Source of the DNA: Chitinophagales bacterium
Lineage (GTDB): Bacteria > Bacteroidota > Bacteroidia > Chitinophagales > UBA10324
DNA length: 64,000 bases
Direction of reading: 5' to 3'
Assembly (NCBI GenBank): GCA_013816805.1
Contig: JACDDS010000009.1
Coordinates: 62,001 to 126,000 of the forward strand
This document shows positions 1-64,000 of the stretch, piece by piece. The notes below the pieces were generated by a model. That model saw nothing but the letters and a program-made list of their open reading frames with translations. It was not told the origin of the DNA and did not search any database. Numbering within the stretch: position 1 is the stretch's first letter; each line of letters starts with the position of its first letter. The translations under genes were made by a program, and so were the position numbers.

Positions 1-83
1 TACATGATCGGCACTGTGAGCTCATAGCATACTTGCTGTAATCAGATCCTATTTTTTTCTAATTATGATTGGCTTCAATGTAC

Positions 84-116
84 TTGAGGTTATTTAATTA
101 CTGCTTTCTATATTTG
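84..116 (+). promoter_or_regulatory. Bacteroidota-type promoter for ligA
   Basis: TTG at 84-86 lies 22 bases before TATATTTG at 109-116, which fits the Bacteroidota sigma-ABfrA pattern (TTG, about 20 bases, TAnnTTTG). It precedes the ligA start at 184 by about 65 bases. The match is by eye only. Confidence 0.45.
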
Positions 117-165
117 AATTGAACTTCCGATGAATTTCCGGTAACTATCACCTGTCGGGATTTGA

Positions 166-2292
<2,127 letters not shown>

Positions 2293-2434
2293 AATAACTA
2301 TTCCGGATTGCTAAAAAGTGACTCCTTGCATAATGTACAGGAATTTTAGAAGAAACCCTCTGAATTAAAATGTTTTGTTCTTATAAACCTTTGTGAGTAA
2401 CCTTTACTTTTGTGACTCAAAAATCCCGGTACCT

Positions 2435-2509
2435 GGTCCCGTAGTTCAATGGATAGAATAGAAGTTTCCTAAACTTTTGATACAGGTTCGATTCCTGTCG
2501 GGACTACCA
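2435..2509 (+). tRNA. tRNA-Arg (anticodon CCU)
   Basis: The 75 bases fold as a cloverleaf. The acceptor arm GGTCCCG pairs with CGGGACT (one G-U pair), the D arm is GTTC/GAAT, and the anticodon arm GAAGT/ACTTT encloses the loop TTCCTAA, giving anticodon CCU (codon AGG). The T arm carries GGTTCGATTCC, and the 3' CCA is encoded. A TACTTTTG -7 element lies at 2405-2412, 22 bases upstream. No other tRNA was seen in the window. Confidence 0.95.
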
Positions 2510-2615
2510 AACAATCCGGATAAGAAAGGCGCTATCCAATACGATTTCGTATCACCCATAGGGTAAATTAAATTATTTGGCTTTATATTAGGTTTAATAA
2601 AAAGGTAAGTGCCAA

Positions 2616-3554
2616 TCAAAAACTCAACTTACTTACCTGAGACGGCCGGTAGAAAAATTTATCAGAAATTGATGAATTGAAATGCACATCGGAGATTATA
2701 TACTCTTCCAAAAGCTTACCGTTACTTCTGTAAATTTTATTCGAATGACTGATGGTGATCGGTCCCTCCCTCTTATAATCCGACCAAAAAATTTCTTCGG
2801 GCTGTTCATTACTTTCCAGTGAAGAGTAATGTTCTATTTTCCTGATCAGGTTATTGTGGGGATTCACATAAAAAACCCATCGGTCACTTCCCGTCTTGGC
2901 ATCGAATGTTACATCAAGCATTAAAGCTTTTTCTCCGTTTAGTGTAGTAGTGCCGGCAAACTTGGGTTGCACACCAGGATCTGTTAATTTAAAAGGAAGT
3001 GAAAAGCGATAGAGCGCCATCTCACATTTACACAAGGGAACGCACTGATCTTCATGGCACATAAATTCAAATTTCTTAGCCTCTGCATGGGCATCCACAA
3101 TATGATTATCTTCTGTAGCCCAATACCCATCCCCGTCTCTGCTTACAACCACATTTGCTCCATCATCTGTTACCGATTTAATCATTAACTCATGGCCTGA
3201 GCTTGTGTTCTTAAAAAAATATGTTTCGTATTCTTTTTTAATTACCGTTCCTTTTTCATTATATAGGAGGTGAGTGCGGACAAAATTTCCGTCGTGAATG
3301 GTGTTCCATGCATCTTTTCCTCCTGAGGCCTTAATCATGCCGGTTACGAGTTGCGATCCTGTTGGGGGCTTCATAAATTGTACCCAAAAATAACCACCGG
3401 CAATCACAAGCAATATCAAAACCGCTGCCACTTGTGCAATACGAACTCTCCGTAAAACAATCGGTTTCACCAAGTCCTTAACCTCAAGATCAGCATTCCA
3501 GGAAAGTCCTTCGTTTTCTTTTGGATCATTCTGATCGTTTGTATTTGTTTTCAT
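2616..3554 (-). CDS. Membrane-anchored protein, paralogue of the 4129-4950 lipoprotein (DUF6503-like)
   Basis: Function is unknown. I choose the internal ATG at 3554 (MKTNTNDQND), giving 312 residues; the open frame runs eight codons further. A charged N-terminus is followed by one membrane helix (about residues 38-60, VRIAQVAAVLILLVIAGG), so the rest should face the periplasm. The body resembles the lipoprotein at 4129-4950: PFKLTDPG here matches PYKLKDPG there, and DRWVFYVNPHNNLI matches DNVWYYFFEPGTGKLL. This suggests a shared beta-rich (LolA/DUF6503-like) fold. It carries a Cys cluster CHEDQCVPLCKC in mid-protein. It is the last gene of the hydrogenase accessory operon, so a role in assembly or envelope attachment of the hydrogenase is possible but unproven. 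Confidence 0.7.
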   Translation of the reverse strand: MKTNTNDQNDPKENEGLSWNADLEVKDLVKPIVLRRVRIAQVAAVLILLVIAGGYFWVQFMKPPTGSQLVTGMIKASGGKDAWNTIHDGNFVRTHLLYNEKGTVIKKEYETYFFKNTSSGHELMIKSVTDDGANVVVSRDGDGYWATEDNHIVDAHAEAKKFEFMCHEDQCVPLCKCEMALYRFSLPFKLTDPGVQPKFAGTTTLNGEKALMLDVTFDAKTGSDRWVFYVNPHNNLIRKIEHYSSLESNEQPEEIFWSDYKREGPITISHSNKIYRSNGKLLEEYIISDVHFNSSISDKFFYRPSQVSKLSF

Positions 3555-3617
3555 GTGCCTGTTAATTAAGAATGCCAATTTAAAAAAAACTTTCCAGCTA
3601 ATATTATATGCAGATAG

Positions 3618-4139
3618 TTATTTGTGTGATATATTCTCCATACTGTTATGTTCAACCCAGTCCACTATTTTTTGAAATGCAACAGGTATGGCATTGCTTA
3701 CAGCCATACTAACACCAATTCCAATTTCTTCATACTCCTCCGATTCGCAACCTAAAAAGAGAACGTGCTTTGGTAAAATATTCATTGCTTTCGCCATCAT
3801 CAAAGCTTTCAGGGGATTAATATAATGCATATCTGATAGAAATTCATTTCGTTCAGCAGCAGGCAGTTGTGCAATATCTTTTACCTCTACCTCCTTAAAA
3901 TGAATGGTACCCGCCTGACCTCCCCATTTTACAATGTCGAGTAAAATCAAGACATCATACTGATCAAATAATTGCTGTACCAAATGAATACCTCCCGATC
4001 CAATCTCCATAACTTTTATTGACGAGGGAAACGTAGCCTCCTGTTGCAGTTTTTGCGACAGCAAAACACCAAAGGCATCATCCTGCCTTAATTCATTGCC
4101 TACACCGGCAATCAATATATTAGGAAGATTATGGTACAT
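3618..4139 (-). CDS. [NiFe]-hydrogenase maturation protease (HyaD/HybD family, peptidase M52)
   Basis: This endopeptidase removes the C-terminal tail of the hydrogenase large subunit after nickel insertion. With the ATG at 4139 (MYHNLPNILIAG) the protein has 173 residues, close to the family norm, and overlaps the upstream gene by 11 bases. The N-terminal GVGNELRQDDAFG is the family signature. The three nickel-sensing ligands known from HybD (Glu16, Asp62, His93) have good counterparts here in Glu16, Asp68 (ILLDIV) and His105 (DMHYINPL). Its likely substrate is the large subunit encoded at 13723-15606, which has a 22-residue extension after DPCMPCTTH. The longer open frame (to 4184) would add 15 hydrophobic residues not found in the family. 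Confidence 0.93.
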   Translation of the reverse strand: MYHNLPNILIAGVGNELRQDDAFGVLLSQKLQQEATFPSSIKVMEIGSGGIHLVQQLFDQYDVLILLDIVKWGGQAGTIHFKEVEVKDIAQLPAAERNEFLSDMHYINPLKALMMAKAMNILPKHVLFLGCESEEYEEIGIGVSMAVSNAIPVAFQKIVDWVEHNSMENISHK

Positions 4140-4950
4140 CCGGAATATGAAAATAGTCCTCACGAAATCTCTTATCGAAAACAATATGGCTTTGTGTAAT
4201 TTCTGAAACTTTGCTCAATGGTTTATTCAAAGTATCAGCAGTATAACCTATCCGTTTAACAGGCATCAATAAGCCGCCAGACTTTTCAAATCCTTCGTAT
4301 CGTGTGTAATCCCAGTAATTGTATTTTCCATTTAGTGAATTTGCAAGCAGCTTCCCTGTGCCAGGTTCAAAAAAATAATACCATACGTTATCCGGATTGC
4401 TGCCGGCCCCTTTGACGTATGAAGCCTTTACTACTTGTGCCGGAACACCATCTAACAAGGTTACCATTCCTTCGTATGCGGCTTTTATCCCGGGATCCTT
4501 GAGCTTATAGGGCATGCACATGACGTACTGCGAGCCAAAACAAGAATTCCATGCCCCATCAATATCTTTTTGTTTACTGGATAATTTACCGTTATATAAC
4601 TTCCGGGCTTTCATGCCATCATGAATCAAAGTGATCGCAGTATCATGAAGCACATAAGAAATCTTTGCATGAAATTCCGGCTGGAGGACATAATCAAAAT
4701 GCTGGTTCAGCTCCCGTACAATTGCACCTGTACTGTCGTAGCTTATAGTTTTCTTATCAAAAGACAGGGATCGCTTTTGTTGCCAGGTATTAAAACCTCC
4801 GGCATAGACATTTGCACGGTCAATAATCACACGCGACGAGTCGTCCATTGTAACCGGCAGATCTGCGCGTTCTATAGTATCATGGTGTTTACAAGCTTCT
4901 AAAGCAATTATCAAAAAAGCAACGACAAAGCTATTAAGCCTAAAATTCAT
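4129..4950 (-). CDS. Lipoprotein in hydrogenase accessory operon (DUF6503-like)
   Basis: This 273-residue protein has a lipoprotein signal peptide ending in a lipobox (ALEAC, Cys near residue 19), so it should be lipid-anchored in the envelope. The remainder has alternating beta-type patterns and the segment MPYKLKDPGIKAAYEG, shared with the paralogue at 2616-3554. I recognise no catalytic motif. It lies between the Rieske gene (36 bases upstream) and the maturation protease, whose start overlaps its end, so it is co-transcribed with hydrogenase genes. A role in the envelope side of hydrogenase function is inference from context only. Confidence 0.75.
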   Translation of the reverse strand: MNFRLNSFVVAFLIIALEACKHHDTIERADLPVTMDDSSRVIIDRANVYAGGFNTWQQKRSLSFDKKTISYDSTGAIVRELNQHFDYVLQPEFHAKISYVLHDTAITLIHDGMKARKLYNGKLSSKQKDIDGAWNSCFGSQYVMCMPYKLKDPGIKAAYEGMVTLLDGVPAQVVKASYVKGAGSNPDNVWYYFFEPGTGKLLANSLNGKYNYWDYTRYEGFEKSGGLLMPVKRIGYTADTLNKPLSKVSEITQSHIVFDKRFREDYFHIPDVP

Positions 4951-4986
4951 GGGAAGTGTATTAAAAAAATTTACCTGAGTAAAGGT

Positions 4987-5631
4987 TTACATATTTAGTC
5001 CTATTCTTATCTCTCCTCCATCACTGATTGTCAACGGATAGCTTTTTAACTTTTGAAGAGGATTCGCTTCCATGATTCCATCAGATAAACGGTATTTGCA
5101 ACCATGCCACGGGCACATAAGAAAACCTTTTTCAATAACTGCTCCATCCAATGGCAGTGCAGTAGATCCGCAGCAATTTTTGACAGCATACACCCCACCT
5201 TCCGTTTTACAAATCAATATATTTTCCCCTTCTTCAGAAAATCGGTATGCAATATTTTCTTTAAGCACTTGTAATTTTCCTATAGGCAGCCAAAGGGGAA
5301 ACTTATCGCTTCTGTTACCATTATTCCCGGCTAATATTTCCTGTGCTAATATTCCATTTTGGATTTCGGTGTGAAACAGGTCGTACAGGCTGAATAATAA
5401 ATTGACAGCTTTATCACTTTTCATTTTGGTTTGCAGGTCCGGATAATTAATGATTATTTCCTTAAAAAGCCTGGTTAGTGCTTCACGATGAAGCATATCA
5501 AAATTCTGTAGCAGCTCCTGAAAATCCTCTTTTGCTTTGGGATAGGGAAGATCATCAACCTGGGCAATCAGGTCTTCCGTTTGTGAAGCGAGCTGTTCAT
5601 ACTCTGTATCCGATAAAAAAATGCTATCCAT
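4987..5631 (-). CDS. Helical domain plus atypical Rieske [2Fe-2S] domain, hydrogenase-associated
   Basis: The first 90 residues form a helical domain with the pattern ...AVNLLFSLYDLFHTE, resembling the NifU-like helical domain found in group 1h hydrogenase clusters. Residues 110-214 look like a Rieske ferredoxin: GGVYAVKN, then the two ligand boxes, then a C-terminal strand. The second box is canonical (Cys173-Pro-Trp-His176). The first box, normally CxH, reads Cys153-Cys154-Gly-Ser156, so the histidine ligand is replaced by serine while an extra cysteine sits beside the conserved one; Cys178 lies nearby too. The protein has no signal peptide and is probably a cytoplasmic electron carrier for the hydrogenase. 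It ends 36 bases before the lipoprotein gene and starts 5 bases after the winged-helix gene. Confidence 0.85.
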   Translation of the reverse strand: MDSIFLSDTEYEQLASQTEDLIAQVDDLPYPKAKEDFQELLQNFDMLHREALTRLFKEIIINYPDLQTKMKSDKAVNLLFSLYDLFHTEIQNGILAQEILAGNNGNRSDKFPLWLPIGKLQVLKENIAYRFSEEGENILICKTEGGVYAVKNCCGSTALPLDGAVIEKGFLMCPWHGCKYRLSDGIMEANPLQKLKSYPLTISDGGEIRIGLNM

Positions 5632-5636
5632 TTATA

Positions 5637-6059
5637 TTAATGATGGTGATGACTGTCGGCACAGTTATGAACACAGTCTTCCAGTTTTTCACCTTCGTGA
5701 TAACAAAATTCACAATCTGGTCCGCACTCCCCGTGACCTGCTTTTTGCATTCCTTCAAACGCGTTCCTGAAAATACTTCCGGCTTCCTTTTTCCCAACTG
5801 ATGTTAATTTAATACAACTGCTTTCACTTAATTTTTCATCTTCAGTTTTCAAGTAACCTGCTTTTATATTTTTTTGAAGATGAAATAACAGATTATCAGC
5901 TTTAGTATTTAATAAAACCATTAATCGGTTGAAAGGAACTGCATCGGCTAATCCTTCCCCTTCCATCCAATACAATACCTGGAGAATTTCTTCCCTCCAG
6001 AACAGGACATCGACTGCTTGCTGATTTGTATCATTTTTTCTTTCAGGCATTGGCTTCAA
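5637..6059 (-). CDS. Winged-helix protein with Cys/His-rich metal-binding tail
   Basis: The 140 residues start with a predicted winged-helix domain (about 15-100: WREEILQVLYWMEGEG ... LTSVGKKEAG), followed by a tail rich in metal ligands: GECGPDCEFCYHEG, then CVHNC, ending in four histidines. The open frame overlaps the upstream gene by 17 bases; an alternative ATG three codons in (MPERK) would still overlap by 8. It lies inside the hydrogenase accessory operon. The tail could bind nickel or iron, making the protein a metal chaperone or a metal-responsive regulator. It is not a recognisable HypA: the CxxC-x(n)-CxxC zinc site and N-terminal MH of that family are missing. Confidence 0.75.
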   Translation of the reverse strand: MKPMPERKNDTNQQAVDVLFWREEILQVLYWMEGEGLADAVPFNRLMVLLNTKADNLLFHLQKNIKAGYLKTEDEKLSESSCIKLTSVGKKEAGSIFRNAFEGMQKAGHGECGPDCEFCYHEGEKLEDCVHNCADSHHHH

Positions 6060-6591
6060 TTAAAGTATCACCAAATAGCGGTTTAAAATTAATCAATTCT
6101 GCACTTTCTGTATTAGAAAGTTGCTGCAGTGTTTCTATCACAAGAGGGACTGCCTGCAGCATTTCTTCTGTAAAACTTTCTCCTGCTTCTTCAGCACCTG
6201 GCTCTACATCTACAAAAAAAGTTTCACCCGTCCATATTTTAAAATATTCTCCGATGATCAATAAATTTTCTACGGAAATAACGCCGGTAACAGCATCGCC
6301 AATACAGCGTTGTATTAACTCTTCATCGGGCAATTTACCTTTCCATTTAAAAACTGTGATGTCACCGATTTTCCTGCCTGGTCTTTCAATCGCCGAAAGA
6401 AGAATTACACGATCGTATTGTGTGGGTAATGATTGGAACTTTTGTACAATAGCAATTGGTCCCCAATTAAGTTCATCCACTTCAACCCCTTTACCCCAAT
6501 TCATTTTTTGGAGTTTAGGTAATAATGCGGAGCCAATTGAATGATTTGACAGGTTGTGATAACCGACTGTGCCAATAAAGACTTTTTTCAT
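6043..6591 (-). CDS. Degenerate hydrogenase maturation protease homologue
   Basis: I use the ATG at 6591 (MKKVFIGTVGYHN), giving 182 residues; the frame stays open for 57 further codons that look non-coding. The layout matches M52 hydrogenase proteases: an N-terminal strand then GTVGYHNLSNHSIG in place of GxGN(E)xxxDDxxG, RVILLSAIERPGRKIGDITVFKW in place of the strand with the nickel-binding Asp, and a C-terminal GEYFKIWTGETFFVDVEP like the usual final strands. All three nickel ligands (Glu, Asp, His) are absent, so peptidase activity is unlikely. It is the first gene of the accessory operon, and a scaffold or chaperone role for the large subunit is plausible. The fold assignment rests on pattern matching by eye. 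Confidence 0.7.
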   Translation of the reverse strand: MKKVFIGTVGYHNLSNHSIGSALLPKLQKMNWGKGVEVDELNWGPIAIVQKFQSLPTQYDRVILLSAIERPGRKIGDITVFKWKGKLPDEELIQRCIGDAVTGVISVENLLIIGEYFKIWTGETFFVDVEPGAEEAGESFTEEMLQAVPLVIETLQQLSNTESAELINFKPLFGDTLIEANA

Positions 6592-6688
6592 AAATCTAAT
6601 CTGCATTCTTTTCAATGAAGTTTTTGTTCCTTCACCGTTCACAAGTTCACAAGTTGTTTGAGATGGAGACATTTCGTAGTCCGTAAAA

Positions 6689-7468
6689 ATGATTGAAAGT
6701 ACTAAAAAGCATTGGAAGATATATCTTATGGAAGCTGCTGGGTTAGGAGGTTTTGTTATCATCGCAGGCCTTTTAACAATCCTTCTTGAACATCCTGATT
6801 TGCCTGTTATGCAAAGTGAATTAGGTAATCATGCTGTCCTTCGCAGAATACCATTAGGAATTATCCTCGGTGCATACATTACAATAGTTGTTCTTTTATC
6901 CGGCAAAAAATCCGGTGCTCATATTGATCCGGCAGTTACATGGACTTTTTTCAGGCTTGGTAAAATTGATAAGCGTGATGCTATATGGTATACAATTGCT
7001 CAATTTGCCGGCGCAAGCGCTGCCGCTCTGCTTTTAAAATTTACGATGGGAAAATTGTTTGCACACCCATTGATAAATTTTGCTATTACCGAACCAAAAC
7101 CACCGCATGGAACAATGAGTGCTTTAATAGCCGAGTTTATTATTTCTTTTATACTGATGCTTACATTATTAATAGCCGGCAGCTCAAAAAAAATTGAAAA
7201 ATATGTAGCAATAATATCAGGTGCATTGATTGCTTTGTATATAATTATAGAAATGCCATTTTCAGGTATGAGCCTTAACCCTGCACGGTCATTCGCTGCC
7301 GCACTTGCTGGCAATAAATGGGAGCATTTGTGGGTCTATTTTGTTGCGCCGCCAATAGCTATGTTAACCGCAGGAAAATTGTATCAGCAATGGAAAGATA
7401 AAAGGATAATGAAGCAAACCGAAGATTATAAAGAGATACCAAAATACCCGGTTGAAGAAACTGAATAG
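6689..7468 (+). CDS. MIP-family channel (aquaporin/glycerol facilitator)
   Basis: This integral membrane protein of 259 residues has six hydrophobic spans and the two half-helix motifs of aquaporins. The second motif is canonical (SLNPARS, Asn197). The first reads SGAHIDPAV, with Asp80 where Asn is nearly invariant. It should pass water or small neutral solutes across the inner membrane. It is transcribed away from the hydrogenase accessory operon, with 97 bases between the two starts. The substrate cannot be decided from the sequence, and the Asn-to-Asp change may alter selectivity. Confidence 0.9.
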   Translation: MIESTKKHWKIYLMEAAGLGGFVIIAGLLTILLEHPDLPVMQSELGNHAVLRRIPLGIILGAYITIVVLLSGKKSGAHIDPAVTWTFFRLGKIDKRDAIWYTIAQFAGASAAALLLKFTMGKLFAHPLINFAITEPKPPHGTMSALIAEFIISFILMLTLLIAGSSKKIEKYVAIISGALIALYIIIEMPFSGMSLNPARSFAAALAGNKWEHLWVYFVAPPIAMLTAGKLYQQWKDKRIMKQTEDYKEIPKYPVEETE

Positions 7469-8434
7469 CTACAGAGTATTCAACTTTGGTAAAACTTTTT
7501 CTCCGAATACATTAATAAATTCTTCCTGGTTTCTGCCTACATTATGAAGAATTATTTTTTCAAATCCTAATTCGGTATATTCTTTTAAACTATCAATGTG
7601 TTGCTGAATATTGGAAGAAACCAATATCTTTTTTTTAATGTTTTCAATTGTTACAAACTCCCCAAGTGCATCAAATTGCTCTACTTTCCATAAATCACCT
7701 TTTACCTTACCGGGAAAAATGTTTGTCCGCCATTGATGAAAAACATCTGCTGCAAGTTTCTCTTCATCTTCACCATAGCCCAACTGAACCTGCAGATAAA
7801 CGGGCTTTTCTTCACCACCGCCTTTCTTAAATGCGTTCACTATTTCTTTTAATTCATTTATTGGCTTATGTGCGGTTAATAATCCTTCCGCCCAACTGCC
7901 CATCCATTCCGCAGTTTCAGGGGTAAGCGCAGCACCTAAAAGTAAAGGTTGATATTTTGGTAACGTATATAGTTTTGCATTTTCAATTGTTACATGCCCG
8001 GAGTGAGATACCAATTCACCATTCAGCAGGCGTTTAATAATATCAAAGCATTCCAGTAAACGTTGATTACGGATTGATTTTGCAGGCCATTTTTCCCCCG
8101 TAATTTTTTCATTAAGCGCCTCGCCTGTGCCTAAGGCCATCCAAAAACGATTGGGAAACATTTCAGAAAGTGTTGCGGCTGCCTGTGCTATAATTGCCGG
8201 ATGCTGCCTTTGTCCCGGTGCGGTAACAACTCCGCATGGTATTGTAGTTGCTTGTAATGCTGCACCAAGCCAGGAATAAACATAGCCGCTTTGTCCCTGC
8301 CTTTCACTCCAGGGATGAAAATGATCTGATGCATTTATTGATGTAAAGCCCGCCTCTTCAGCAAGTTTGGAAAGCACAATTAATTTGCCCGGGGCAAATT
8401 GCTCATGCGATGCCTGGTACCCAAAAGTTGTCAT
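7469..8434 (-). CDS. LLM-class flavin-dependent oxidoreductase (TIGR03885-like)
   Basis: This 321-residue luciferase-like (TIM-barrel) monooxygenase or oxidoreductase has the family N-terminus GYQASHEQFAPGKLIVLSKL, the ASDHFHPW segment, and GTGEALNE. It resembles the F420-dependent glucose-6-phosphate dehydrogenase group, but the window gives no sign of F420 synthesis. In Bacteroidota such proteins are annotated as FMN-using (TIGR03885), which I prefer. The stop abuts the aquaporin stop (7468/7469), so the two genes converge. The substrate is unknown. Confidence 0.85.
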   Translation of the reverse strand: MTTFGYQASHEQFAPGKLIVLSKLAEEAGFTSINASDHFHPWSERQGQSGYVYSWLGAALQATTIPCGVVTAPGQRQHPAIIAQAAATLSEMFPNRFWMALGTGEALNEKITGEKWPAKSIRNQRLLECFDIIKRLLNGELVSHSGHVTIENAKLYTLPKYQPLLLGAALTPETAEWMGSWAEGLLTAHKPINELKEIVNAFKKGGGEEKPVYLQVQLGYGEDEEKLAADVFHQWRTNIFPGKVKGDLWKVEQFDALGEFVTIENIKKKILVSSNIQQHIDSLKEYTELGFEKIILHNVGRNQEEFINVFGEKVLPKLNTL

Positions 8435-8446
8435 TATTAGTTTTAT

Positions 8447-8524
8447 TTATCACAAGTTACCATGCGCCGCTCCATAATAATTCATAAAAACAATAAGCAT
8501 ATAAACGTTATACTCTTGTGATAA
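8447..8524. promoter_or_regulatory. Inverted repeat in a divergent promoter region
   Basis: TTATCACAAG (8447-8456) and CTTGTGATAA (8515-8524) are perfect 10-base inverted copies between the divergent LLM and SDR genes. They could be paired binding sites of one regulator, although a spacing of 58 bases is long for a single operator. This is a possible regulatory site only. Confidence 0.35.
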
Positions 8525-8602
8525 TTTCATTTTATAATAGCAATACTTTTAATAATTATTAAGATTGATGAAGAGATAAGATGTAAATAAAATGATGATA
8601 AC

Positions 8603-9466
8603 ATGAAAGAATATTCAAAAGCAAAAGAATTTAAGGGACAAAAACTACCGTATCCTGCTAAACAATCAGAAATGGATCCCTTACCGGAAAGCAGTTTATC
8701 TAATTACAAACCTGCAGGAAAGCTTTCAGGCAAAGTTGCAATTATTACCGGAGGAGATTCCGGTGTAGGGCGTGCAGTGGCTATAGGATTTTCAATGGAA
8801 GGAGCAAATGTTGCAATTGTATACAATGTAAATGATGATGATGCTAATGAAACAAAAACATTGTGTGAGAAAAATAATACAAAATGTTTATTGATAAAGT
8901 GTGATGTCCGCAACTCCTCAGATTGCAAAGAAGCGGTTAGAAAAACAGTAGAAGAATTTGGCAAACTAAATATTCTTGTAAATAATGCAGCTTATCAAAT
9001 GGCGCAGAAAAAGTTTGAAGATATTACTGAAAAACAATTGCGGCGCACGTTTGAAACAAATATTTTCGGTTACTTTTTTATGGCGCAGGCTGCCTTACCT
9101 CATTTACATAAAGGTGATTCCATTATCAATACCGGCAGTATTGTAGGCAAAACCGGAATCGCTATTTTGATTGATTATTCATCAAGTAAAGGCGCTATAC
9201 ATTCTTTTACAAAATCTCTTGCGTTAAATCTTGGAGAAAAAGACATTCGTGTCAATTGTATTGTTGTTGGTCCGGTTTGGACTCCCAATATTCCGGGCAC
9301 TATGCCAATTGAAGAAGTAGAAAATTTTGGTCATGAAGTGGCTTTGATGCGGCCTGGGCAGCCGGAAGAATTAGCACCTGCTTATATTCTTCTTGCTTCT
9401 GATGATGGAAGCTTTATTACCGGCAGTTGCATTGAAGTTACCGGCGGAAAACTATCAAGCGATTAA
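8603..9466 (+). CDS. Short-chain dehydrogenase/reductase (YghA/YhdF type)
   Basis: The 287-residue NAD(P)-dependent oxidoreductase begins with the tail typical of the YghA/stress-protein-39 subgroup (LPYPAKQSEMDPLPES), then the Rossmann dinucleotide site TGGDSGVGRA, NNAAYQ, the catalytic serine in NTGSIVG, and the catalytic pair in YSSSK. The C-terminus FITGSCIEVTGGK is standard. It starts a plus-strand run with the gluconate-dehydrogenase-like subunit (2 bases downstream), the GMC oxidoreductase and a glycosidase, suggesting a sugar- or polyol-oxidation or stress module. The exact substrate is not known. Confidence 0.92.
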   Translation: MKEYSKAKEFKGQKLPYPAKQSEMDPLPESSLSNYKPAGKLSGKVAIITGGDSGVGRAVAIGFSMEGANVAIVYNVNDDDANETKTLCEKNNTKCLLIKCDVRNSSDCKEAVRKTVEEFGKLNILVNNAAYQMAQKKFEDITEKQLRRTFETNIFGYFFMAQAALPHLHKGDSIINTGSIVGKTGIAILIDYSSSKGAIHSFTKSLALNLGEKDIRVNCIVVGPVWTPNIPGTMPIEEVENFGHEVALMRPGQPEELAPAYILLASDDGSFITGSCIEVTGGKLSSD

Positions 9467-9468
9467 AT

Positions 9469-10074
9469 ATGCGAAACGATTTTTATCCACCGGGTTCTGT
9501 ACGTGCTCTACTTAATACAGATTCTGTTACACCTCAAACACGTGATATTTTGAATGGACGTCTTCAAAAAAAAGAAATAATAAACCCTTGTTTTTTTAAT
9601 AAAGAAATGTTCGTAACACTTCGCCACATTTGCGAACGCTTGATACCTCAGCCCAACAGGTTACATAAAGTTGATTTACCGGGTTTTTTAGATGAAATGC
9701 TTTTTAAAGGTGAAGGTAATGGATGGCGTTACAATCAAATGCCCCCGGATAATGAAGCATTCATAAAAGGAATGCAGGGTATAGAAGAAACATCAAAGCT
9801 AATGTTTGATGCTCCTTTTATTCTACTTGATATAACCAACCAAGACAAGGTTTTACACTCAATACAGAAGGATCTTGCTCCAGGTAAAACCTGGCAGACA
9901 ATACCTTCAAACCTTTTTTTTGAAGAGCTGCTTGCACAGCTTGTTGAAATATATTACAGCCACCCCCAAGCGAAAGAAGAGATTGGCGAAGTTGCAATGG
10001 CTGATGCAAACGGATGGCAAAAGATTGGGTTAAATGAATTGGAACCAAGGGAGCCCAAAGCATTAAATAAATAA
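9469..10074 (+). CDS. Gluconate 2-dehydrogenase subunit 3-like protein
   Basis: The 201 residues match the small-subunit family of membrane-associated FAD dehydrogenases; the core is FVTLRHICERLIPQP followed by LPGFLDEML. In characterised systems this subunit pairs with a GMC dehydrogenase and aids its export. The GMC gene follows 70 bases downstream, so the two probably form one complex. I see no clear Tat signal at the N-terminus, which differs from many homologues. It follows the SDR gene after 2 bases, consistent with one transcript. Confidence 0.85.
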   Translation: MRNDFYPPGSVRALLNTDSVTPQTRDILNGRLQKKEIINPCFFNKEMFVTLRHICERLIPQPNRLHKVDLPGFLDEMLFKGEGNGWRYNQMPPDNEAFIKGMQGIEETSKLMFDAPFILLDITNQDKVLHSIQKDLAPGKTWQTIPSNLFFEELLAQLVEIYYSHPQAKEEIGEVAMADANGWQKIGLNELEPREPKALNK

Positions 10075-10143
10075 TGTGATAATAAACAGCACTTCGCAAA
10101 CAATAATAATATTGAAGCTGATAATCAGGAGAAACGGCTACCT

Positions 10144-11694
10144 ATGAAATTATATTCTGAAAATGAAATAGTGGATGCTGTTGTAATTGGAACAGGCGCA
10201 GGCGGCGCACCGCTTTTATCACGTTTGGCAAAAGCAGGATTAAAAGTTGTTGCACTTGAGGCAGGAGAACATTGGGAACCTTCAAAAGATTTTGCTACTG
10301 ATGAAGTTAGTCAGGCTAAACTTTTTTGGACAGATGAACGGTTAAGTGCCGGGGAAGATCCTCTTCATTTTGGAAATAATAATTCCGGCATTGGAGTGGG
10401 TGGTTCAACATTGCATTATACCGCTTATGTGCCCCGTCCTCAACCGGACGATTTTCATTTGTATTCAGATTTTGGTGTAGGTGTAAACTGGCCAATCGGG
10501 TATAATGATTTAGAAAAATATTTTGATGAAATAGAACAATTTCTTGGTGTATCGGGTCCGGCTGATTATTTATGGGGAGCCAAACATAAGTCATCATATC
10601 CGCTCCCACCATTACCATTAAACGGAGCTGCACAATTAATGAAACGCGGATGTGATAAGCTCAATATTAAAACTTCTCCTGCAGCAAATGCAGCGCTTTC
10701 TGCTCCCTATTTTCAAAAAGATATTGGCTGGCGTGCAGCCTGCACTAATCGTGGATTTTGCCAGGCAGGTTGTACAATAGGTGCAAAAGCAAATATGGAT
10801 GTAACCTATATTCCATTGGCTGTTTATCATGGTTCAGAAGTGCGGTCAAAAAGTTTTGTTACAGAGTTTGAACTTAATAATTCGGATAATATTTCCGCTG
10901 TTGTTTATTCATTCAACGGCAAAATGCAAAGACAAAAATGTAAAAATGTTTTTTTATGTGCAGGAGCAATTGAAACGCCCCGTTTGCTTCTCATAAATAA
11001 CATTGCCAATTCCAGCGGAGAAGTAGGTAAGAATTTTATGGCGCATACCGGCATGCAGGTTTGGGGACAATTTGAAGAAGATATACGACCATATAAAGGT
11101 ATTCCCGGCGGTTTAATTTCAGAAGATACTCACCGGCCAAAAGATGCAGATTTTGCAGGGGGATATTTGCTCCAGTCAATTGGTGTGATGCCCGTTACTT
11201 ATGCGTCTCAGGTAGCCCGGGCAAGAGGATTATGGGGAGAAGCGCTGCTGCAATGTATGCGTGGCTATAATCATACAGCCGGCATAAATATTCTTGGCGA
11301 TTGCCTGCCATATCCAAATAATTATCTTGAGCTTTCTGATGAGATGGATAGCCGCGGGCTTCCTAAACCAAGAATATATTTTTCAATTGAAGAAAATGAA
11401 CGCCGTTTAAATATTCATGCGGAAAAGATACTGCGTGAAATATGGAGTGCCGCAGGCGCTGATGATATTTGGTCGTACAACAGAAATGCACACACTATTG
11501 GTACATGCCGGATGGGGAACGATCAGCAAAAAGCAGTGGTAAACAGCGAGGGGAAAAGCTTTGATATTCCAAATCTTTTCATTGCCGATAATTCTGTTTT
11601 TCCGAGCGCTCTCAGCGCTAATCCTGCGCTAACTATTATGGCTCTCTCATTAAGGATTGCTGATTGTTTTTTAGATAAAATGAAACATAGATAA
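10144..11694 (+). CDS. GMC-family FAD oxidoreductase
   Basis: The 516-residue flavoprotein is the likely catalytic partner of the upstream subunit-3-like protein. It shows the FAD-binding Rossmann motif VVIGTGAGGAP near residue 15, an acidic end of strand two (VVALEAGEHW), the GMC signature GVGGSTLHY, and the C-terminal motif NLFIADNSVFPSALSANPALTIMAL with the active-site histidine region (NAHTIGTCRMG). Four cysteines (CTNRGFCQAGC) lie in the middle. Homologues oxidise sugars or alcohols and pass electrons to the respiratory chain. The substrate is unknown. No signal peptide is visible. Confidence 0.9.
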   Translation: MKLYSENEIVDAVVIGTGAGGAPLLSRLAKAGLKVVALEAGEHWEPSKDFATDEVSQAKLFWTDERLSAGEDPLHFGNNNSGIGVGGSTLHYTAYVPRPQPDDFHLYSDFGVGVNWPIGYNDLEKYFDEIEQFLGVSGPADYLWGAKHKSSYPLPPLPLNGAAQLMKRGCDKLNIKTSPAANAALSAPYFQKDIGWRAACTNRGFCQAGCTIGAKANMDVTYIPLAVYHGSEVRSKSFVTEFELNNSDNISAVVYSFNGKMQRQKCKNVFLCAGAIETPRLLLINNIANSSGEVGKNFMAHTGMQVWGQFEEDIRPYKGIPGGLISEDTHRPKDADFAGGYLLQSIGVMPVTYASQVARARGLWGEALLQCMRGYNHTAGINILGDCLPYPNNYLELSDEMDSRGLPKPRIYFSIEENERRLNIHAEKILREIWSAAGADDIWSYNRNAHTIGTCRMGNDQQKAVVNSEGKSFDIPNLFIADNSVFPSALSANPALTIMALSLRIADCFLDKMKHR

Positions 11695-11748
11695 GTTTAG
11701 AAAGTTTAGAGGTTTAGCGGAAATGCCATAATCGATAAAATTTTAATT

Positions 11749-13089
11749 ATGAAAAAAAGTAGTTTTCTCAACATCGTTAAAAAGAAGCGGGGTAACAGCA
11801 ATTATTCCGGAGATGAACATGGTGGCGCAACAGGGCAATCGGGAAGCGGAATGCCTGACGGATTGCCGGGCAATTTTATGTTTGCCACGGGCATTGAATG
11901 TTCTTATCCAACAATTGATAACGGAAAAATCCGCCGTGATCAACTGGAAGAATGCGGACATTATAAATACTGGAAAAAAGATTTGCAGCTTGTAAAAAAT
12001 CTTGGTATAAAAGTATTGCGTTATGGCTTGCCATATTATACAATTCATCGTGGTGAAGGCAGATACGACTGGAGTTTTGCAGATGAAGTAATGAGAGAAA
12101 TGAAGCGCCTGAAGATCACGCCCATATTGGATCTGCTGCATTTTGGTTTACCTGACTGGTTAGGCAGTTTTCAAAACCCGGAGTTGCCTATTCATTTTTC
12201 TAATTATGCAAAAGCTGTTGCCCGGCGTTATCCCTGGGTGCGGTATTATACTCCTGTAAATGAAATTTATGTTACTGCAAAAATGAGTGCAAAAGATGGC
12301 GCATGGAATGAGCAATTAAAAACTGATAAAGGTTTTGTAACTGCAATGAAGCACCTTGTTGCAGCAAGTATTTTAGCAACGCACAGTATTGCGCAGCAGA
12401 GACCTGATGCCATAATTATTCAAAGCGAGACTGCAGAATTTACACATGAAGCAAAATCTGATCAGTCGCAGGAAGTGAAACTTATGAATAAACAACGGCT
12501 CATTTCTTTAGACCTGCTGTATGGCTACCCGCCGGATGCTGATGTATTTATTTATCTTATGGATAACGGGTTAACCAGGGAAGAATATGATTGGTTTATG
12601 AAAGGTGAGCCGCCGGGTTACCAGGTGATGGGAAATGATTATTATGGCCGTAATGAAAAAATTATTAAACCTGACAATAGTATTTCTACAGCTGAAGATG
12701 TTATGGGCTGGTATCAAATAACACATGATTACTACCAGAGGTACAAAAAGCCGGTGATGCATACTGAAACAAATACTTTCGATTCTGAGGAAGCTCCGAA
12801 ATGGCTTTGGAAACAATGGATAAACATATTAAAAATGAGAGCCGATGGTGTGCCTGTATTGGGTTTCACCTGGTATAGTTTAATAGATCAGATTGATTGG
12901 GACACAGGTTTAGCGCAAAAAAACAATACAGTTAATGCCTGTGGACTTTATGATTTAGACCGTGAGCCACGGCCTGTTGCTGCTGCATATAAAATGCTGC
13001 TTGAAGAATATGGGCAGATAACAATATTCCCTCATGGGGAATTGTTTGAAGTTACCGACCGTGAAGCAAGATTAAAAGTGGAGGTATAG
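11749..13089 (+). CDS. Family 1 glycoside hydrolase-like protein
   Basis: The 446 residues form a GH1-type TIM barrel. After a Gly/Ser-rich leader of about 40 residues comes FMFATGIECSYPT (like the FGxATAxxQxEG start of GH1), the acid/base glutamate in TPVNEIY (Glu172), and the nucleophile in HTETNT (Glu340), with FTWYSLIDQIDWD and DREPRPVAAAYK at the end. Both catalytic glutamates are present, so a retaining glycosidase is likely, although the family motifs are divergent (GH1 has TENG). It lacks a secretion signal. It lies 54 bases after the GMC gene and probably belongs to the same transcript. Confidence 0.85.
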   Translation: MKKSSFLNIVKKKRGNSNYSGDEHGGATGQSGSGMPDGLPGNFMFATGIECSYPTIDNGKIRRDQLEECGHYKYWKKDLQLVKNLGIKVLRYGLPYYTIHRGEGRYDWSFADEVMREMKRLKITPILDLLHFGLPDWLGSFQNPELPIHFSNYAKAVARRYPWVRYYTPVNEIYVTAKMSAKDGAWNEQLKTDKGFVTAMKHLVAASILATHSIAQQRPDAIIIQSETAEFTHEAKSDQSQEVKLMNKQRLISLDLLYGYPPDADVFIYLMDNGLTREEYDWFMKGEPPGYQVMGNDYYGRNEKIIKPDNSISTAEDVMGWYQITHDYYQRYKKPVMHTETNTFDSEEAPKWLWKQWINILKMRADGVPVLGFTWYSLIDQIDWDTGLAQKNNTVNACGLYDLDREPRPVAAAYKMLLEEYGQITIFPHGELFEVTDREARLKVEV

Positions 13090-13560
13090 ATGGCAGATGA
13101 ATTGTATTATGTTGAAAGCGGAAGATACTTATTGCTCCTTCGCCTGCTACTCCTGAGCCTTTAAAAGATAAGGAACGTAAGCAATTGCAAGAAGCTTATG
13201 GAGATAGAACTGCATTAGAAAAAATAATAAACAAAACAGCAGCTAAACCTCTGCCCGATTCAGTCGTTCATAGTTTAATTGCAGATAACCTTAAGGCTTC
13301 ATCATGCATGGAATGCCTGGATTGATATCGGCAGTCATGAAGATATTTCAGGTAAGATGGTTGATATTGATCTACCTGTTTCAGTGATTAGCGGTGGTGA
13401 AGATGCCAGGCTATCAACTGCTTTTCTTCATGCTGAATTTGTTTAGCAATTTCCTTCAGCAAGTTTTGCAGAGGTTCAGGGTACGGGGAATTTGCTTCCG
13501 GTGGAATCTCCTGAATTGGTAGCGAAACAAATACGAAAACAATCAAAGGAGGTTAAATAA
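13090..13560 (+). pseudogene. Broken alpha/beta hydrolase
   Basis: Directly after the GH1 stop, three frames hold pieces of one alpha/beta hydrolase. The piece near 13120-13325 reads ILIAPSPATPEPLKDKE..., and the piece from about 13305 reads IDIGSHEDISGKMVDIDLPV then SVISGGEDARLS, ending in LPVESPELVAKQI (the usual GHxxPLExPxxVAxxI C-terminus, with the catalytic His region altered). Frameshifts and internal stops separate them, and the N-terminal half including the nucleophile is missing. This is a decayed gene rather than a small-protein gene. It ends the cargo block. Confidence 0.75.
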
Positions 13561-13722
13561 AATCCGATAAGGCTTGCCAATTACGCCCATGCCTACAGCG
13601 GTATCATAAAGTTTATCTGTCAACGGCTCTGTAACTCATTAGAAGTCTCTGCTTCAAATTCTTTACATGTATATTTTTGCAAAGATGATGCGTGAAAAAT
13701 CTTTTTTCATAAAGTTTCTTAC

Positions 13723-15606
13723 TTACTCCAACCCGCAAGCACAAGTAGTCACCTCCCTCGTTACCATGTAATCGCTGTTCTCCACCTGTATATGTGTAGT
13801 GCAAGGCATACACGGATCGAAGCTGCGAATGGCTCGTAAAATATCAATGCCCTTAAATTTTTTGTCTGGATTATTGATATCTGTATTTTCCAGGATGGGT
13901 GTATTTAATACAGCTTCTTCATAGGGACCGGGAGTGCCCCAGGGTGTATTAGGAGATGCATTTAATGAGGATGGGGTAAGTATCTGGTAATTGGAAATGG
14001 CGCCATCATCAATAATAAGATGATGCGTTAAAAAGCCACGACCGGCACCCCAAAAACCAACGCCTATTTGTGTACCTTTTTTAGGAATTGTGAAAGGTGT
14101 GCTCATGCTGGTTTCGCCTTTGCGCATTAGGTCTTGGGCCATGTACCAGTTGTCCAGCGCCACCAAGGCAGAATAAGGAATGCAGAAAGCTCTTGCCCTG
14201 TTGCGTTCAAAAGCATTCCATACTTCGGGAATGTGCCATTCCATTTCAGCAGCAGGTAAATTATGCTTGGGCATATGCAGTTTCATACTGTGCCCTGTGG
14301 GCTCTACAAATCTCCGGGATACAACTTTATTTGCTTTTGCAGTAATGTACAAACGGGCATAAGCACCTGCCTCTACGCTATTGCGATCCCATGTGGGGCA
14401 CGTATCCCATGTGTATCTGTCACGCCAGCTTTGTTTGCCAGGCTTGGCAATGGTTTCTTTGTTCCATGGATGATTGGGACTTAATGGTGTTCCTTCTATA
14501 TCTGTTTTAAAACGTTGTCCTTCCCATTTTTCGTAATAAGAATGTTCTACAAATTCTTCAAGCCCTGCATTAATCTGTTTAAGACTTGTAGTTACTAATT
14601 CACCATCAACCAAAACTCCCGGGGTTGACCAGCGTGCATTGCCCCATGTATCACAATTTTTAAAAGTAGCATCATAATAATCAGGGTGATCCCAAACTCC
14701 TGTCTCTATCATGGTTGCAGGGCGGGCACCTACCTTTGCATAGTCAGGATTACATTCAAGAAAGAAATCAAATACATCATCCCAAAGCCCAACTACTTTT
14801 TGCCCGTAGTCAAAGAATTTTATCAGGCGTTGATATAATTCATTCAATACAGTTATGTTCATAGTCACAGAAAGCCCTCCCGGGATAACCGATTGCGGAT
14901 GTGGATATTTACCACCGATCAATACATAAGCTTCACGGGCAACACGAGTCATTTCCAAAGCTTCAATATATAACTTCCCTGTAAGGGGATTAAGGTCATG
15001 CATAATATCGATCATCTTTTCATAACCATGAACCGCCTTGTTTTTTGCAGGAGTTGTTTTTGCTTTTTCAACAATTTCAGGATTTGTTTCGCTGGTTAAT
15101 TGCTCAGAATAATCCGGACCAGAAAGAAGAAATAAATGCAATGGATGATCGTATAAATATTCCAATGCAAGCAACATGTTGCGCATTACTATTGCTAATG
15201 GCGGCGGCTTTATATCCAGCGCCATTTCAATAGCAAGGGCAGAAACGGTTGAGTGCACACCTCCGCAAACACCACATGCACGGCTGCTGATATAAGCCGC
15301 ATCAAGTGGGCTTCTTCCTTTTAAAATAATTTCATATCCACGGAATAATGTTGCCATTGAATTGGAAGAAATAACTTTTTTATTTTCAAGATCAACAACA
15401 CTGTGAAAAGCAAGTGCACCGGCAATACGTGTTACCGGATCATAATCTACGTTTTTTAAATGTCCGTTCTTACCTAAAAGCTCTTTGAGCTTATCCTCAT
15501 GTTTACCCAGGTCAACAACTTCGTATGAATAAGGATTTGTTACTCCTTCTTTTAAAGTAGCTACGCCATTTTCATCAAATTCTATTGGAAGATTTTTAAA
15601 ACACAT
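13723..15606 (-). CDS. [NiFe]-hydrogenase large subunit (group 1h/1l, high-affinity uptake type)
   Basis: This is the catalytic subunit that oxidises H2 at a NiFe(CN)2CO centre. The 627 residues contain the N-terminal L1 motif RACGVCGGVH (Cys111, Cys114, His118) and the C-terminal L2 motif DPCMPCTTH (Cys599, Cys602, His605), giving all four Ni/Fe cysteines. After His605 a 22-residue tail remains, which the protease at 3618-4139 should cleave; the tail carries a CAC. Length and motifs fit the actinobacterial-type (group 1h, formerly 5) lineage and its Bacteroidota relatives (group 1l). The gene starts 10 bases after the last of five small membrane-protein genes. H2 scavenging from air is an inference from subgroup membership. 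Confidence 0.95.
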   Translation of the reverse strand: MCFKNLPIEFDENGVATLKEGVTNPYSYEVVDLGKHEDKLKELLGKNGHLKNVDYDPVTRIAGALAFHSVVDLENKKVISSNSMATLFRGYEIILKGRSPLDAAYISSRACGVCGGVHSTVSALAIEMALDIKPPPLAIVMRNMLLALEYLYDHPLHLFLLSGPDYSEQLTSETNPEIVEKAKTTPAKNKAVHGYEKMIDIMHDLNPLTGKLYIEALEMTRVAREAYVLIGGKYPHPQSVIPGGLSVTMNITVLNELYQRLIKFFDYGQKVVGLWDDVFDFFLECNPDYAKVGARPATMIETGVWDHPDYYDATFKNCDTWGNARWSTPGVLVDGELVTTSLKQINAGLEEFVEHSYYEKWEGQRFKTDIEGTPLSPNHPWNKETIAKPGKQSWRDRYTWDTCPTWDRNSVEAGAYARLYITAKANKVVSRRFVEPTGHSMKLHMPKHNLPAAEMEWHIPEVWNAFERNRARAFCIPYSALVALDNWYMAQDLMRKGETSMSTPFTIPKKGTQIGVGFWGAGRGFLTHHLIIDDGAISNYQILTPSSLNASPNTPWGTPGPYEEAVLNTPILENTDINNPDKKFKGIDILRAIRSFDPCMPCTTHIQVENSDYMVTREVTTCACGLE

Positions 15607-15616
15607 AATTTTTTGT

Positions 15617-15886
15617 TTACAATTTTAAAACTCCTGCAATAGCAGCAAGATGTTGATTTACTGATGACAAGCCTCCATGCAATGTACCTAATGCACCATT
15701 AATAGTCGTTAGCTTTTCTGCCAATGGCGCAGTATCGTTTTCTATTTTTTGTAAGCCGCCAGCCAATGCTTTTAAATGCGCTGCACCCCTAAATAAATAA
15801 ATGATAACCCCGGTAAGATATATAACCAGTACCAGTACAACAAGTACAACTACAATAATGGTGGCTATGAATAAATAATCTCCCAT
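15617..15886 (-). CDS. Small membrane protein 5 of the hydrogenase operon
   Basis: The 89-residue protein has one long N-terminal membrane helix (residues 5-35, rich in Val/Leu/Ile) and a soluble C-terminal segment with heptad-like hydrophobic spacing (LQKIENDTAPLAEKL, then GGLSSVNQHLAAI). The C-terminal part clearly resembles that of small membrane protein 3 (16184-16477): both read IE-x-(E/D)-T ... GL-xx-VN-x-HL-xx-I. It starts one base after the previous gene stops and precedes the large-subunit gene by 10 bases. It likely acts as a membrane anchor or stalk component of the hydrogenase; this is inferred from position. Confidence 0.85.
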   Translation of the reverse strand: MGDYLFIATIIVVVLVVLVLVIYLTGVIIYLFRGAAHLKALAGGLQKIENDTAPLAEKLTTINGALGTLHGGLSSVNQHLAAIAGVLKL

Positions 15887-15887
15887 A

Positions 15888-16181
15888 TCAATTAAATTTT
15901 GCGGCTCTTTCGGCCATGGTTACTTCAATGGTTTCGGCGTTACTGTTTATTTTTCCGGCACTGTCCAAAATATCAACAGCCACTTCTATTGTACTGTCTA
16001 ATGCAGGAATATAACCTGTGTTTCCTGCAATTCCCAAACCCGCTTCTTTCATCTCTCTTAAATATCTTTCTATATTTTTTGCAGCCATAAATGTTTTATG
16101 CAGCAGCCTTACAATAAAAGGAAATAAGATAAGCGCCACGGCTAACACAACTATCCAAAGAATATAAACGATGGTTGGCAT
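15888..16181 (-). CDS. Small membrane protein 4 of the hydrogenase operon
   Basis: The 97-residue protein has an N-terminal membrane helix (residues 4-27) followed by a basic stretch and an amphipathic helix. The C-terminal region (TGYIPALDSTIEVAVDIL, then GKINSNAETI) resembles that of small membrane protein 1 (HTAIDILNEADTILSNAGAV), so proteins 1, 2 and 4 form one paralogous set. The topology is probably N-out/C-in, from the positive residues after the helix. It lies 2 bases after gene 3 and 1 base before gene 5, consistent with coupled translation. Confidence 0.85.
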   Translation of the reverse strand: MPTIVYILWIVVLAVALILFPFIVRLLHKTFMAAKNIERYLREMKEAGLGIAGNTGYIPALDSTIEVAVDILDSAGKINSNAETIEVTMAERAAKFN

Positions 16182-16183
16182 AA

Positions 16184-16477
16184 TTAAATGATTTTTTGTT
16201 TTAGTGCCGCCTGAATGGTTCCTTCTAAATGTCCGTTCACTACTTTTAATCCGGCGCCTGTATTGGTTAATGTTTCATTGAGTTTAGTAACCTGCACAGG
16301 CAGGTGACCCGTTTCTGTTTCTATAGCTCGTAATCCTAATCTTAACTTGGCTAAAAAACTGTTTCCATTACCCCCAATATTCACAAGTAAATGATGAATG
16401 CCGATAACAAAATAGATTAATGCGCCAACAAAAAGCAAGACAAGTAAAACAGTTAATATCATTAATTGCGTGTACAT
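16184..16477 (-). CDS. Small membrane protein 3 of the hydrogenase operon
   Basis: The 97-residue protein has a membrane helix at residues 5-30, a Gly/Asn linker (GGNGNS) and a long C-terminal amphipathic helix (LRAIETETGHLPVQVTKL ...). It is the paralogue of small membrane protein 5. The second family therefore occupies positions 3 and 5 in an interleaved order with the first family (1, 2, 4). One base separates it from gene 2. I recognise no known domain; it may oligomerise through the C-terminal helix. Confidence 0.85.
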   Translation of the reverse strand: MYTQLMILTVLLVLLFVGALIYFVIGIHHLLVNIGGNGNSFLAKLRLGLRAIETETGHLPVQVTKLNETLTNTGAGLKVVNGHLEGTIQAALKQKII

Positions 16478-16478
16478 T

Positions 16479-16814
16479 TTATTTTGTTTTATTATGCTCT
16501 AATACACATGCAGGACAGCCGGGACAATGGCTTGCATGTTGCTCAATAGCTGCCGCGCCTCCAATAATTTTTACAGCGGTGTTATAAATTTTTGAAACCA
16601 CCTGGTTGGTTACCGTTAAATAAATTGGTATCTGAATGGTGTTGTTTGCAACTAATTTTCCTTCCGTCCATATCATATGTACTCCTGCTAAAATTTTTCT
16701 TGCCGTATTGCGAATAAGAATTAACAGGATGGCTACAACAATGGTAACAACCAGTCCCAATACGAGGCTAATTACCCAAACATTTGTGATTGCTTCTTCA
16801 CTTACATTTTGCAT
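16479..16814 (-). CDS. Small membrane protein 2 of the hydrogenase operon, with Cys-rich tail
   Basis: The 111-residue protein has a membrane helix (about 10-35), a segment NTIQIPIYLTVTNQVV that aligns with small membrane proteins 1 and 4, and a C-terminal metal-ligand cluster: HASHCPGCPACVLEH. This tail is unique among the five proteins and could hold a metal or Fe-S centre, or be redox-active. The start overlaps the stop of gene 1 by one base (TAATG). It probably sits with the tail in the cytoplasm, where it could contact the hydrogenase. Confidence 0.85.
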   Translation of the reverse strand: MQNVSEEAITNVWVISLVLGLVVTIVVAILLILIRNTARKILAGVHMIWTEGKLVANNTIQIPIYLTVTNQVVSKIYNTAVKIIGGAAAIEQHASHCPGCPACVLEHNKTK

Positions 16815-17107
16815 TACGATTGTTTTTCAGTTTCGTGTAATGCAGTTGCTACAGCGCCGGCATTACTTAAAATAGTATCAGCTTCATTCAAAATATCAAT
16901 AGCTGTATGATTTGTGTTTTGAAGTTCCCAGATGCTTAGGGTATTTTGTTTGATATTGATTACGATGCCCAATGCAGCTTGTGCAAGTTTTAGAATTCGC
17001 CTTGCAGCAATCAGTATAAGAATGAGCAGCGTTGCTGCAATTAATACAATGGCACCTGCTATTGCAAGTCCAATGTAAAACTCATTCCAATATGTTGCAT
17101 CGTTCAT
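16814..17107 (-). CDS. Small membrane protein 1 of the hydrogenase operon
   Basis: The 97-residue protein has a strong membrane helix (about 11-35, AIAGAIVLIAATLLILILIAA), then two arginines and an amphipathic region (NTLSIWELQNTNHTAIDIL) related to proteins 2 and 4. It starts one base after the small-subunit gene stops, so its translation is probably coupled to that subunit. A membrane-tethering role for the hydrogenase is the simplest idea. No database family is recognised by eye. Confidence 0.85.
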   Translation of the reverse strand: MNDATYWNEFYIGLAIAGAIVLIAATLLILILIAARRILKLAQAALGIVINIKQNTLSIWELQNTNHTAIDILNEADTILSNAGAVATALHETEKQS

Positions 17108-17108
17108 A

Positions 17109-18356
17109 CTATTTTTGTTTTACTTCTTTCATAGCTTCTTTGGAAGCCTTTTGAGTTTTTGGTTTAGAACCGGGACGCACACTATTGTGAAACTGAATTT
17201 TGCTATAAAAATAATGCGCTACTTTTTGCAATGTGCTTGCTTCTTCCACATGCCCCCAACCTGAAGGTACATGGTTATTTCTATTCCAGATAACACTTCT
17301 GTTTGCATACATCATAGAAAATCTCCGCAGGTTACGAATAAAATATCCCGTAGTTTTTGAGGTTGTTGAAGAAACAATAGTGCCCGGCGGCTTTGTATAA
17401 AATGGCGAAAAATTATCCGGAAATCCGGGCATGGTGCAACCGATACAGGGCGCACCCACATTCATACAACCACCTACATGATTAAGTGCGCCACGCTTAT
17501 TAATATTACATTGAACAACGGGACCCCAGCAGCCTATTTCAACCAGGCACTGTTTGTCACCAAAGCTTTTTGCAAATATGCCTTCTTCATAAAAGCCGCC
17601 ACGTGTACACGTTTGGTGGACGGTATCAGTAAACAGCCAGGCTGGTCTGCCGAGGCTGTCAAACTCCGGTAAAGGACCAATGCCCTGCAAAAACATTAGA
17701 ACAGCAGCAACAGTTTCTGTAAAATTATCACCCTGTGGTGCACATCCCGGAATGTTTACCACCGGCAATCCAAATGTGCTTCTGTAATTTTCTCCCAAAA
17801 AATCCATCAATCCCATTGAGCCGGTTACGTTGCCTGCAGCCGCAGGAATTCCTCCCCAGGTGGCGCAGGTACCAATGGCAATTACAGCGGCGGCATAAGG
17901 CGCCAGCAAAGCCATCATATCTGCAGTAGGAAAAGGTTGTTCTTCTCCATCCACCATACGCTTACCCAATGCTACCCAATAACCACCATTCTCATCATTT
18001 TTTCTTTCATCAGGAATTGATCCCTCATAAACAACCACAAATTGTTTTCCAAGCTTGCCCTGCATCGCTAAATGAAATGGCTCCATAAACTCATCACCAG
18101 CTTCAACTGATAAAACAGGATGATGTAAATTAATTCGTGGCAAACCCGGCATATTGCCCGTCATTAGGGCTTCCGCAGATGGAGCGGTAGCGCCTACAGT
18201 AGAAACAGAGCAGCCATCACAACTCATACCCGCCAGCCAGAAAACATGTATTTCATCAAGAGCATCTGCCTGCAATGTTGGCTGTGAAGTGCCATTGGTA
18301 TTGAATGGAGGCTGTGGAAAGTCTTTACCGTTTGATGCTTGTTGTAAGGAAACCAT
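17109..18356 (-). CDS. [NiFe]-hydrogenase small (Fe-S) subunit (group 1h/1l)
   Basis: The 415-residue subunit carries three Fe-S clusters that pass electrons away from the NiFe site. Proximal-cluster ligands are seen in MSCDGC (Cys46, Cys49), GTCATWGG (Cys164) and IPGCAPQGDN (Cys205). Further ligands are His247, Cys250, Cys270 and Cys276, then Cys283, Cys297, Cys304 and Cys307. There is no Tat signal (no RRxFxK) and no C-terminal membrane helix, unlike classical group 1 enzymes; both features fit the actinobacterial-type lineage and imply a cytoplasmic-side enzyme that needs separate membrane anchors. The basic C-terminus is Lys-rich. It is the first gene of the structural operon, divergent from tetR. 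Confidence 0.95.
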   Translation of the reverse strand: MVSLQQASNGKDFPQPPFNTNGTSQPTLQADALDEIHVFWLAGMSCDGCSVSTVGATAPSAEALMTGNMPGLPRINLHHPVLSVEAGDEFMEPFHLAMQGKLGKQFVVVYEGSIPDERKNDENGGYWVALGKRMVDGEEQPFPTADMMALLAPYAAAVIAIGTCATWGGIPAAAGNVTGSMGLMDFLGENYRSTFGLPVVNIPGCAPQGDNFTETVAAVLMFLQGIGPLPEFDSLGRPAWLFTDTVHQTCTRGGFYEEGIFAKSFGDKQCLVEIGCWGPVVQCNINKRGALNHVGGCMNVGAPCIGCTMPGFPDNFSPFYTKPPGTIVSSTTSKTTGYFIRNLRRFSMMYANRSVIWNRNNHVPSGWGHVEEASTLQKVAHYFYSKIQFHNSVRPGSKPKTQKASKEAMKEVKQK

Positions 18357-18408
18357 ATTGGTAATTTCAATAAAGCTAAAAGCATATTTTTACTAAAAGC
18401 AAGATATT

Positions 18409-18428
18409 TTTAGAAAAGATTTTCTAAA
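18409..18428. promoter_or_regulatory. Candidate operator between hydrogenase operon and tetR
   Basis: TTTAGAAAA (18409-18417) and TTTTCTAAA (18420-18428) form a perfect 9-base inverted repeat with a 2-base centre. It lies in the 125-base gap between the small-subunit start (18356) and the divergent TetR-family gene (18482), the usual place for a TetR-family operator. AT richness makes chance palindromes more likely. Confidence 0.5.
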
Positions 18429-18481
18429 TGTTGTTTACCTTTTAATCGTAAATCAGATATCACCTTTTTAGTAGATAAAAA

Positions 18482-19108
18482 GTGAAACATACAAAATCAT
18501 ATATAATGAACCGGGCTCTCAAGCTGTTTAACAATAATGGTTTTGTAAATGTACGTCTGCAGCATATTGCTGATTTTGGTGGTATTAGCGTAGGGCACTT
18601 AGCTTATCATTTTAAACACAAAGAGAATATTGTCGAAGTTCTGTATGACGAGTTAAAGGAAACTCAGGAAACATCATTATATGAATTCAGAATGGCCTAT
18701 CTGTTTGAAGATATTAACCGGCAGCTGCGGGGTATTTTTCAATGCCAGAAACACTACCTGTTCTTTTACCTGGATACACTGGAGGTGTTGCGTGCCTATC
18801 CTTCCATAAAAGAAAAACATCAGCAACATATTACCTGGCAGATACAGCAGATAGAATGGATGTTCAATTTTAATGTGGACAGAAATACTTTTAAATTACC
18901 CGTTAAGGAGGGGCAATACAATCAGCTGGCGTGGCTTTTTTGGATGACGATGGATAATTGGATGTATGCCCGGCAAATAAAAGGGCTTGACCATTTGCGT
19001 GAAGAAGATTTTATCACCGATCTCTGGTCGTTGTTGATTCCGTATTTAACAGCAGAGGCTGAAGAGGAAATAAAAATGTTGAGTAATAATTCAAATTTGC
19101 ATTTCTAA
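18482..19108 (+). CDS. TetR/AcrR-family transcriptional regulator
   Basis: The 208 residues begin with a classical TetR DNA-binding domain: MNRALKLFNNNGFVNVRLQHIADFGGISVGHLAYHFKHKENI (split here as helix 1, then the helix-turn-helix at about residues 28-48). The C-terminal ligand or dimer domain is divergent, with Trp-rich helices. The GTG start at 18482 is needed to complete helix 1. The gene is divergent from the hydrogenase structural operon and sits 10 bases before hypF, so it probably controls one or both. The signal it senses is unknown. Confidence 0.88.
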   Translation: MKHTKSYIMNRALKLFNNNGFVNVRLQHIADFGGISVGHLAYHFKHKENIVEVLYDELKETQETSLYEFRMAYLFEDINRQLRGIFQCQKHYLFFYLDTLEVLRAYPSIKEKHQQHITWQIQQIEWMFNFNVDRNTFKLPVKEGQYNQLAWLFWMTMDNWMYARQIKGLDHLREEDFITDLWSLLIPYLTAEAEEEIKMLSNNSNLHF

Positions 19109-19118
19109 TACTTAATTT

Positions 19119-21452
19119 TTGAATAGAGTCAGCACCTGGCATATACACATCACAGGACAAGTACAGGGTGTTGGATTTCGCCCGTTCATATACCAGCTTG
19201 CCAAAAAATTCCAACTATCCGGTTGGGTAAGTAATAAAGATGACGGAGTTCACATGGAGTTCAATGCTGATAATGTGCTTTCAAAAAAATTTTATAAAGA
19301 AATATTAATTAATGCCCCGCAGTTATCTCATATTACTTCCCACATCCTTGAGGAAATTTCCCCCTTTACTTTTTCAGGGTTCAAAATTATTTCCAGCGGA
19401 AAAGCAGGCAATCCTATTCTTCTGATATCTCCTGACTTTGCTGTGTGTGTGAATTGCAAGAAAGAGATTGAGAATAAAACAAACCGTCGTTACAACTATG
19501 CTTTCACAACCTGTACCCAATGCGGCCCCCGTTATTCCATAATGAAAGATCTGCCGTATGATCGTGAAAATACTGTTATGGAAGTTTTTAAAATGTGCCC
19601 CACCTGCAATGCGGAGTATAGTGATCCAATGAACCGCAGGCATTTTTCACAAACCAATTCATGTCCGAATTGCGCTGTTGTAATGAAGTTATTCGATAAC
19701 AGAAAAGCTCCTATTGAGAACGACCAAGAAAATATCATCCAGAAGATATGTGAATACTGGAATGATGGAAAGATTGTGGCGATTAAAGGTATCGGTGGAT
19801 ACCTGCTCACATGTGATGCAACAAATGCAAACACCATAAAAGAATTACGATCCGGGAAACATCGTCCGGCAAAACCATTTGCATTGATGTTTCCTGATAT
19901 TCTTTCTTTAGAAGAGGAGGTTTACTTGAATGAAGCAGAAATTACTGAGTTAAAAAGTGTAGCAGCACCAATTGTGCTCTTGCACTTAAAAAATAAAAGC
20001 CCTTCAACTATTGCAGTACATGAAATTGCGCCGCGTCTTTCAAGAGTTGGAGTGATGCTTCCTTACACTCCCCTGTACGAATTGCTGCTTCAACAATTCA
20101 AAAAGCCAATTGTTGCCACTAGTGGAAACATCAGCAATGCACCTATAACTTTTGAAGATGAAAAGGCACTGTTTAATCTGAATTTTATTGCTGATTATAT
20201 ACTGGTTCATAACCGTGAAATTATTGCGCCACAGGATGACAGTGTGGTTACATACAGCCATTACTTCCAACACCGAATAATGCTTCGACGTGCAAGAGGT
20301 TTTGCTCCATTTTATCTCAATAAAAAATTGTCACTTACTGAAAAACCTATAATAGCAGCAGGTGCTATGATAAAGAGCACCTTTACTTTACTGCATCAAC
20401 AAAACATTCATATCAGCCAATACTTGGGCGACACAGATAATTATGATGCACAAAAAAATTATGAAAAAGCACTTCATCATTTTCTGCACCTCTTTCAGGC
20501 ACAACCCCAAGTTTTTTTAATAGATAAACATCCCGGTTATTTTACTTCACAATTTGGAGAACAACTTGCAACGAAATGGAATAACGAATTGGTCGCAGTG
20601 CAGCACCATGAAGCGCATTTTGCTTCGGTATTAGGTGAGCATAATTTAATCAATAAGCAGGCACCCATACTTGGCGTAATATGGGATGGAACAGGCTTTG
20701 GAAACGACGGACAAATTTGGGGCGGAGAGTTTTTTGTTTATCATCAACATCGCTTTATAAGGTTCACTCATTTTGATTATTTCAATTATTTCCTTGGTGA
20801 TATGATGGCAACCGAACCAAGGCTATCAGCTTTTTCTCTTTGTCATGAAATGGAAGAAGCAACATCTATTCTTCAACCAAAATTCTCACCGGAAGAATGG
20901 AAGAATTATCATCAACTAGTTAAAAAAAATAAACTCAAAACTTCCAGCATTGGGCGATTATTTGATGCAGTTGCTTCGCTGCTTGGTCTGATTGATAAGG
21001 CAAGCTTTGAAGGCGAAGCTGCCATGCTGCTGGAAGAAGAAGCGCATCATTATTTTAAAAGCGGACTAAACATTCCTGACGAATGGTTAGAGGAAGATGT
21101 ATGGAAGAGCGGTTTATCAACTCAAACATTAATAAAAGAAATTATAAGAAAGATTAATACAGGAAAGGAGAAATCTGAAATAGCTGCATGGTTTCATGTA
21201 CAACTTATTTTGGCAGTTAAAAAAGTTGCGACGCAAAACCTAACAGTTCTTGAAGACCAGTTAGGTTTACCGTTTCATAAAATCTGTTTCAGCGGAGGCG
21301 TTTTTCAAAATGGATTATTGGTTGACCTCTTGATTAGAATACTTGGAGTTCAATATCAACTATATTTCAACAGGGAACTATCTCCAAATGATGAAAACAT
21401 TTCTTTCGGACAGTTGGTTAGATATGGAATAGGAGATATGAAATATGAATGA
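19119..21452 (+). CDS. hypF: Carbamoyltransferase HypF, hydrogenase maturation
   Basis: HypF uses carbamoyl phosphate and ATP to make the cyanide ligands of the NiFe site, passing a carbamoyl group to HypE. The 777 residues contain an N-terminal acylphosphatase domain (GQVQGVGFRPFIYQLA), two zinc fingers (CVNC...CTQCG and CPTC...CPNC, about 105-185), a YrdC-like domain (about 200-385, GKHRPAKPFALM), and a Kae1-like domain with the metal motif HHEAHFASV. The start is TTG at 19119; the acylphosphatase domain begins at once, so no later start is possible. The last codons lie in an 18-base inverted repeat that borders the following element. Confidence 0.96.
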   Translation: MNRVSTWHIHITGQVQGVGFRPFIYQLAKKFQLSGWVSNKDDGVHMEFNADNVLSKKFYKEILINAPQLSHITSHILEEISPFTFSGFKIISSGKAGNPILLISPDFAVCVNCKKEIENKTNRRYNYAFTTCTQCGPRYSIMKDLPYDRENTVMEVFKMCPTCNAEYSDPMNRRHFSQTNSCPNCAVVMKLFDNRKAPIENDQENIIQKICEYWNDGKIVAIKGIGGYLLTCDATNANTIKELRSGKHRPAKPFALMFPDILSLEEEVYLNEAEITELKSVAAPIVLLHLKNKSPSTIAVHEIAPRLSRVGVMLPYTPLYELLLQQFKKPIVATSGNISNAPITFEDEKALFNLNFIADYILVHNREIIAPQDDSVVTYSHYFQHRIMLRRARGFAPFYLNKKLSLTEKPIIAAGAMIKSTFTLLHQQNIHISQYLGDTDNYDAQKNYEKALHHFLHLFQAQPQVFLIDKHPGYFTSQFGEQLATKWNNELVAVQHHEAHFASVLGEHNLINKQAPILGVIWDGTGFGNDGQIWGGEFFVYHQHRFIRFTHFDYFNYFLGDMMATEPRLSAFSLCHEMEEATSILQPKFSPEEWKNYHQLVKKNKLKTSSIGRLFDAVASLLGLIDKASFEGEAAMLLEEEAHHYFKSGLNIPDEWLEEDVWKSGLSTQTLIKEIIRKINTGKEKSEIAAWFHVQLILAVKKVATQNLTVLEDQLGLPFHKICFSGGVFQNGLLVDLLIRILGVQYQLYFNRELSPNDENISFGQLVRYGIGDMKYE

Positions 21453-21458
21453 TGAAAT
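21441..21458 (+). repeat. Left inverted repeat of the IVP-like element
   Basis: AAATATGAATGATGAAAT is the exact reverse complement of two copies at 21914-21931 and 21975-21992. It overlaps the last codons and stop of hypF. Confidence 0.75.
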
Positions 21459-21480
21459 AAAATAGTCAAACTCCCTTAAC

Positions 21481-21839
21481 ATGAAAGAAAATATAATCAT
21501 TACTAAATCTTTTCAATTTGCGATTAAGATTGTTAAGCAATATAAAATACTCTGTGAAATCAAAAGAGATACGTTTTGAGCAAACAAATGCTTCGGTCGG
21601 GAACATCAATAGGAGCAAATGTAAGAGAAGCTCATAATGCGGAGAGTAAAATGGATTTTATTCATAAAATGGGAATAGCCCAAAAAGAAGCTTCTGAAGT
21701 AATCTACCGGATAGAGCTTTTATACGAAACAGAATATTTAACCAAAGAAGAATACCATTCCCTTTCAAATGATGCTACCGAACTAATAAAGATTATCAGG
21801 AGTATAATTCTATCCTCCAAACAAAACCTGAAAAAATAA
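21481..21839 (+). pseudogene. Frameshifted four-helix-bundle protein (23S rRNA intervening-sequence protein family)
   Basis: The ATG at 21481 opens MKENIIITKSFQFAIKIVKQ ... and runs to a TGA at 21577. The rest of the family sequence (YVLSKQMLRSGTSIGANVREA ... LIKIIRSIILSS) continues in the -1 frame to 21839. The switch falls near 21568-21570; one base is missing relative to an intact frame, or a -1 slip at that point would restore it. Joined, the product is about 119 residues, the usual length of this family (IVP/S23/Avd-like). No reverse transcriptase is nearby, so this is not a diversity-generating retroelement. It sits between hypF and hypC inside inverted repeats and has no apparent role in hydrogenase maturation. 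Confidence 0.8.
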
Positions 21840-21913
21840 TAAATATGAGTATGAAATAATAAATATGAAATATGAAACAACACCGTTAAAAATTGGTAAT
21901 TTACATTGATAAC

Positions 21914-21992
21914 ATTTCATCATTCATATTTAACCATAACTCATATTTAATCATGACTCAATTTCATAACTCATATTTCATCATTCATATTT
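21914..21992 (+). repeat. Right inverted repeats (two copies) of the IVP-like element
   Basis: ATTTCATCATTCATATTT occurs at 21914-21931 and again at 21975-21992, each an exact inverse of the left copy at 21441-21458. AACTCATATTT also repeats between them. The stretch 21840-21999 holds no gene, only these AT-rich direct and inverted repeats, and it ends at the hypC start codon. Confidence 0.75.
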
Positions 21993-21999
21993 AAACAAC

Positions 22000-22323
22000 A
22001 TGTGCTTAGCCATTCCCGGTAGAATAAAATCAATCGAACCTTTTAAAGAAGGTTATATGAGTATGGGTAAAGTGGAATTGGGTGGAATTATTAAAGAAAT
22101 TAACTTACAATTGGTACCTGATGCAAAAGAAAACGATTATGTGCTGGTTCACGTAGGTGTAGCCATAAGCATTGTTGATGAAGAAGAAGCCAAAAGCTCT
22201 CTCAAATTTTTAGAACAAATGAATGAACTGGATGAATTATATAACACTGCGGAAGATAATGAAATCACAAAAGAAGAAAGAGTAAAACAGGGTGATGATA
22301 TCATTTCAAAAATGATCCCATGA
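22000..22323 (+). CDS. hypC: Hydrogenase maturation chaperone HypC
   Basis: This small chaperone of 107 residues carries the Fe(CN)2CO unit with HypD and hands it to the large-subunit precursor. The required N-terminal cysteine is present (MCLAIPGRI), followed by the OB-like core (GGIIKEINLQLVPD, DYVLVHVGVAISIVDEEEA). The acidic C-terminal extension is longer than in E. coli HypC. Its stop overlaps the hypD start (22320-22323, ATGA), so the two are translationally coupled. Confidence 0.95.
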   Translation: MCLAIPGRIKSIEPFKEGYMSMGKVELGGIIKEINLQLVPDAKENDYVLVHVGVAISIVDEEEAKSSLKFLEQMNELDELYNTAEDNEITKEERVKQGDDIISKMIP

Positions 22324-23432
22324 AATACTTAACCGAATACCGCGACCCGGTCTTGGCAGCACAATACCTGGATGAGATAAAAAAAACAGTCACCCGTCCA
22401 TGGACGATCATGGAGGTCTGTGGCGGGCAAACGCATAGTCTGGTGAAGTACGGCCTGCTTCAGATGCTGCCTAAAGAAATTACCATGGTTCATGGCCCTG
22501 GTTGTCCGGTTTGTGTTACACCAACTCATCTCATTGACAGGGCTGTTTTTTTGGCTAAGCAAAGCAATATCATCATGTGTTCGTTTGGTGATATGCTACG
22601 AGTACCAGGTTCTGAAAAAAGCTTGTTGCAGGCAAAAGCCGAAGGTGCTGATGTTCGCATCTTATACTCGCCTCTGGAAGCGGTAAATCTGGCGCAGCAA
22701 AATCCGGATAAGGAGGTTGTATTTTTTGCTGTAGGCTTTGAAACCACTGCTCCTGCGAATGCTTTATCGGTTATACAGGCACATCAATTGGGATTAAAAA
22801 ATTATTCAATCATTGCTTCGCATGTGTTGGTACCACCGGCTATGGAAGCTTTATTAAGCGACCCTGAAACCGTTGTTCAGGCTTTTTTAGCTGCCGGTCA
22901 TGTTTGCACCATTATGGGCAACAGTGAATACTATCCTATCGTAGAAAAATATAAAGTGCCAATAGTAGTTACCGGTTTTGAACCGATAGATTTGTTGCAC
23001 GGAATATTAATGGTGGTACGGCAACTTGAAAAAGGCGAATACAAAATGGAGAATCAATACGCAAGAGTAGTTCGTGAAAGAGGTAATCTTTCTGCCCAGG
23101 AAGCTATCAAGGAAATTTTTGAAATAAGCAATCGTATGTGGCGTGGCATGGATATTATTCCGCACAGTGGACTGGAAGTAAAAGAAAAGTATGCAGCTTT
23201 CGATGCTACCCAAAAATTTAATGTACCATTAAAAGAGACTAAAGAAAATGAAAGTTGTATTGCCGGTGCCATCATGAAAGGATTAAGAAAACCGTTGGAC
23301 TGCATCAACTTTGGAACTGCCTGCAAGCCTTCCCATCCCCTCGGTGCACCAATGGTTTCATCCGAAGGTTCCTGCGCTACCTACTATCATTTTTATTCCG
23401 CGTTAAACGAAGTTGAAAAAGTGGAAGTTTAG
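22320..23432 (+). CDS. hypD: Hydrogenase maturation factor HypD
   Basis: HypD is an Fe-S protein that assembles Fe(CN)2CO together with HypC. The 370 residues show MEVCGGQTHS (first conserved Cys), HGPGCPVCVTP (the redox pair), GFETTAPA, and a Cys-rich C-terminal region for the [4Fe-4S] cluster (ESCIAGAIMKG, PLDCINFGTAC). The length is normal. It is coupled to hypC and followed 93 bases later by hypE. Confidence 0.96.
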   Translation: MKYLTEYRDPVLAAQYLDEIKKTVTRPWTIMEVCGGQTHSLVKYGLLQMLPKEITMVHGPGCPVCVTPTHLIDRAVFLAKQSNIIMCSFGDMLRVPGSEKSLLQAKAEGADVRILYSPLEAVNLAQQNPDKEVVFFAVGFETTAPANALSVIQAHQLGLKNYSIIASHVLVPPAMEALLSDPETVVQAFLAAGHVCTIMGNSEYYPIVEKYKVPIVVTGFEPIDLLHGILMVVRQLEKGEYKMENQYARVVRERGNLSAQEAIKEIFEISNRMWRGMDIIPHSGLEVKEKYAAFDATQKFNVPLKETKENESCIAGAIMKGLRKPLDCINFGTACKPSHPLGAPMVSSEGSCATYYHFYSALNEVEKVEV

Positions 23433-23525
23433 AATCTTCAGCGTGTTAAAAAGGACAACACAAATTATTGACAGGAATGTTTCAGGCTTTAGACAGGCAA
23501 TGTTCAATATCTTCTAAACATATCT

Positions 23526-24599
23526 ATGTTAGAAACAGAACTTCAAAATAGAAAAATAAAAATGCAGCTCCAGTGCCCTATGCCTCCACTGGACTTTGAC
23601 ATTATCACTCTGGGACATGGAAGCGGCGGGGTGTTAACCCATAACCTGCTAAATACGGGTGTATTTGATATTTTAAAAAATGATTACCTGAACCAACATC
23701 ATGATGGCGCATTTCTGCAATTGAAAAATCCTGTGGCCTTTTCAACCGATAGCTTTGTGATCACACCAATATTTTTCCCTGGTGGAAATATCGGTGACTT
23801 AGCAGTGAATGGAACTCTCAACGATCTAGCAATGTGTGGCGCCATGCCGCGCTATTTTTCCTTGAGTTTTATTATTGAAGAAGGATTAACAATGAAAGAA
23901 TTTTGGGACATTCTGGTTTCTATCAAATTTGCCTGTGAAGAAGCCAATGTAAAAGTGGTGACCGGCGATACCAAAGTAGTAGAAAGGGGAAAGGGTGATA
24001 AAATCTTTGTGAATACAAGCGGCATTGGTGAATTACATCCTAAAGCGAAAATTGCAGCGGCAAATATCAGAGCCGGCGACAAAATAATTGTAAGCGGAAA
24101 TGTGGCTACTCATGGAGTTGCTATCATGTCAGTAAGGGAAGGATTGGTTTTTGAAACAGAATTAGAAAGTGATACCTGCAACCTTGCCCCGGCGGTAAAT
24201 AATTTATTGGATCTTTTTGGAGAAGAAATTCTTTTTTTGCGTGACCCCACTAGAGGTGGTGTGGCAACGGTTTTAAATGAATTGGCAAAAGATAGTGGGC
24301 TTGGTATTGACCTTTTGCAAAATTTAATCCCTTTAAGCGAACAGGTTGAAGGTGCTTGTGAAATGTTAGGACTAGATCCATTATATGTTGCCAATGAAGG
24401 GATTTTTATAACCGCAGTTTCAGCAGAAATTGCAGATCGGGTAGTAGATGTTTTAAAGGCTATGGACACAGGTAAAAATGCAGCAATTATTGGTTCAGTA
24501 ACCGCCGATCATCCGAAGCAGGTAATTTTAACAAGCAGTATAGGGGGAAGAAGAATGCTGAATATGCTTACCGGAGAACAGTTACCACGAATTTGCTGA
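23526..24599 (+). CDS. hypE: Hydrogenase maturation factor HypE
   Basis: HypE is an ATP-dependent dehydratase that turns the carbamoyl group on its C-terminal cysteine into thiocyanate for the cyanide ligands. The 357 residues begin with ITLGHGSGGVLTHNL, contain the ATP-binding segments of the PurM/ThiL superfamily (FSTDSFVI, LRDPTRGGVATVLNE), and end in the required PRIC. An ATG 14 codons downstream (MQLQCPMPP) could also start the protein. There is no hypA or hypB beside it. Confidence 0.95.
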   Translation: MLETELQNRKIKMQLQCPMPPLDFDIITLGHGSGGVLTHNLLNTGVFDILKNDYLNQHHDGAFLQLKNPVAFSTDSFVITPIFFPGGNIGDLAVNGTLNDLAMCGAMPRYFSLSFIIEEGLTMKEFWDILVSIKFACEEANVKVVTGDTKVVERGKGDKIFVNTSGIGELHPKAKIAAANIRAGDKIIVSGNVATHGVAIMSVREGLVFETELESDTCNLAPAVNNLLDLFGEEILFLRDPTRGGVATVLNELAKDSGLGIDLLQNLIPLSEQVEGACEMLGLDPLYVANEGIFITAVSAEIADRVVDVLKAMDTGKNAAIIGSVTADHPKQVILTSSIGGRRMLNMLTGEQLPRIC

Positions 24600-24689
24600 T
24601 GTTTTTTCCTAGAGAGATCTGACATACCTATACACACCTACCTCTTGTAACATCGCTGCATCAAATTCACTCATCACAAAAATAACTGA

Positions 24690-26390
24690 ATGAATAAAAT
24701 TTTAATATTGCCTTTGTGCTGCATTTGTTTCGTTTCCTGCCAGCATAGAAACAGTGTTTCCTATACAGAAAAATTTATTGACAGCTTAATGTCTGAAACA
24801 TATGCTGCTAATCAACCAGGTGCAGTGATTCTTGTGGCGGATAATGGAAAGCCGGTTTTTCGTAAAGCATACGGTCTTGCGAATTATGAATTAAATATTC
24901 CCAATAAGCCGGAATATGATTTTGCCATTGCTGCCATGACAAAACAATTTACAGCCGGAGCTATTCTACAGCTTGCACAAAATGGAAAACTTTCCTTACA
25001 GGATGATGTAAGAGAATACCTTCCGGATTATAATACGCATGGCAAAACTGTTACAATCAAAAATCTTCTTACTCATACGAGTGGCATTCCAAGTTTTACT
25101 GAGAATAAAGATTTCGAAGCCCGATACACGAAAGACTATACCCATGAAGAGCAAATGGAATATATGATGAAAGACTCACTCCTATTTGATCCAAACACCG
25201 ATTGGAGTTACAGCAACTCCGGATATTTTCTATGCGGGATGATCATTGAAAAAGTGAGCGGGATGAAATATGAGGAGTACATGCAAAGAAACATTTTCAT
25301 TCCACTGCAAATGACTCATACCTACTTTGGACAAAACATCACTCCTATTCCCGGCCTGGTCGGCGGCTATTTCACAGGCAATGACAGTGTAATGTATAAA
25401 TCAAGCTATTACAGCTGGTCGTGGGCATATTCTTCAGAGGGATTGGTTACTTGTGTAGATGATTTACTCAAGTGGGATGAAGCATTGTATTCTGATAAGA
25501 TTGTAAAGCAGGAATGGCTGGAAAAGGCCTGGACACCGGATACACTAAATGATGGGAGAAGTACCCATTATGGGTTTGGCTGGACAGTAAACGATGTTCA
25601 GAACACAAAATTGATAGAGCACGGTGGTGCTATTGATGGATTCCTGTGTGAAGCTATTCGCATTCCATCGAAACACATCTATGTAGTGGTGTTATGCAAC
25701 AATTATTTCAGAGACCCGGGGGGTGTGGTGCGCGCCGTTGCTATGAAGATGGCAGGGATTTCAACTGCACCTCCCGCTGCTGTAGAAATTTCAACTACTC
25801 AGTTAAGGGAGTATGCAGGTGCATATGAAATGCATCGGCACGGATCGAAACTCACCGCTAACTCCACCAAAGAAAAAGTGCTTCGGATAGTAAATTTCAG
25901 AAACGATTCTATATACAACAGAATGATGAACGGACGGGAATCAGCACTGACCTATGTCGGAAAAGATTTGTTTATGAACATTCCCGGCGGTCCGTATTTC
26001 CAGTTTCACCGCGACACAAATAATAAATTGAGCGCCTTAGAAATTTATTCAGCAACCATCAAATACGGGCCTAATGAGTACGAACCGAAATCCGATTTGC
26101 CAATTGCTAAGGAGCCAAAAGAAATTCAGATTGCTCCCGAAGTGTTGAAGCAATACGCCGGCAGATATGATTTGGGTGAAGGAACCTTTCTCACAATAAC
26201 AACGGAAGTAAATCGCATCTTTGGCCAGGAAACCGGATTCGCGCGATTTGAAATGTTTGCGGAAAGTGAAAACAAATTTTTTTTAAAAGGCAGAGAACGG
26301 AAAATTGTTTTTGAAAAAGATGCCGCAGAAAGAGTAACCGGACTGGTTCTAACACAAGGAGGTAACATGAAAGGAAAGAAAGTGGAATGA
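24690..26390 (+). CDS. Lipoprotein of the serine beta-lactamase-like family, catalytic serine replaced
   Basis: The 566-residue protein starts with a lipoprotein signal (lipobox FVSC, Cys17), then a class C beta-lactamase/penicillin-binding-like domain (about 30-370) and a C-terminal extension with two beta-rich segments. The SxxK motif reads AMTK: the nucleophile position is Ala82 (GCC) before Lys85. The YxN motif (YSNSGYF) and HGG are present. Hydrolase activity is therefore doubtful unless Ala82 is a sequence error (TCC to GCC needs one base). It sits between hypE and the CooC-like gene, but nothing links it to hydrogenase function. Confidence 0.85.
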   Translation: MNKILILPLCCICFVSCQHRNSVSYTEKFIDSLMSETYAANQPGAVILVADNGKPVFRKAYGLANYELNIPNKPEYDFAIAAMTKQFTAGAILQLAQNGKLSLQDDVREYLPDYNTHGKTVTIKNLLTHTSGIPSFTENKDFEARYTKDYTHEEQMEYMMKDSLLFDPNTDWSYSNSGYFLCGMIIEKVSGMKYEEYMQRNIFIPLQMTHTYFGQNITPIPGLVGGYFTGNDSVMYKSSYYSWSWAYSSEGLVTCVDDLLKWDEALYSDKIVKQEWLEKAWTPDTLNDGRSTHYGFGWTVNDVQNTKLIEHGGAIDGFLCEAIRIPSKHIYVVVLCNNYFRDPGGVVRAVAMKMAGISTAPPAAVEISTTQLREYAGAYEMHRHGSKLTANSTKEKVLRIVNFRNDSIYNRMMNGRESALTYVGKDLFMNIPGGPYFQFHRDTNNKLSALEIYSATIKYGPNEYEPKSDLPIAKEPKEIQIAPEVLKQYAGRYDLGEGTFLTITTEVNRIFGQETGFARFEMFAESENKFFLKGRERKIVFEKDAAERVTGLVLTQGGNMKGKKVE

Positions 26391-26478
26391 TTGATAATGG
26401 TGTCTTCTATGTATTCTTATAGTTATGATTTCATGAAATGTTCTTCAATACAACCTTCAAATTAAAATTGATAAAACG

Positions 26479-26486
26479 TATCTTTG
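26479..26486 (+). promoter_or_regulatory. -7 promoter element before the CooC-like gene
   Basis: TATCTTTG matches the Bacteroidota TAnnTTTG element and lies 40 bases before the preferred start at 26526. No good TTG -33 box is seen. It suggests that the ATPase gene has its own promoter. Confidence 0.35.
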
Positions 26487-26525
26487 TAAACTTTAAAGTT
26501 GCTTTATAAAAAATCACCACGTATT

Positions 26526-27293
26526 ATGAAAATTGCAGTTTGCGGAAAGGGGGGCGTTGGGAAAACCACGATCAGTGGAATGCTATGTCGACTGCTTGGA
26601 AGAAGCGGAATGCCTGTGCTTGCTATAGATGGTGATCCCAATCCGAATCTTGCACTCATTCTTGGAATAGATCCTCTAGCTCCATCCCCTCCTGCACTAA
26701 GCACAGATTTATTGGAGGTTACTGAAAAAGAAGATGGAAAAAGATACGCAACCCTTGGAGTATCACTGCAGGAAGTAATGGACACTTATGGATTGAAGGC
26801 GCCTGATAATGTCACGCTGCTCGCTGTTGGTCAACCCGAGCATGCGGCCACAGGTTGCATGTGTGGCTTACACACTACTGTAAGGGAAATTGTTCATTCT
26901 GCGTTGGAAGAAAGCGATCGTGTTACCGTCCTTGATCTGGAAGCATCCCTGGAGCAGATGAAGCGTGGCACTTCAAAATATGTTGACATACTTTTGTGTG
27001 TTGTGGAACCATACTATCGTTCATTAGAGGCTGCTGCAAGGTTTTACCGATTAGGAAAAGAACTCGGAATAAAAAAAATAGTCGCTGTTGCAAACAAGGT
27101 AAAAAATGCAGAAGACGAAAAAGCAATCCGCGAATTTTTCGCTCAGATTGATTTGCCAGTTGAAGCTATTATTCCTTATGATGAAGAACTAGCAGCGACC
27201 GATGCCAAAGGAATTTCTGTGTTAAATAATAATTATTCTTCTCCCGCAATCGTTGCGTTGACTGAATTGGCTAACAGGTTATTGTTAAATTAA
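26526..27293 (+). CDS. CooC-like nickel-insertion ATPase
   Basis: The 255-residue P-loop NTPase belongs to the MinD/SIMIBI class. It has the deviant Walker A GKGGVGKTT at residues 7-15, DGDPNPNLA, and Cys111-Met-Cys113 in a position matching the metal-binding CxC of CooC (which inserts nickel in CO dehydrogenase). I start it at the ATG at 26526 because the family begins MKIAVxGKGG; the frame is open nine codons further. No CO dehydrogenase gene lies in the window. Since hypA and hypB are missing beside hypCDEF, this ATPase may deliver nickel to the hydrogenase; that is an inference from context. Confidence 0.85.
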   Translation: MKIAVCGKGGVGKTTISGMLCRLLGRSGMPVLAIDGDPNPNLALILGIDPLAPSPPALSTDLLEVTEKEDGKRYATLGVSLQEVMDTYGLKAPDNVTLLAVGQPEHAATGCMCGLHTTVREIVHSALEESDRVTVLDLEASLEQMKRGTSKYVDILLCVVEPYYRSLEAAARFYRLGKELGIKKIVAVANKVKNAEDEKAIREFFAQIDLPVEAIIPYDEELAATDAKGISVLNNNYSSPAIVALTELANRLLLN

Positions 27294-27360
27294 AATATCC
27301 GGAAACCAGTCATGGGTTCATTATTTTTGCTTTCCCCGTATTCCAGGAAATGGACTGGTA

Positions 27361-29215
27361 TTAAGCTTTAATTGAAAGCATTCTTGCATTAACAGCGACA
27401 ACTATGGTGCTTAAACTCATTAAAATTGCACCTGTTGCAGGGCTTAACATTATTCCCCGATTGTATAATACTCCCGCCGCCAAGGGTAAGGCTATGATAT
27501 TGTATCCTGTTGCCCACGCTAAATTTTGAATCATTTTTTTGTAGGTTGCCTTGCCAAACAAAATTAAGCTTGCAATGTCTTTCGGATTACTGTTAACTAA
27601 AATTATTCCCGCTGTTTCGGCGGCTATGTCGCTTCCGCTTCCTACTGCGATACCAATATCAGCTTGCGCAAGTGCAGGTGCATCGTTCACACCGTCACCG
27701 GTCATCGCAACAAATTCTCCTTTGGCTTGCAGCTCTTTTATCTTTTCTAATTTCTGATGCGGAAGAACTTCAGCAAAAAATCCGTCCATCTTTAATTGGT
27801 CACTTACACTCTTCGCAACTTTTGCATTATCACCTGTGAGAAGAAATGATTTGATGCCGTTCTTATGAAGTGTTTCAATTGCAGGCACTGACTCGTCACG
27901 AATTTTATCGGCTAGAGCAATGTATCCGGCTATGGTCTCATTGATGATTAAGAAGACCACTGTTTCCGATTCTGCTGACTGAAAATTTTCTGGCAGGGAT
28001 AATTTGTTTTCTTTCAGGTAGCCGGGGCTTACCACTTTTACTTGCTTCCCCTCCACTTCTGCCTGCACACCTTTGCCGGTTATGGATTGGAAATTTTCTA
28101 TTTTGGGAAGAGAAGTTTTTTGCTCTTTCGCTTTCTCTATAATTCCTGTTGCAATTGGGTGTTGCGAATTCTTTTCCAATGCAGCAGCAAGGCGTATGAT
28201 TTCATTTTCCGGAAGTCCTTTTTGAAATGCTACCACTCTTGCCACTTCAAATTTTCCGAATGTGAGCGTTCCTGTTTTGTCGAAGATGAGCGTGGTAATC
28301 TTTCTTGAATTTTCAAATGCAGTTCTATTTTTTATAAGCAATCCGTTTTTTGCAGCAAGCGAAGTGGAGATTGCAACTACTAACGGCACTGCTAGACCGA
28401 GGGCATGAGGACAACTAATCACGATCACCGTTACCATTTGTTCAATTGCAAATTGCAGTGATTGTCCTGCGAACATCCAGAATGCAAAAGTTCCGAAATC
28501 TAATGTCAATGCGATGATGGTAAGTACAAGTGCCGCTCTGTCAGCAAGCAGTTGTGTCTTTGATTTTGATTTCTGCGCATCGTCAACCAGCTTAATTACT
28601 TTCGAAAGATAAGAATCCTTTGAGGCGTGACTTACTTTTAATTTTAATGAACCTTCGCCATTCAATGCACCTGCAATCAGTTTATCGCCAACAGATTTTT
28701 TTACCGGAACACTTTCACCCGTAAGCATCGATTCATTTACATAACTTTCTCCTTCACTCAAAACTCCATCGGCAGCAATTTTATCTCCGGGCTTTATGAG
28801 GATAATATCACCTTCTTTCAGGGTACCTGTTTTTACATCACTTGTTTCATTTCCTTTTACCAAGTGCGCAACATCGGGATTAATGATGCCATCTCCCAGA
28901 AAAAATCTTCTCCCTTTAAATCAAACACGGTTGCTGCGCTGTATATGTAAGCTGCCGAAATAGCAATTGCAATTAGTATCATCATTCCCAGCGAACGGTT
29001 TTTTACTTCATTCCAAAATCCTTTCAGAAAAGGAAAACCACCATAGAAGAAAACGATAGAAGAAAGTGCAAAGGCAACATATTGCGAACCCGGAAATTGC
29101 CAGTTCACACCAACCAATTTTTGAAGCAATCGGAGATAAAGCCATCACGGGAATGTTGATACCAATAGCAATAAAAAATTTCAATTTAAAATCTGCAATC
29201 ATTTTGTGATGATCA
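27361..29215 (-). pseudogene. Decayed copper-type P1B ATPase (CopB-like, CPH class)
   Basis: The main frame (27361-28863, 500 codons) keeps TGES, the CPH metal motif (SCPHALGLAVPLV), DKTGT, the HP motif (NSQHPIAT), TGDN and GDGVNDAPAL. Upstream, the N-terminal half is damaged: HHKMIADFKLKFFIAIGI (29150-29210) and VNWQFPGSQYVAFAL (28870-29129) lie in different frames. A junction near 28870 joins EDFFWEMASLI directly to PDVAHLVKG, so roughly 35 residues that include part of the second membrane pair are deleted. The His-rich N-terminus is also gone. The intact class exports Cu(I)/Cu(II) or Ag(I); this copy should not work as a pump, although the long 3' frame may still be expressed. Confidence 0.8.
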
Positions 29216-29380
29216 AAAATCCACCGAGTGAAAGAAATGATGCAGAGTATGGTTTCAACTTAATCGCATCCATCTCGCAGATTGCTTTTCATGCGGGAAT
29301 GACAGAAATTTTTTTTTCCCAGTCTATTCGCTTTGTCATTGATTGAAGCACTTTTCTTTTGCTAAGGTTACAAATAGTGT

Positions 29381-29818
29381 TCATCTTCTTTTGCGTGGCA
29401 TATCTGTTTTGTTCATATCACACATGTTTTGCATTGACTTCTGTACATTTGGTCGTGCCTGAGCCATATTCATCATCATGTTGCATTTAGATTGATCAGC
29501 ATCGCACATATCCATTGTTTTAGTCATCATCATATTGCACATTGCTGAATCTTTGCTGCACATGCTCATCATATTATCCATCATTCCCATTTGCATGTTC
29601 CTATCACCTGTCATCATGGAATTCATTTTCGACATCATTAAGTCATGGCGCTTAATCAACATCGAATCCATCAGTTCTGATGACAGTTGATCATCATTAA
29701 GAATAGAAGAGAAAATCTCTCGTTTCTGTGTATCCGTTTTTAGCATTTCCGAACCTTTGGGTTGTGTACATCCTGTGTAAATTAATGTTGCAGCGAGCAA
29801 AATCAGTAAGTGTTTCAT
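29381..29818 (-). CDS. Methionine-rich lipoprotein, probable copper binding
   Basis: The 145-residue protein has a lipoprotein signal peptide (lipobox YTGC, Cys16), then a region very rich in Met, Cys and Asp (MQMGMMDNMMSMCSKDSAMC, CNMMMTKTMDMCDAD, QSKCNMMMNMAQ). Met-xx-Met and Cys patterns of this sort bind Cu(I) or Ag(I). It lies in the copper island between the broken P1B ATPase and DUF305 remnants. The ordered repeats, each about 16-20 residues with CxMMM or MC, suggest duplication. I know of no named family. Confidence 0.75.
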   Translation of the reverse strand: MKHLLILLAATLIYTGCTQPKGSEMLKTDTQKREIFSSILNDDQLSSELMDSMLIKRHDLMMSKMNSMMTGDRNMQMGMMDNMMSMCSKDSAMCNMMMTKTMDMCDADQSKCNMMMNMAQARPNVQKSMQNMCDMNKTDMPRKRR

Positions 29819-30063
29819 TTGTTGTAGAATTTTGGTTGAGTTAGAAAATTAATTTGATAAAAAAGAATTTCGTGATCCTAATAAATGTGTTTAAAAAAAA
29901 GTTTTATTAACCTATTATTTTTTTATGTTATAATTGTCAGGGATGAGGTGATTAGAAGAGTTTTTTAAGAAGAGGTAAATAAAGCTGCTTCACTTTTTGT
30001 TTTGCCAATTATAATATTTTTAAGAACTGTATATTAAGATTATTTATTTGCAGCCATCCAAGA
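29819..30063. other. Gene-free AT-rich spacer
   Basis: I see no gene, RNA or clear repeat here. The stretch separates the Met-rich lipoprotein gene from the DUF305 remnant and is part of the roughly 900-base decayed segment 29819-30722. Confidence 0.5.
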
Positions 30064-30467
30064 TTAAAACTCGGGAATTTCCTTCGTTTGATCCGTTATT
30101 TCTTTCTGTGCCATTTGTTTAGCCTAATATAAATACCATTTTTTAATTCCAGGTTTGACATTGAGATATCGTCTTCATAATGAGATATCATCATTGTGGC
30201 AAAGTCTTTATTAATGTTACCAATCATTTGAATTGTCTGCATTTTAATCGTCATTTCGGACATTGACTTTCGCAACTCACCCTCACCCATTTTAATACAT
30301 GAAAGGCTTCATGTTATTTATCATATCTTTTAATTTTTTCTGTTCCTCTGTCTGCTTGGTAATTTGTATTTTTCGCAATACTATCTGTATCGCTGTTTAA
30401 TTTGCAGTGCCGTTGCTGCAAGCTATTAAATACATACTTGCTGCAACTAAGATTAAACTAATTTCAT
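30064..30467 (-). pseudogene. Decayed DUF305 lipoprotein
   Basis: Pieces in three frames read ISLILVAASMYLIACS (lipoprotein signal), DFATMMISHYEDDISMSNLEL (compare DFAxMMxxHHxxAIxMAxxEL of DUF305) and KQMAQKEITDQTKEIPEF (the usual C-terminus). The second His of the family's HH is Tyr, and frameshifts lie just after the ATG, before the core, and before the C-terminal piece. The 64-codon frame at 30096-30290 is the middle piece only. DUF305 proteins commonly occur in copper-resistance loci. Confidence 0.7.
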
Positions 30468-30639
30468 AATTGGGTCATTAACCCAGCCATGTAGAATTGG
30501 TTGATGTTGGGATAAACATAATTAATTTCATTCGCCATTGAATACATAAGAATGTACATGTAGATAAAAGAAAGCACACCCATGATGATAAGTTTCTATA
30601 TTGTTTCCCGTTCATATTGTGATGTTGTTCCTTATCCAT
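30464..30639 (-). pseudogene. Frameshifted small membrane protein of the copper island
   Basis: MDKEQHHNMNGKQYRNL starts at 30639, and after a one-base shift LIIMGVLSFIYMYILMYS, then INYVYPNINQFYMAGLM, continues to a TGA at 30464. It resembles the first half of the two-helix membrane protein often found next to DUF305 genes in Bacteroidota. Its stop overlaps the ATG of the DUF305 remnant, which shows that the two were once one operon. Confidence 0.6.
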
Positions 30640-30677
30640 GATGTATGTTTTTATAATTAAAAATGTTGTGCAATAAA

Positions 30678-30710
30678 CCCGGCAGGTTGTGTTTTAAAAA
30701 ACCTGCCAGG
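30678..30710. terminator. Hairpin terminator after the copper-storage gene
   Basis: CCCGGCAGGTT (30678-30688) pairs with AACCTGCCAGG (30700-30710) with one mismatch; T runs flank both sides. It lies 12 bases past the stop at 30723 of the minus-strand Csp-like gene. Confidence 0.65.
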
Positions 30711-30722
30711 TTTTAAGTTTAC

Positions 30723-31052
30723 TTACGCCATTTCTCTGCATGCCTGTGCACATTGTTTACATACTTCAGCGCATTCTTTACAATGTTCTGTTTTATGTTT
30801 ACCGCATTCATCAGCACATGCTTCGCAAATGTCTGCACATAGCTGGCAAATCTCTTTTGCTTTGCTGCTGCCTAAGCTCATTAATTGTGCAGACGCATAA
30901 CAAATAGCTGCACATTCCATATTCAACTGAATGCACTTTGCCATCATTTTTACATCTTCTTCCTGTGTGCAAGACGAAGCGCAGTGATTACATATCGCTG
31001 CACATTTTAAACATGCTTCTATACAACTTTTGTACGTGTGATAACCCGTCAT
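30723..31052 (-). CDS. Four-helix-bundle copper-binding/storage protein (Csp/DUF326 type)
   Basis: The 109-residue protein has 19 cysteines in the C-x(2,3)-C spacing along helices that lets Csp proteins fill a four-helix bundle with Cu(I) (CIEACLKCAAICNHCASSC; CQLCADICEACADEC; CKECAEVCKQCAQAC). No signal peptide is present, so it resembles the cytosolic Csp3 form. It should buffer excess copper(I) in the cytoplasm. It is followed by a hairpin terminator and sits 69 bases downstream of the multicopper oxidase gene. Confidence 0.92.
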   Translation of the reverse strand: MTGYHTYKSCIEACLKCAAICNHCASSCTQEEDVKMMAKCIQLNMECAAICYASAQLMSLGSSKAKEICQLCADICEACADECGKHKTEHCKECAEVCKQCAQACREMA

Positions 31053-31121
31053 GATTTTTAGTTTTTACTTGTTATAAAATGATTGTTATAATAATTCTTT
31101 TTGATAAGCCCTTTTAGGAGT

Positions 31122-33854
31122 TTAGTAAACAAAAGTAACTCCTGCACCCACACCCATATCGCTGTCGAAATGTGATGAAATGGAAATGTATTTGGTGGCG
31201 ATATATCTTAACCCAACCATGTATTCTTTATCAGTATTAATCATCCAGTTAAAACGCAAACGCGGTGTAACAGATAAATCTTCTCTTGATAACTGAAAAC
31301 GAAACTTTCCATTTCCATCAACCCTGAAATCAGCAACGGTTAATGTGGGTAAAGTATAGGCAACACCTGCTGTTACAGTATGGCGATTGTCTTTATTGCT
31401 TACTTGTCCAAACAAATTTTTTGTCTCGCTGCCAAATATATTTTTTTGAGTGCCGTGTAAATCAAAAATGTTTTTTGCAAATGCCCCTTCCTTTTTATAA
31501 TGATAATCGAAACCAACATAAGGATACAACCATTGCATTCTTCCAAAGTAGCGCCCAATCATGGTTTCGCTTTCATAGCCGTGTTCATCATGATAGCCTA
31601 AATGCCATAGTGTGCTTGCCTTCCAGCGTGTTTGGGCAAGCATAAATTCGCCGTCGCTGCCGTTACTTTCTATACCAACCTTGCCCATAGGATGAAACAT
31701 TTTGTCGTCAGAATTTAAGCCACGCTTAGCCACTTTGGAGCTGGTAATATCAGTAATTGCCGATGAATCTATACTTGCCGAATCTGCCTTAGTGGGTGAA
31801 TTTTTGTAGCTGAAAACCCTGCCCATGCCGCTCATCATGTGGTATAAAATATGGCAATGAAAAAACCAGTCGCCGCCAGCTTCACCGGCATAAAATTCAA
31901 TAGTATCCCGCTCCATCGGCATGATGTCAATAATGTTTTTCATGGGTGCGTAATCACCCTGCCCGTTCAGCACTCTAAAATCATGACCATGCAGGTGCAT
32001 GGGATGCCGCATCATGCTGTTGTTGAATAAAACTATTCTTATTCTTTCTCCTTTTTTTATAAGAATTTTATCGCTTTCAGAAACTACTTTATTGTCAAGG
32101 CTCCATACATAACGGTTCATGTTTCCCGTTAAATCGAATTTCAATTCTTTCCAGGGTCCATCAGGCAAAGTTGTTTTTTCAGTTGAACGCAACATGCCAT
32201 AATTGAGCGTAACTATATCAGAGCTTTCACTTGCCATATTCATGCCTTGCATACTGTTGTTATTGGGCATTTGCATGTTATGTCCCTGCATATTATCTTT
32301 TTTAGATTTACTCATGTCCATCTTTTTCATGCCGTCCATTTTATCCTGCTTCATATCTTTCATGTCATGATCTTGATGCGTTGAATCATTTTTCATCTTA
32401 TCCATTTCCATATTTTTCATATCATCCATATTCATTTCTTTACCAGGTTTTTCTTCGCCTGTTATTTCAGGATACATTACCGTGTTCATATCCATAACCT
32501 GGTTAGCCATTTGCATGCCTTCCATCTCTATCATATTGCCTTTCATATCCATCATGTCATTCATCATTTTCATGCCGGCAAAATATTTAAGCTTAGGCAA
32601 TCTTGTTGCGGGCACTTTTTCTCCGCTGCCCAACCATAAAGAAGCTGATTTTGTACGGTCTTCAGGCGTTATCAAAAATTCATAACTTTTATTTTCGGGT
32701 ACTGTTACCACCACATCATAAGTTTCAGAAACTGCAATAAGCAACCTGTCAACTTCTACGGGCTCTACATCATTACCATCACTGGCTACTACCGTAATCT
32801 TACCACCCGAATAAGTAAGCCAAAAATAATCTGATGCACCGCCGTTGGCTATGCGTAATCTTACTTTATCACCTGCCTTAAATTGGGGTTGTTCATTTTG
32901 ATTTTTACCATTAATTAAAAAGTTATCGTAGTACACGTCACTTACATCCATTGCATTCATACGCTTCCACTCATTGGTAAGCTTAGTCTTTAAATTACCG
33001 CTTTTTATAGCCTCTGTATAGTTTTGCGTAGTTCCTTTTTCTATGGCAAACCAATCAGTAGCACTGCGCAGGCTGCGGTGAACTTCTTCGGGTTTCATAT
33101 CCGTCCATTCGCTTAGCACCACCGGTATAGTTGGTATATCCCATTCTTTTCTTTTATTCATGATAAAAGAGCCATACATACCTATCTGTTCCTGTAATTT
33201 GCTATGACTATGATACCAATGCGTACCATGCTGAACAATGGGATATTTATAGAGGTAAGTAGAATGAGGCTTAATAGGCATTTGTGTCAAGAAAGGCACT
33301 CCATCCATTCGGTTGGGTAAAAACAATCCATGCCAATGCAAGGAAGTTTCTTCATTCAATTCATTATGGACATAAATTTCCGCCGTATCGCCTTCTGTAA
33401 ACGTAAGGGTTGGCATTGGTATCTGACCATTTACCGCAATAGCCCTTTTAGGCTTTTTGCCATAAGTAACAGTAGTATCCCTTATATATAAATCGTAACG
33501 AACAGTACGAGGTGGCAACTTACTTTCAATAAGTTTATACCCCATATTTCTATCTGTTAGTTTTTTACCCGTTTGCATATCATTCATGTTGTCCATCTTC
33601 ATTGTATCTTTCATCGGCATCTTGATATCCATCTCCGTTTGATTTTTTTGTAAAGGCAATGTGTCTTTCAATATTTGCAGATCATCATGTTTTTCCTGCA
33701 GTACATTAGACTTTTCGATTTTTTTTGCATTTGATGGCTTAACCGTCTGTGATTTTGGGCTTTCCATTTTCATTCCCGGCATATTCATATCATTCTGGGC
33801 AAATGCAAACAGATATAAGAATAATGTACAGGCTATTAAGAATATTCGTTTCAT
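31122..33854 (-). CDS. Multicopper oxidase (CopA/PcoA-like) fused to a CopB-like outer-membrane domain
   Basis: The ATG at 33854 gives a signal peptide (MKRIFLIACTLFLYLFAFAQ) and 910 residues. The oxidase part has the type 1/2/3 copper sites: LHWHGL, HWYHSHS, HPMHLHG and WFFHCHILYHMMSGM. Met/His-rich insertions (NMPGMKM at the start, then a long stretch around residues 430-550 with many MDM/MKNMEM/HDM) would bind copper. After the last copper motif about 170 residues follow that resemble the beta-rich PcoB/CopB copper-resistance domain (MGKVGIESNG, YPYVGFDYHY, FVY at the end). It should oxidise Cu(I) in the periplasm or at the outer membrane. The open frame upstream of 33854 overlaps the haem-domain gene and is rejected. 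Confidence 0.9.
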   Translation of the reverse strand: MKRIFLIACTLFLYLFAFAQNDMNMPGMKMESPKSQTVKPSNAKKIEKSNVLQEKHDDLQILKDTLPLQKNQTEMDIKMPMKDTMKMDNMNDMQTGKKLTDRNMGYKLIESKLPPRTVRYDLYIRDTTVTYGKKPKRAIAVNGQIPMPTLTFTEGDTAEIYVHNELNEETSLHWHGLFLPNRMDGVPFLTQMPIKPHSTYLYKYPIVQHGTHWYHSHSKLQEQIGMYGSFIMNKRKEWDIPTIPVVLSEWTDMKPEEVHRSLRSATDWFAIEKGTTQNYTEAIKSGNLKTKLTNEWKRMNAMDVSDVYYDNFLINGKNQNEQPQFKAGDKVRLRIANGGASDYFWLTYSGGKITVVASDGNDVEPVEVDRLLIAVSETYDVVVTVPENKSYEFLITPEDRTKSASLWLGSGEKVPATRLPKLKYFAGMKMMNDMMDMKGNMIEMEGMQMANQVMDMNTVMYPEITGEEKPGKEMNMDDMKNMEMDKMKNDSTHQDHDMKDMKQDKMDGMKKMDMSKSKKDNMQGHNMQMPNNNSMQGMNMASESSDIVTLNYGMLRSTEKTTLPDGPWKELKFDLTGNMNRYVWSLDNKVVSESDKILIKKGERIRIVLFNNSMMRHPMHLHGHDFRVLNGQGDYAPMKNIIDIMPMERDTIEFYAGEAGGDWFFHCHILYHMMSGMGRVFSYKNSPTKADSASIDSSAITDITSSKVAKRGLNSDDKMFHPMGKVGIESNGSDGEFMLAQTRWKASTLWHLGYHDEHGYESETMIGRYFGRMQWLYPYVGFDYHYKKEGAFAKNIFDLHGTQKNIFGSETKNLFGQVSNKDNRHTVTAGVAYTLPTLTVADFRVDGNGKFRFQLSREDLSVTPRLRFNWMINTDKEYMVGLRYIATKYISISSHFDSDMGVGAGVTFVY

Positions 33855-33858
33855 AAAT

Positions 33859-34326
33859 TTAATTCGGTTGTGAAAGGCTTTCTTTAGTTTTATTGATCCA
33901 ATCCAATACGGATGTTTTTTGAGTTTTTGTAAGTTTTGCATTCTTGTGAATTATTGCATATGCAGGAATAGGCATTGATTCATCATCGATGCTTCGGGCC
34001 ATTTCCCGCAATTTGTTTCGTTGCATGCGTTTCGAATAATTTCCAAACTGACTGAAATTCAGATTTTCTTTTCCATTCTTTATATGAGATGCCATCCACC
34101 AGCCGCCTGGCTGAATACAGGAGTACCAGGGATAACGGGTATAGTTGCTGTGACAGTCATAACAGGAGTTTTTAAAAATATCCAATATCCCATCAGGCAC
34201 TGAAACTATTCTGGCAATATCCGTTGATAAAACCTGCCCGTTATTATTATTACGGGCAGGCTGTATAAATTGAACTGCTATAAATAAAATCACTAATGCC
34301 AGAATTACTTTTTTTATGCGGCTCAT
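33859..34326 (-). CDS. Haem-binding domain protein (cytochrome-like CxxCH)
   Basis: The 155-residue protein has an N-terminal membrane anchor or signal (residues 5-23) and a single haem-c motif CYDCH with nearby YPWYS and PGGWWMASHI, the pattern of the Haem_bd (PF14376-type) family of Bacteroidota. MPIPAYAIIHKNA follows. It is periplasmic and probably binds one haem c. Its stop lies 5 bases before the start of the multicopper oxidase, so they share a transcript. Electron delivery to or from the copper proteins is possible but unproven. Confidence 0.85.
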   Translation of the reverse strand: MSRIKKVILALVILFIAVQFIQPARNNNNGQVLSTDIARIVSVPDGILDIFKNSCYDCHSNYTRYPWYSCIQPGGWWMASHIKNGKENLNFSQFGNYSKRMQRNKLREMARSIDDESMPIPAYAIIHKNAKLTKTQKTSVLDWINKTKESLSQPN

Positions 34327-34332
34327 GTTGTT

Positions 34333-34911
34333 TTATTTCAACTCCTCTTTCACAGCACCGCAATCATGCATTTTTTTCCCCATATATGGATTTCTTATCT
34401 CCTTTGTTTCACTTAGCCATATTGCCCCTTTTTTATTGTTATACATGGGACAGAAGTCCTGATAAAGCGTTTGTCCGGCTCCAAATGATTTTACCAGATC
34501 ATTCATATCCTGGCTCAGCATATCAAAATGTTCACGCTGGTGATCTATTTTATTACTGTTTTCGCTGATATGCTCTGCATTTTCTTTTATATCATCAGCT
34601 ACATCCTCATAAGCCTTTTTTTGCCCGGCAGATAAAGAGGATTTATCAAACTTTCCCATTGCATCAACCATGGCTTTGCCGCCAGCGGCGGCATCATTCC
34701 CATTGTCGCTCACCAATGCATTTTTTATTTGCAGGTAGCTGCTTACTATTTCCTTAACAGAAGCAGCACTGGCAATCGCTTCTCCATTTGTTTGAGTACT
34801 GGCTTTAACAGTATCTATTATTTCGCTCTGGCTTGCTACTGGCCTGTTGCTGTTAGTACAGGCTGAAAAAAAGATTGCAAAAATTGCAATACCAAAAATT
34901 ATGTTTTTCAT
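34333..34911 (-). CDS. DUF3347 lipoprotein
   Basis: Starting at the ATG at 34911 (MKNIIFGIAIFAIFFSAC) the protein has 192 residues and a lipobox (FSAC). The body is a DUF3347 domain: SSYLQIKNALVSDN ... HQREHFDMLSQDMNDLVKSF ... YQDFCPMYNNKKGAIWLSE, ending IRNPYMGKKMHDCG. The conserved His, Cys and Met residues suggest copper binding. It is the paralogue of the next gene upstream and lies 6 bases before the haem-domain gene. The open frame extends 48 codons further but overlaps the neighbour. Confidence 0.88.
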   Translation of the reverse strand: MKNIIFGIAIFAIFFSACTNSNRPVASQSEIIDTVKASTQTNGEAIASAASVKEIVSSYLQIKNALVSDNGNDAAAGGKAMVDAMGKFDKSSLSAGQKKAYEDVADDIKENAEHISENSNKIDHQREHFDMLSQDMNDLVKSFGAGQTLYQDFCPMYNNKKGAIWLSETKEIRNPYMGKKMHDCGAVKEELK

Positions 34912-34946
34912 TTTAGAATATTTATGGTTATAAATGTGACCTGGAA

Positions 34947-35474
34947 TTATTTCAAAGTATCCTTTATACTTCCGCAGGTAAGCATTGCGCTTCCGAAATA
35001 TGGATTTTTTATAGCGCTTTCTTTGCTTAACCAAACTGCCTTTTTCATAGGACAATAAACCTGATAAACCGGCTCTGAAGTAAGCTTAACCGATTTAGCT
35101 AAGGCAAACATATTGGCAGACAGATTTGCAAAATGCTCGCGCTGATGAGTAAGATCTTTAGTGTCTGAAATTTTTCCGGCATCTTTTAATAAGGCATCAC
35201 GGTTCCCCTCTACGAAATTTCTGTAGCTAATGCCATTGGCAGTCTTAACAAACTGTTCTGCATTTGATGAGGCTGAACCAGCATTTCCGGACACCAAAGC
35301 ATCTTTAATGTCGTAGTATGAGCGAAGTAATTGTGAAAACTGAGATTGGCTTGTTGTATCCTGAGCAATGCTTTGTTGCACAAATACACTTGCCAAAATA
35401 ATGGTTATTAAAAGTATTTTTTTAAGCGAAATATATATGGATGAGCCAGTGCTGTCCTGAGTTTTTAATTTCAT
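34947..35474 (-). CDS. DUF3347 periplasmic protein
   Basis: The 175-residue protein has a membrane/signal segment (about 17-37, ending QSIAQD) and one DUF3347 domain: RSYYDIKDALVSGN, HQREHFANLSANMFALAKS, VYCPMKKAVWLSKE, NPYFGSAMLTCG. It is about as long as its paralogue at 34333-34911, so the pair arose by duplication. In other Bacteroidota the domain occurs alone or at the end of CusB-like proteins and is thought to bind copper. It is 35 bases upstream of its paralogue. Confidence 0.88.
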   Translation of the reverse strand: MKLKTQDSTGSSIYISLKKILLITIILASVFVQQSIAQDTTSQSQFSQLLRSYYDIKDALVSGNAGSASSNAEQFVKTANGISYRNFVEGNRDALLKDAGKISDTKDLTHQREHFANLSANMFALAKSVKLTSEPVYQVYCPMKKAVWLSKESAIKNPYFGSAMLTCGSIKDTLK

Positions 35475-35557
35475 TTAGAGTTGATTGAAAGTTATAAATA
35501 GAAAAATCTTGAACATGGAATGTTGGTACCATGCCTAATTTCAATTATAGCATCAAA

Positions 35558-35965
35558 TCAAATCTGGAAACTCTGAATGGATATTCGGATGTCCGGCTTA
35601 ATAGGGGGTGGATGAAAGCCGTTGAAAGCAATAACAGTAGTTCTCTCAGAATGTAAAAATAAAATTAATAGAGGGTGAACCGGGCTTTCAAATGATTGAA
35701 AAGCTTTTTTTAAGAATTCGGTTTTCTGTAGCTGCGATTGACCTATAGTACTGAAAAATGCCATGTGACCCTGCTGGCAGTCACTATTACTATCATTATG
35801 AGTCTTGCTCTGGCAACAGGATTTGTGACATAGTTCTTTTCCATTCATCTCAGTGCAAGAACCCAGCATACCAACACTGCAAACAGCCGTACAGACATGC
35901 ACAGTCATAAAGACCAAGAGCAATATAAGACGGATGAAAGATGATATATATTTATGGATACTCAC
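35558..35965 (-). CDS. Cys-rich secreted protein of the copper island
   Basis: The 135-residue protein has a hydrophobic signal segment (residues 8-27) and then many cysteines: CTAVCSVGMLGSC and CHKSCCQSK ... DCQQGH. A second hydrophobic stretch (HPLLILFLH) and HPPPI come near the end. This resembles small Cys/Pro proteins (HYC_CC_PP-type) found beside copper and cobalt efflux genes in Bacteroidota, but I cannot confirm the family. Metal binding is likely from composition. It is the first gene of the DUF3347-MCO operon. Confidence 0.6.
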   Translation of the reverse strand: MSIHKYISSFIRLILLLVFMTVHVCTAVCSVGMLGSCTEMNGKELCHKSCCQSKTHNDSNSDCQQGHMAFFSTIGQSQLQKTEFLKKAFQSFESPVHPLLILFLHSERTTVIAFNGFHPPPIKPDIRISIQSFQI

Positions 35966-36017
35966 GTTACAATTTAAATATCAATGCTTGTTTGGAGGTT
36001 TCTGAATTCGTCTAACA

Positions 36018-36095
36018 TCAATCACAACAACTCTTCTTGCGAATAAAGATAGCCTTTAGTATTCTTAAAAAAATGCTGCCAATTTTCTTTGCCAT
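36018..36095 (-). CDS. Possible 25-residue peptide with CC motif
   Basis: ATG at 36095 opens MAKKIGSIFLRILKAIFIR ending KKSCCD and TGA at 36018. It is basic, amphipathic, and has two adjacent cysteines. It follows the HMA-MauE gene by 6 bases and could be co-translated with it. Such short reading frames arise by chance; context and composition are the only support. Confidence 0.35.
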   Translation of the reverse strand: MAKKIGSIFLRILKAIFIRKKSCCD

Positions 36096-36101
36096 GTTCT
36101 A

Positions 36102-36833
36102 CTAAATTATTATTAACATAATGACTGACATTCCAACCATGAGTAAATCTTCAAAGAGCGTGACCGTTCCCAAAGGAAGCTTAAATATAGTGCCAAGACA
36201 AGCGCATTCGATTGTTTCCTTTTTACGCAAGCTATTAATTACTCCAAAGGTACTGAAACTCATAGCTATAAAAATAAGAACATAAAGCAATTGATGATTA
36301 GTTCCAAAAAGCAGCCATATTCCGAAGGTTAGTTCAATAAAGGGATAAATGAAGGCGTAAAATTTCCATTTTTTTGCCAGGAAGTCATAGGTAGAATATC
36401 CATCAGCAAAACCGCTTAAATTAAGTAACTTAAAGAATGAGAAAGTAATAAAGAAAACTGCCATAAAATTGTTCATCCAACTGCTGAGATTCAAAGAATC
36501 ATTTCTAAATGTCGGTATAAAACTGATTACCGTGATGTAACCGAATATAAGTAAAAGTGGTTTGTATGTAGAAAACCATGATTTGTTTTCAGCTTCACTC
36601 ATCATCATATGGGAAGAGTCATCACTGTCTTCAGAAATGACGAATTTCCTATCTGCGCTGATTGCTTCCTGCAATGAAGTAATCGGTATATGACTGCTCA
36701 TTTCAATGATTGCCTTACCAGGATTTAATGAAACTTCTGCAGAAAGCACATCCGGCAGTTTTAGTATTCCGCTTTTCACCTTATCCTGGCAGCCACTGCA
36801 GGTCATGCCGGTAACATTATAAGTGTGGGTCAT
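36102..36833 (-). CDS. HMA domain fused to MauE/DoxX-like membrane domain
   Basis: The N-terminal 65 residues are a heavy-metal-associated domain with the metal site GMTCSGCQDKV. After a Met/Ser-rich linker (SSHMMMSE) come four membrane helices of the MauE type, with the conserved ECACLGTIFKLPLGTVT containing two Cys. The start at 36833 is favoured because a promoter -7 element (TAACTTTG, 36854-36861) covers the alternative start at 36854. It probably takes copper or mercury from the periplasm/cytoplasm interface or acts in redox maturation. It is common next to copper and mercury genes in Bacteroidota. Confidence 0.85.
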   Translation of the reverse strand: MTHTYNVTGMTCSGCQDKVKSGILKLPDVLSAEVSLNPGKAIIEMSSHIPITSLQEAISADRKFVISEDSDDSSHMMMSEAENKSWFSTYKPLLLIFGYITVISFIPTFRNDSLNLSSWMNNFMAVFFITFSFFKLLNLSGFADGYSTYDFLAKKWKFYAFIYPFIELTFGIWLLFGTNHQLLYVLIFIAMSFSTFGVINSLRKKETIECACLGTIFKLPLGTVTLFEDLLMVGMSVIMLIII

Positions 36834-36853
36834 TAATGGTGATATTAAGGACA

Positions 36854-36886
36854 CAAAGTTACCTGCAAGTGTAAATACAATAACTA
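36854..36886 (-). promoter_or_regulatory. Promoter of the HMA-MauE gene
   Basis: On the minus strand TTG is followed 16 bases later by TAACTTTG (36854-36861), matching the Bacteroidota promoter pattern. It decides the start of the following gene in favour of 36833. Confidence 0.5.
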
Positions 36887-36986
36887 TGGAATTTTAGAAA
36901 TGATTTATAGGATTTACAGTTTGGCCAATAGTCTTTTGTCTGGTTAGCCGGTAATTGTTAAATTTTAAAGGCGAAAAAGTTTTACC

Positions 36987-38945
36987 TTAATTTTTAATGA
37001 ACTTTTCAGTATATATATTTTTACCATCTAAAATTTTTATTAAGTAAATTCCCGTCGGAAGTTCTGATGTAAGGATAGTAAGGTTAGAAGTTACGTTTTC
37101 TAAAATCGTTGCCTTTACAACTTTACCAAGTTCATTCTGAATGGAAATTTTCAAATTACCCGATCGTAAATCACTTTTAAGAGAAATATTTATAAAATCA
37201 CCTGCGGGATTGGGGAACATGCTGAATGAACTGGTAAAAGCATTCAAGCCTGTAATAAAATTCAAAGTCTTGCCTTCAATTCGAATAATTTTTCCTACTG
37301 AAGGAATATCATCCACCATAGCAAATAATATGTAATAGCCGTCGGGCATGGTTACAGAATCAGAAGGCAGCGTGGCAGTTATCTGGCTCCCGCTTTTTGT
37401 GAAAGCAAGATCGAGATACCTGTTATTACCAGAATTCATGAAATGCGTGTTCAGCGCATTTGACAGGAGTATAACGGAAGTAGGTGTTTTTGTTCGGGAC
37501 ACTTTGAAATTAAAAGAGCTCCCTCTCAAAAGATTGGTTGAGGAAAGATTTTTTATTACCGGGCGAACACCGCGAAGCAAATACGGTGGCGTGAATGCTT
37601 CTATCACGCTGAAAGTCGGCTCATTTCCGGGTTCACCTTCACCTCCCACAGCAATAATTCTGCCATCGGGAACCAGCGTTGTAATTGCATGATATTCTCG
37701 TGAATAATTCATTGCATCCAATCTTCTCCATGTTCCTGAATATGGATCATACTGATCGGTAATGTTCATGTAGCCATACTGATTAGTGGGGATAGGATCA
37801 GATGCTTCTTCCTTATACCCTGCCATTACAAATATCTTTTTGTTTGGAGCAAGAACCGTTTTTGCTCTCGACCGAACGGGAGAAAAATTATTTCCAAGTG
37901 ACCAGGAATTTTTTAAAGGATCATAGAATTCAACCATGTTACCGGGATCGGAAGTAAATGATTTGAATCCTATTGCCACTGCACGACCATCAGGCAGCAG
38001 TACCAGCTCATGATCCGCGTGATCACCATTTGCCATTCGATTGCCCTGCACAAAATCATCAGCCAAATTCCATTGGTTTGTAGCAGGATCAAAAAGTTGC
38101 GGAGGGCGATGGGTCATTAAAACTTTGCCGGTGTAAAGCAGAACCACGGGAGATACCTCGTTACCGATCGCAATGTTGTCAACCCATTGCGAAGTACCTG
38201 TGGCAGGATCATAAATTTCAGAAGTGTTTGTCCTAACCGGATTATTCAAACCTCCGCCTCCTGCAATTAATATTTTATTATCAGGAAGTTTGGCAACAGT
38301 GGGATACCAACGGTATTCCAGCATATTTGGCTGATCTTGCCAGATATTACTTACCGGATCATAAGTCTTAACCAGGCGTGTACCTGGGCCATAAAAGTCC
38401 TGATCTGCTCCGCCAATAAAAATTACATTTCCATCAGGAAGTAATACCGGACCCACGCATCCCTGAATCTTGTCATCACCATTTACCAGAATGGTATCAT
38501 TTGTTGCCGGATCGAACTTGAATGGATCTTTTGTATTATGACAGTAAAAGATTTTCCCATCAGGAAGCAGCACTCCTAAATTCGTACCTCCGAGAGCTTC
38601 AGGAGATTGAATAATCACATCCCAGTTTCCTTTCTGGGTTTCGTTGGCAAGAGTAAAATTCAACGCTGAAATGCTGCCCGTTACAATCAGCGAAATCTCT
38701 ATATATTCCTTACCAAGAGCTTCAATACCCAGCGTGTAATTTCCTGAAGCCACATCCTTAATATTGTATTTACCGGTTGCAGTTGTCCTGTTCTCAATAA
38801 AAACCGTGGTATCGCTATTGAATAGCGTCACACGGGTGTTAATTATTGGCAACTGTGCTGAATCCTTCACTTTCCCTTTAATAGAGTACTGACCGTATAG
38901 ATCAGAGGCATAAAAAATTACAAGAAGGAGGAAAAAGTTTTTCAT
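36987..38945 (-). CDS. Secreted copper-radical oxidase (galactose/glyoxal oxidase family) with T9SS sorting domain
   Basis: The 652 residues contain a signal peptide (ends near 19), a carboxypeptidase-regulatory-like domain (20-100), a seven-bladed kelch domain (105-450), a DUF1929 domain (455-555) and a C-terminal type IX secretion sorting domain (570-652, SMFPNPAGDFINIS ... GIYLIKI). Residues match the copper-radical site of galactose oxidase: Cys163 (QGCVGP) and Tyr214 (RWYPT) for the Cys-Tyr cofactor, Tyr418-His419 (EYHA), and His501 (NTHFMN). Spacings (51, 82) resemble those in galactose oxidase (44, 85). It should oxidise a primary alcohol or aldehyde with release of H2O2 outside the cell. 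The substrate is unknown. Confidence 0.85.
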   Translation of the reverse strand: MKNFFLLLVIFYASDLYGQYSIKGKVKDSAQLPIINTRVTLFNSDTTVFIENRTTATGKYNIKDVASGNYTLGIEALGKEYIEISLIVTGSISALNFTLANETQKGNWDVIIQSPEALGGTNLGVLLPDGKIFYCHNTKDPFKFDPATNDTILVNGDDKIQGCVGPVLLPDGNVIFIGGADQDFYGPGTRLVKTYDPVSNIWQDQPNMLEYRWYPTVAKLPDNKILIAGGGGLNNPVRTNTSEIYDPATGTSQWVDNIAIGNEVSPVVLLYTGKVLMTHRPPQLFDPATNQWNLADDFVQGNRMANGDHADHELVLLPDGRAVAIGFKSFTSDPGNMVEFYDPLKNSWSLGNNFSPVRSRAKTVLAPNKKIFVMAGYKEEASDPIPTNQYGYMNITDQYDPYSGTWRRLDAMNYSREYHAITTLVPDGRIIAVGGEGEPGNEPTFSVIEAFTPPYLLRGVRPVIKNLSSTNLLRGSSFNFKVSRTKTPTSVILLSNALNTHFMNSGNNRYLDLAFTKSGSQITATLPSDSVTMPDGYYILFAMVDDIPSVGKIIRIEGKTLNFITGLNAFTSSFSMFPNPAGDFINISLKSDLRSGNLKISIQNELGKVVKATILENVTSNLTILTSELPTGIYLIKILDGKNIYTEKFIKN

Positions 38946-39050
38946 GTTAAGTTCTTTAATTGACTTTTATATCTCCAATTTATGACTTTTATAATGATTT
39001 AGTCAATTGGTCTTAAGGTATTGACTTAGTAGTTTTATTAATTAGGCAAA

Positions 39051-39611
39051 TTAAATAGTATCAAGTGTGCTCCGGGTTTTGTTCTTCAATTTTTTAAATT
39101 GAGAAGGAGTCATTCCCGTACCTGTTTTAAATTGTGCAGAAAGGTAGGCAGCACTACTGTAATTTAACTTCTCCGAAATTTCATTTATGGATAGTTCATC
39201 ATAAATAAGTAACTCTTTTACCTTCTCAATCTTCTGAGATATAAAATACTTTTCAATGGTTATTCCCGTAACCTGAGAAAAAAGATTGCTCAGGTAAGTA
39301 TAGTCATGCTGGAGAGTCTGGCTTAGGTACCGGGATAAATTGGTTTTAAGTTGCTGATCGGAATAATGCACCAATTCTACGATCGTGGTTTTTATTTTTT
39401 CAATGATGCGGCTTTTCCTGTCATCTATTAATTCAAACCCAAAGGGTACCAGGATTTCATTCAACTCACTTTTGCTTTGGGAATCTACTTCTTCAGCCAC
39501 CTCCACTTCTCCTAATTCCACAGATGCAGGATGTAACCCGAATTTTATTAATTCTGATTTTACTACCATTTTGCAACGGTTGCATACCATATTTTTAATA
39601 TAAAGCTTCAT
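39051..39611 (-). CDS. HMA-like domain fused to AraC-type DNA-binding domain
   Basis: The 186-residue regulator starts with an HMA-like fold whose metal motif is MVCNRC (Cys10, Cys13), then a linker and a C-terminal AraC helix-turn-helix pair (SINEISEKLNYSSAAYLSAQ, then FKTGTGMTPSQFKKL). This fused form is found in Bacteroidota near copper genes, as far as I recall. It probably senses copper(I) and controls the neighbouring copper genes. It is about 100 bases upstream of the oxidase gene and in the same orientation. Confidence 0.85.
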   Translation of the reverse strand: MKLYIKNMVCNRCKMVVKSELIKFGLHPASVELGEVEVAEEVDSQSKSELNEILVPFGFELIDDRKSRIIEKIKTTIVELVHYSDQQLKTNLSRYLSQTLQHDYTYLSNLFSQVTGITIEKYFISQKIEKVKELLIYDELSINEISEKLNYSSAAYLSAQFKTGTGMTPSQFKKLKNKTRSTLDTI

Positions 39612-39667
39612 GGACCAGTTTGCTTAAAGCGTTAAATTATACTGGCATTAAACAATGATTATTGGGT

Positions 39668-40075
39668 TTAATTGTATATTATCTCATAAGTCAGGCTGCA
39701 AAATTGCCTGAACATTTCAGAAACCCCGCAGTATTTTTCCTGTGAAAGGCCAACCGCTTTTTCAATATTGAGCCTTATTTTTTCTCCGGCCAGGAAATAA
39801 TATATTAAATGAACCTCTTTATAAATCCGCGGATGTGTGTCCGTTTGAGTGGCAGTTACAACAATTTCAAAATCAGAAAACTCAACTTTCATTTTATTCA
39901 ATATGGAAACAACATCAAAAGCGGTACAAGCCACTAAGGAAACTAACATGAGCTTTTTAGGATTATCTATAGCGCCTGGCTTACCTGGATTTTCTGTTAT
40001 GTTTAATGGAAAGCCATTTATTTCCGTTTCAAAGCTTTGACCACCTTTCCATTTCAGTACCAATGGATTTTCCAT
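39668..40075 (-). CDS. OsmC-family protein
   Basis: The 135-residue protein has the OsmC/YhfA-like fold: a short N-terminal strand pair, the helix PKKLMLVSLVACTAFDVVSIL with the first redox Cys, and the second Cys in EKYCGVSEMF. Both peroxidatic/resolving cysteines are present, so thiol-dependent peroxide reduction is possible. It is in the same orientation as, and 33 bases after, the metallo-beta-lactamase-fold gene, suggesting a shared transcript. It is not clearly tied to copper. Confidence 0.85.
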   Translation of the reverse strand: MENPLVLKWKGGQSFETEINGFPLNITENPGKPGAIDNPKKLMLVSLVACTAFDVVSILNKMKVEFSDFEIVVTATQTDTHPRIYKEVHLIYYFLAGEKIRLNIEKAVGLSQEKYCGVSEMFRQFCSLTYEIIYN

Positions 40076-40108
40076 AGTGCATAAGGTTTAAATTTTGTCA
40101 GAAAAGCG

Positions 40109-40975
40109 TTACCTGGAGAGCGTATCAGAAGGTAAAATTATATTGCCGCTTTCATCCTCCCTGATAAATTGAATTGTTTCATCAAAACCGGCTTTATTTA
40201 CAGGTACACTTTTATAATCTCCATACTTGCTTTCCATGGTTACCATTGAATTAGCATTGTTGGCAGCTTCTTTCATATCTATAAAATATTGCCTGAAATT
40301 ATCAATAAGGTCATCTCCGCCCGTTTCTCCATGGCCTGGTACCACCAGGTTTATCTCGAAATTGCTGATCATCCAGTCGCAGGCAGACATATATTTATTT
40401 ATGCTTGCACCAGCTTCCCGCTGTAAATAGGGATGGTAGCGATTGAGAACCACATCGCCGGTAAACAAAACTTTGCGTTTCTTAAGGTAAACAACAACAT
40501 CATCAAAAGTATGGGCTTCCCCGACATTTTGAATTAATACATCTTCATCCCCTATTGTCAGTTCTTTAGAAGCGGCAATCCATTCATTAGGTTTATCCTC
40601 AGCGGAATTAAATTGAAGCCATAAGCTATCGCCGTAATTTCCTGCAATAATTCGGGCATCCGGATATAAATGGTTCCCTCCGGTATGATCGCGGTGAAAG
40701 TGGGTATTCACAACAATTTCCTTTTTCCCTTTTGCTTTTTTCTCTACCCAGGTGTGCAATTTTTCAGATCCATCTTTCACTTTTGTATCAATTATAAAAA
40801 CAATTGAATCCGATAAAAGAACAGCACTGTTACCTCCATCACCAGGAAAAAGATAGAAATTGTTATCAATTTTTGTCATTGACAATCCCGGTACATAGTC
40901 TTCACACCCATAAAATAAAATACCGATATGAAGGCAAACTGCTATTCGGAACAATATCTTAACCGGCAATTGCAT
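40109..40975 (-). CDS. Metallo-beta-lactamase-fold lipoprotein
   Basis: The 288-residue protein has a lipoprotein-like signal (lipobox FYGC, Cys24) and a metallo-beta-lactamase fold. Zinc ligands appear in THFHRDHTGG (HxHxDH), GEAHTFDD, FTGDVVL (Asp) and VVPGHGE. The set is typical of class B3/SoxH-like hydrolases, so two zinc ions are expected. It should act in the periplasm or on the outer membrane inner leaflet. The substrate cannot be told; beta-lactam hydrolysis is only one of several possibilities. Confidence 0.85.
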   Translation of the reverse strand: MQLPVKILFRIAVCLHIGILFYGCEDYVPGLSMTKIDNNFYLFPGDGGNSAVLLSDSIVFIIDTKVKDGSEKLHTWVEKKAKGKKEIVVNTHFHRDHTGGNHLYPDARIIAGNYGDSLWLQFNSAEDKPNEWIAASKELTIGDEDVLIQNVGEAHTFDDVVVYLKKRKVLFTGDVVLNRYHPYLQREAGASINKYMSACDWMISNFEINLVVPGHGETGGDDLIDNFRQYFIDMKEAANNANSMVTMESKYGDYKSVPVNKAGFDETIQFIREDESGNIILPSDTLSR

Positions 40976-41072
40976 AGTTAGCTGGTGCTACAGCATAGTT
41001 ATTATTAAATGGAATTTGATAATCACTTCTTTAATCAGCATATCCAAAAAACTCCATTACCATTTTCATTTT

Positions 41073-41080
41073 TACCTTTG
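41073..41080 (+). promoter_or_regulatory. -7 promoter element of the small membrane peptide
   Basis: TACCTTTG fits TAnnTTTG and lies 20 bases before the ATG at 41101. It supports transcription of the short frame downstream. Confidence 0.4.
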
Positions 41081-41100
41081 CAATTCTAAAAAACTTTAAA

Positions 41101-41193
41101 ATGAGAAAATTGTGGTTTGTAATAGGTTGTTTCCTGCTTCTTATTGTGGCCATTACTGTTGCATTTTGCTTCCTCAATTATAACCATAGCTAA
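41101..41193 (+). CDS. 30-residue single-span membrane peptide
   Basis: ATG at 41101 opens MRKLWFVIGCFLLLIVAITV ... and ends YNHS-stop at 41193. A positively charged N-terminus is followed by one hydrophobic helix containing two cysteines, as in real small membrane proteins. A promoter element sits upstream and a strong hairpin (41210-41228) lies 16 bases after the stop. It lies alone between two minus-strand genes. It could also be a chance frame. Confidence 0.5.
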   Translation: MRKLWFVIGCFLLLIVAITVAFCFLNYNHS

Positions 41194-41209
41194 TTTATAT
41201 TTATTCAGT

Positions 41210-41228
41210 CCCGGCAATGGTTGCCGGG
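41210..41228. terminator. Hairpin between convergent genes
   Basis: CCCGGCAA (41210-41217) pairs with TTGCCGGG (41221-41228) around a TGG loop, a perfect GC-rich 8-base stem. It ends one base before the stop of the DUF4468 gene and follows the small peptide gene, so it may serve both. A T run is lacking. Confidence 0.5.
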
Positions 41229-41783
41229 TTACCATTCATCTTTTTTAATCTTCTCGCTGGGCATATCCATTCCCTTTTTCAAACCTTTTATCAGTTCCTG
41301 GAAAGTTCTATCGGCTTCACTCAAAGTATTGTAGTGATCGGCAACATTAGGATCGTTTTCATCAAATAGCTTTTCTAGTGGGAAATAGCTATCTGCTTTC
41401 AGATTTATATCTTTTATTTCGTATCGGTACTTTCCTCCATCTTTAAATCCCAATGTTAAAGTATACCTTATCATAGAGGCCTGTACTTTAATGTCATCCT
41501 TAACTCTATAGGTTACAAACTGAGGTTTTAAAATAATTACACCATTAATGGAGTCTGAAAGGTTAATGATTCCTGTAGGGTTTTTATAATAATGGTGGAC
41601 CCAATTCATTGCCCTTTTCATCAGTTCCGCCCGCTCCACACCATCGGTCTGGCTTATTTCCTTATAGTAAACTTTATTGTCATCGGGGTTGCGTGGCAAT
41701 ACAGGCGGAGATGGTAATGACTTTTGGGCAAAAGCATTGGAAAAGATGAGTAAAATGCCTGAGAAAATCAATAATTGCTTCAT
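41229..41783 (-). CDS. Secreted DUF4468 protein
   Basis: The 184-residue protein has a signal peptide (MKQLLIFSGILLIFSNAFAQ) and a DUF4468 domain with a TBP-like fold (YYKEISQTDGVERAELMKRA ... INGVIILKPQFV ... IRYTLTLGFKDGKYRYEI). The family is common in Bacteroidota and its function is unknown. It is predicted to be periplasmic. No neighbour suggests a role. Confidence 0.8.
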   Translation of the reverse strand: MKQLLIFSGILLIFSNAFAQKSLPSPPVLPRNPDDNKVYYKEISQTDGVERAELMKRAMNWVHHYYKNPTGIINLSDSINGVIILKPQFVTYRVKDDIKVQASMIRYTLTLGFKDGGKYRYEIKDINLKADSYFPLEKLFDENDPNVADHYNTLSEADRTFQELIKGLKKGMDMPSEKIKKDEW

Positions 41784-41979
41784 TTCTGTGTTACAAAATA
41801 AGATGTGAAATTAATTGAAAAACTCCGACCGGAAGTACCGCTTCAATGCCAATTATTTAAAAGGCGAAAACAAATGATTTTCAACATAAGTTTTGTTTAT
41901 AAATAACGGCTGAAATAGTTGATTTTACTACATTTCCAGCTTCCGAAGACGTATCTTTATGTCTTGATTTTTTAATTAA

Positions 41980-43959
<1,980 letters not shown>

Positions 43960-44037
43960 AAAAAATGCAACGCTTTGTATTTGATTAGAAGTTATGTGGG
44001 GATATCCTTGAAAAAAATATGAACTAGCCTTCCATTT

Positions 44038-45000
44038 TCACGGTTGATCTTTAGCGCCTAACTTTTCATGATCAAAATTTATTTTACGATCCATAATATA
44101 CTCCGGCCTGGATTTTATTTCATCGAATATACTGGCAATATATTCACCCATTAATCCAATACTTAATAATTGAACACCTCCAAAAAATATTATAGCTATT
44201 ATAATTGAAGACCATCCCCTAACAGTAGTTTCAGGGAAATAGAATTTGGAAATAAGAACATACACCACGAGTCCGATGCTTACAATAAAACAGAACAACC
44301 CCAGATTGGTAGCAAGTCTTAGTGGCTTTTTAGTGAAATATACGAGGCCAACACGCGCGAAGCGCAACATATTATTTACCGAAAATTTTGTGATCCCGGC
44401 AAATCGCTCTTTGCGTTCATAAAAAATCGGCTTTTGTATAAAACCTACCCAGGCTATCAGGCCTCTTATATACTTTTGTTTTTCCGGCAATTTTAAAAAA
44501 GTATCTATCACTTTACGGTCAATCAGCCGAAAATCGCCGGTGTCTTTTGGAATCGATACATCAGAAAGATTACTTAATATTCGATAATACCACCTTGCAG
44601 TTAATTTCTTAAACGCAGATTCTTTATCCCTTCTTCTTCGCACAGCATATACCACATTACAATTTTCGAGTTGCCACATTTTTATCATATCAGGAATCAA
44701 CTCAGGAGGATCTTGCAGGTCAGCATCTATTATAATTGCTACATCACCGGAAGCGTGGTTTATGCCAGCTGATATAGCAGGCTGGTGACCAAAATTTCTG
44801 CTTAGTGAAATACATTTAATTTTTTTATTGGTTGCACAAGAGTGCTCGATTATTGAAAGAGTGGCATCAGTACTTCCATCATCAATAAATATTATTTCAT
44901 AATCTAAATCGATTTCCCGTGCAACTGCAAGTAACCGATAGATTGTTTCTTCTAAAACTTCCTGTTCATTATAACATGGTACTAGAATAGACACTATCAT
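44038..45000 (-). CDS. Family 2 glycosyltransferase with two membrane helices (GtrB/DPM1-like)
   Basis: The 320-residue protein has a GT-A fold: VPCYNEQEVLEETI, FIDDGSTDATL, NFGHQPAISAGI and the DxD-like IIDADLQDPPELI. Two C-terminal membrane helices (about 230-255 and 265-290) are typical of polyprenyl-phosphate sugar transferases such as GtrB. It probably makes an undecaprenyl-phosphate sugar donor. The neighbouring GT39 protein would use such a donor, so the pair fits a lipid A or cell-surface glycan modification. Confidence 0.9.
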   Translation of the reverse strand: MIVSILVPCYNEQEVLEETIYRLLAVAREIDLDYEIIFIDDGSTDATLSIIEHSCATNKKIKCISLSRNFGHQPAISAGINHASGDVAIIIDADLQDPPELIPDMIKMWQLENCNVVYAVRRRRDKESAFKKLTARWYYRILSNLSDVSIPKDTGDFRLIDRKVIDTFLKLPEKQKYIRGLIAWVGFIQKPIFYERKERFAGITKFSVNNMLRFARVGLVYFTKKPLRLATNLGLFCFIVSIGLVVYVLISKFYFPETTVRGWSSIIIAIIFFGGVQLLSIGLMGEYIASIFDEIKSRPEYIMDRKINFDHEKLGAKDQP

Positions 45001-45172
45001 ATATTTTGCATGGTAAGCAATGCTGAATAGGTTTTATACCGCTGCTATAAATTAAGGTAATTTAAAAATGGTAAGTGTACATCATTCCAGTTTAAGTTTT
45101 AGCCTGATCATATTTATACATGTGGCATAAATAAGCTCAGTTCTGTTAATTTTAACAGGTATGGATTTAGAA

Positions 45173-46663
45173 TTATTGTTTTGATGAAATAATGCGAAAA
45201 ACCTTTACTTGATTCATAGCGTCAATTATTGATACATTGTATTTTGCCTGAAGATTATTTACAATATTATCAGCAGCCACCATTACAGTATCCCCTTGCT
45301 TTATATCCTCTTCTCTGGCAAAGGAGGCCGCCTGATGGTTCTCTTTCAGCATATCAATATAAAACAATATGTTGGCAGGATAATCAGGACAGATGATTTT
45401 TACATTATTTAAATTCTTCTGATTTCTGATTGCATTTTGTAAATAGATAGGTATTTCATATTCTATTTGCTCATATGAATAATTTTTAAATGAATAAACT
45501 TGATCTATAATATGGCTATACGGAAGTATCAAAATAAAGAACATAAGGATTAAACCCCCAACGGGATATTTAAGATGGTTAGAAAAAGAAATATTTTGGG
45601 AAGTCACTTCATATATCCAATTCAAAAAAATCCCTGTTATTAAAGCTAACAAAGGATATATTGGTGCATCGTACCATTTAAGTTTGGTTTGTGCCGAGGA
45701 AATTATTAAAATATACTGCAGAACACACAAAACAAGGAACGCTGACAGTCTCCTGATCATCTTTTGCTTGTAGAAGAGGCCAATTACAATTCCGCAGGGT
45801 ATCAGTAAATACCAGGCGCTATAATGACTATCTATTATTTGATTAATATAGAACCAAAACGGAAATTTGTGATCTTCAATAGTATGAAGGTATCTTCCAC
45901 CTGCTTCATTTTCCAAAACAGCTTTAAAATATCCTGGGTTTATTATTTCACGGATAAGATAATATCCTCCTCCTATTAGAAAAAATAGAGATATTCCTAT
46001 ATAAAACGATCTATTTCTCAGGATTGAAAAAACTTTGCGTCTTGCAAAAGCATATATTATTAAAGAAGGCAGAAATAGTAAACCGGCTATTCCCTTACAC
46101 AGGAGGGCGAGTGTTATACCAATAAAAAAAAACAGTAGAAAATTTTTTTGTTGTTGTTCAGATTCAATTAAAATAAAAAAGCACAATAGGTAAAATGTAG
46201 TTAAAAATACCAGCATAGCATCATAATCTCCTGTTCTTTCTACGTGAGGCATAATGTATCCTGCAGATGAGACCAGAACTACCGTTGCAATAAAGCCGAG
46301 ACTATAACTGTGCACATATCTGTCAGCAAATAAAAATAACATAGCACATGTCAACACACCGCATATTGCTGCTGGAAATCTGATAGCCAGTTCATTTAAA
46401 CCGAAAAGATGGATGCATATAACCTGCATCCAAATCATGAGTGGAGGTTTGGTATTCCACATGTCAGGCGCACCATCGTAAGTGGTTACAATCCAGTTAC
46501 CTGATTTTGCCATCTCAGCAGCATTCACTGCCAAACGGGACTCATCCCAAAGCCTGATAGGATAAGAAGTAAGGTGAAGAAAAAGAGGAAAATAAATAAT
46601 TACCGCCAGCAGCCCAATGCCGGTTATTCTTAATCTGCCAGCTGTTAAAACATTAACATTCAT
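45173..46663 (-). CDS. GT39 (ArnT-like) membrane glycosyltransferase
   Basis: The 496-residue multi-span membrane protein carries the catalytic loop of ArnT/PMT enzymes near its N-terminus (LWDESRLAVNAAEMAKSGNW, then DMWNTKPPLMIW), followed by about 10 membrane helices. ArnT relatives transfer a sugar from a polyprenyl phosphate to lipid A, glycans or proteins on the periplasmic side. The lipid-linked donor could come from the GT2 enzyme next door. It lies 7 bases downstream of the sugar transferase gene. The substrate is unknown. Confidence 0.88.
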   Translation of the reverse strand: MNVNVLTAGRLRITGIGLLAVIIYFPLFLHLTSYPIRLWDESRLAVNAAEMAKSGNWIVTTYDGAPDMWNTKPPLMIWMQVICIHLFGLNELAIRFPAAICGVLTCAMLFLFADRYVHSYSLGFIATVVLVSSAGYIMPHVERTGDYDAMLVFLTTFYLLCFFILIESEQQQKNFLLFFFIGITLALLCKGIAGLLFLPSLIIYAFARRKVFSILRNRSFYIGISLFFLIGGGYYLIREIINPGYFKAVLENEAGGRYLHTIEDHKFPFWFYINQIIDSHYSAWYLLIPCGIVIGLFYKQKMIRRLSAFLVLCVLQYILIISSAQTKLKWYDAPIYPLLALITGIFLNWIYEVTSQNISFSNHLKYPVGGLILMFFILILPYSHIIDQVYSFKNYSYEQIEYEIPIYLQNAIRNQKNLNNVKIICPDYPANILFYIDMLKENHQAASFAREEDIKQGDTVMVAADNIVNNLQAKYNVSIIDAMNQVKVFRIISSKQ

Positions 46664-46670
46664 AGCTGGC

Positions 46671-48137
46671 TTATTTCCCCCTGCCTTGTAAGATCGTCCT
46701 GAATGTATACAGCAGGATCTTAAGGTCTAATATTAAAGACATATTTTCAATATAAAGCAGGTCGTATTTCATTCGGGAGATCATCTGTTGCACATTTTCG
46801 GCATATCCGAATTTCACCATACCTAGTGAAGTGATACCAGGTTGCACGCGATGCAGGTGTTTATAGTCTGTGGTCTGCTGCAGAATTTGATCTATATAAT
46901 ATTTCCTTTCAGGGCGTGGACCCACCATACTCATTTCACCCTTTAATACATTAAAGAACTGCGGTAATTCATCAAGCCGCCATTTCCGCATTATTTTTCC
47001 CCATGAGGTTATCCGGGGATCTTCATGAGAAGAAAGTAAAGGTCCATTAGTCTCCGCATTTACATACATGCTTCGGAATTTATAAATACGGAAAGGCTTC
47101 CCATGAATGCCTATTCGTTCCTGAGAATAGATTATGGGACCTTTGGAAGAGAACCGCACTTTTAATGCAACAAAGAGATACAATGGCAGGAAAATAATAA
47201 GCACAAGCGCCGAAACAATGATGTCTGAAATACGCTTAACGATATATTGCCACTTCGACATCAGCTGTGGGTATATTTCGATAAAAGAAGCACCCAATAA
47301 ATGGTTCATTCTTACCGAACCTGCCAGAATATCGTACATATCAGGGACAATCTTAATGATCACATTCCTGTCCGCAAGCTGATTTAATATTTCGCGAAGC
47401 TGATGATGTTCAGAAGATTCAATAGCCACAACCACCTGCCTTACCTCGTGATTACGGATAACAGGTTCCAGATCTGCCATTACGCCCATCTTTGGCAAAT
47501 ACGTGCTGAGCCCGTTACCGTTACCATTTCCATTAATGTGAACGCTACCATTGCCATTGCCGTGACCATTTGTTTCAATAAAGCCAATAAACTGGTATCC
47601 CTGTGCTTTACTTTTTCCGTTTAGTTCTTTATGTACTTCAATAGCTCTCTTATTTCCACCAATAAATAAAGTTGGGAAGTAAACCATGCCCTTATCCATC
47701 TGGTATTTACTGCGGTTAAGCACTAAAAGCCTTCCTGACATAGTCAAAAAAAAATGTACGGAAAGCAGGATACCAATAGATTCATAATAATCACGGTAGT
47801 TAAAAATCCGGTCATCTATTAATACCGCAAAAAACAGGATTACTACCCCCATAACTGTAACATAAAGGGTTTGGGTAAGCTCATTTACCCGCGATTTTAG
47901 ATAAATATTAGTATAAGTCCCAGTGAGATAATAGAGCAGAAGCCAACTAAAAGGTATAATTAACAGCCCTTGTACGAATTTGCGATCATTCATAAATAAT
48001 GAAAATTGCTCATAAGTAAAGTGCTCAATAAAGACTTTTCGGAGTGTGAAAAAGATTGCCCATGAAAATAATGCGGTGAGGTAATCCATTACCGCATACA
48101 AACAAATACTTTCTTTTATGTATTTCGTTTGTTGCAT
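46671..48137 (-). CDS. Polyprenyl-phosphate sugar-1-phosphate transferase (WcaJ-like)
   Basis: The 488-residue enzyme starts exopolysaccharide repeat-unit synthesis by loading a sugar phosphate on undecaprenyl phosphate. It has about four N-terminal membrane helices, a CoA-binding-like domain, one further helix and the catalytic domain (SQERIGIHGKPFRIYKFRSM, WRLDELPQFFNVLKGEM, SMVGPRPE). A low-complexity insertion of Asn and Gly (NGHGNGNG ... NGNGNGNG, about residues 190-212) interrupts the CoA-binding domain. The gene is 4 bases after the lipoprotein gene and starts the polysaccharide run. Confidence 0.92.
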   Translation of the reverse strand: MQQTKYIKESICLYAVMDYLTALFSWAIFFTLRKVFIEHFTYEQFSLFMNDRKFVQGLLIIPFSWLLLYYLTGTYTNIYLKSRVNELTQTLYVTVMGVVILFFAVLIDDRIFNYRDYYESIGILLSVHFFLTMSGRLLVLNRSKYQMDKGMVYFPTLFIGGNKRAIEVHKELNGKSKAQGYQFIGFIETNGHGNGNGSVHINGNGNGNGLSTYLPKMGVMADLEPVIRNHEVRQVVVAIESSEHHQLREILNQLADRNVIIKIVPDMYDILAGSVRMNHLLGASFIEIYPQLMSKWQYIVKRISDIIVSALVLIIFLPLYLFVALKVRFSSKGPIIYSQERIGIHGKPFRIYKFRSMYVNAETNGPLLSSHEDPRITSWGKIMRKWRLDELPQFFNVLKGEMSMVGPRPERKYYIDQILQQTTDYKHLHRVQPGITSLGMVKFGYAENVQQMISRMKYDLLYIENMSLILDLKILLYTFRTILQGRGK

Positions 48138-48141
48138 CGGG

Positions 48142-48996
48142 TTAAAAATTTACCAACTTAATGTTGTCGAGATAAATCCGCGATTCGGTTGAAGAAGAAT
48201 CATAAACAGCCCGTATTAAAATCTGGTAACTGTCTGAACTCAGGTTTGCAATATCATTACCCATATTCAAATAAATTTTATTCCATTCACTTCTGGGATT
48301 AATATTCCATTTATATAAAAAAGTGGTTCCTAAAGAAGCACTTCCGTAAAGACCTATCTGAAACATCTGGTTGCATTTGTAATTCATTTCTAAGTACACA
48401 GGCTTATCCTTAGGAAGTATATAACCTGCTGTAGTCCTCCCTTCATAAATGGAGTGATCTTTATTGAGAAAAATATATCCTGAATAATTCCCTTCAAGTT
48501 TATTTAATAAGTCATTAGTCCGGATCATATTGGTATCACCAGAGATCTTATCAAAAACATTGCCTGCTTCAAAATCTTCTATTAAGGGAAATTTAGTGCC
48601 CGGGCTATAAGTAAATTGCGGAGTTATTGAGTAAATTTTACCAGGATTAAGACTTACAGACATGGTATCAGGATAGTAGAAAGGATAAATAGCCCTTGTT
48701 TCGGAAATGCCGTTATCCCAAATACCTGCGTTTATAATTATTGAAGTATTTCCGTTGTTTAAGAGTGGAAATGTTTTGGGAATTTCATAAACCCCTTCAG
48801 AGGTGTAATTGGCATCGACCCAAACATCGGTTATTCTTTGCGAAGACGACCCCTGCCCGGGGCCTGCATTAAAATTTACTGTATCAACCTGGAGGTATGC
48901 AGGTATTACTTCGGCAGGATTTATAAGGGCACAAGATGCAGATGAGAGTATTAAAATAAAGCCTGTAACAGAACATATTTTATTTATAGATATCAA
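48142..48996 (-). CDS. Lipoprotein of unknown function in polysaccharide cluster
   Basis: The 284-residue protein has a lipoprotein signal (lipobox SASC, Cys22). The body is beta-rich with no recognised motif: NFNAGPGQGSSSQRITDVWV, a possible carbohydrate-binding beta-sandwich (LEDFEAGN-like and EMNYKCNQMFQIGLYG), and ESRIYLDNIKLVNF at the end, which looks like the final strand of a galactose-binding-like fold. It lies upstream of the sugar transferase by 4 bases, so a role in glycan export is possible. Confidence 0.7.
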   Translation of the reverse strand: MISINKICSVTGFILILSSASCALINPAEVIPAYLQVDTVNFNAGPGQGSSSQRITDVWVDANYTSEGVYEIPKTFPLLNNGNTSIIINAGIWDNGISETRAIYPFYYPDTMSVSLNPGKIYSITPQFTYSPGTKFPLIEDFEAGNVFDKISGDTNMIRTNDLLNKLEGNYSGYIFLNKDHSIYEGRTTAGYILPKDKPVYLEMNYKCNQMFQIGLYGSASLGTTFLYKWNINPRSEWNKIYLNMGNDIANLSSDSYQILIRAVYDSSSTESRIYLDNIKLVNF

Positions 48997-49117
48997 ACCG
49001 ATATGCTTTAGTTTTTTTTATATAATAGAAAACGGTTATGAGGTTGCAATATTATTATATGGAAAGAAATTTTTACTGTCAGTTAAGAAATGTAGGATTA
49101 TTTCAAAACTGTGACAA

Positions 49118-50098
49118 TCAGCTAAAGGAGTTCACACGATCTATTTTATCAATTATCTCATAGGCAATTTTCATAGCATTATAACCGTCTGATAATGTTA
49201 CAGCAGTTTCTTTATCCTGCTGAATTGAAGAATAAAAAAGTTCCAGCTCCATCTTAATGGAGTTAATCGGCTTGATTTCCGGACGTTCAAAGTTAATTAC
49301 CCTGGTTTCGTTATTGCCGGTATTTAATTCAATAGCGAAGGGATTACTATTATCTCTCTTATCGGAAAGCCTGATTATTTCCGCTTTCTTATCAAGAAAA
49401 TCAATGCTGATGTATCCATCTTTTTGAAACATTCTTGTTTTGCGCATTTGCTTAAGTGAAATTCTGCTGGCTGTAATATTAGCCACACACCCATTGTCGA
49501 ATTCAAGTCGTGCATTGGCAATATCCGGAGTAGAGGAAACCACTGAAACTCCGCTTGCACTAACTTTTTTTACTGATGATTTAACTACATTCAGCGTTAT
49601 GTCTATGTCATGAATCATTAAGTCAAGGACAACAGGTACATCTGTACCTCTTGGATTAAATTGTGCAAGCCGATGTGTTTCTATAAACATGGGCTTTAAA
49701 AAATAAGGCTTAATTGCAAGAAATGCAGGATTAAATCTTTCTACATGACCTACCTGTGCTTTTATACGGGCCTCTTCTGCAAGCTTTACGAGATTGCGCG
49801 CTTCTTCAAGGGTGTTTGTTAGAGGCTTCTCAATAAAAATATGCTTTGATTTTTTTATTGCTTTTACAGCACAGTCATAATGGGACACAGTGTTAGTTAC
49901 AATATCAATGCAATCTGCTTCATCAATTAATTCATCTATGTTGTCAAATCGTCTAGTACCAAACTCACGTACAGCCTGCATGGCATTCTCATCGTTTGGA
50001 TCGAAAAAACCTACCAGCTCAAAATCTTTTATCTCCCGGATCAGCTTTAAATGAATTTTACCGAGGTGGCCGGTACCAAGCACACCAATTCTCAACAT
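49118..50098 (-). CDS. Gfo/Idh/MocA-family NAD(P)-dependent oxidoreductase
   Basis: The 326-residue protein has the N-terminal Rossmann motif (GVLGTGHLGKIHLKLI) and the family's catalytic EKP (FIEKPLTNTLEEA) with HDIDITLNVV in the middle. Homologues reduce or oxidise sugars, often UDP-sugars in envelope polysaccharide synthesis. It is in the same orientation as the polysaccharide genes but separated by 121 bases. The substrate is unknown. Confidence 0.9.
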   Translation of the reverse strand: MLRIGVLGTGHLGKIHLKLIREIKDFELVGFFDPNDENAMQAVREFGTRRFDNIDELIDEADCIDIVTNTVSHYDCAVKAIKKSKHIFIEKPLTNTLEEARNLVKLAEEARIKAQVGHVERFNPAFLAIKPYFLKPMFIETHRLAQFNPRGTDVPVVLDLMIHDIDITLNVVKSSVKKVSASGVSVVSSTPDIANARLEFDNGCVANITASRISLKQMRKTRMFQKDGYISIDFLDKKAEIIRLSDKRDNSNPFAIELNTGNNETRVINFERPEIKPINSIKMELELFYSSIQQDKETAVTLSDGYNAMKIAYEIIDKIDRVNSFS

Positions 50099-50270
50099 GC
50101 ACTTTAATTTGAGACAAAATAAACAATAGAATGTGAGATGAGGAACTAAATAATAGGTAAGTCATTTTTATGAATAATTAAATTCAAAAACATTATTAGA
50201 CATCATGGGCAGACTTTCAATGTCATGAAAGGTTGCTAACCTGTAAGAACTTAAAGCATTTGCTTTTGTC

Positions 50271-50278
50271 TACTTTTG
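50271..50278 (+). promoter_or_regulatory. -7 promoter element of mtaB
   Basis: TACTTTTG fits TAnnTTTG and lies only 5 bases before the ATG at 50284, so the transcript would be nearly leaderless, as is frequent in Bacteroidota. It also argues against the longer open frame that starts at 50233. Confidence 0.5.
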
Positions 50279-50283
50279 CGCGA

Positions 50284-51645
50284 ATGTCTGTGCACAAAAA
50301 GATCGCTTTTCATACCCTGGGATGTAAATTAAATTTTGCAGAAACATCGGCTATCTCACGATTGATTTGTGCAGACGGTTTTGAAAAGGTAGATTTTGAA
50401 GGCAAAGCAGATATTTATATTATCAATACATGTTCCGTGACAGAAAATGCGGATAAAGAATGCAGGGCTGTAGTGCGTAAAGCATTAAGATATTCGCCCC
50501 GGGCCCAAATAGTCATATTAGGATGCTATGCCCAATTAAAACCTTTGGAAATAGCAGAGATACCCGGTGTAGACCTGGTATTAGGCGCCAGAGAAAAGTT
50601 TAATATCGGGGAATACCTTAGAAAGCTACCTGAAGAAAAGATAATAAATAGTAAAGCAGCTGTTTACTCTTGTGACATTGATGAAGTAAACTTATTTGAA
50701 AGCAGCTATTCATTCGGAGAGCGCACCAGGGCATTCCTAAAAGTTCAGGATGGTTGCAATTACAATTGCACTTACTGCACCATCCCATTAGCCCGTGGAA
50801 AAAGCCGTAGTGACACTATAGCACATGTAACGGAGCAATCTCAAATGATTGCACAATCCGGAGTGAAGGAAATTGTTTTAAGCGGCGTGAACCTAGGGGA
50901 TTTTGGAATCCACGATGCAGTTAGTCGCCACCATGAAGAAACGTTCTATGAACTCTTGCAGAAACTGGAAAATGTAGAAGCAATTTCACGGTTCCGCATT
51001 TCTTCAATTGAACCTAACCTGCTGAAGGATGAAATAATTGAATTTGTTGCAAGGTCAACGCGCATCATGCCCCATTTTCATATTCCTCTTCAGTCTGGGT
51101 CCGATGAAATCTTAAAACAAATGAAACGCAGGTATTTAACGGGATTGTATAAAGACCGAATTGAAAAGATAAAATACTTAATGCCGCATTCCTGTGTTGG
51201 AGCCGATGTTATTGTTGGTTTTCCAGGTGAATTAGAGAAAAATTTTGAAGAAACATATCAGCTTCTCGTGGACCTTGATATAAATTATTTGCACGTATTC
51301 ACATATTCGGAAAGAGACCATACGGAAGGAGCTGCTATGGAAAAGGTAGTACCCAAATCAATCCGAAACCAAAGGAATAAAATGCTTAGGATCCTTTCTG
51401 AAGAAAAAAAACAGGCATTTTATAGACAGCACATAGGCACGACCAGAAAAGTTTTATTTGAAGGAGGAGAAAATCATTATACAGCATCAGGTTATACGGA
51501 TAACTACATACGGGTTACGGCTGAAGGTTATCCCGGTATTGTTGGCAGCATTGAGGCTGTAACATTAGAAAACGAATCAGCCAATTCTTTAAGAGGAAGA
51601 TTAATTTCGAAATCAATTACCAATTACGAATTTATTCTGTCTTAA
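50284..51645 (+). CDS. mtaB: tRNA methylthiotransferase MtaB (ms2t6A37)
   Basis: This radical-SAM enzyme adds a methylthio group to t6A37 of ANN-decoding tRNAs. The 453 residues start at the ATG at 50284 (MSVHKKIAFHTLGCKLN). The UPF0004 domain has TLGCKLN, INTCSVTE and GCYAQ (three Cys for the auxiliary cluster); the radical-SAM core has DGCNYNCTYCTIPLARG; a TRAM domain ends the protein. TLGCKLN, and not TxGCQMN, separates it from MiaB and RimO. Promoter evidence rules out the frame from 50233. Confidence 0.94.
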   Translation: MSVHKKIAFHTLGCKLNFAETSAISRLICADGFEKVDFEGKADIYIINTCSVTENADKECRAVVRKALRYSPRAQIVILGCYAQLKPLEIAEIPGVDLVLGAREKFNIGEYLRKLPEEKIINSKAAVYSCDIDEVNLFESSYSFGERTRAFLKVQDGCNYNCTYCTIPLARGKSRSDTIAHVTEQSQMIAQSGVKEIVLSGVNLGDFGIHDAVSRHHEETFYELLQKLENVEAISRFRISSIEPNLLKDEIIEFVARSTRIMPHFHIPLQSGSDEILKQMKRRYLTGLYKDRIEKIKYLMPHSCVGADVIVGFPGELEKNFEETYQLLVDLDINYLHVFTYSERDHTEGAAMEKVVPKSIRNQRNKMLRILSEEKKQAFYRQHIGTTRKVLFEGGENHYTASGYTDNYIRVTAEGYPGIVGSIEAVTLENESANSLRGRLISKSITNYEFILS

Positions 51646-51745
51646 TAAACCCAGATAGATTCTGCAAAAACAATTGCAGATGAGAGATTCAATTATAAAA
51701 GTTTATTTATAGATTTTACATTCAATTTGTTAGCTATTTAAATTA

Positions 51746-52903
51746 ATGTATCCTACCATTTCCGACCTCATCAAAGATTTGTTTGGCATTTACATACCCT
51801 TGCCCATTCAAAGCTTTGGTTTTATGATGGCAGTTTCTTTTTTTTTCGCGGCCTGGACGCTTGCAATGGAATTAAAAAGAAAAGAAAAAGCGGGACTACT
51901 TTTTCCTGTCAAAAAAAATGTAATTGAAGGAGCCCCTGCAACAATTTTAGATTTAATATTGAATGCATTGGGAGGCTTTATTGTGGGATATAAATTAGTG
52001 GCAATTGTACTTGACTATAAATCTTTTGTAGGTGATCCCCAGAGTTTTTTACTTTCTACACGTGGAAATCTTTTAGGTGGAGCAGCATTGGGTATTATTT
52101 TACTGTACCTCAAATACCGCGAAAAAGAGAAGCAAAGATTACCCCAACCGGAAAAAAGACAAATAGAAATTTATCCTCATCAATTAGTGGGTGACATTAC
52201 AATCGTTGCTGCAGTTTCAGGATTATTGGGTGCCAAAATTTTTGATAACCTCGAACATATTGATTCGTTTATAGCAGATCCGATAACTTCTCTTTTGTCG
52301 TTTAGCGGGTTAACATTTTATGGAGGGCTTATATTTGGCGCAATTGCCGTTCTGTATTTTGCCCGAAAAAATAAAATTTCTGTGTTGCATTTAGCAGATG
52401 CGGCTGCCCCTGGATTAATTCTGGCTTATGGTATTGGCAGAATAGGCTGCCAGCTTGCAGGCGATGGCGATTGGGGCATTGTTAATTTTAATCCGAAACC
52501 GTCGTGGTTTTTTTTTCCGCATTGGGCATGGGCATATAATTATCCCCACAACGTAATTCAGGAAGGAATAGCAATTCCTGATTGTGTCGGAAAATTTTGT
52601 TATCAATTAGCCCACCCAGTTTATCCTACTCCATTGTATGAAACCACGGCTGCGTTATTAATTTTCTTTTTTCTCTGGAGCATCCGGAAAAAGATCCGGG
52701 TTCCGGGAATGATTTTCAGCATTTACCTGCTCCTTAATGGGATAGAGCGGTTTTTAGTTGAACTGATTCGCGTGAATGTACAATACCATTTTATGGGGAT
52801 TAATGCCACACAGGCTGAAATTATTGGCGTAGTGATGGTAGTACTGGGGATTACCGGAATATTATTTTTTCAAAAACGCTATGCTCTGAAACAATTGAAG
52901 TGA
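51746..52903 (+). CDS. lgt: Prolipoprotein diacylglyceryl transferase
   Basis: Lgt adds a diacylglyceryl group to the lipobox cysteine of prolipoproteins in the inner membrane. The 385 residues have seven or more helices and the Lgt signature (AYGIGRIGCQLAGDGDWG), with an ENGY-like loop (ELIRVNVQ, GIERFLVE) near the C-terminus. It is about 100 residues longer than E. coli Lgt, with extra loops between helices, as in other Bacteroidota. It faces the thiF gene in convergent orientation, 13 bases apart. Confidence 0.92.
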   Translation: MYPTISDLIKDLFGIYIPLPIQSFGFMMAVSFFFAAWTLAMELKRKEKAGLLFPVKKNVIEGAPATILDLILNALGGFIVGYKLVAIVLDYKSFVGDPQSFLLSTRGNLLGGAALGIILLYLKYREKEKQRLPQPEKRQIEIYPHQLVGDITIVAAVSGLLGAKIFDNLEHIDSFIADPITSLLSFSGLTFYGGLIFGAIAVLYFARKNKISVLHLADAAAPGLILAYGIGRIGCQLAGDGDWGIVNFNPKPSWFFFPHWAWAYNYPHNVIQEGIAIPDCVGKFCYQLAHPVYPTPLYETTAALLIFFFLWSIRKKIRVPGMIFSIYLLLNGIERFLVELIRVNVQYHFMGINATQAEIIGVVMVVLGITGILFFQKRYALKQLK

Positions 52904-52909
52904 AGGATA

Positions 52910-52931
52910 GAAAATTTCATTTTAAATTTTC
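52910..52931. terminator. AT-rich hairpin between lgt and thiF
   Basis: GAAAATTT (52910-52917) pairs with AAATTTTC (52924-52931) around CATTTT. It lies between two convergent stops and could end both transcripts, although the stem is AT-rich and thus weak. Confidence 0.4.
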
Positions 52932-54044
52932 AATAATGGAATTCATTTCTAAATATGTTTTTAATCCACCCTTTAAATTGTACAGGTTTGTAAAACCATA
53001 TTTATCCTGCAGCTGTGTAATTGCTATTTGGCTTCTGATCCCCGCTTTACAATAGAAAATTACTTTTTTGTCTTTGGATATTTTCGCAACATTCAGCATT
53101 ATATCGCCTAAAGGAATAAAATCACCACCAATATGCACTTTTGCCCGCTCAAACGGTTCCCGTACATCTATCAGCTGAATATTATCGTTCTGATCCAAGA
53201 TCTGTTTTAGCTCCCCGGGAGAAATTTCTTTAATGATTTCATTTGATGATACGTTGCAAATATTTTTATATTCCTGCGAATTCAATAATGGTAAGCTCCG
53301 GATTTCATCCACTGCATTTTCATCTCTTCTGAATGATACCGTCTGGAATTTCATAGAAAGAAAATCGATGTTCAATATTTTCCCCGAAAGAGCCTCTCCT
53401 ATTCCGCAAATAATTTTAATAGCTTCATTTGCCATTAGCGTTCCCACTATACCCGGAACAATTCCCATGACTCCGGTCTCTGAACAATCTGGCCTTTGCC
53501 CCGGTAAAGGAGGCTTATCAAATAAGCATCTGTAGGTGCCACTCCTGTTGAAATTAAATACTCCAACTTGACCGGTAAATCTATATACTGCCCCGGATAC
53601 AAAAGGTTTATCCAATTTCACGCATACATCATTTATCAGATACCTGCATTCAAAATTATCAGAGCCATCAATAATCAAATCATAATTTTCCAGAATTGTA
53701 AGGGCATTTTCCGGATATAGAAATTCGCTGATAGATACAATATTAATTTCCGGATTTAATACCGATAACTTTTGTTTTGCTATTCCGGCTTTATTTTTTC
53801 CAATTTCATTTTTATTAAATAAGACCTGGCGATGAAGATTTGTAACATCTATTGAGTCACCATCGATAATCCCTATTGTACCTGTACCCGCAGCTGCAAG
53901 ATATGGAAGTAGAGAGCAGCCGAGACCGCCTGCTCCAATAACTATAACTTTTGCTTTTTTTAATTTTATCTGACCTTCTATACCCAGCTCAGACAATGAT
54001 ATCTGCCTTGAATAGCGATGATGTTCTTCCTTTGTTAATTCCAC
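52917..54044 (-). CDS. thiF: ThiF/MoeB-type adenylyltransferase with rhodanese domain
   Basis: This enzyme adenylates the C-terminal glycine of ThiS (and possibly MoaD) for sulfur transfer. The 375 residues have the E1-like domain with GAGGLGCSLLPYLAAAG, NLHRQVLF, and the catalytic ARKN-type region, then a rhodanese domain (about 280-375) with its active-site Cys in IFYCKAGIRSQ. The fused rhodanese would supply sulfur directly. As the last gene of the thi operon, a ThiF role is preferred; MoeB function cannot be excluded. A zinc Cys pair of E1 enzymes is not obvious. Confidence 0.88.
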   Translation of the reverse strand: MELTKEEHHRYSRQISLSELGIEGQIKLKKAKVIVIGAGGLGCSLLPYLAAAGTGTIGIIDGDSIDVTNLHRQVLFNKNEIGKNKAGIAKQKLSVLNPEINIVSISEFLYPENALTILENYDLIIDGSDNFECRYLINDVCVKLDKPFVSGAVYRFTGQVGVFNFNRSGTYRCLFDKPPLPGQRPDCSETGVMGIVPGIVGTLMANEAIKIICGIGEALSGKILNIDFLSMKFQTVSFRRDENAVDEIRSLPLLNSQEYKNICNVSSNEIIKEISPGELKQILDQNDNIQLIDVREPFERAKVHIGGDFIPLGDIMLNVAKISKDKKVIFYCKAGIRSQIAITQLQDKYGFTNLYNLKGGLKTYLEMNSIIENLK

Positions 54045-54068
54045 AGCAGAATATCTAATTTCATATAA

Positions 54069-55175
54069 TCAGCTTAACGAACGGTCCCAATCCTTCCAGA
54101 CTGGTTCATAACCGCTTGATTCAATAATAGCAGCTAATTCCTGAGGAGAACGGTCATCAGAGATTTCAAATTGCTCCAATGCATTCGAGTTGCTGTATCC
54201 CCCGGGTTCTGTCTTTGATCCTGCACTAATTGAGGTAATGCCCAGTTTAATGGCATTGTTCCGGAAGCCGCGTGCTTCCCGGGTCGATAGAGATAGTTCC
54301 ACATTTTCATTATAAATTCTGTAAGCACATATCAGTTGCACCAGCTGTTTTTCACTCATTGGAAACTGAACATGTTGAGAGCCGACCGCTGGCCGAAGCC
54401 GCGGGAATGAAATGGAAAATTTTGTTTTCCAAAAGGTCTTTTCGAGATAAGCCAGATGCTGAGCAGTAAAAAAAGAATCGGTTCTCCAATCTTCAAGACC
54501 CAGTAAAACACCTAAACCTATTCGATGGACACCTGCCTTCCCCAGCCGGTCAGGTGTATCAAGCCGGTAGATGAAATTTGACTTTTTTCCTTTGGGATGA
54601 TATTGCTTGTAATTTTCCTTGTGGTAAGTCTCCTGGTAAACAAGAACTGTATTTACTCCGCAAGCAATTAATCTTTCATAATCATGCAGGTCCATTGGTT
54701 GAACCTCGAGCATAATATTTGAAAAGTGAGGGCGTATCAATCTTATGGCATGTTCAAAATAATCCGATCCTACCGTTTTAACCGCTTCCCCACTTACAAG
54801 CAAAACATGATCATAACCCATTTCTTTGATAATGGCAATTTCGCGGAGGATCTGATTATCATTTAAGGTTAATCTTTCAATCTTATTATTAAAACTAAAG
54901 CCGCAATAGGTACAAATGTTCTGACATTCATTGGAAAGATACATCGGGATATACATTTGTATAACATTTCCAAAGCGACGCAAGGTAATATCATGGCTTA
55001 GTTGTGCCATGTTCTCTATATGCTTTTCTGCTGCAGGTGATATGAGTGCTTTAAAATCTTCCAGAGTCCTGTTTTCTTTTAAAAATGCTGTTGTTACATC
55101 TGTTTCCGTTTTAGCATAAATAGAATCACGTTCAGTATTCCAGTTCAGTTCATCAAAAATTTTTACAAAGCTCAT
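54069..55175 (-). CDS. thiH: Dehydroglycine synthase ThiH (tyrosine lyase)
   Basis: ThiH is a radical-SAM enzyme that splits tyrosine to dehydroglycine for the thiazole ring. The 368 residues carry the cluster motif CQNICTYCGFS, followed by the TIM barrel and the biotin/ThiH C-terminal segment. It requires ThiG as partner, encoded 14 bases upstream. The presence of thiH rather than thiO fits Bacteroidota with microaerobic or facultative life. Confidence 0.95.
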   Translation of the reverse strand: MSFVKIFDELNWNTERDSIYAKTETDVTTAFLKENRTLEDFKALISPAAEKHIENMAQLSHDITLRRFGNVIQMYIPMYLSNECQNICTYCGFSFNNKIERLTLNDNQILREIAIIKEMGYDHVLLVSGEAVKTVGSDYFEHAIRLIRPHFSNIMLEVQPMDLHDYERLIACGVNTVLVYQETYHKENYKQYHPKGKKSNFIYRLDTPDRLGKAGVHRIGLGVLLGLEDWRTDSFFTAQHLAYLEKTFWKTKFSISFPRLRPAVGSQHVQFPMSEKQLVQLICAYRIYNENVELSLSTREARGFRNNAIKLGITSISAGSKTEPGGYSNSNALEQFEISDDRSPQELAAIIESSGYEPVWKDWDRSLS

Positions 55176-55189
55176 CTCACTTAATGTTT

Positions 55190-55960
55190 TTATTCGGAAA
55201 GGAAGGCGGTAAGAGGACTGCTCGCTTCTGCAAATGCTGAGGTAATACCTAATCTTGATTCATATGCCATTCTGCCTGCTTCAACTGCTAACTTAAAAGC
55301 ACGTGCCATCTCTGTTGGATCAAGTGCTACTGAAATGGCTGTATTAACTAATACTGCATCAGCTCCCATTTCCATTGCTGCGGCAGCGTGAGAAGGAGCT
55401 CCAATTCCTGCATCAATAACAACAGGTATCTTGCTTTCACGAATTATGATCTCCAGCATCTCTTTTGTTTGAAGTCCCTTATTCGATCCAATCGGTGAAC
55501 CTAACGGCATTACCGCACTTGTACCTGCATCTTCCAAACGCTTGCATAGTACAGGATCCGCATTCACATACGGTAAAACAATAAATCCCATTTTCACTAA
55601 TTGCTCTGAAGCAATTAAGGTTTCCACAGCATCTGGCAAAAGATACCTTGGGTCCGGATGTATTTCCAGTTTGAGCCAATTCGTTTCCATAGCTTCTCTT
55701 CCTAATTGAGCAGCAAGAACCGCCTCTTTCGCATTTCTTGCTCCGCTAGTATTAGGCAGTATTTGCACAGGAAGTGATCTTATTATATTCCCTAAATCAT
55801 CTTCATTTTTAGAAATGTCTATTCGCTTTAATGCCACAGTAACCATTTGTGTATCCGAGGCTCTTATCGCTTGAGTCATCAATTTTTTCGAACTGAATTT
55901 TCCCGTCCCTAAAAACAACCGGGATTGAAAATATTTTCCTGCAATAATTAATTCTTTCAT
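55190..55960 (-). CDS. thiG: Thiazole synthase ThiG
   Basis: ThiG forms the thiazole ring from DXP, dehydroglycine and ThiS-thiocarboxylate. The 256-residue TIM barrel has FLGTGKFSS, the DXP-binding lysine in TVALKRID (near residue 44), [13 protein letters not shown] and VLVNTAIS. The length is normal. It overlaps thiE by 4 bases (55957-55960), so the two are coupled. Confidence 0.96.
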
Positions 55961-56640
55961 AGTTGTATTACATTAAAATATGTATGAATACCAGAATTAG
56001 CTTCTGACACTCCACATTCATTTATAAATTCCCTGATTGACTGACCCGGATTTCCGGAAAGACTTACAGCAGAGGAAACAGCCACTCCATTTGCATTTAC
56101 GCCAAAGATTGATTCTACATCAGTGAGTTGTATTCCTCCTATGGCAATAACAGGTTTCATCATGCCTGCTTTTCGTGCACCCGAAATAATAGTTTTAATA
56201 CCTTCCGCTTGTAAAAAGGAATACTGATTTTGTTTAGTCCCGGATAACCGGAATGGCCCAAGGCCCACATAATCAATTTCGGCATTTTTTAAATCCAGTA
56301 ATTGTTCCATGGTATGGGTGGATAATCCAATAATGCTATCTCTTCCCAGAATTTTTCTTGCTTCAGTCCATGGCATATCATCCTGTCCCAAATGAACTCC
56401 ATCTGCACCTATTTTTTTAGCTATGTAAGGATGATCATTTATCAGAAGTTTTACATCGAATTGAGCTGTGATGGCTCTGGCGTGTTCGGCAATCTGCAGC
56501 CATTCTTCTTCATTTCTATTTTTGATTCTTAGTTGAATCCATTTCACCCCTGCTTCACAAGCAGTTTGAACTTGCTTCTCATGGGAATAATGCGGCAGGT
56601 CCTGAGTAAGAAAATGAAATCCGGAAATTTTTTTATTCAT
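55957..56640 (-). CDS. thiE: Thiamine-phosphate synthase ThiE
   Basis: ThiE joins HMP-pyrophosphate with the thiazole phosphate. The 227-residue barrel has IQLRIKNR near residue 35, [22 protein letters not shown] (split across the active site), [17 protein letters not shown] and AIGGIQ. The key residues of the family are present. It overlaps thiD by 8 bases and thiG by 4. A divergent relative is encoded at 57400-58023. Confidence 0.93.
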
Positions 56641-57399
56641 GCACCTCTATTTTAATATTTTTATGAATGCCAAGTAGTCCATCGCTGCTTAGCAAAAATT
56701 TCCGTGTGTATTCCCTTGCCAGTTTGCAGCTTATTAATAAATTATTTCCTCTGGTAAGAAAAGCTGTTATAGCCGATGACAGGACACAACCCGAACCATG
56801 TTTTTTATATCCATTAAGAAAATGTGTTTCAAAATAATATTCGTTTCCTTCGGTAAATAATAAATCGAAAAGTTGATTATCAGCACCGGCAACACTTTTA
56901 ACAAAAACATTTGTGAAGTTTTTCAATCTTCCAGCTGCTTTTAAATCATTTCCTTCGTTCATTAATTTTTTTATTTCCTCACTATTAGGAGTTATTAAAA
57001 ATACTTTCTTACAGATTTCAATAAACTCATCATAGCTGAATTCTGAATGAAAATGAAATCCTGAAGAAGAACTAAGGATCGGGTCCCAAATAATCTTAAT
57101 AAATGGAAAACTTTTTTTCAAAAAATCTATTACCTCTATAACTATGCTAAAGCTTTCAATGAGACCTATTTTAATGTAAGTGAGCGGATACTTTTTCAAC
57201 AAAATTTCAAGCTGTAAAAAAATAGTATGTGACAAAACCCATTTTACGCTTGAAAGCTGTTCTTCGGTCTGAACCGTATTAGCTGTGCATACGCCCAACC
57301 CATACACATTAAGCTGCTCAAAAGTTTTTATATCGGCAACCAGTCCTGCTCCGCCACTGGGATCAAAGCCTGCAATACTTAAAGCGTATTGATGTTGCT

Positions 57400-57406
<7 letters not shown>
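56633..57406 (-). CDS. thiD: HMP/HMP-P kinase ThiD
   Basis: ThiD phosphorylates hydroxymethylpyrimidine twice for thiamine synthesis. The ribokinase-fold protein begins MLKQHQYALSIAGFDPSGGAGLVADI (start at 57406; the frame is open six codons more), has WDPILSSSSGF and the C-terminal anion hole GSGCVLSSAITAFL. About 257 residues is normal. Its ATG overlaps the end of the TenI/ThiE-like gene, consistent with coupled translation. Confidence 0.92.
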
Positions 57407-59933
<2,527 letters not shown>

Positions 59934-59942
59934 CTAATGCTA

Positions 59943-60146
59943 TTAGCCTCCCTGCGCCGCTTCAATAATGAGCACTTCATCATTTTCTTTTAAGCTGAAA
60001 TAGCCCCATTCACTTTTTGGAATTACTTCATCATTTACCGCTATCGCTATTCCATTTTTTTCCTGCAGCAATAGTTTTTTCAGGAGCATCTCTAATTGAT
60101 TGCTGTCCTCTAAAGCAATGATATTATTGTTAACCTTAATGTTCAT
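59943..60146 (-). CDS. thiS: Sulfur carrier protein ThiS
   Basis: The 67-residue ubiquitin-like protein carries sulfur as a thiocarboxylate for the thiazole ring. It has the family profile (MNIKVNNNIIALED ... GIAIAVNDEVIPKSEWG ... NDEVLIIEAAQGG) and ends in the required Gly-Gly. It is the first gene after the TPP riboswitch and starts about 80 bases downstream of it. Confidence 0.93.
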   Translation of the reverse strand: MNIKVNNNIIALEDSNQLEMLLKKLLLQEKNGIAIAVNDEVIPKSEWGYFSLKENDEVLIIEAAQGG

Positions 60147-60224
60147 TAGTTTAAATAGATAGTTCCTTTTTTAAAACATTTAAATATGAAAAATCGAAAA
60201 CAATAGAAGGAGATCAATTTAACT

Positions 60225-60295
60225 TTTCCCTTCGCAGGAATTACCCTGATCAGGTTTTGAGGGTTTGATCTCAGTCCGGAAGGACACCCCTAAAG
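60225..60295 (-). promoter_or_regulatory. TPP riboswitch (THI element)
   Basis: On the minus strand the conserved boxes run in order: GGGGTG, CTGAGAT, AACCC, ACCTGATCAGGGTAAT and CTGCGAAGGGA. This is the thiamine-pyrophosphate aptamer. It lies in the leader of thiS and the seven genes that follow, and should lower their expression when TPP is plentiful. Confidence 0.95.
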
Positions 60296-60379
60296 TTTTC
60301 GAAAACGAAACTACAATTTTTTAAACACTTGCTTTTCTATTTAGTGCCGCAGAAGCATTGTTAGGTTACCATTCTCAGA

Positions 60380-61174
60380 TCAATTAACTTTTGCAGTTAA
60401 CGGGTTTCGGATACCTTCATACCGAAACATTTGTGCTTGTACTGCACCAACTACAATAGGCGATTCTACTAGTACGGGAATTTTATTCTCATCATCTGTA
60501 ACGTGTACGGTCATTTTCTCCCCACCTTTAAAGATAGTCCCTTTGATTAAGAGAGGGCGAAATACAATACAGCGAAATGTGCCCTGGCTCGTAGTTATCT
60601 GCTCCTTTCCGATATAGCGGATATAAATAGGATAGATTTTATCATCTAAAAATAAATTTACCGGAATGGTGTCATTTACGTTATACCGCGCAAAATTGAT
60701 ATTACGGGCATAATATATAGCCGATAGAACATCCTGAATACAGTCCGGTATATTGAATGTTCCATGAGTTGAAACAGCCTTTTGCTGATCATGCTTAAAG
60801 GTAACATTGTTATAGATGGAATAACCTCCCTCATTTACATTACGTATGAATTTAAGCGGTTGCAATGTTTCCATGTCAACATAGCTTTCATATTGATCAC
60901 GAACCTTAAAAAACCAATCGTAACTTTTATAGCTGCTGCCATACCCAATCATATGATACACCGGCTTATTTTCAAAAATGCCTGAATTCACTGTAAATGA
61001 CACTTCACCACCATTAAATTTCAACCCGTGCCAGTTATAGCTAACTTTATAAAACACTTTTTCTCCAATGCTGAAAGCAGTATTATTTACAATACATCTT
61101 GAAGAAGTCTGTGCCGCGCCAAAATTAAAGCAGGTAATCAACCAGAAAACTAAAGTGGCCAATACAGTTTTCAT
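60380..61174 (-). CDS. DUF3108 secreted protein
   Basis: The 264-residue protein has a signal peptide (to about residue 21, NFGAAQ) and a DUF3108 domain (GEKVFYKVSYNWHGLKFNGG ... YKSYDWFFKVRDQYESYVD ... QGTFRCIVFRPLL). The domain is a beta-rich periplasmic fold of unknown function, found widely in Bacteroidota. It is a single gene facing away from ruvC. Confidence 0.85.
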   Translation of the reverse strand: MKTVLATLVFWLITCFNFGAAQTSSRCIVNNTAFSIGEKVFYKVSYNWHGLKFNGGEVSFTVNSGIFENKPVYHMIGYGSSYKSYDWFFKVRDQYESYVDMETLQPLKFIRNVNEGGYSIYNNVTFKHDQQKAVSTHGTFNIPDCIQDVLSAIYYARNINFARYNVNDTIPVNLFLDDKIYPIYIRYIGKEQITTSQGTFRCIVFRPLLIKGTIFKGGEKMTVHVTDDENKIPVLVESPIVVGAVQAQMFRYEGIRNPLTAKVN

Positions 61175-61381
61175 TCTTTATATCAGGTAATGTTAATCTC
61201 CAGATACCGTGCTATATAATATGTGAATAGATAAACGTTCTTCTAAGATTCATATTTTAAAGTTATTTTATTGCTGATTCTCAATTGCAGAAAACGGCTT
61301 CATAAGGTATTTCAATTTTCAATAATTGTAAAAGTAATTCCATCTTTATAATGTCATTGTTTTTTAGTTAAAAAGGCGCCA

Positions 61382-61960
61382 TTGACTGAAACTGGAAATA
61401 AGACTGTAGCTTCTAAAATTATTCTTGGTATTGATCCCGGTACTAATGTTATGGGATTCAGCATAATAAAAATTGATGATAAAAGAATGGTGCTCGTTGA
61501 AATGGATGTTATAAGAGTAAATAAAGAAAAAGATCATTACCAGAAATTAAAAAAAATATACTCAGGGGTTCAACAGATTATACACCGTTACCGTCCTACT
61601 GATTTGGCCATTGAATCGCCATTTTTTGGAAAGAATGTACAATCGATGCTAAAATTGGGAAGGGCTCAGGGAATTGCTATTGCGGTGGCACTATCGGAAA
61701 AAATTGAAGTCTTTGAATATTCGCCAAGAAAAATTAAGCAATCCGTTACCGGTAACGGCAACTCATCTAAAGAACAGGTAGCACTTATTTTGTCTCAATT
61801 GCTTCGGTTCGACACAAAACATCTTTTACCCGATGCAACGGATGCTTTGGGTGTGGCTGTTTGCCATCATTTTCAAAATAAAATACTTTTTTCAAGGGAT
61901 TCAAAAGTGTCAGGATGGAAAAAATTTATTGAATTAAATCCTGGAAGAATTATAAAATGA
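61382..61960 (+). CDS. ruvC: Holliday-junction resolvase RuvC
   Basis: RuvC cuts Holliday junctions with RuvAB. The 192-residue RNase H-fold protein has the catalytic residues in ILGIDPGT (Asp18), AIESPFF (Glu), and LPDATDALGVA (two Asp). The TTG at 61382 is the likely start; the next in-frame ATG lies within the catalytic domain and is too late. It converges on the HIT gene, 10 bases apart. Confidence 0.94.
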   Translation: MTETGNKTVASKIILGIDPGTNVMGFSIIKIDDKRMVLVEMDVIRVNKEKDHYQKLKKIYSGVQQIIHRYRPTDLAIESPFFGKNVQSMLKLGRAQGIAIAVALSEKIEVFEYSPRKIKQSVTGNGNSSKEQVALILSQLLRFDTKHLLPDATDALGVAVCHHFQNKILFSRDSKVSGWKKFIELNPGRIIK

Positions 61961-61970
61961 ATTTAAAATC

Positions 61971-62369
61971 CTAAGCAATAAAGTGTGTCTGTACATCATT
62001 AGCTATGCTTCTCAGTCTTTCTGCAGGAACCTTTAGTTTAGATTTGCTGAAATTTATATCCTCTACACTTTGCAATGGGATCAAATGAATATGAGCATGG
62101 GGCACTTCCAGACCGACTACCGCAACGCCAATTTTTCTGCAATAAATTGATTTTTTAATTGCCTGAGCAACATGCTTTGCGAAAACAACCATATCCGAAA
62201 GCATCGTATCTTCTATATCAAAGAAATCATCAATTTCTTTTTTGGGAATTACCAGGGTGTGCCCTTCTGCAAGAGGCATAATATCGAGAAAAGCAATGAA
62301 TTTATCATCTTCAGCAACAATGTAAGCAGGTATTTCCCGGTTAATGATTTTTGTAAAAATGCTTCCCAT
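61971..62369 (-). CDS. HIT-family hydrolase
   Basis: The 132-residue protein has the histidine triad HAHIHLIPL near its C-terminus and the N-terminal GSIFTKIINREIPAYIVAEDD typical of HINT/HIT proteins. It should split nucleoside phosphoramidates or adenylates. It follows greA by 6 bases, a pairing often seen in Bacteroidota. Confidence 0.93.
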   Translation of the reverse strand: MGSIFTKIINREIPAYIVAEDDKFIAFLDIMPLAEGHTLVIPKKEIDDFFDIEDTMLSDMVVFAKHVAQAIKKSIYCRKIGVAVVGLEVPHAHIHLIPLQSVEDINFSKSKLKVPAERLRSIANDVQTHFIA

Positions 62370-62375
62370 AATAAT

Positions 62376-62849
62376 CTATATTGAAATCTCAAGAACTTCC
62401 AATTTTAACTTGCCTGAAGGAACATCGATTTCTGCAACTTCTCCAACCGCTTTTCCCAGCAATCCCTTTCCAATCGGAGAAGTAACTGAAATCTTCCCTG
62501 TTTTTAGATCTGCTTCTTTTTCCGATACAAGCATAAATTGATTGGTCTGTTTTGTCCCCAGGTTTTTGACTTTTACTTTAGCCATTACTATTACTTTTGA
62601 ACCATCAAATTTGCTGGTATCGATAATTCGCGCATTTGCAAGTGCCTCTTCTAATTTGGAAATTTTCATTTCAAGCATACCCTGTGCATCTTTTGCCGCG
62701 TCATATTCTGCGTTCTCAGAAAGATCACCCTTTTCCCTTGCTTCCTGAATTTGACTTGCAATTTCTGCCCTTCCCTTTGTTCTGAGCTCGATCAGCTCTC
62801 TTTTTAATCTTTCTAATCCTTCAATAGTTAGATAGGTAATGTCTGACAT
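62376..62849 (-). CDS. greA: Transcription elongation factor GreA
   Basis: GreA rescues backtracked RNA polymerase by stimulating transcript cleavage. With the ATG at 62849 (MSDITYLTIEGLERLKREL) the 157 residues have the N-terminal coiled coil with the acidic tip (GDLSENAEYDAAKDAQ) and the C-terminal FKBP-like domain (TSPIGKGLLGKAVGE). The longer frame to 62996 runs through the terminator at 62882-62916 and is rejected. Confidence 0.95.
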   Translation of the reverse strand: MSDITYLTIEGLERLKRELIELRTKGRAEIASQIQEAREKGDLSENAEYDAAKDAQGMLEMKISKLEEALANARIIDTSKFDGSKVIVMAKVKVKNLGTKQTNQFMLVSEKEADLKTGKISVTSPIGKGLLGKAVGEVAEIDVPSGKLKLEVLEISI

Positions 62850-62881
62850 AAATTGGCTTTCTTGTTTAATAAATAAAGCAA

Positions 62882-62916
62882 AAAGAAACGCTTCCTTTTG
62901 GCAGAAGCGTTTCTTT
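62882..62916 (-). terminator. Intrinsic terminator of the PorV/PorQ-like gene
   Basis: AAAGAAACGCTTC (62882-62894) pairs perfectly with GAAGCGTTTCTTT (62904-62916) over 13 bases. On the minus strand it is followed by a T-rich run, as expected for a terminator of the gene ending at 62932. It lies between that gene and greA. Confidence 0.8.
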
Positions 62917-62931
62917 AAACAAGTGGTAAAA

Positions 62932-63996
62932 TTACAAATTAATTCGTACTCCCAGAGTATGAGTTCCGTTGAATGGAGTGGTAGTACGATACGCATAATC
63001 TATCCCTATGGTGGGCCCATTCTGCTTCAATGGAATTTCAAACGTAATGCCCCCGGCAATACCGGTGAGGGAAGATACCCGTAACTGAGGATCAGTAATA
63101 TTTTTTTCGTAGTTATAACCTCCGCGAATCATAATCAATTCCTTAAATGCATATTCTAAACCTAAACCAAATTGATCTTCAGAAAAAGAGTTGGAAGTAA
63201 AATTAGCAGCAACAGTCAAACGATGCATTTTTTTGCCTGCTGAACCAAACTTGAAGTCGTATGCGCCACCTATATTCAATAAAGAGGGCAGCTGAAATCC
63301 CTGGGAACGCTGTTCAACAGTTAATGTATAATCACCTTGCGGTGCCTGGCCTAAAAAAGTCAAACCATCTCCGCCAAACGTCATTGGGGTCCCTACATTT
63401 CTAAGTGAAATTCCAAATTTTATTCTTGTTGGGTCAGAAGCAGGACCTGTAACATACTGGACACCTGCATCCACTGATGCTCCTAAAGCATGAACATTCG
63501 AAATGCCTTCTGAGATGCCCCGAACTACAATGCCACCATAAATACTATTGGAGAAAACTTTTGAATAGGCTAAAGCAATATTAATGAACTGCGGACTGAA
63601 ATTCCCCAGGCCTCCTTCCGGTTGATCTTCGGTAGTAATAGGAATATCACCAAAATTAATAGACATGATATCAAGCCCTAAAACTCCTCCGCTTTTACCA
63701 AGATTCTGAGAAATGCCAAAAGTATTAAATGAGATTCCAGTGCCTTGTAACCAATTGGTGTGAGAAAAAACAATCTCGGTTTTTTTTGTAAATGCGAGCC
63801 CCGCTACATTCAGGTTAAGAGATTCAATGCCTCTTACATTAGCTGTATTTATTCCATTCCAGCCTGAACTTCTCGCCCAGGGATTTATCAATAGTTCAGT
63901 AGCTCCGGCTTCACCCTGACGGTCCTTATTTCCTGCCCATACAGAAGAAGACAGAAGAAGAAAAAAAACGAAAGAAAGTTTTAGAAATCTCATCAT
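62932..63996 (-). CDS. PorV/PorQ-family outer-membrane protein (type IX secretion)
   Basis: The 354-residue protein has a signal peptide (to about residue 21, SSVWAG) and an outer-membrane barrel of the PorV/PorQ (UPF0164) family, with GATELLINPWARSSGWNG near the N-terminus, alternating beta strands, and a C-terminal aromatic/Leu end (TLGVRINL). PorV relatives shuttle T9SS cargo and help attach it to the surface. This fits the sorting domain on the copper-radical oxidase in the window. It may be complete at this window edge. Confidence 0.85.
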   Translation of the reverse strand: MMRFLKLSFVFFLLLSSSVWAGNKDRQGEAGATELLINPWARSSGWNGINTANVRGIESLNLNVAGLAFTKKTEIVFSHTNWLQGTGISFNTFGISQNLGKSGGVLGLDIMSINFGDIPITTEDQPEGGLGNFSPQFINIALAYSKVFSNSIYGGIVVRGISEGISNVHALGASVDAGVQYVTGPASDPTRIKFGISLRNVGTPMTFGGDGLTFLGQAPQGDYTLTVEQRSQGFQLPSLLNIGGAYDFKFGSAGKKMHRLTVAANFTSNSFSEDQFGLGLEYAFKELIMIRGGYNYEKNITDPQLRVSSLTGIAGGITFEIPLKQNGPTIGIDYAYRTTTPFNGTHTLGVRINL

Positions 63997-64000
63997 ATTT

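What the first reader, a model, noticed from the sequence alone, without database searches (positions are those of the whole stretch)
15617..17107. Five small membrane proteins of two interleaved families between the hydrogenase subunit genes
Seen: between the small-subunit gene (17109-18356) and the large-subunit gene (13723-15606) five genes of 89-111 codons are packed with gaps of -1 to 2 bases. Each has one N-terminal membrane helix and a soluble amphipathic tail. Proteins 1, 2 and 4 share NT...I..L...T...I; proteins 3 and 5 share IE.(E/D)T ... GL..VN.HL..I. So two families are interleaved as 1-2-3-4-5 = A-A-B-A-B. Known: group 1h subunits lack Tat signals and membrane helices, and the Huc enzyme uses a separate membrane stalk (HucM); I recall Bacteroidota group 1l clusters with small membrane proteins between the subunits. 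Inference: these proteins form an oligomeric anchor or quinone tunnel built from two protein types.
Basis: partly seen in the sequence, partly recalled or inferred. Interest (0 to 1): 0.85.

Follow-up and report, generated by a model that had tools for sequence, protein, structure and literature searches.

The report
Five-part membrane anchor of H2 hydrogenase
Five tiny membrane proteins, already reported as a hallmark of a bacterial enzyme that burns hydrogen gas from air, prove to be copies of two protein types whose five-member set is kept beside the enzyme across several bacterial phyla, so they are probably how the enzyme is tied to the membrane.

Summary
Observation confirmed. Five ORFs (97, 111, 97, 97, 89 codons; [quoted passage not shown] The gene set is already published as HylTM1-5 (Ray et al. 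2022, citing Ortiz et al. 2021).

The A-A-B-A-B split holds: profiles made without the window or Hymenobacter score proteins 1/2/4 at 82-96 bits (A) versus 1-22 for 3/5, and 3/5 at 97-98 (B) versus at most 11 for the rest.

Not found in the held literature: the five are conserved orthogroups (TM1, 2, 4 = A; TM3, 5 = B). The same operon occurs in Bacteroidota, Proteobacteria, SAR324, Rhodothermaceae and Chloroflexia. Actinobacterial relatives whose gene content fits group 1m mostly keep 3A+2B in two separate blocks. Other Chloroflexota have 2A+2B; one MAG has only TM2+TM3. Four group 1h loci have none.

The subunits lack twin-arginine signals and the genome lacks a hydrogenase cytochrome b, so these proteins are the best candidate for the membrane/menaquinone link. 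A quinone-conducting stalk like HucM is plausible but unproven; no homology to HucM was detected.

The parts
17109..18356 (-). Hydrogenase small subunit (HylS, group 1l), no twin-arginine motif
   Evidence: Pfam PF14720 and PF01058; 87% identical to H. roseosalivarius; no Tat motif
16814..17107 (-). HylTM1, family A: one N-terminal membrane helix and amphipathic tail
16479..16814 (-). HylTM2, family A: one N-terminal membrane helix, modelled helices 6-59 and 62-96, C-terminal Cys motif
16506..16538 (-). H-x3-C-P-G-C-P-x-C motif in the TM2 tail, a possible metal or Fe-S site (untested)
   Evidence: Present in all eight TM2 of the Bacteroidota/Proteobacteria/SAR324/Rhodothermaceae clade, absent in Chloroflexia
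16184..16477 (-). HylTM3, family B: modelled helices 2-36, 41-56, 59-96
15888..16181 (-). HylTM4, family A
15617..15886 (-). HylTM5, family B
13723..15606 (-). Hydrogenase large subunit (HylL)
   Evidence: Pfam PF00374 E 7e-71; 91% identical to H. roseosalivarius; the only [NiFe] large subunit in the genome
3660..4064 (-). HycI/HybD-type hydrogenase maturation protease domain (probable maturation factor)
   Evidence: PF01750 E 3.5e-18, the only match in the genome
18482..19108 (+). TetR-family regulator lying between the divergent hydrogenase and hyp genes
19119..24599 (+). Maturation genes read from the ORF sequences as hypF (19119-21452), hypC (22000-22323), hypD (22320-23432) and hypE (23526-24599)
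   Evidence: ORFs; names from sequence recognition, not from a profile search
26499..27293 (+). CooC-like P-loop ATPase
   Evidence: PF01656 CbiA E 1e-17

Best explanation
The seven genes are the operon of a cytoplasmic high-affinity group 1l hydrogenase (HylS-TM1-TM2-TM3-TM4-TM5-HylL). The five small proteins are paralogues of two types (A: TM1, TM2, TM4; B: TM3, TM5), each with one N-terminal membrane helix and a cytoplasmic amphipathic helical tail. Most likely they assemble as a mixed A/B bundle: the membrane helices anchor it, and the tails form a helical stalk that docks HylSL near its distal Fe-S cluster, so that electrons from H2 reach menaquinone without a cytochrome b. Shown here by computation: gene structure, two families, five conserved orthogroups, linkage to this hydrogenase clade, no Tat signals, no hydrogenase cytochrome b in the genome, and predicted helical shapes. 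Inferred: assembly, docking, topology and quinone reduction. How quinone reaches the enzyme (through a hydrophobic lumen as in HucM, or because the enzyme is held at the membrane surface) is undecided.
For: Both families and all five orthogroups travel with the hydrogenase across phyla; 3A+2B copies per genome are mostly kept even where the operon is split in Actinobacteriota. Absent from four group 1h loci, and strong matches in 294 Bacteroidota genomes occur only in the window's genome, the only one in a near-identical sample with HylS. No Tat motif in HylS or HylL, no PF01292 cytochrome b in a genome estimated 100% complete. Tails have heptad-like periodicity of 3.4-3.5 residues and charge bias favouring a cytoplasmic tail. 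AlphaFold2 gives long helices with confident pLDDT. Precedent: Huc is tied to the membrane by a helical stalk, HucM (PMC10017518).
Against: No physical interaction is shown. The monomer models have low pTM (0.37-0.39) and say nothing about assembly. The charge bias holds in only 77-79% of proteins. No solved relative exists. A different, unlinked electron acceptor cannot be excluded; other membrane redox proteins of the genome were not surveyed. In Actinobacteriota the TM genes are not in the hydrogenase transcription unit.
Confidence: 0.6

Rival explanations
1. Quinone conduit (a narrower form of the best explanation): the mixed A/B bundle is a hollow tube that takes menaquinone out of the membrane to HylS, working like the HucM stalk though not related to it by sequence.
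For: Amphipathic heptad tails; the B profile's best PDB sequence matches are designed helical bundles and barrels, a hint from composition only; HucM precedent.
Against: No complex model; [quoted passage not shown] lumen and number of subunits unknown.
Confidence: 0.35
2. Assembly or maturation factors: the HylTMs help build or insert the enzyme and are not subunits of the mature complex.
For: In Actinobacteriota they are encoded apart from the subunit genes, divergently and near maturation genes.
Against: In several phyla they sit between the two structural genes with near-zero spacing; no catalytic or chaperone domain is recognised; a set of five paralogues would be unusual for maturation factors.
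Confidence: 0.12
3. Electron relay through TM2: the H-x3-CPGCPxC tail binds an Fe-S cluster or other metal that passes electrons from HylS towards the membrane.
For: The motif is conserved in all eight TM2 of one clade.
Against: It is absent from TM2 of Chloroflexia, which have the same five-gene operon, so it cannot be essential to the shared mechanism; a structural Zn site is as likely.
Confidence: 0.1

Closest known systems
HylTM1-5 of the group 1l [NiFe] hydrogenase (Ray et al. 2022, PMC9561532, citing Ortiz et al. 2021)
   Same: Same hydrogenase group, same place between the subunit genes, same number of short predicted membrane proteins.
   Different: No difference in the window itself. 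The two-family structure, the five orthogroups and the actinobacterial and Chloroflexota variants are not mentioned in the passages found.
[quoted passage not shown] 2022)
   Same: Similar size; the actinobacterial loci here have TM4-TM5 orthologues of 72-95 aa near the hydrogenase.
   Different: Reported as having no identifiable domains; subunit genes adjacent. Identity with TM4/TM5 is my inference, and TM1-3 are encoded divergently.
HucM of the group 2a hydrogenase Huc (PMC10017518)
   Same: Helical membrane-associated partner of a cytoplasmic high-affinity hydrogenase that lacks a cytochrome b; amphipathic helices.
   Different: HucM is a single 188-residue protein forming a tetramer whose tube end touches the membrane; HylTMs are five 89-111 residue proteins each with a membrane helix; no sequence or fold match found.
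Hydrogenase cytochrome b (HyaC/HoxZ type, PF01292)
   Same: Provides the membrane and quinone link of classical group 1 uptake hydrogenases (established knowledge).
   Different: Haem-binding multi-helix protein working with Tat-exported subunits; none in this genome and no Tat motif here.

Membership tests
Group 1l hydrogenase cluster (hylS-hylTM1-5-hylL) | Five short TM proteins between small and large subunit genes | tested here: met
Group 1l hydrogenase cluster (hylS-hylTM1-5-hylL) | Subunits phylogenetically separate from group 1h | tested here: met
   Trees rooted with four group 1h loci; no curated 1l reference set was used
Group 1l hydrogenase cluster (hylS-hylTM1-5-hylL) | High-affinity, atmospheric H2 oxidation | not testable with these tools
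   Needs activity measurement; reported for the group, not for this organism
Group 1m hydrogenase (for the actinobacterial relatives, not the window) | Adjacent subunit genes, HybD peptidase, FeS assembly protein, CooC ATPase, TPR protein, BirA, DUF1059, two small TM proteins | tested here: inconclusive
   In Amycolatopsis marina adjacent subunits, HycI protease, NifU, CooC-like ATPases, TPR and two small TM proteins found; BirA and DUF1059 not seen among the genes scanned
HucM stalk family | Sequence or fold relation to HucM | tested here: not met
   No HucM among PDB profile matches up to E 10 for A, nor among the 60 shown of 212 for B; no Foldseek match for TM2 or TM3
HucM stalk family | Forms an oligomeric tube holding the hydrogenase | not testable with these tools
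   No complex prediction available
Classical cytochrome-b-linked group 1 hydrogenase | PF01292 cytochrome b in the genome and Tat motif on the small subunit | tested here: not met

The most novel reading that the evidence does not exclude
The A/B proteins form a hetero-oligomeric, quinone-extracting helical stalk that evolved independently of HucM, is shared by group 1l and 1m hydrogenases, and was elaborated by gene duplication around a TM2+TM3 core into a five-part assembly in which every position is filled by its own paralogue.
Probability: 0.33. Interest if true: 0.8.

Novelty: new member of a known kind. Interest (0 to 1): 0.55.

Why it matters
How cytoplasmic high-affinity hydrogenases of groups 1h, 1l and 1m pass electrons from air-level H2 to the respiratory chain is, as far as I found, not settled. 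This narrows the question for 1l and probably 1m to a defined module of two protein types, points to the smallest natural version (TM2+TM3) to express with HylSL, predicts that group 1h uses something else, and flags the small ORFs that must be included when such enzymes are expressed or modelled.

Tried and rejected
Pfam and NCBIfam give only sub-cut-off noise for the five proteins. PDB sequence searches with TM3 alone and with both family profiles found no natural relative, only coiled coils and designed bundles; Foldseek against the PDB found nothing for either model. Iterated A and B profiles merged because of shared TM/coiled-coil composition, so I classified with non-iterated and out-of-sample profiles. 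A and B may be distant paralogues (hhalign 96.6%), but position-by-position comparison supports this only for TM1-TM5 (93%; the rest at most 43%), so I do not rely on it. Weak B hits in 11 other Bacteroidota genomes (21-28 bits) are treated as coiled-coil noise. Housekeeping-family, Tat-exported and cytochrome-b explanations were rejected. Literature searches found no structure of a group 1l complex, and the Ortiz et al. paper itself is not held; the library is incomplete.

Full report
Observation. The five ORFs exist exactly as described, on the minus strand between the hydrogenase small subunit (17109-18356) and large subunit (13723-15606), with gaps of -1 to 2 bases and 10 bases before the large subunit. 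Each has one hydrophobic N-terminal segment. No Pfam or NCBIfam model reaches its cut-off for any of them.

What the enzyme is. The subunits are clear [NiFe] hydrogenase subunits. The closest locus found among GTDB species genomes is Hymenobacter roseosalivarius (small subunit 87%, large 91% identical). In trees rooted with group 1h loci from Cupriavidus necator, Mycobacterium, Streptomyces and Embleya, the window falls in a well-supported clade of loci with five interposed genes. This fits group 1l: Ray et al. 2022 (PMC9561532; its reference 24 is Ortiz et al. [quoted passage not shown] So the gene set itself is known. [quoted passage not shown]

Two families. I built family profiles from nine loci, leaving out the window and Hymenobacter. 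The A profile scores window proteins 1, 2, 4 at 82, 96, 94 bits and proteins 3, 5 at 1 and 22; the B profile scores 3, 5 at 98 and 97 and the rest at most 11; the best of 1000 half-wise shuffled sequences scores 14. Pairwise BLASTP inside the window gives 1-4, 1-2 and 3-5 at E 6e-5 to 3e-4 and no other pair below 0.04. Profile-profile comparison joins 1-2-4 (97-98%) and 3-5 (99%).

Survey. Among 44 related loci the order A-A-B-A-B recurs in Bacteroidota, Luteimonas, Rhizobiaceae, SAR324, Rhodothermaceae and Chloroflexia/Thermomicrobiales. Five other Chloroflexota loci have four interposed genes A-B-A-B, and one Chloroflexia MAG (L045) has two, A-B. In Actinobacteriota the subunit genes are adjacent, but the same proteins lie divergently upstream as A-A-B, with an A-B pair several kilobases away, or in a block A-A-A-B. 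Profiles for each of the five positions identify these as TM1-2-3 plus TM4-5, or TM1-4-2-3; the four-gene Chloroflexota as TM2-5-4-3; L045 as TM2-3. A tree of the A proteins recovers TM1 (23 of 24 sequences, support 94), TM2 (29 of 29, support 85) and TM4 (24 of 25, support 69) as groups that mix five-gene and actinobacterial loci; the B proteins are less well resolved. Position labels in that test come from the best-scoring profile, so profile and tree are not fully independent. Whole-genome searches of 30 hydrogenase-bearing genomes count three A and two B in five-gene genomes and in most actinobacterial ones, two A and two B in most of the four-gene ones, and one and one in L045. Exceptions: three actinobacterial genomes with one B, several with extra copies (G310, G314, G316, G317), G304 with a third weak B hit that overlaps its A gene, and two loci cut by contig ends (L007, L015). 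MAG incompleteness could explain low counts, L045 above all, since its contig is only 3.2 kb; its two genes do however lie directly between the small and large subunit genes.

Specificity. Four group 1h loci have no A or B match. Across 294 Bacteroidota genomes the A and B profiles give strong hits only in the window's genome, and in a near-identical sample of 297 HylS is found only there. Sampling was even across the phylum, so this shows rarity and linkage, not absence elsewhere.

Link to group 1m. Ray et al. describe group 1m (Actinobacteriota, adjacent subunits) with HybD peptidase, an FeS assembly protein, a CooC-type ATPase, a TPR protein, BirA, DUF1059 and two small single-TM proteins of 82-92 aa. 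The Amycolatopsis marina locus has a HycI protease, NifU, CooC-like ATPases, a TPR protein and the TM4-TM5 pair. I infer that the actinobacterial clade is group 1m, that its two reported small proteins are TM4 and TM5, and that TM1-3 are encoded divergently. BirA and DUF1059 were not seen among the genes scanned, so the assignment is probable, not proved.

Structure. AlphaFold2 with 66 A or 56 B sequences models TM2 as helices 6-59 and 62-96 (pLDDT 84) and TM3 as helices 2-36, 41-56 and 59-96 (pLDDT 89); pTM is low, as expected for lone helices. Both break near residues 57-61, next to the conserved Thr. Tails have a 3.4-3.5 residue hydrophobic period, and positive charge is greater after than before the TM in 77-79% of proteins, favouring a cytoplasmic tail. 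Foldseek finds no PDB match.

Mechanism. HylS and HylL have no twin-arginine motif, and the genome, 100% complete by the tool's estimate, has a single [NiFe] hydrogenase and no hydrogenase cytochrome b. The enzyme is therefore expected in the cytoplasm and needs another way to reach the quinone pool; the HylTMs are the membrane proteins seen to travel with it across phyla. The precedent is Huc, whose HucM tetramer forms a hydrophobic tube that brings menaquinone to the enzyme (PMC10017518). HylTMs may work alike but are not HucM family members by any test here. Retention of separate TM1-5 orthogroups even where the operon is split suggests that each fills its own place in one assembly; the TM2+TM3 locus suggests the core.

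Extra motif. TM2 carries a C-terminal H-x3-C-P-G-C-P-x-C in all eight loci of the Bacteroidota/Proteobacteria/SAR324/Rhodothermaceae clade but not in Chloroflexia. It could bind Zn or an Fe-S cluster; nothing here tests that.

Verdict. Observation confirmed; interpretation partly supported. The gene set is known; the two-family, five-orthogroup structure and its extension to probable group 1m clusters are, within the held literature, undescribed.

Noticed in passing
window 16506-16538 (minus): HylTM2 ends in H-x3-CPGCPxC, a candidate metal or Fe-S site conserved in one clade of group 1l clusters and missing in Chloroflexia.
   Followed up: partly
L045:584-1229: A Chloroflexia MAG has only TM2+TM3 between the hydrogenase subunits, the smallest version found; short contig, so it needs checking.
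   Followed up: partly
L028:3307-5533: A Solirubrobacteraceae MAG carries two tandem four-gene TM1-4-2-3 blocks divergent from its hydrogenase.
   Followed up: no
L035:824-3482 and L029:491-1348: Long proteins with an N-terminal hydrophobic segment and many repeats such as SINxTAG lie near Thermoleophilaceae hydrogenases and match the A/B profiles weakly; they may be giant relatives or coincidental coiled coils.
   Followed up: no
L047:8968-10023, L048:9004-10059, L049:8929-10017: Group 1h hydrogenase small subunits are annotated in public plasmid records as 'hydrogenase expression protein HypE', which looks like a naming error.
   Followed up: no
window 31122-33941 (minus): A very Met/His-rich multicopper-oxidase-like protein of 939 aa, close to a metal P-type ATPase (27361-28863), looks like a copper-resistance island beside the hydrogenase cluster (read from sequence only).
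   Followed up: no
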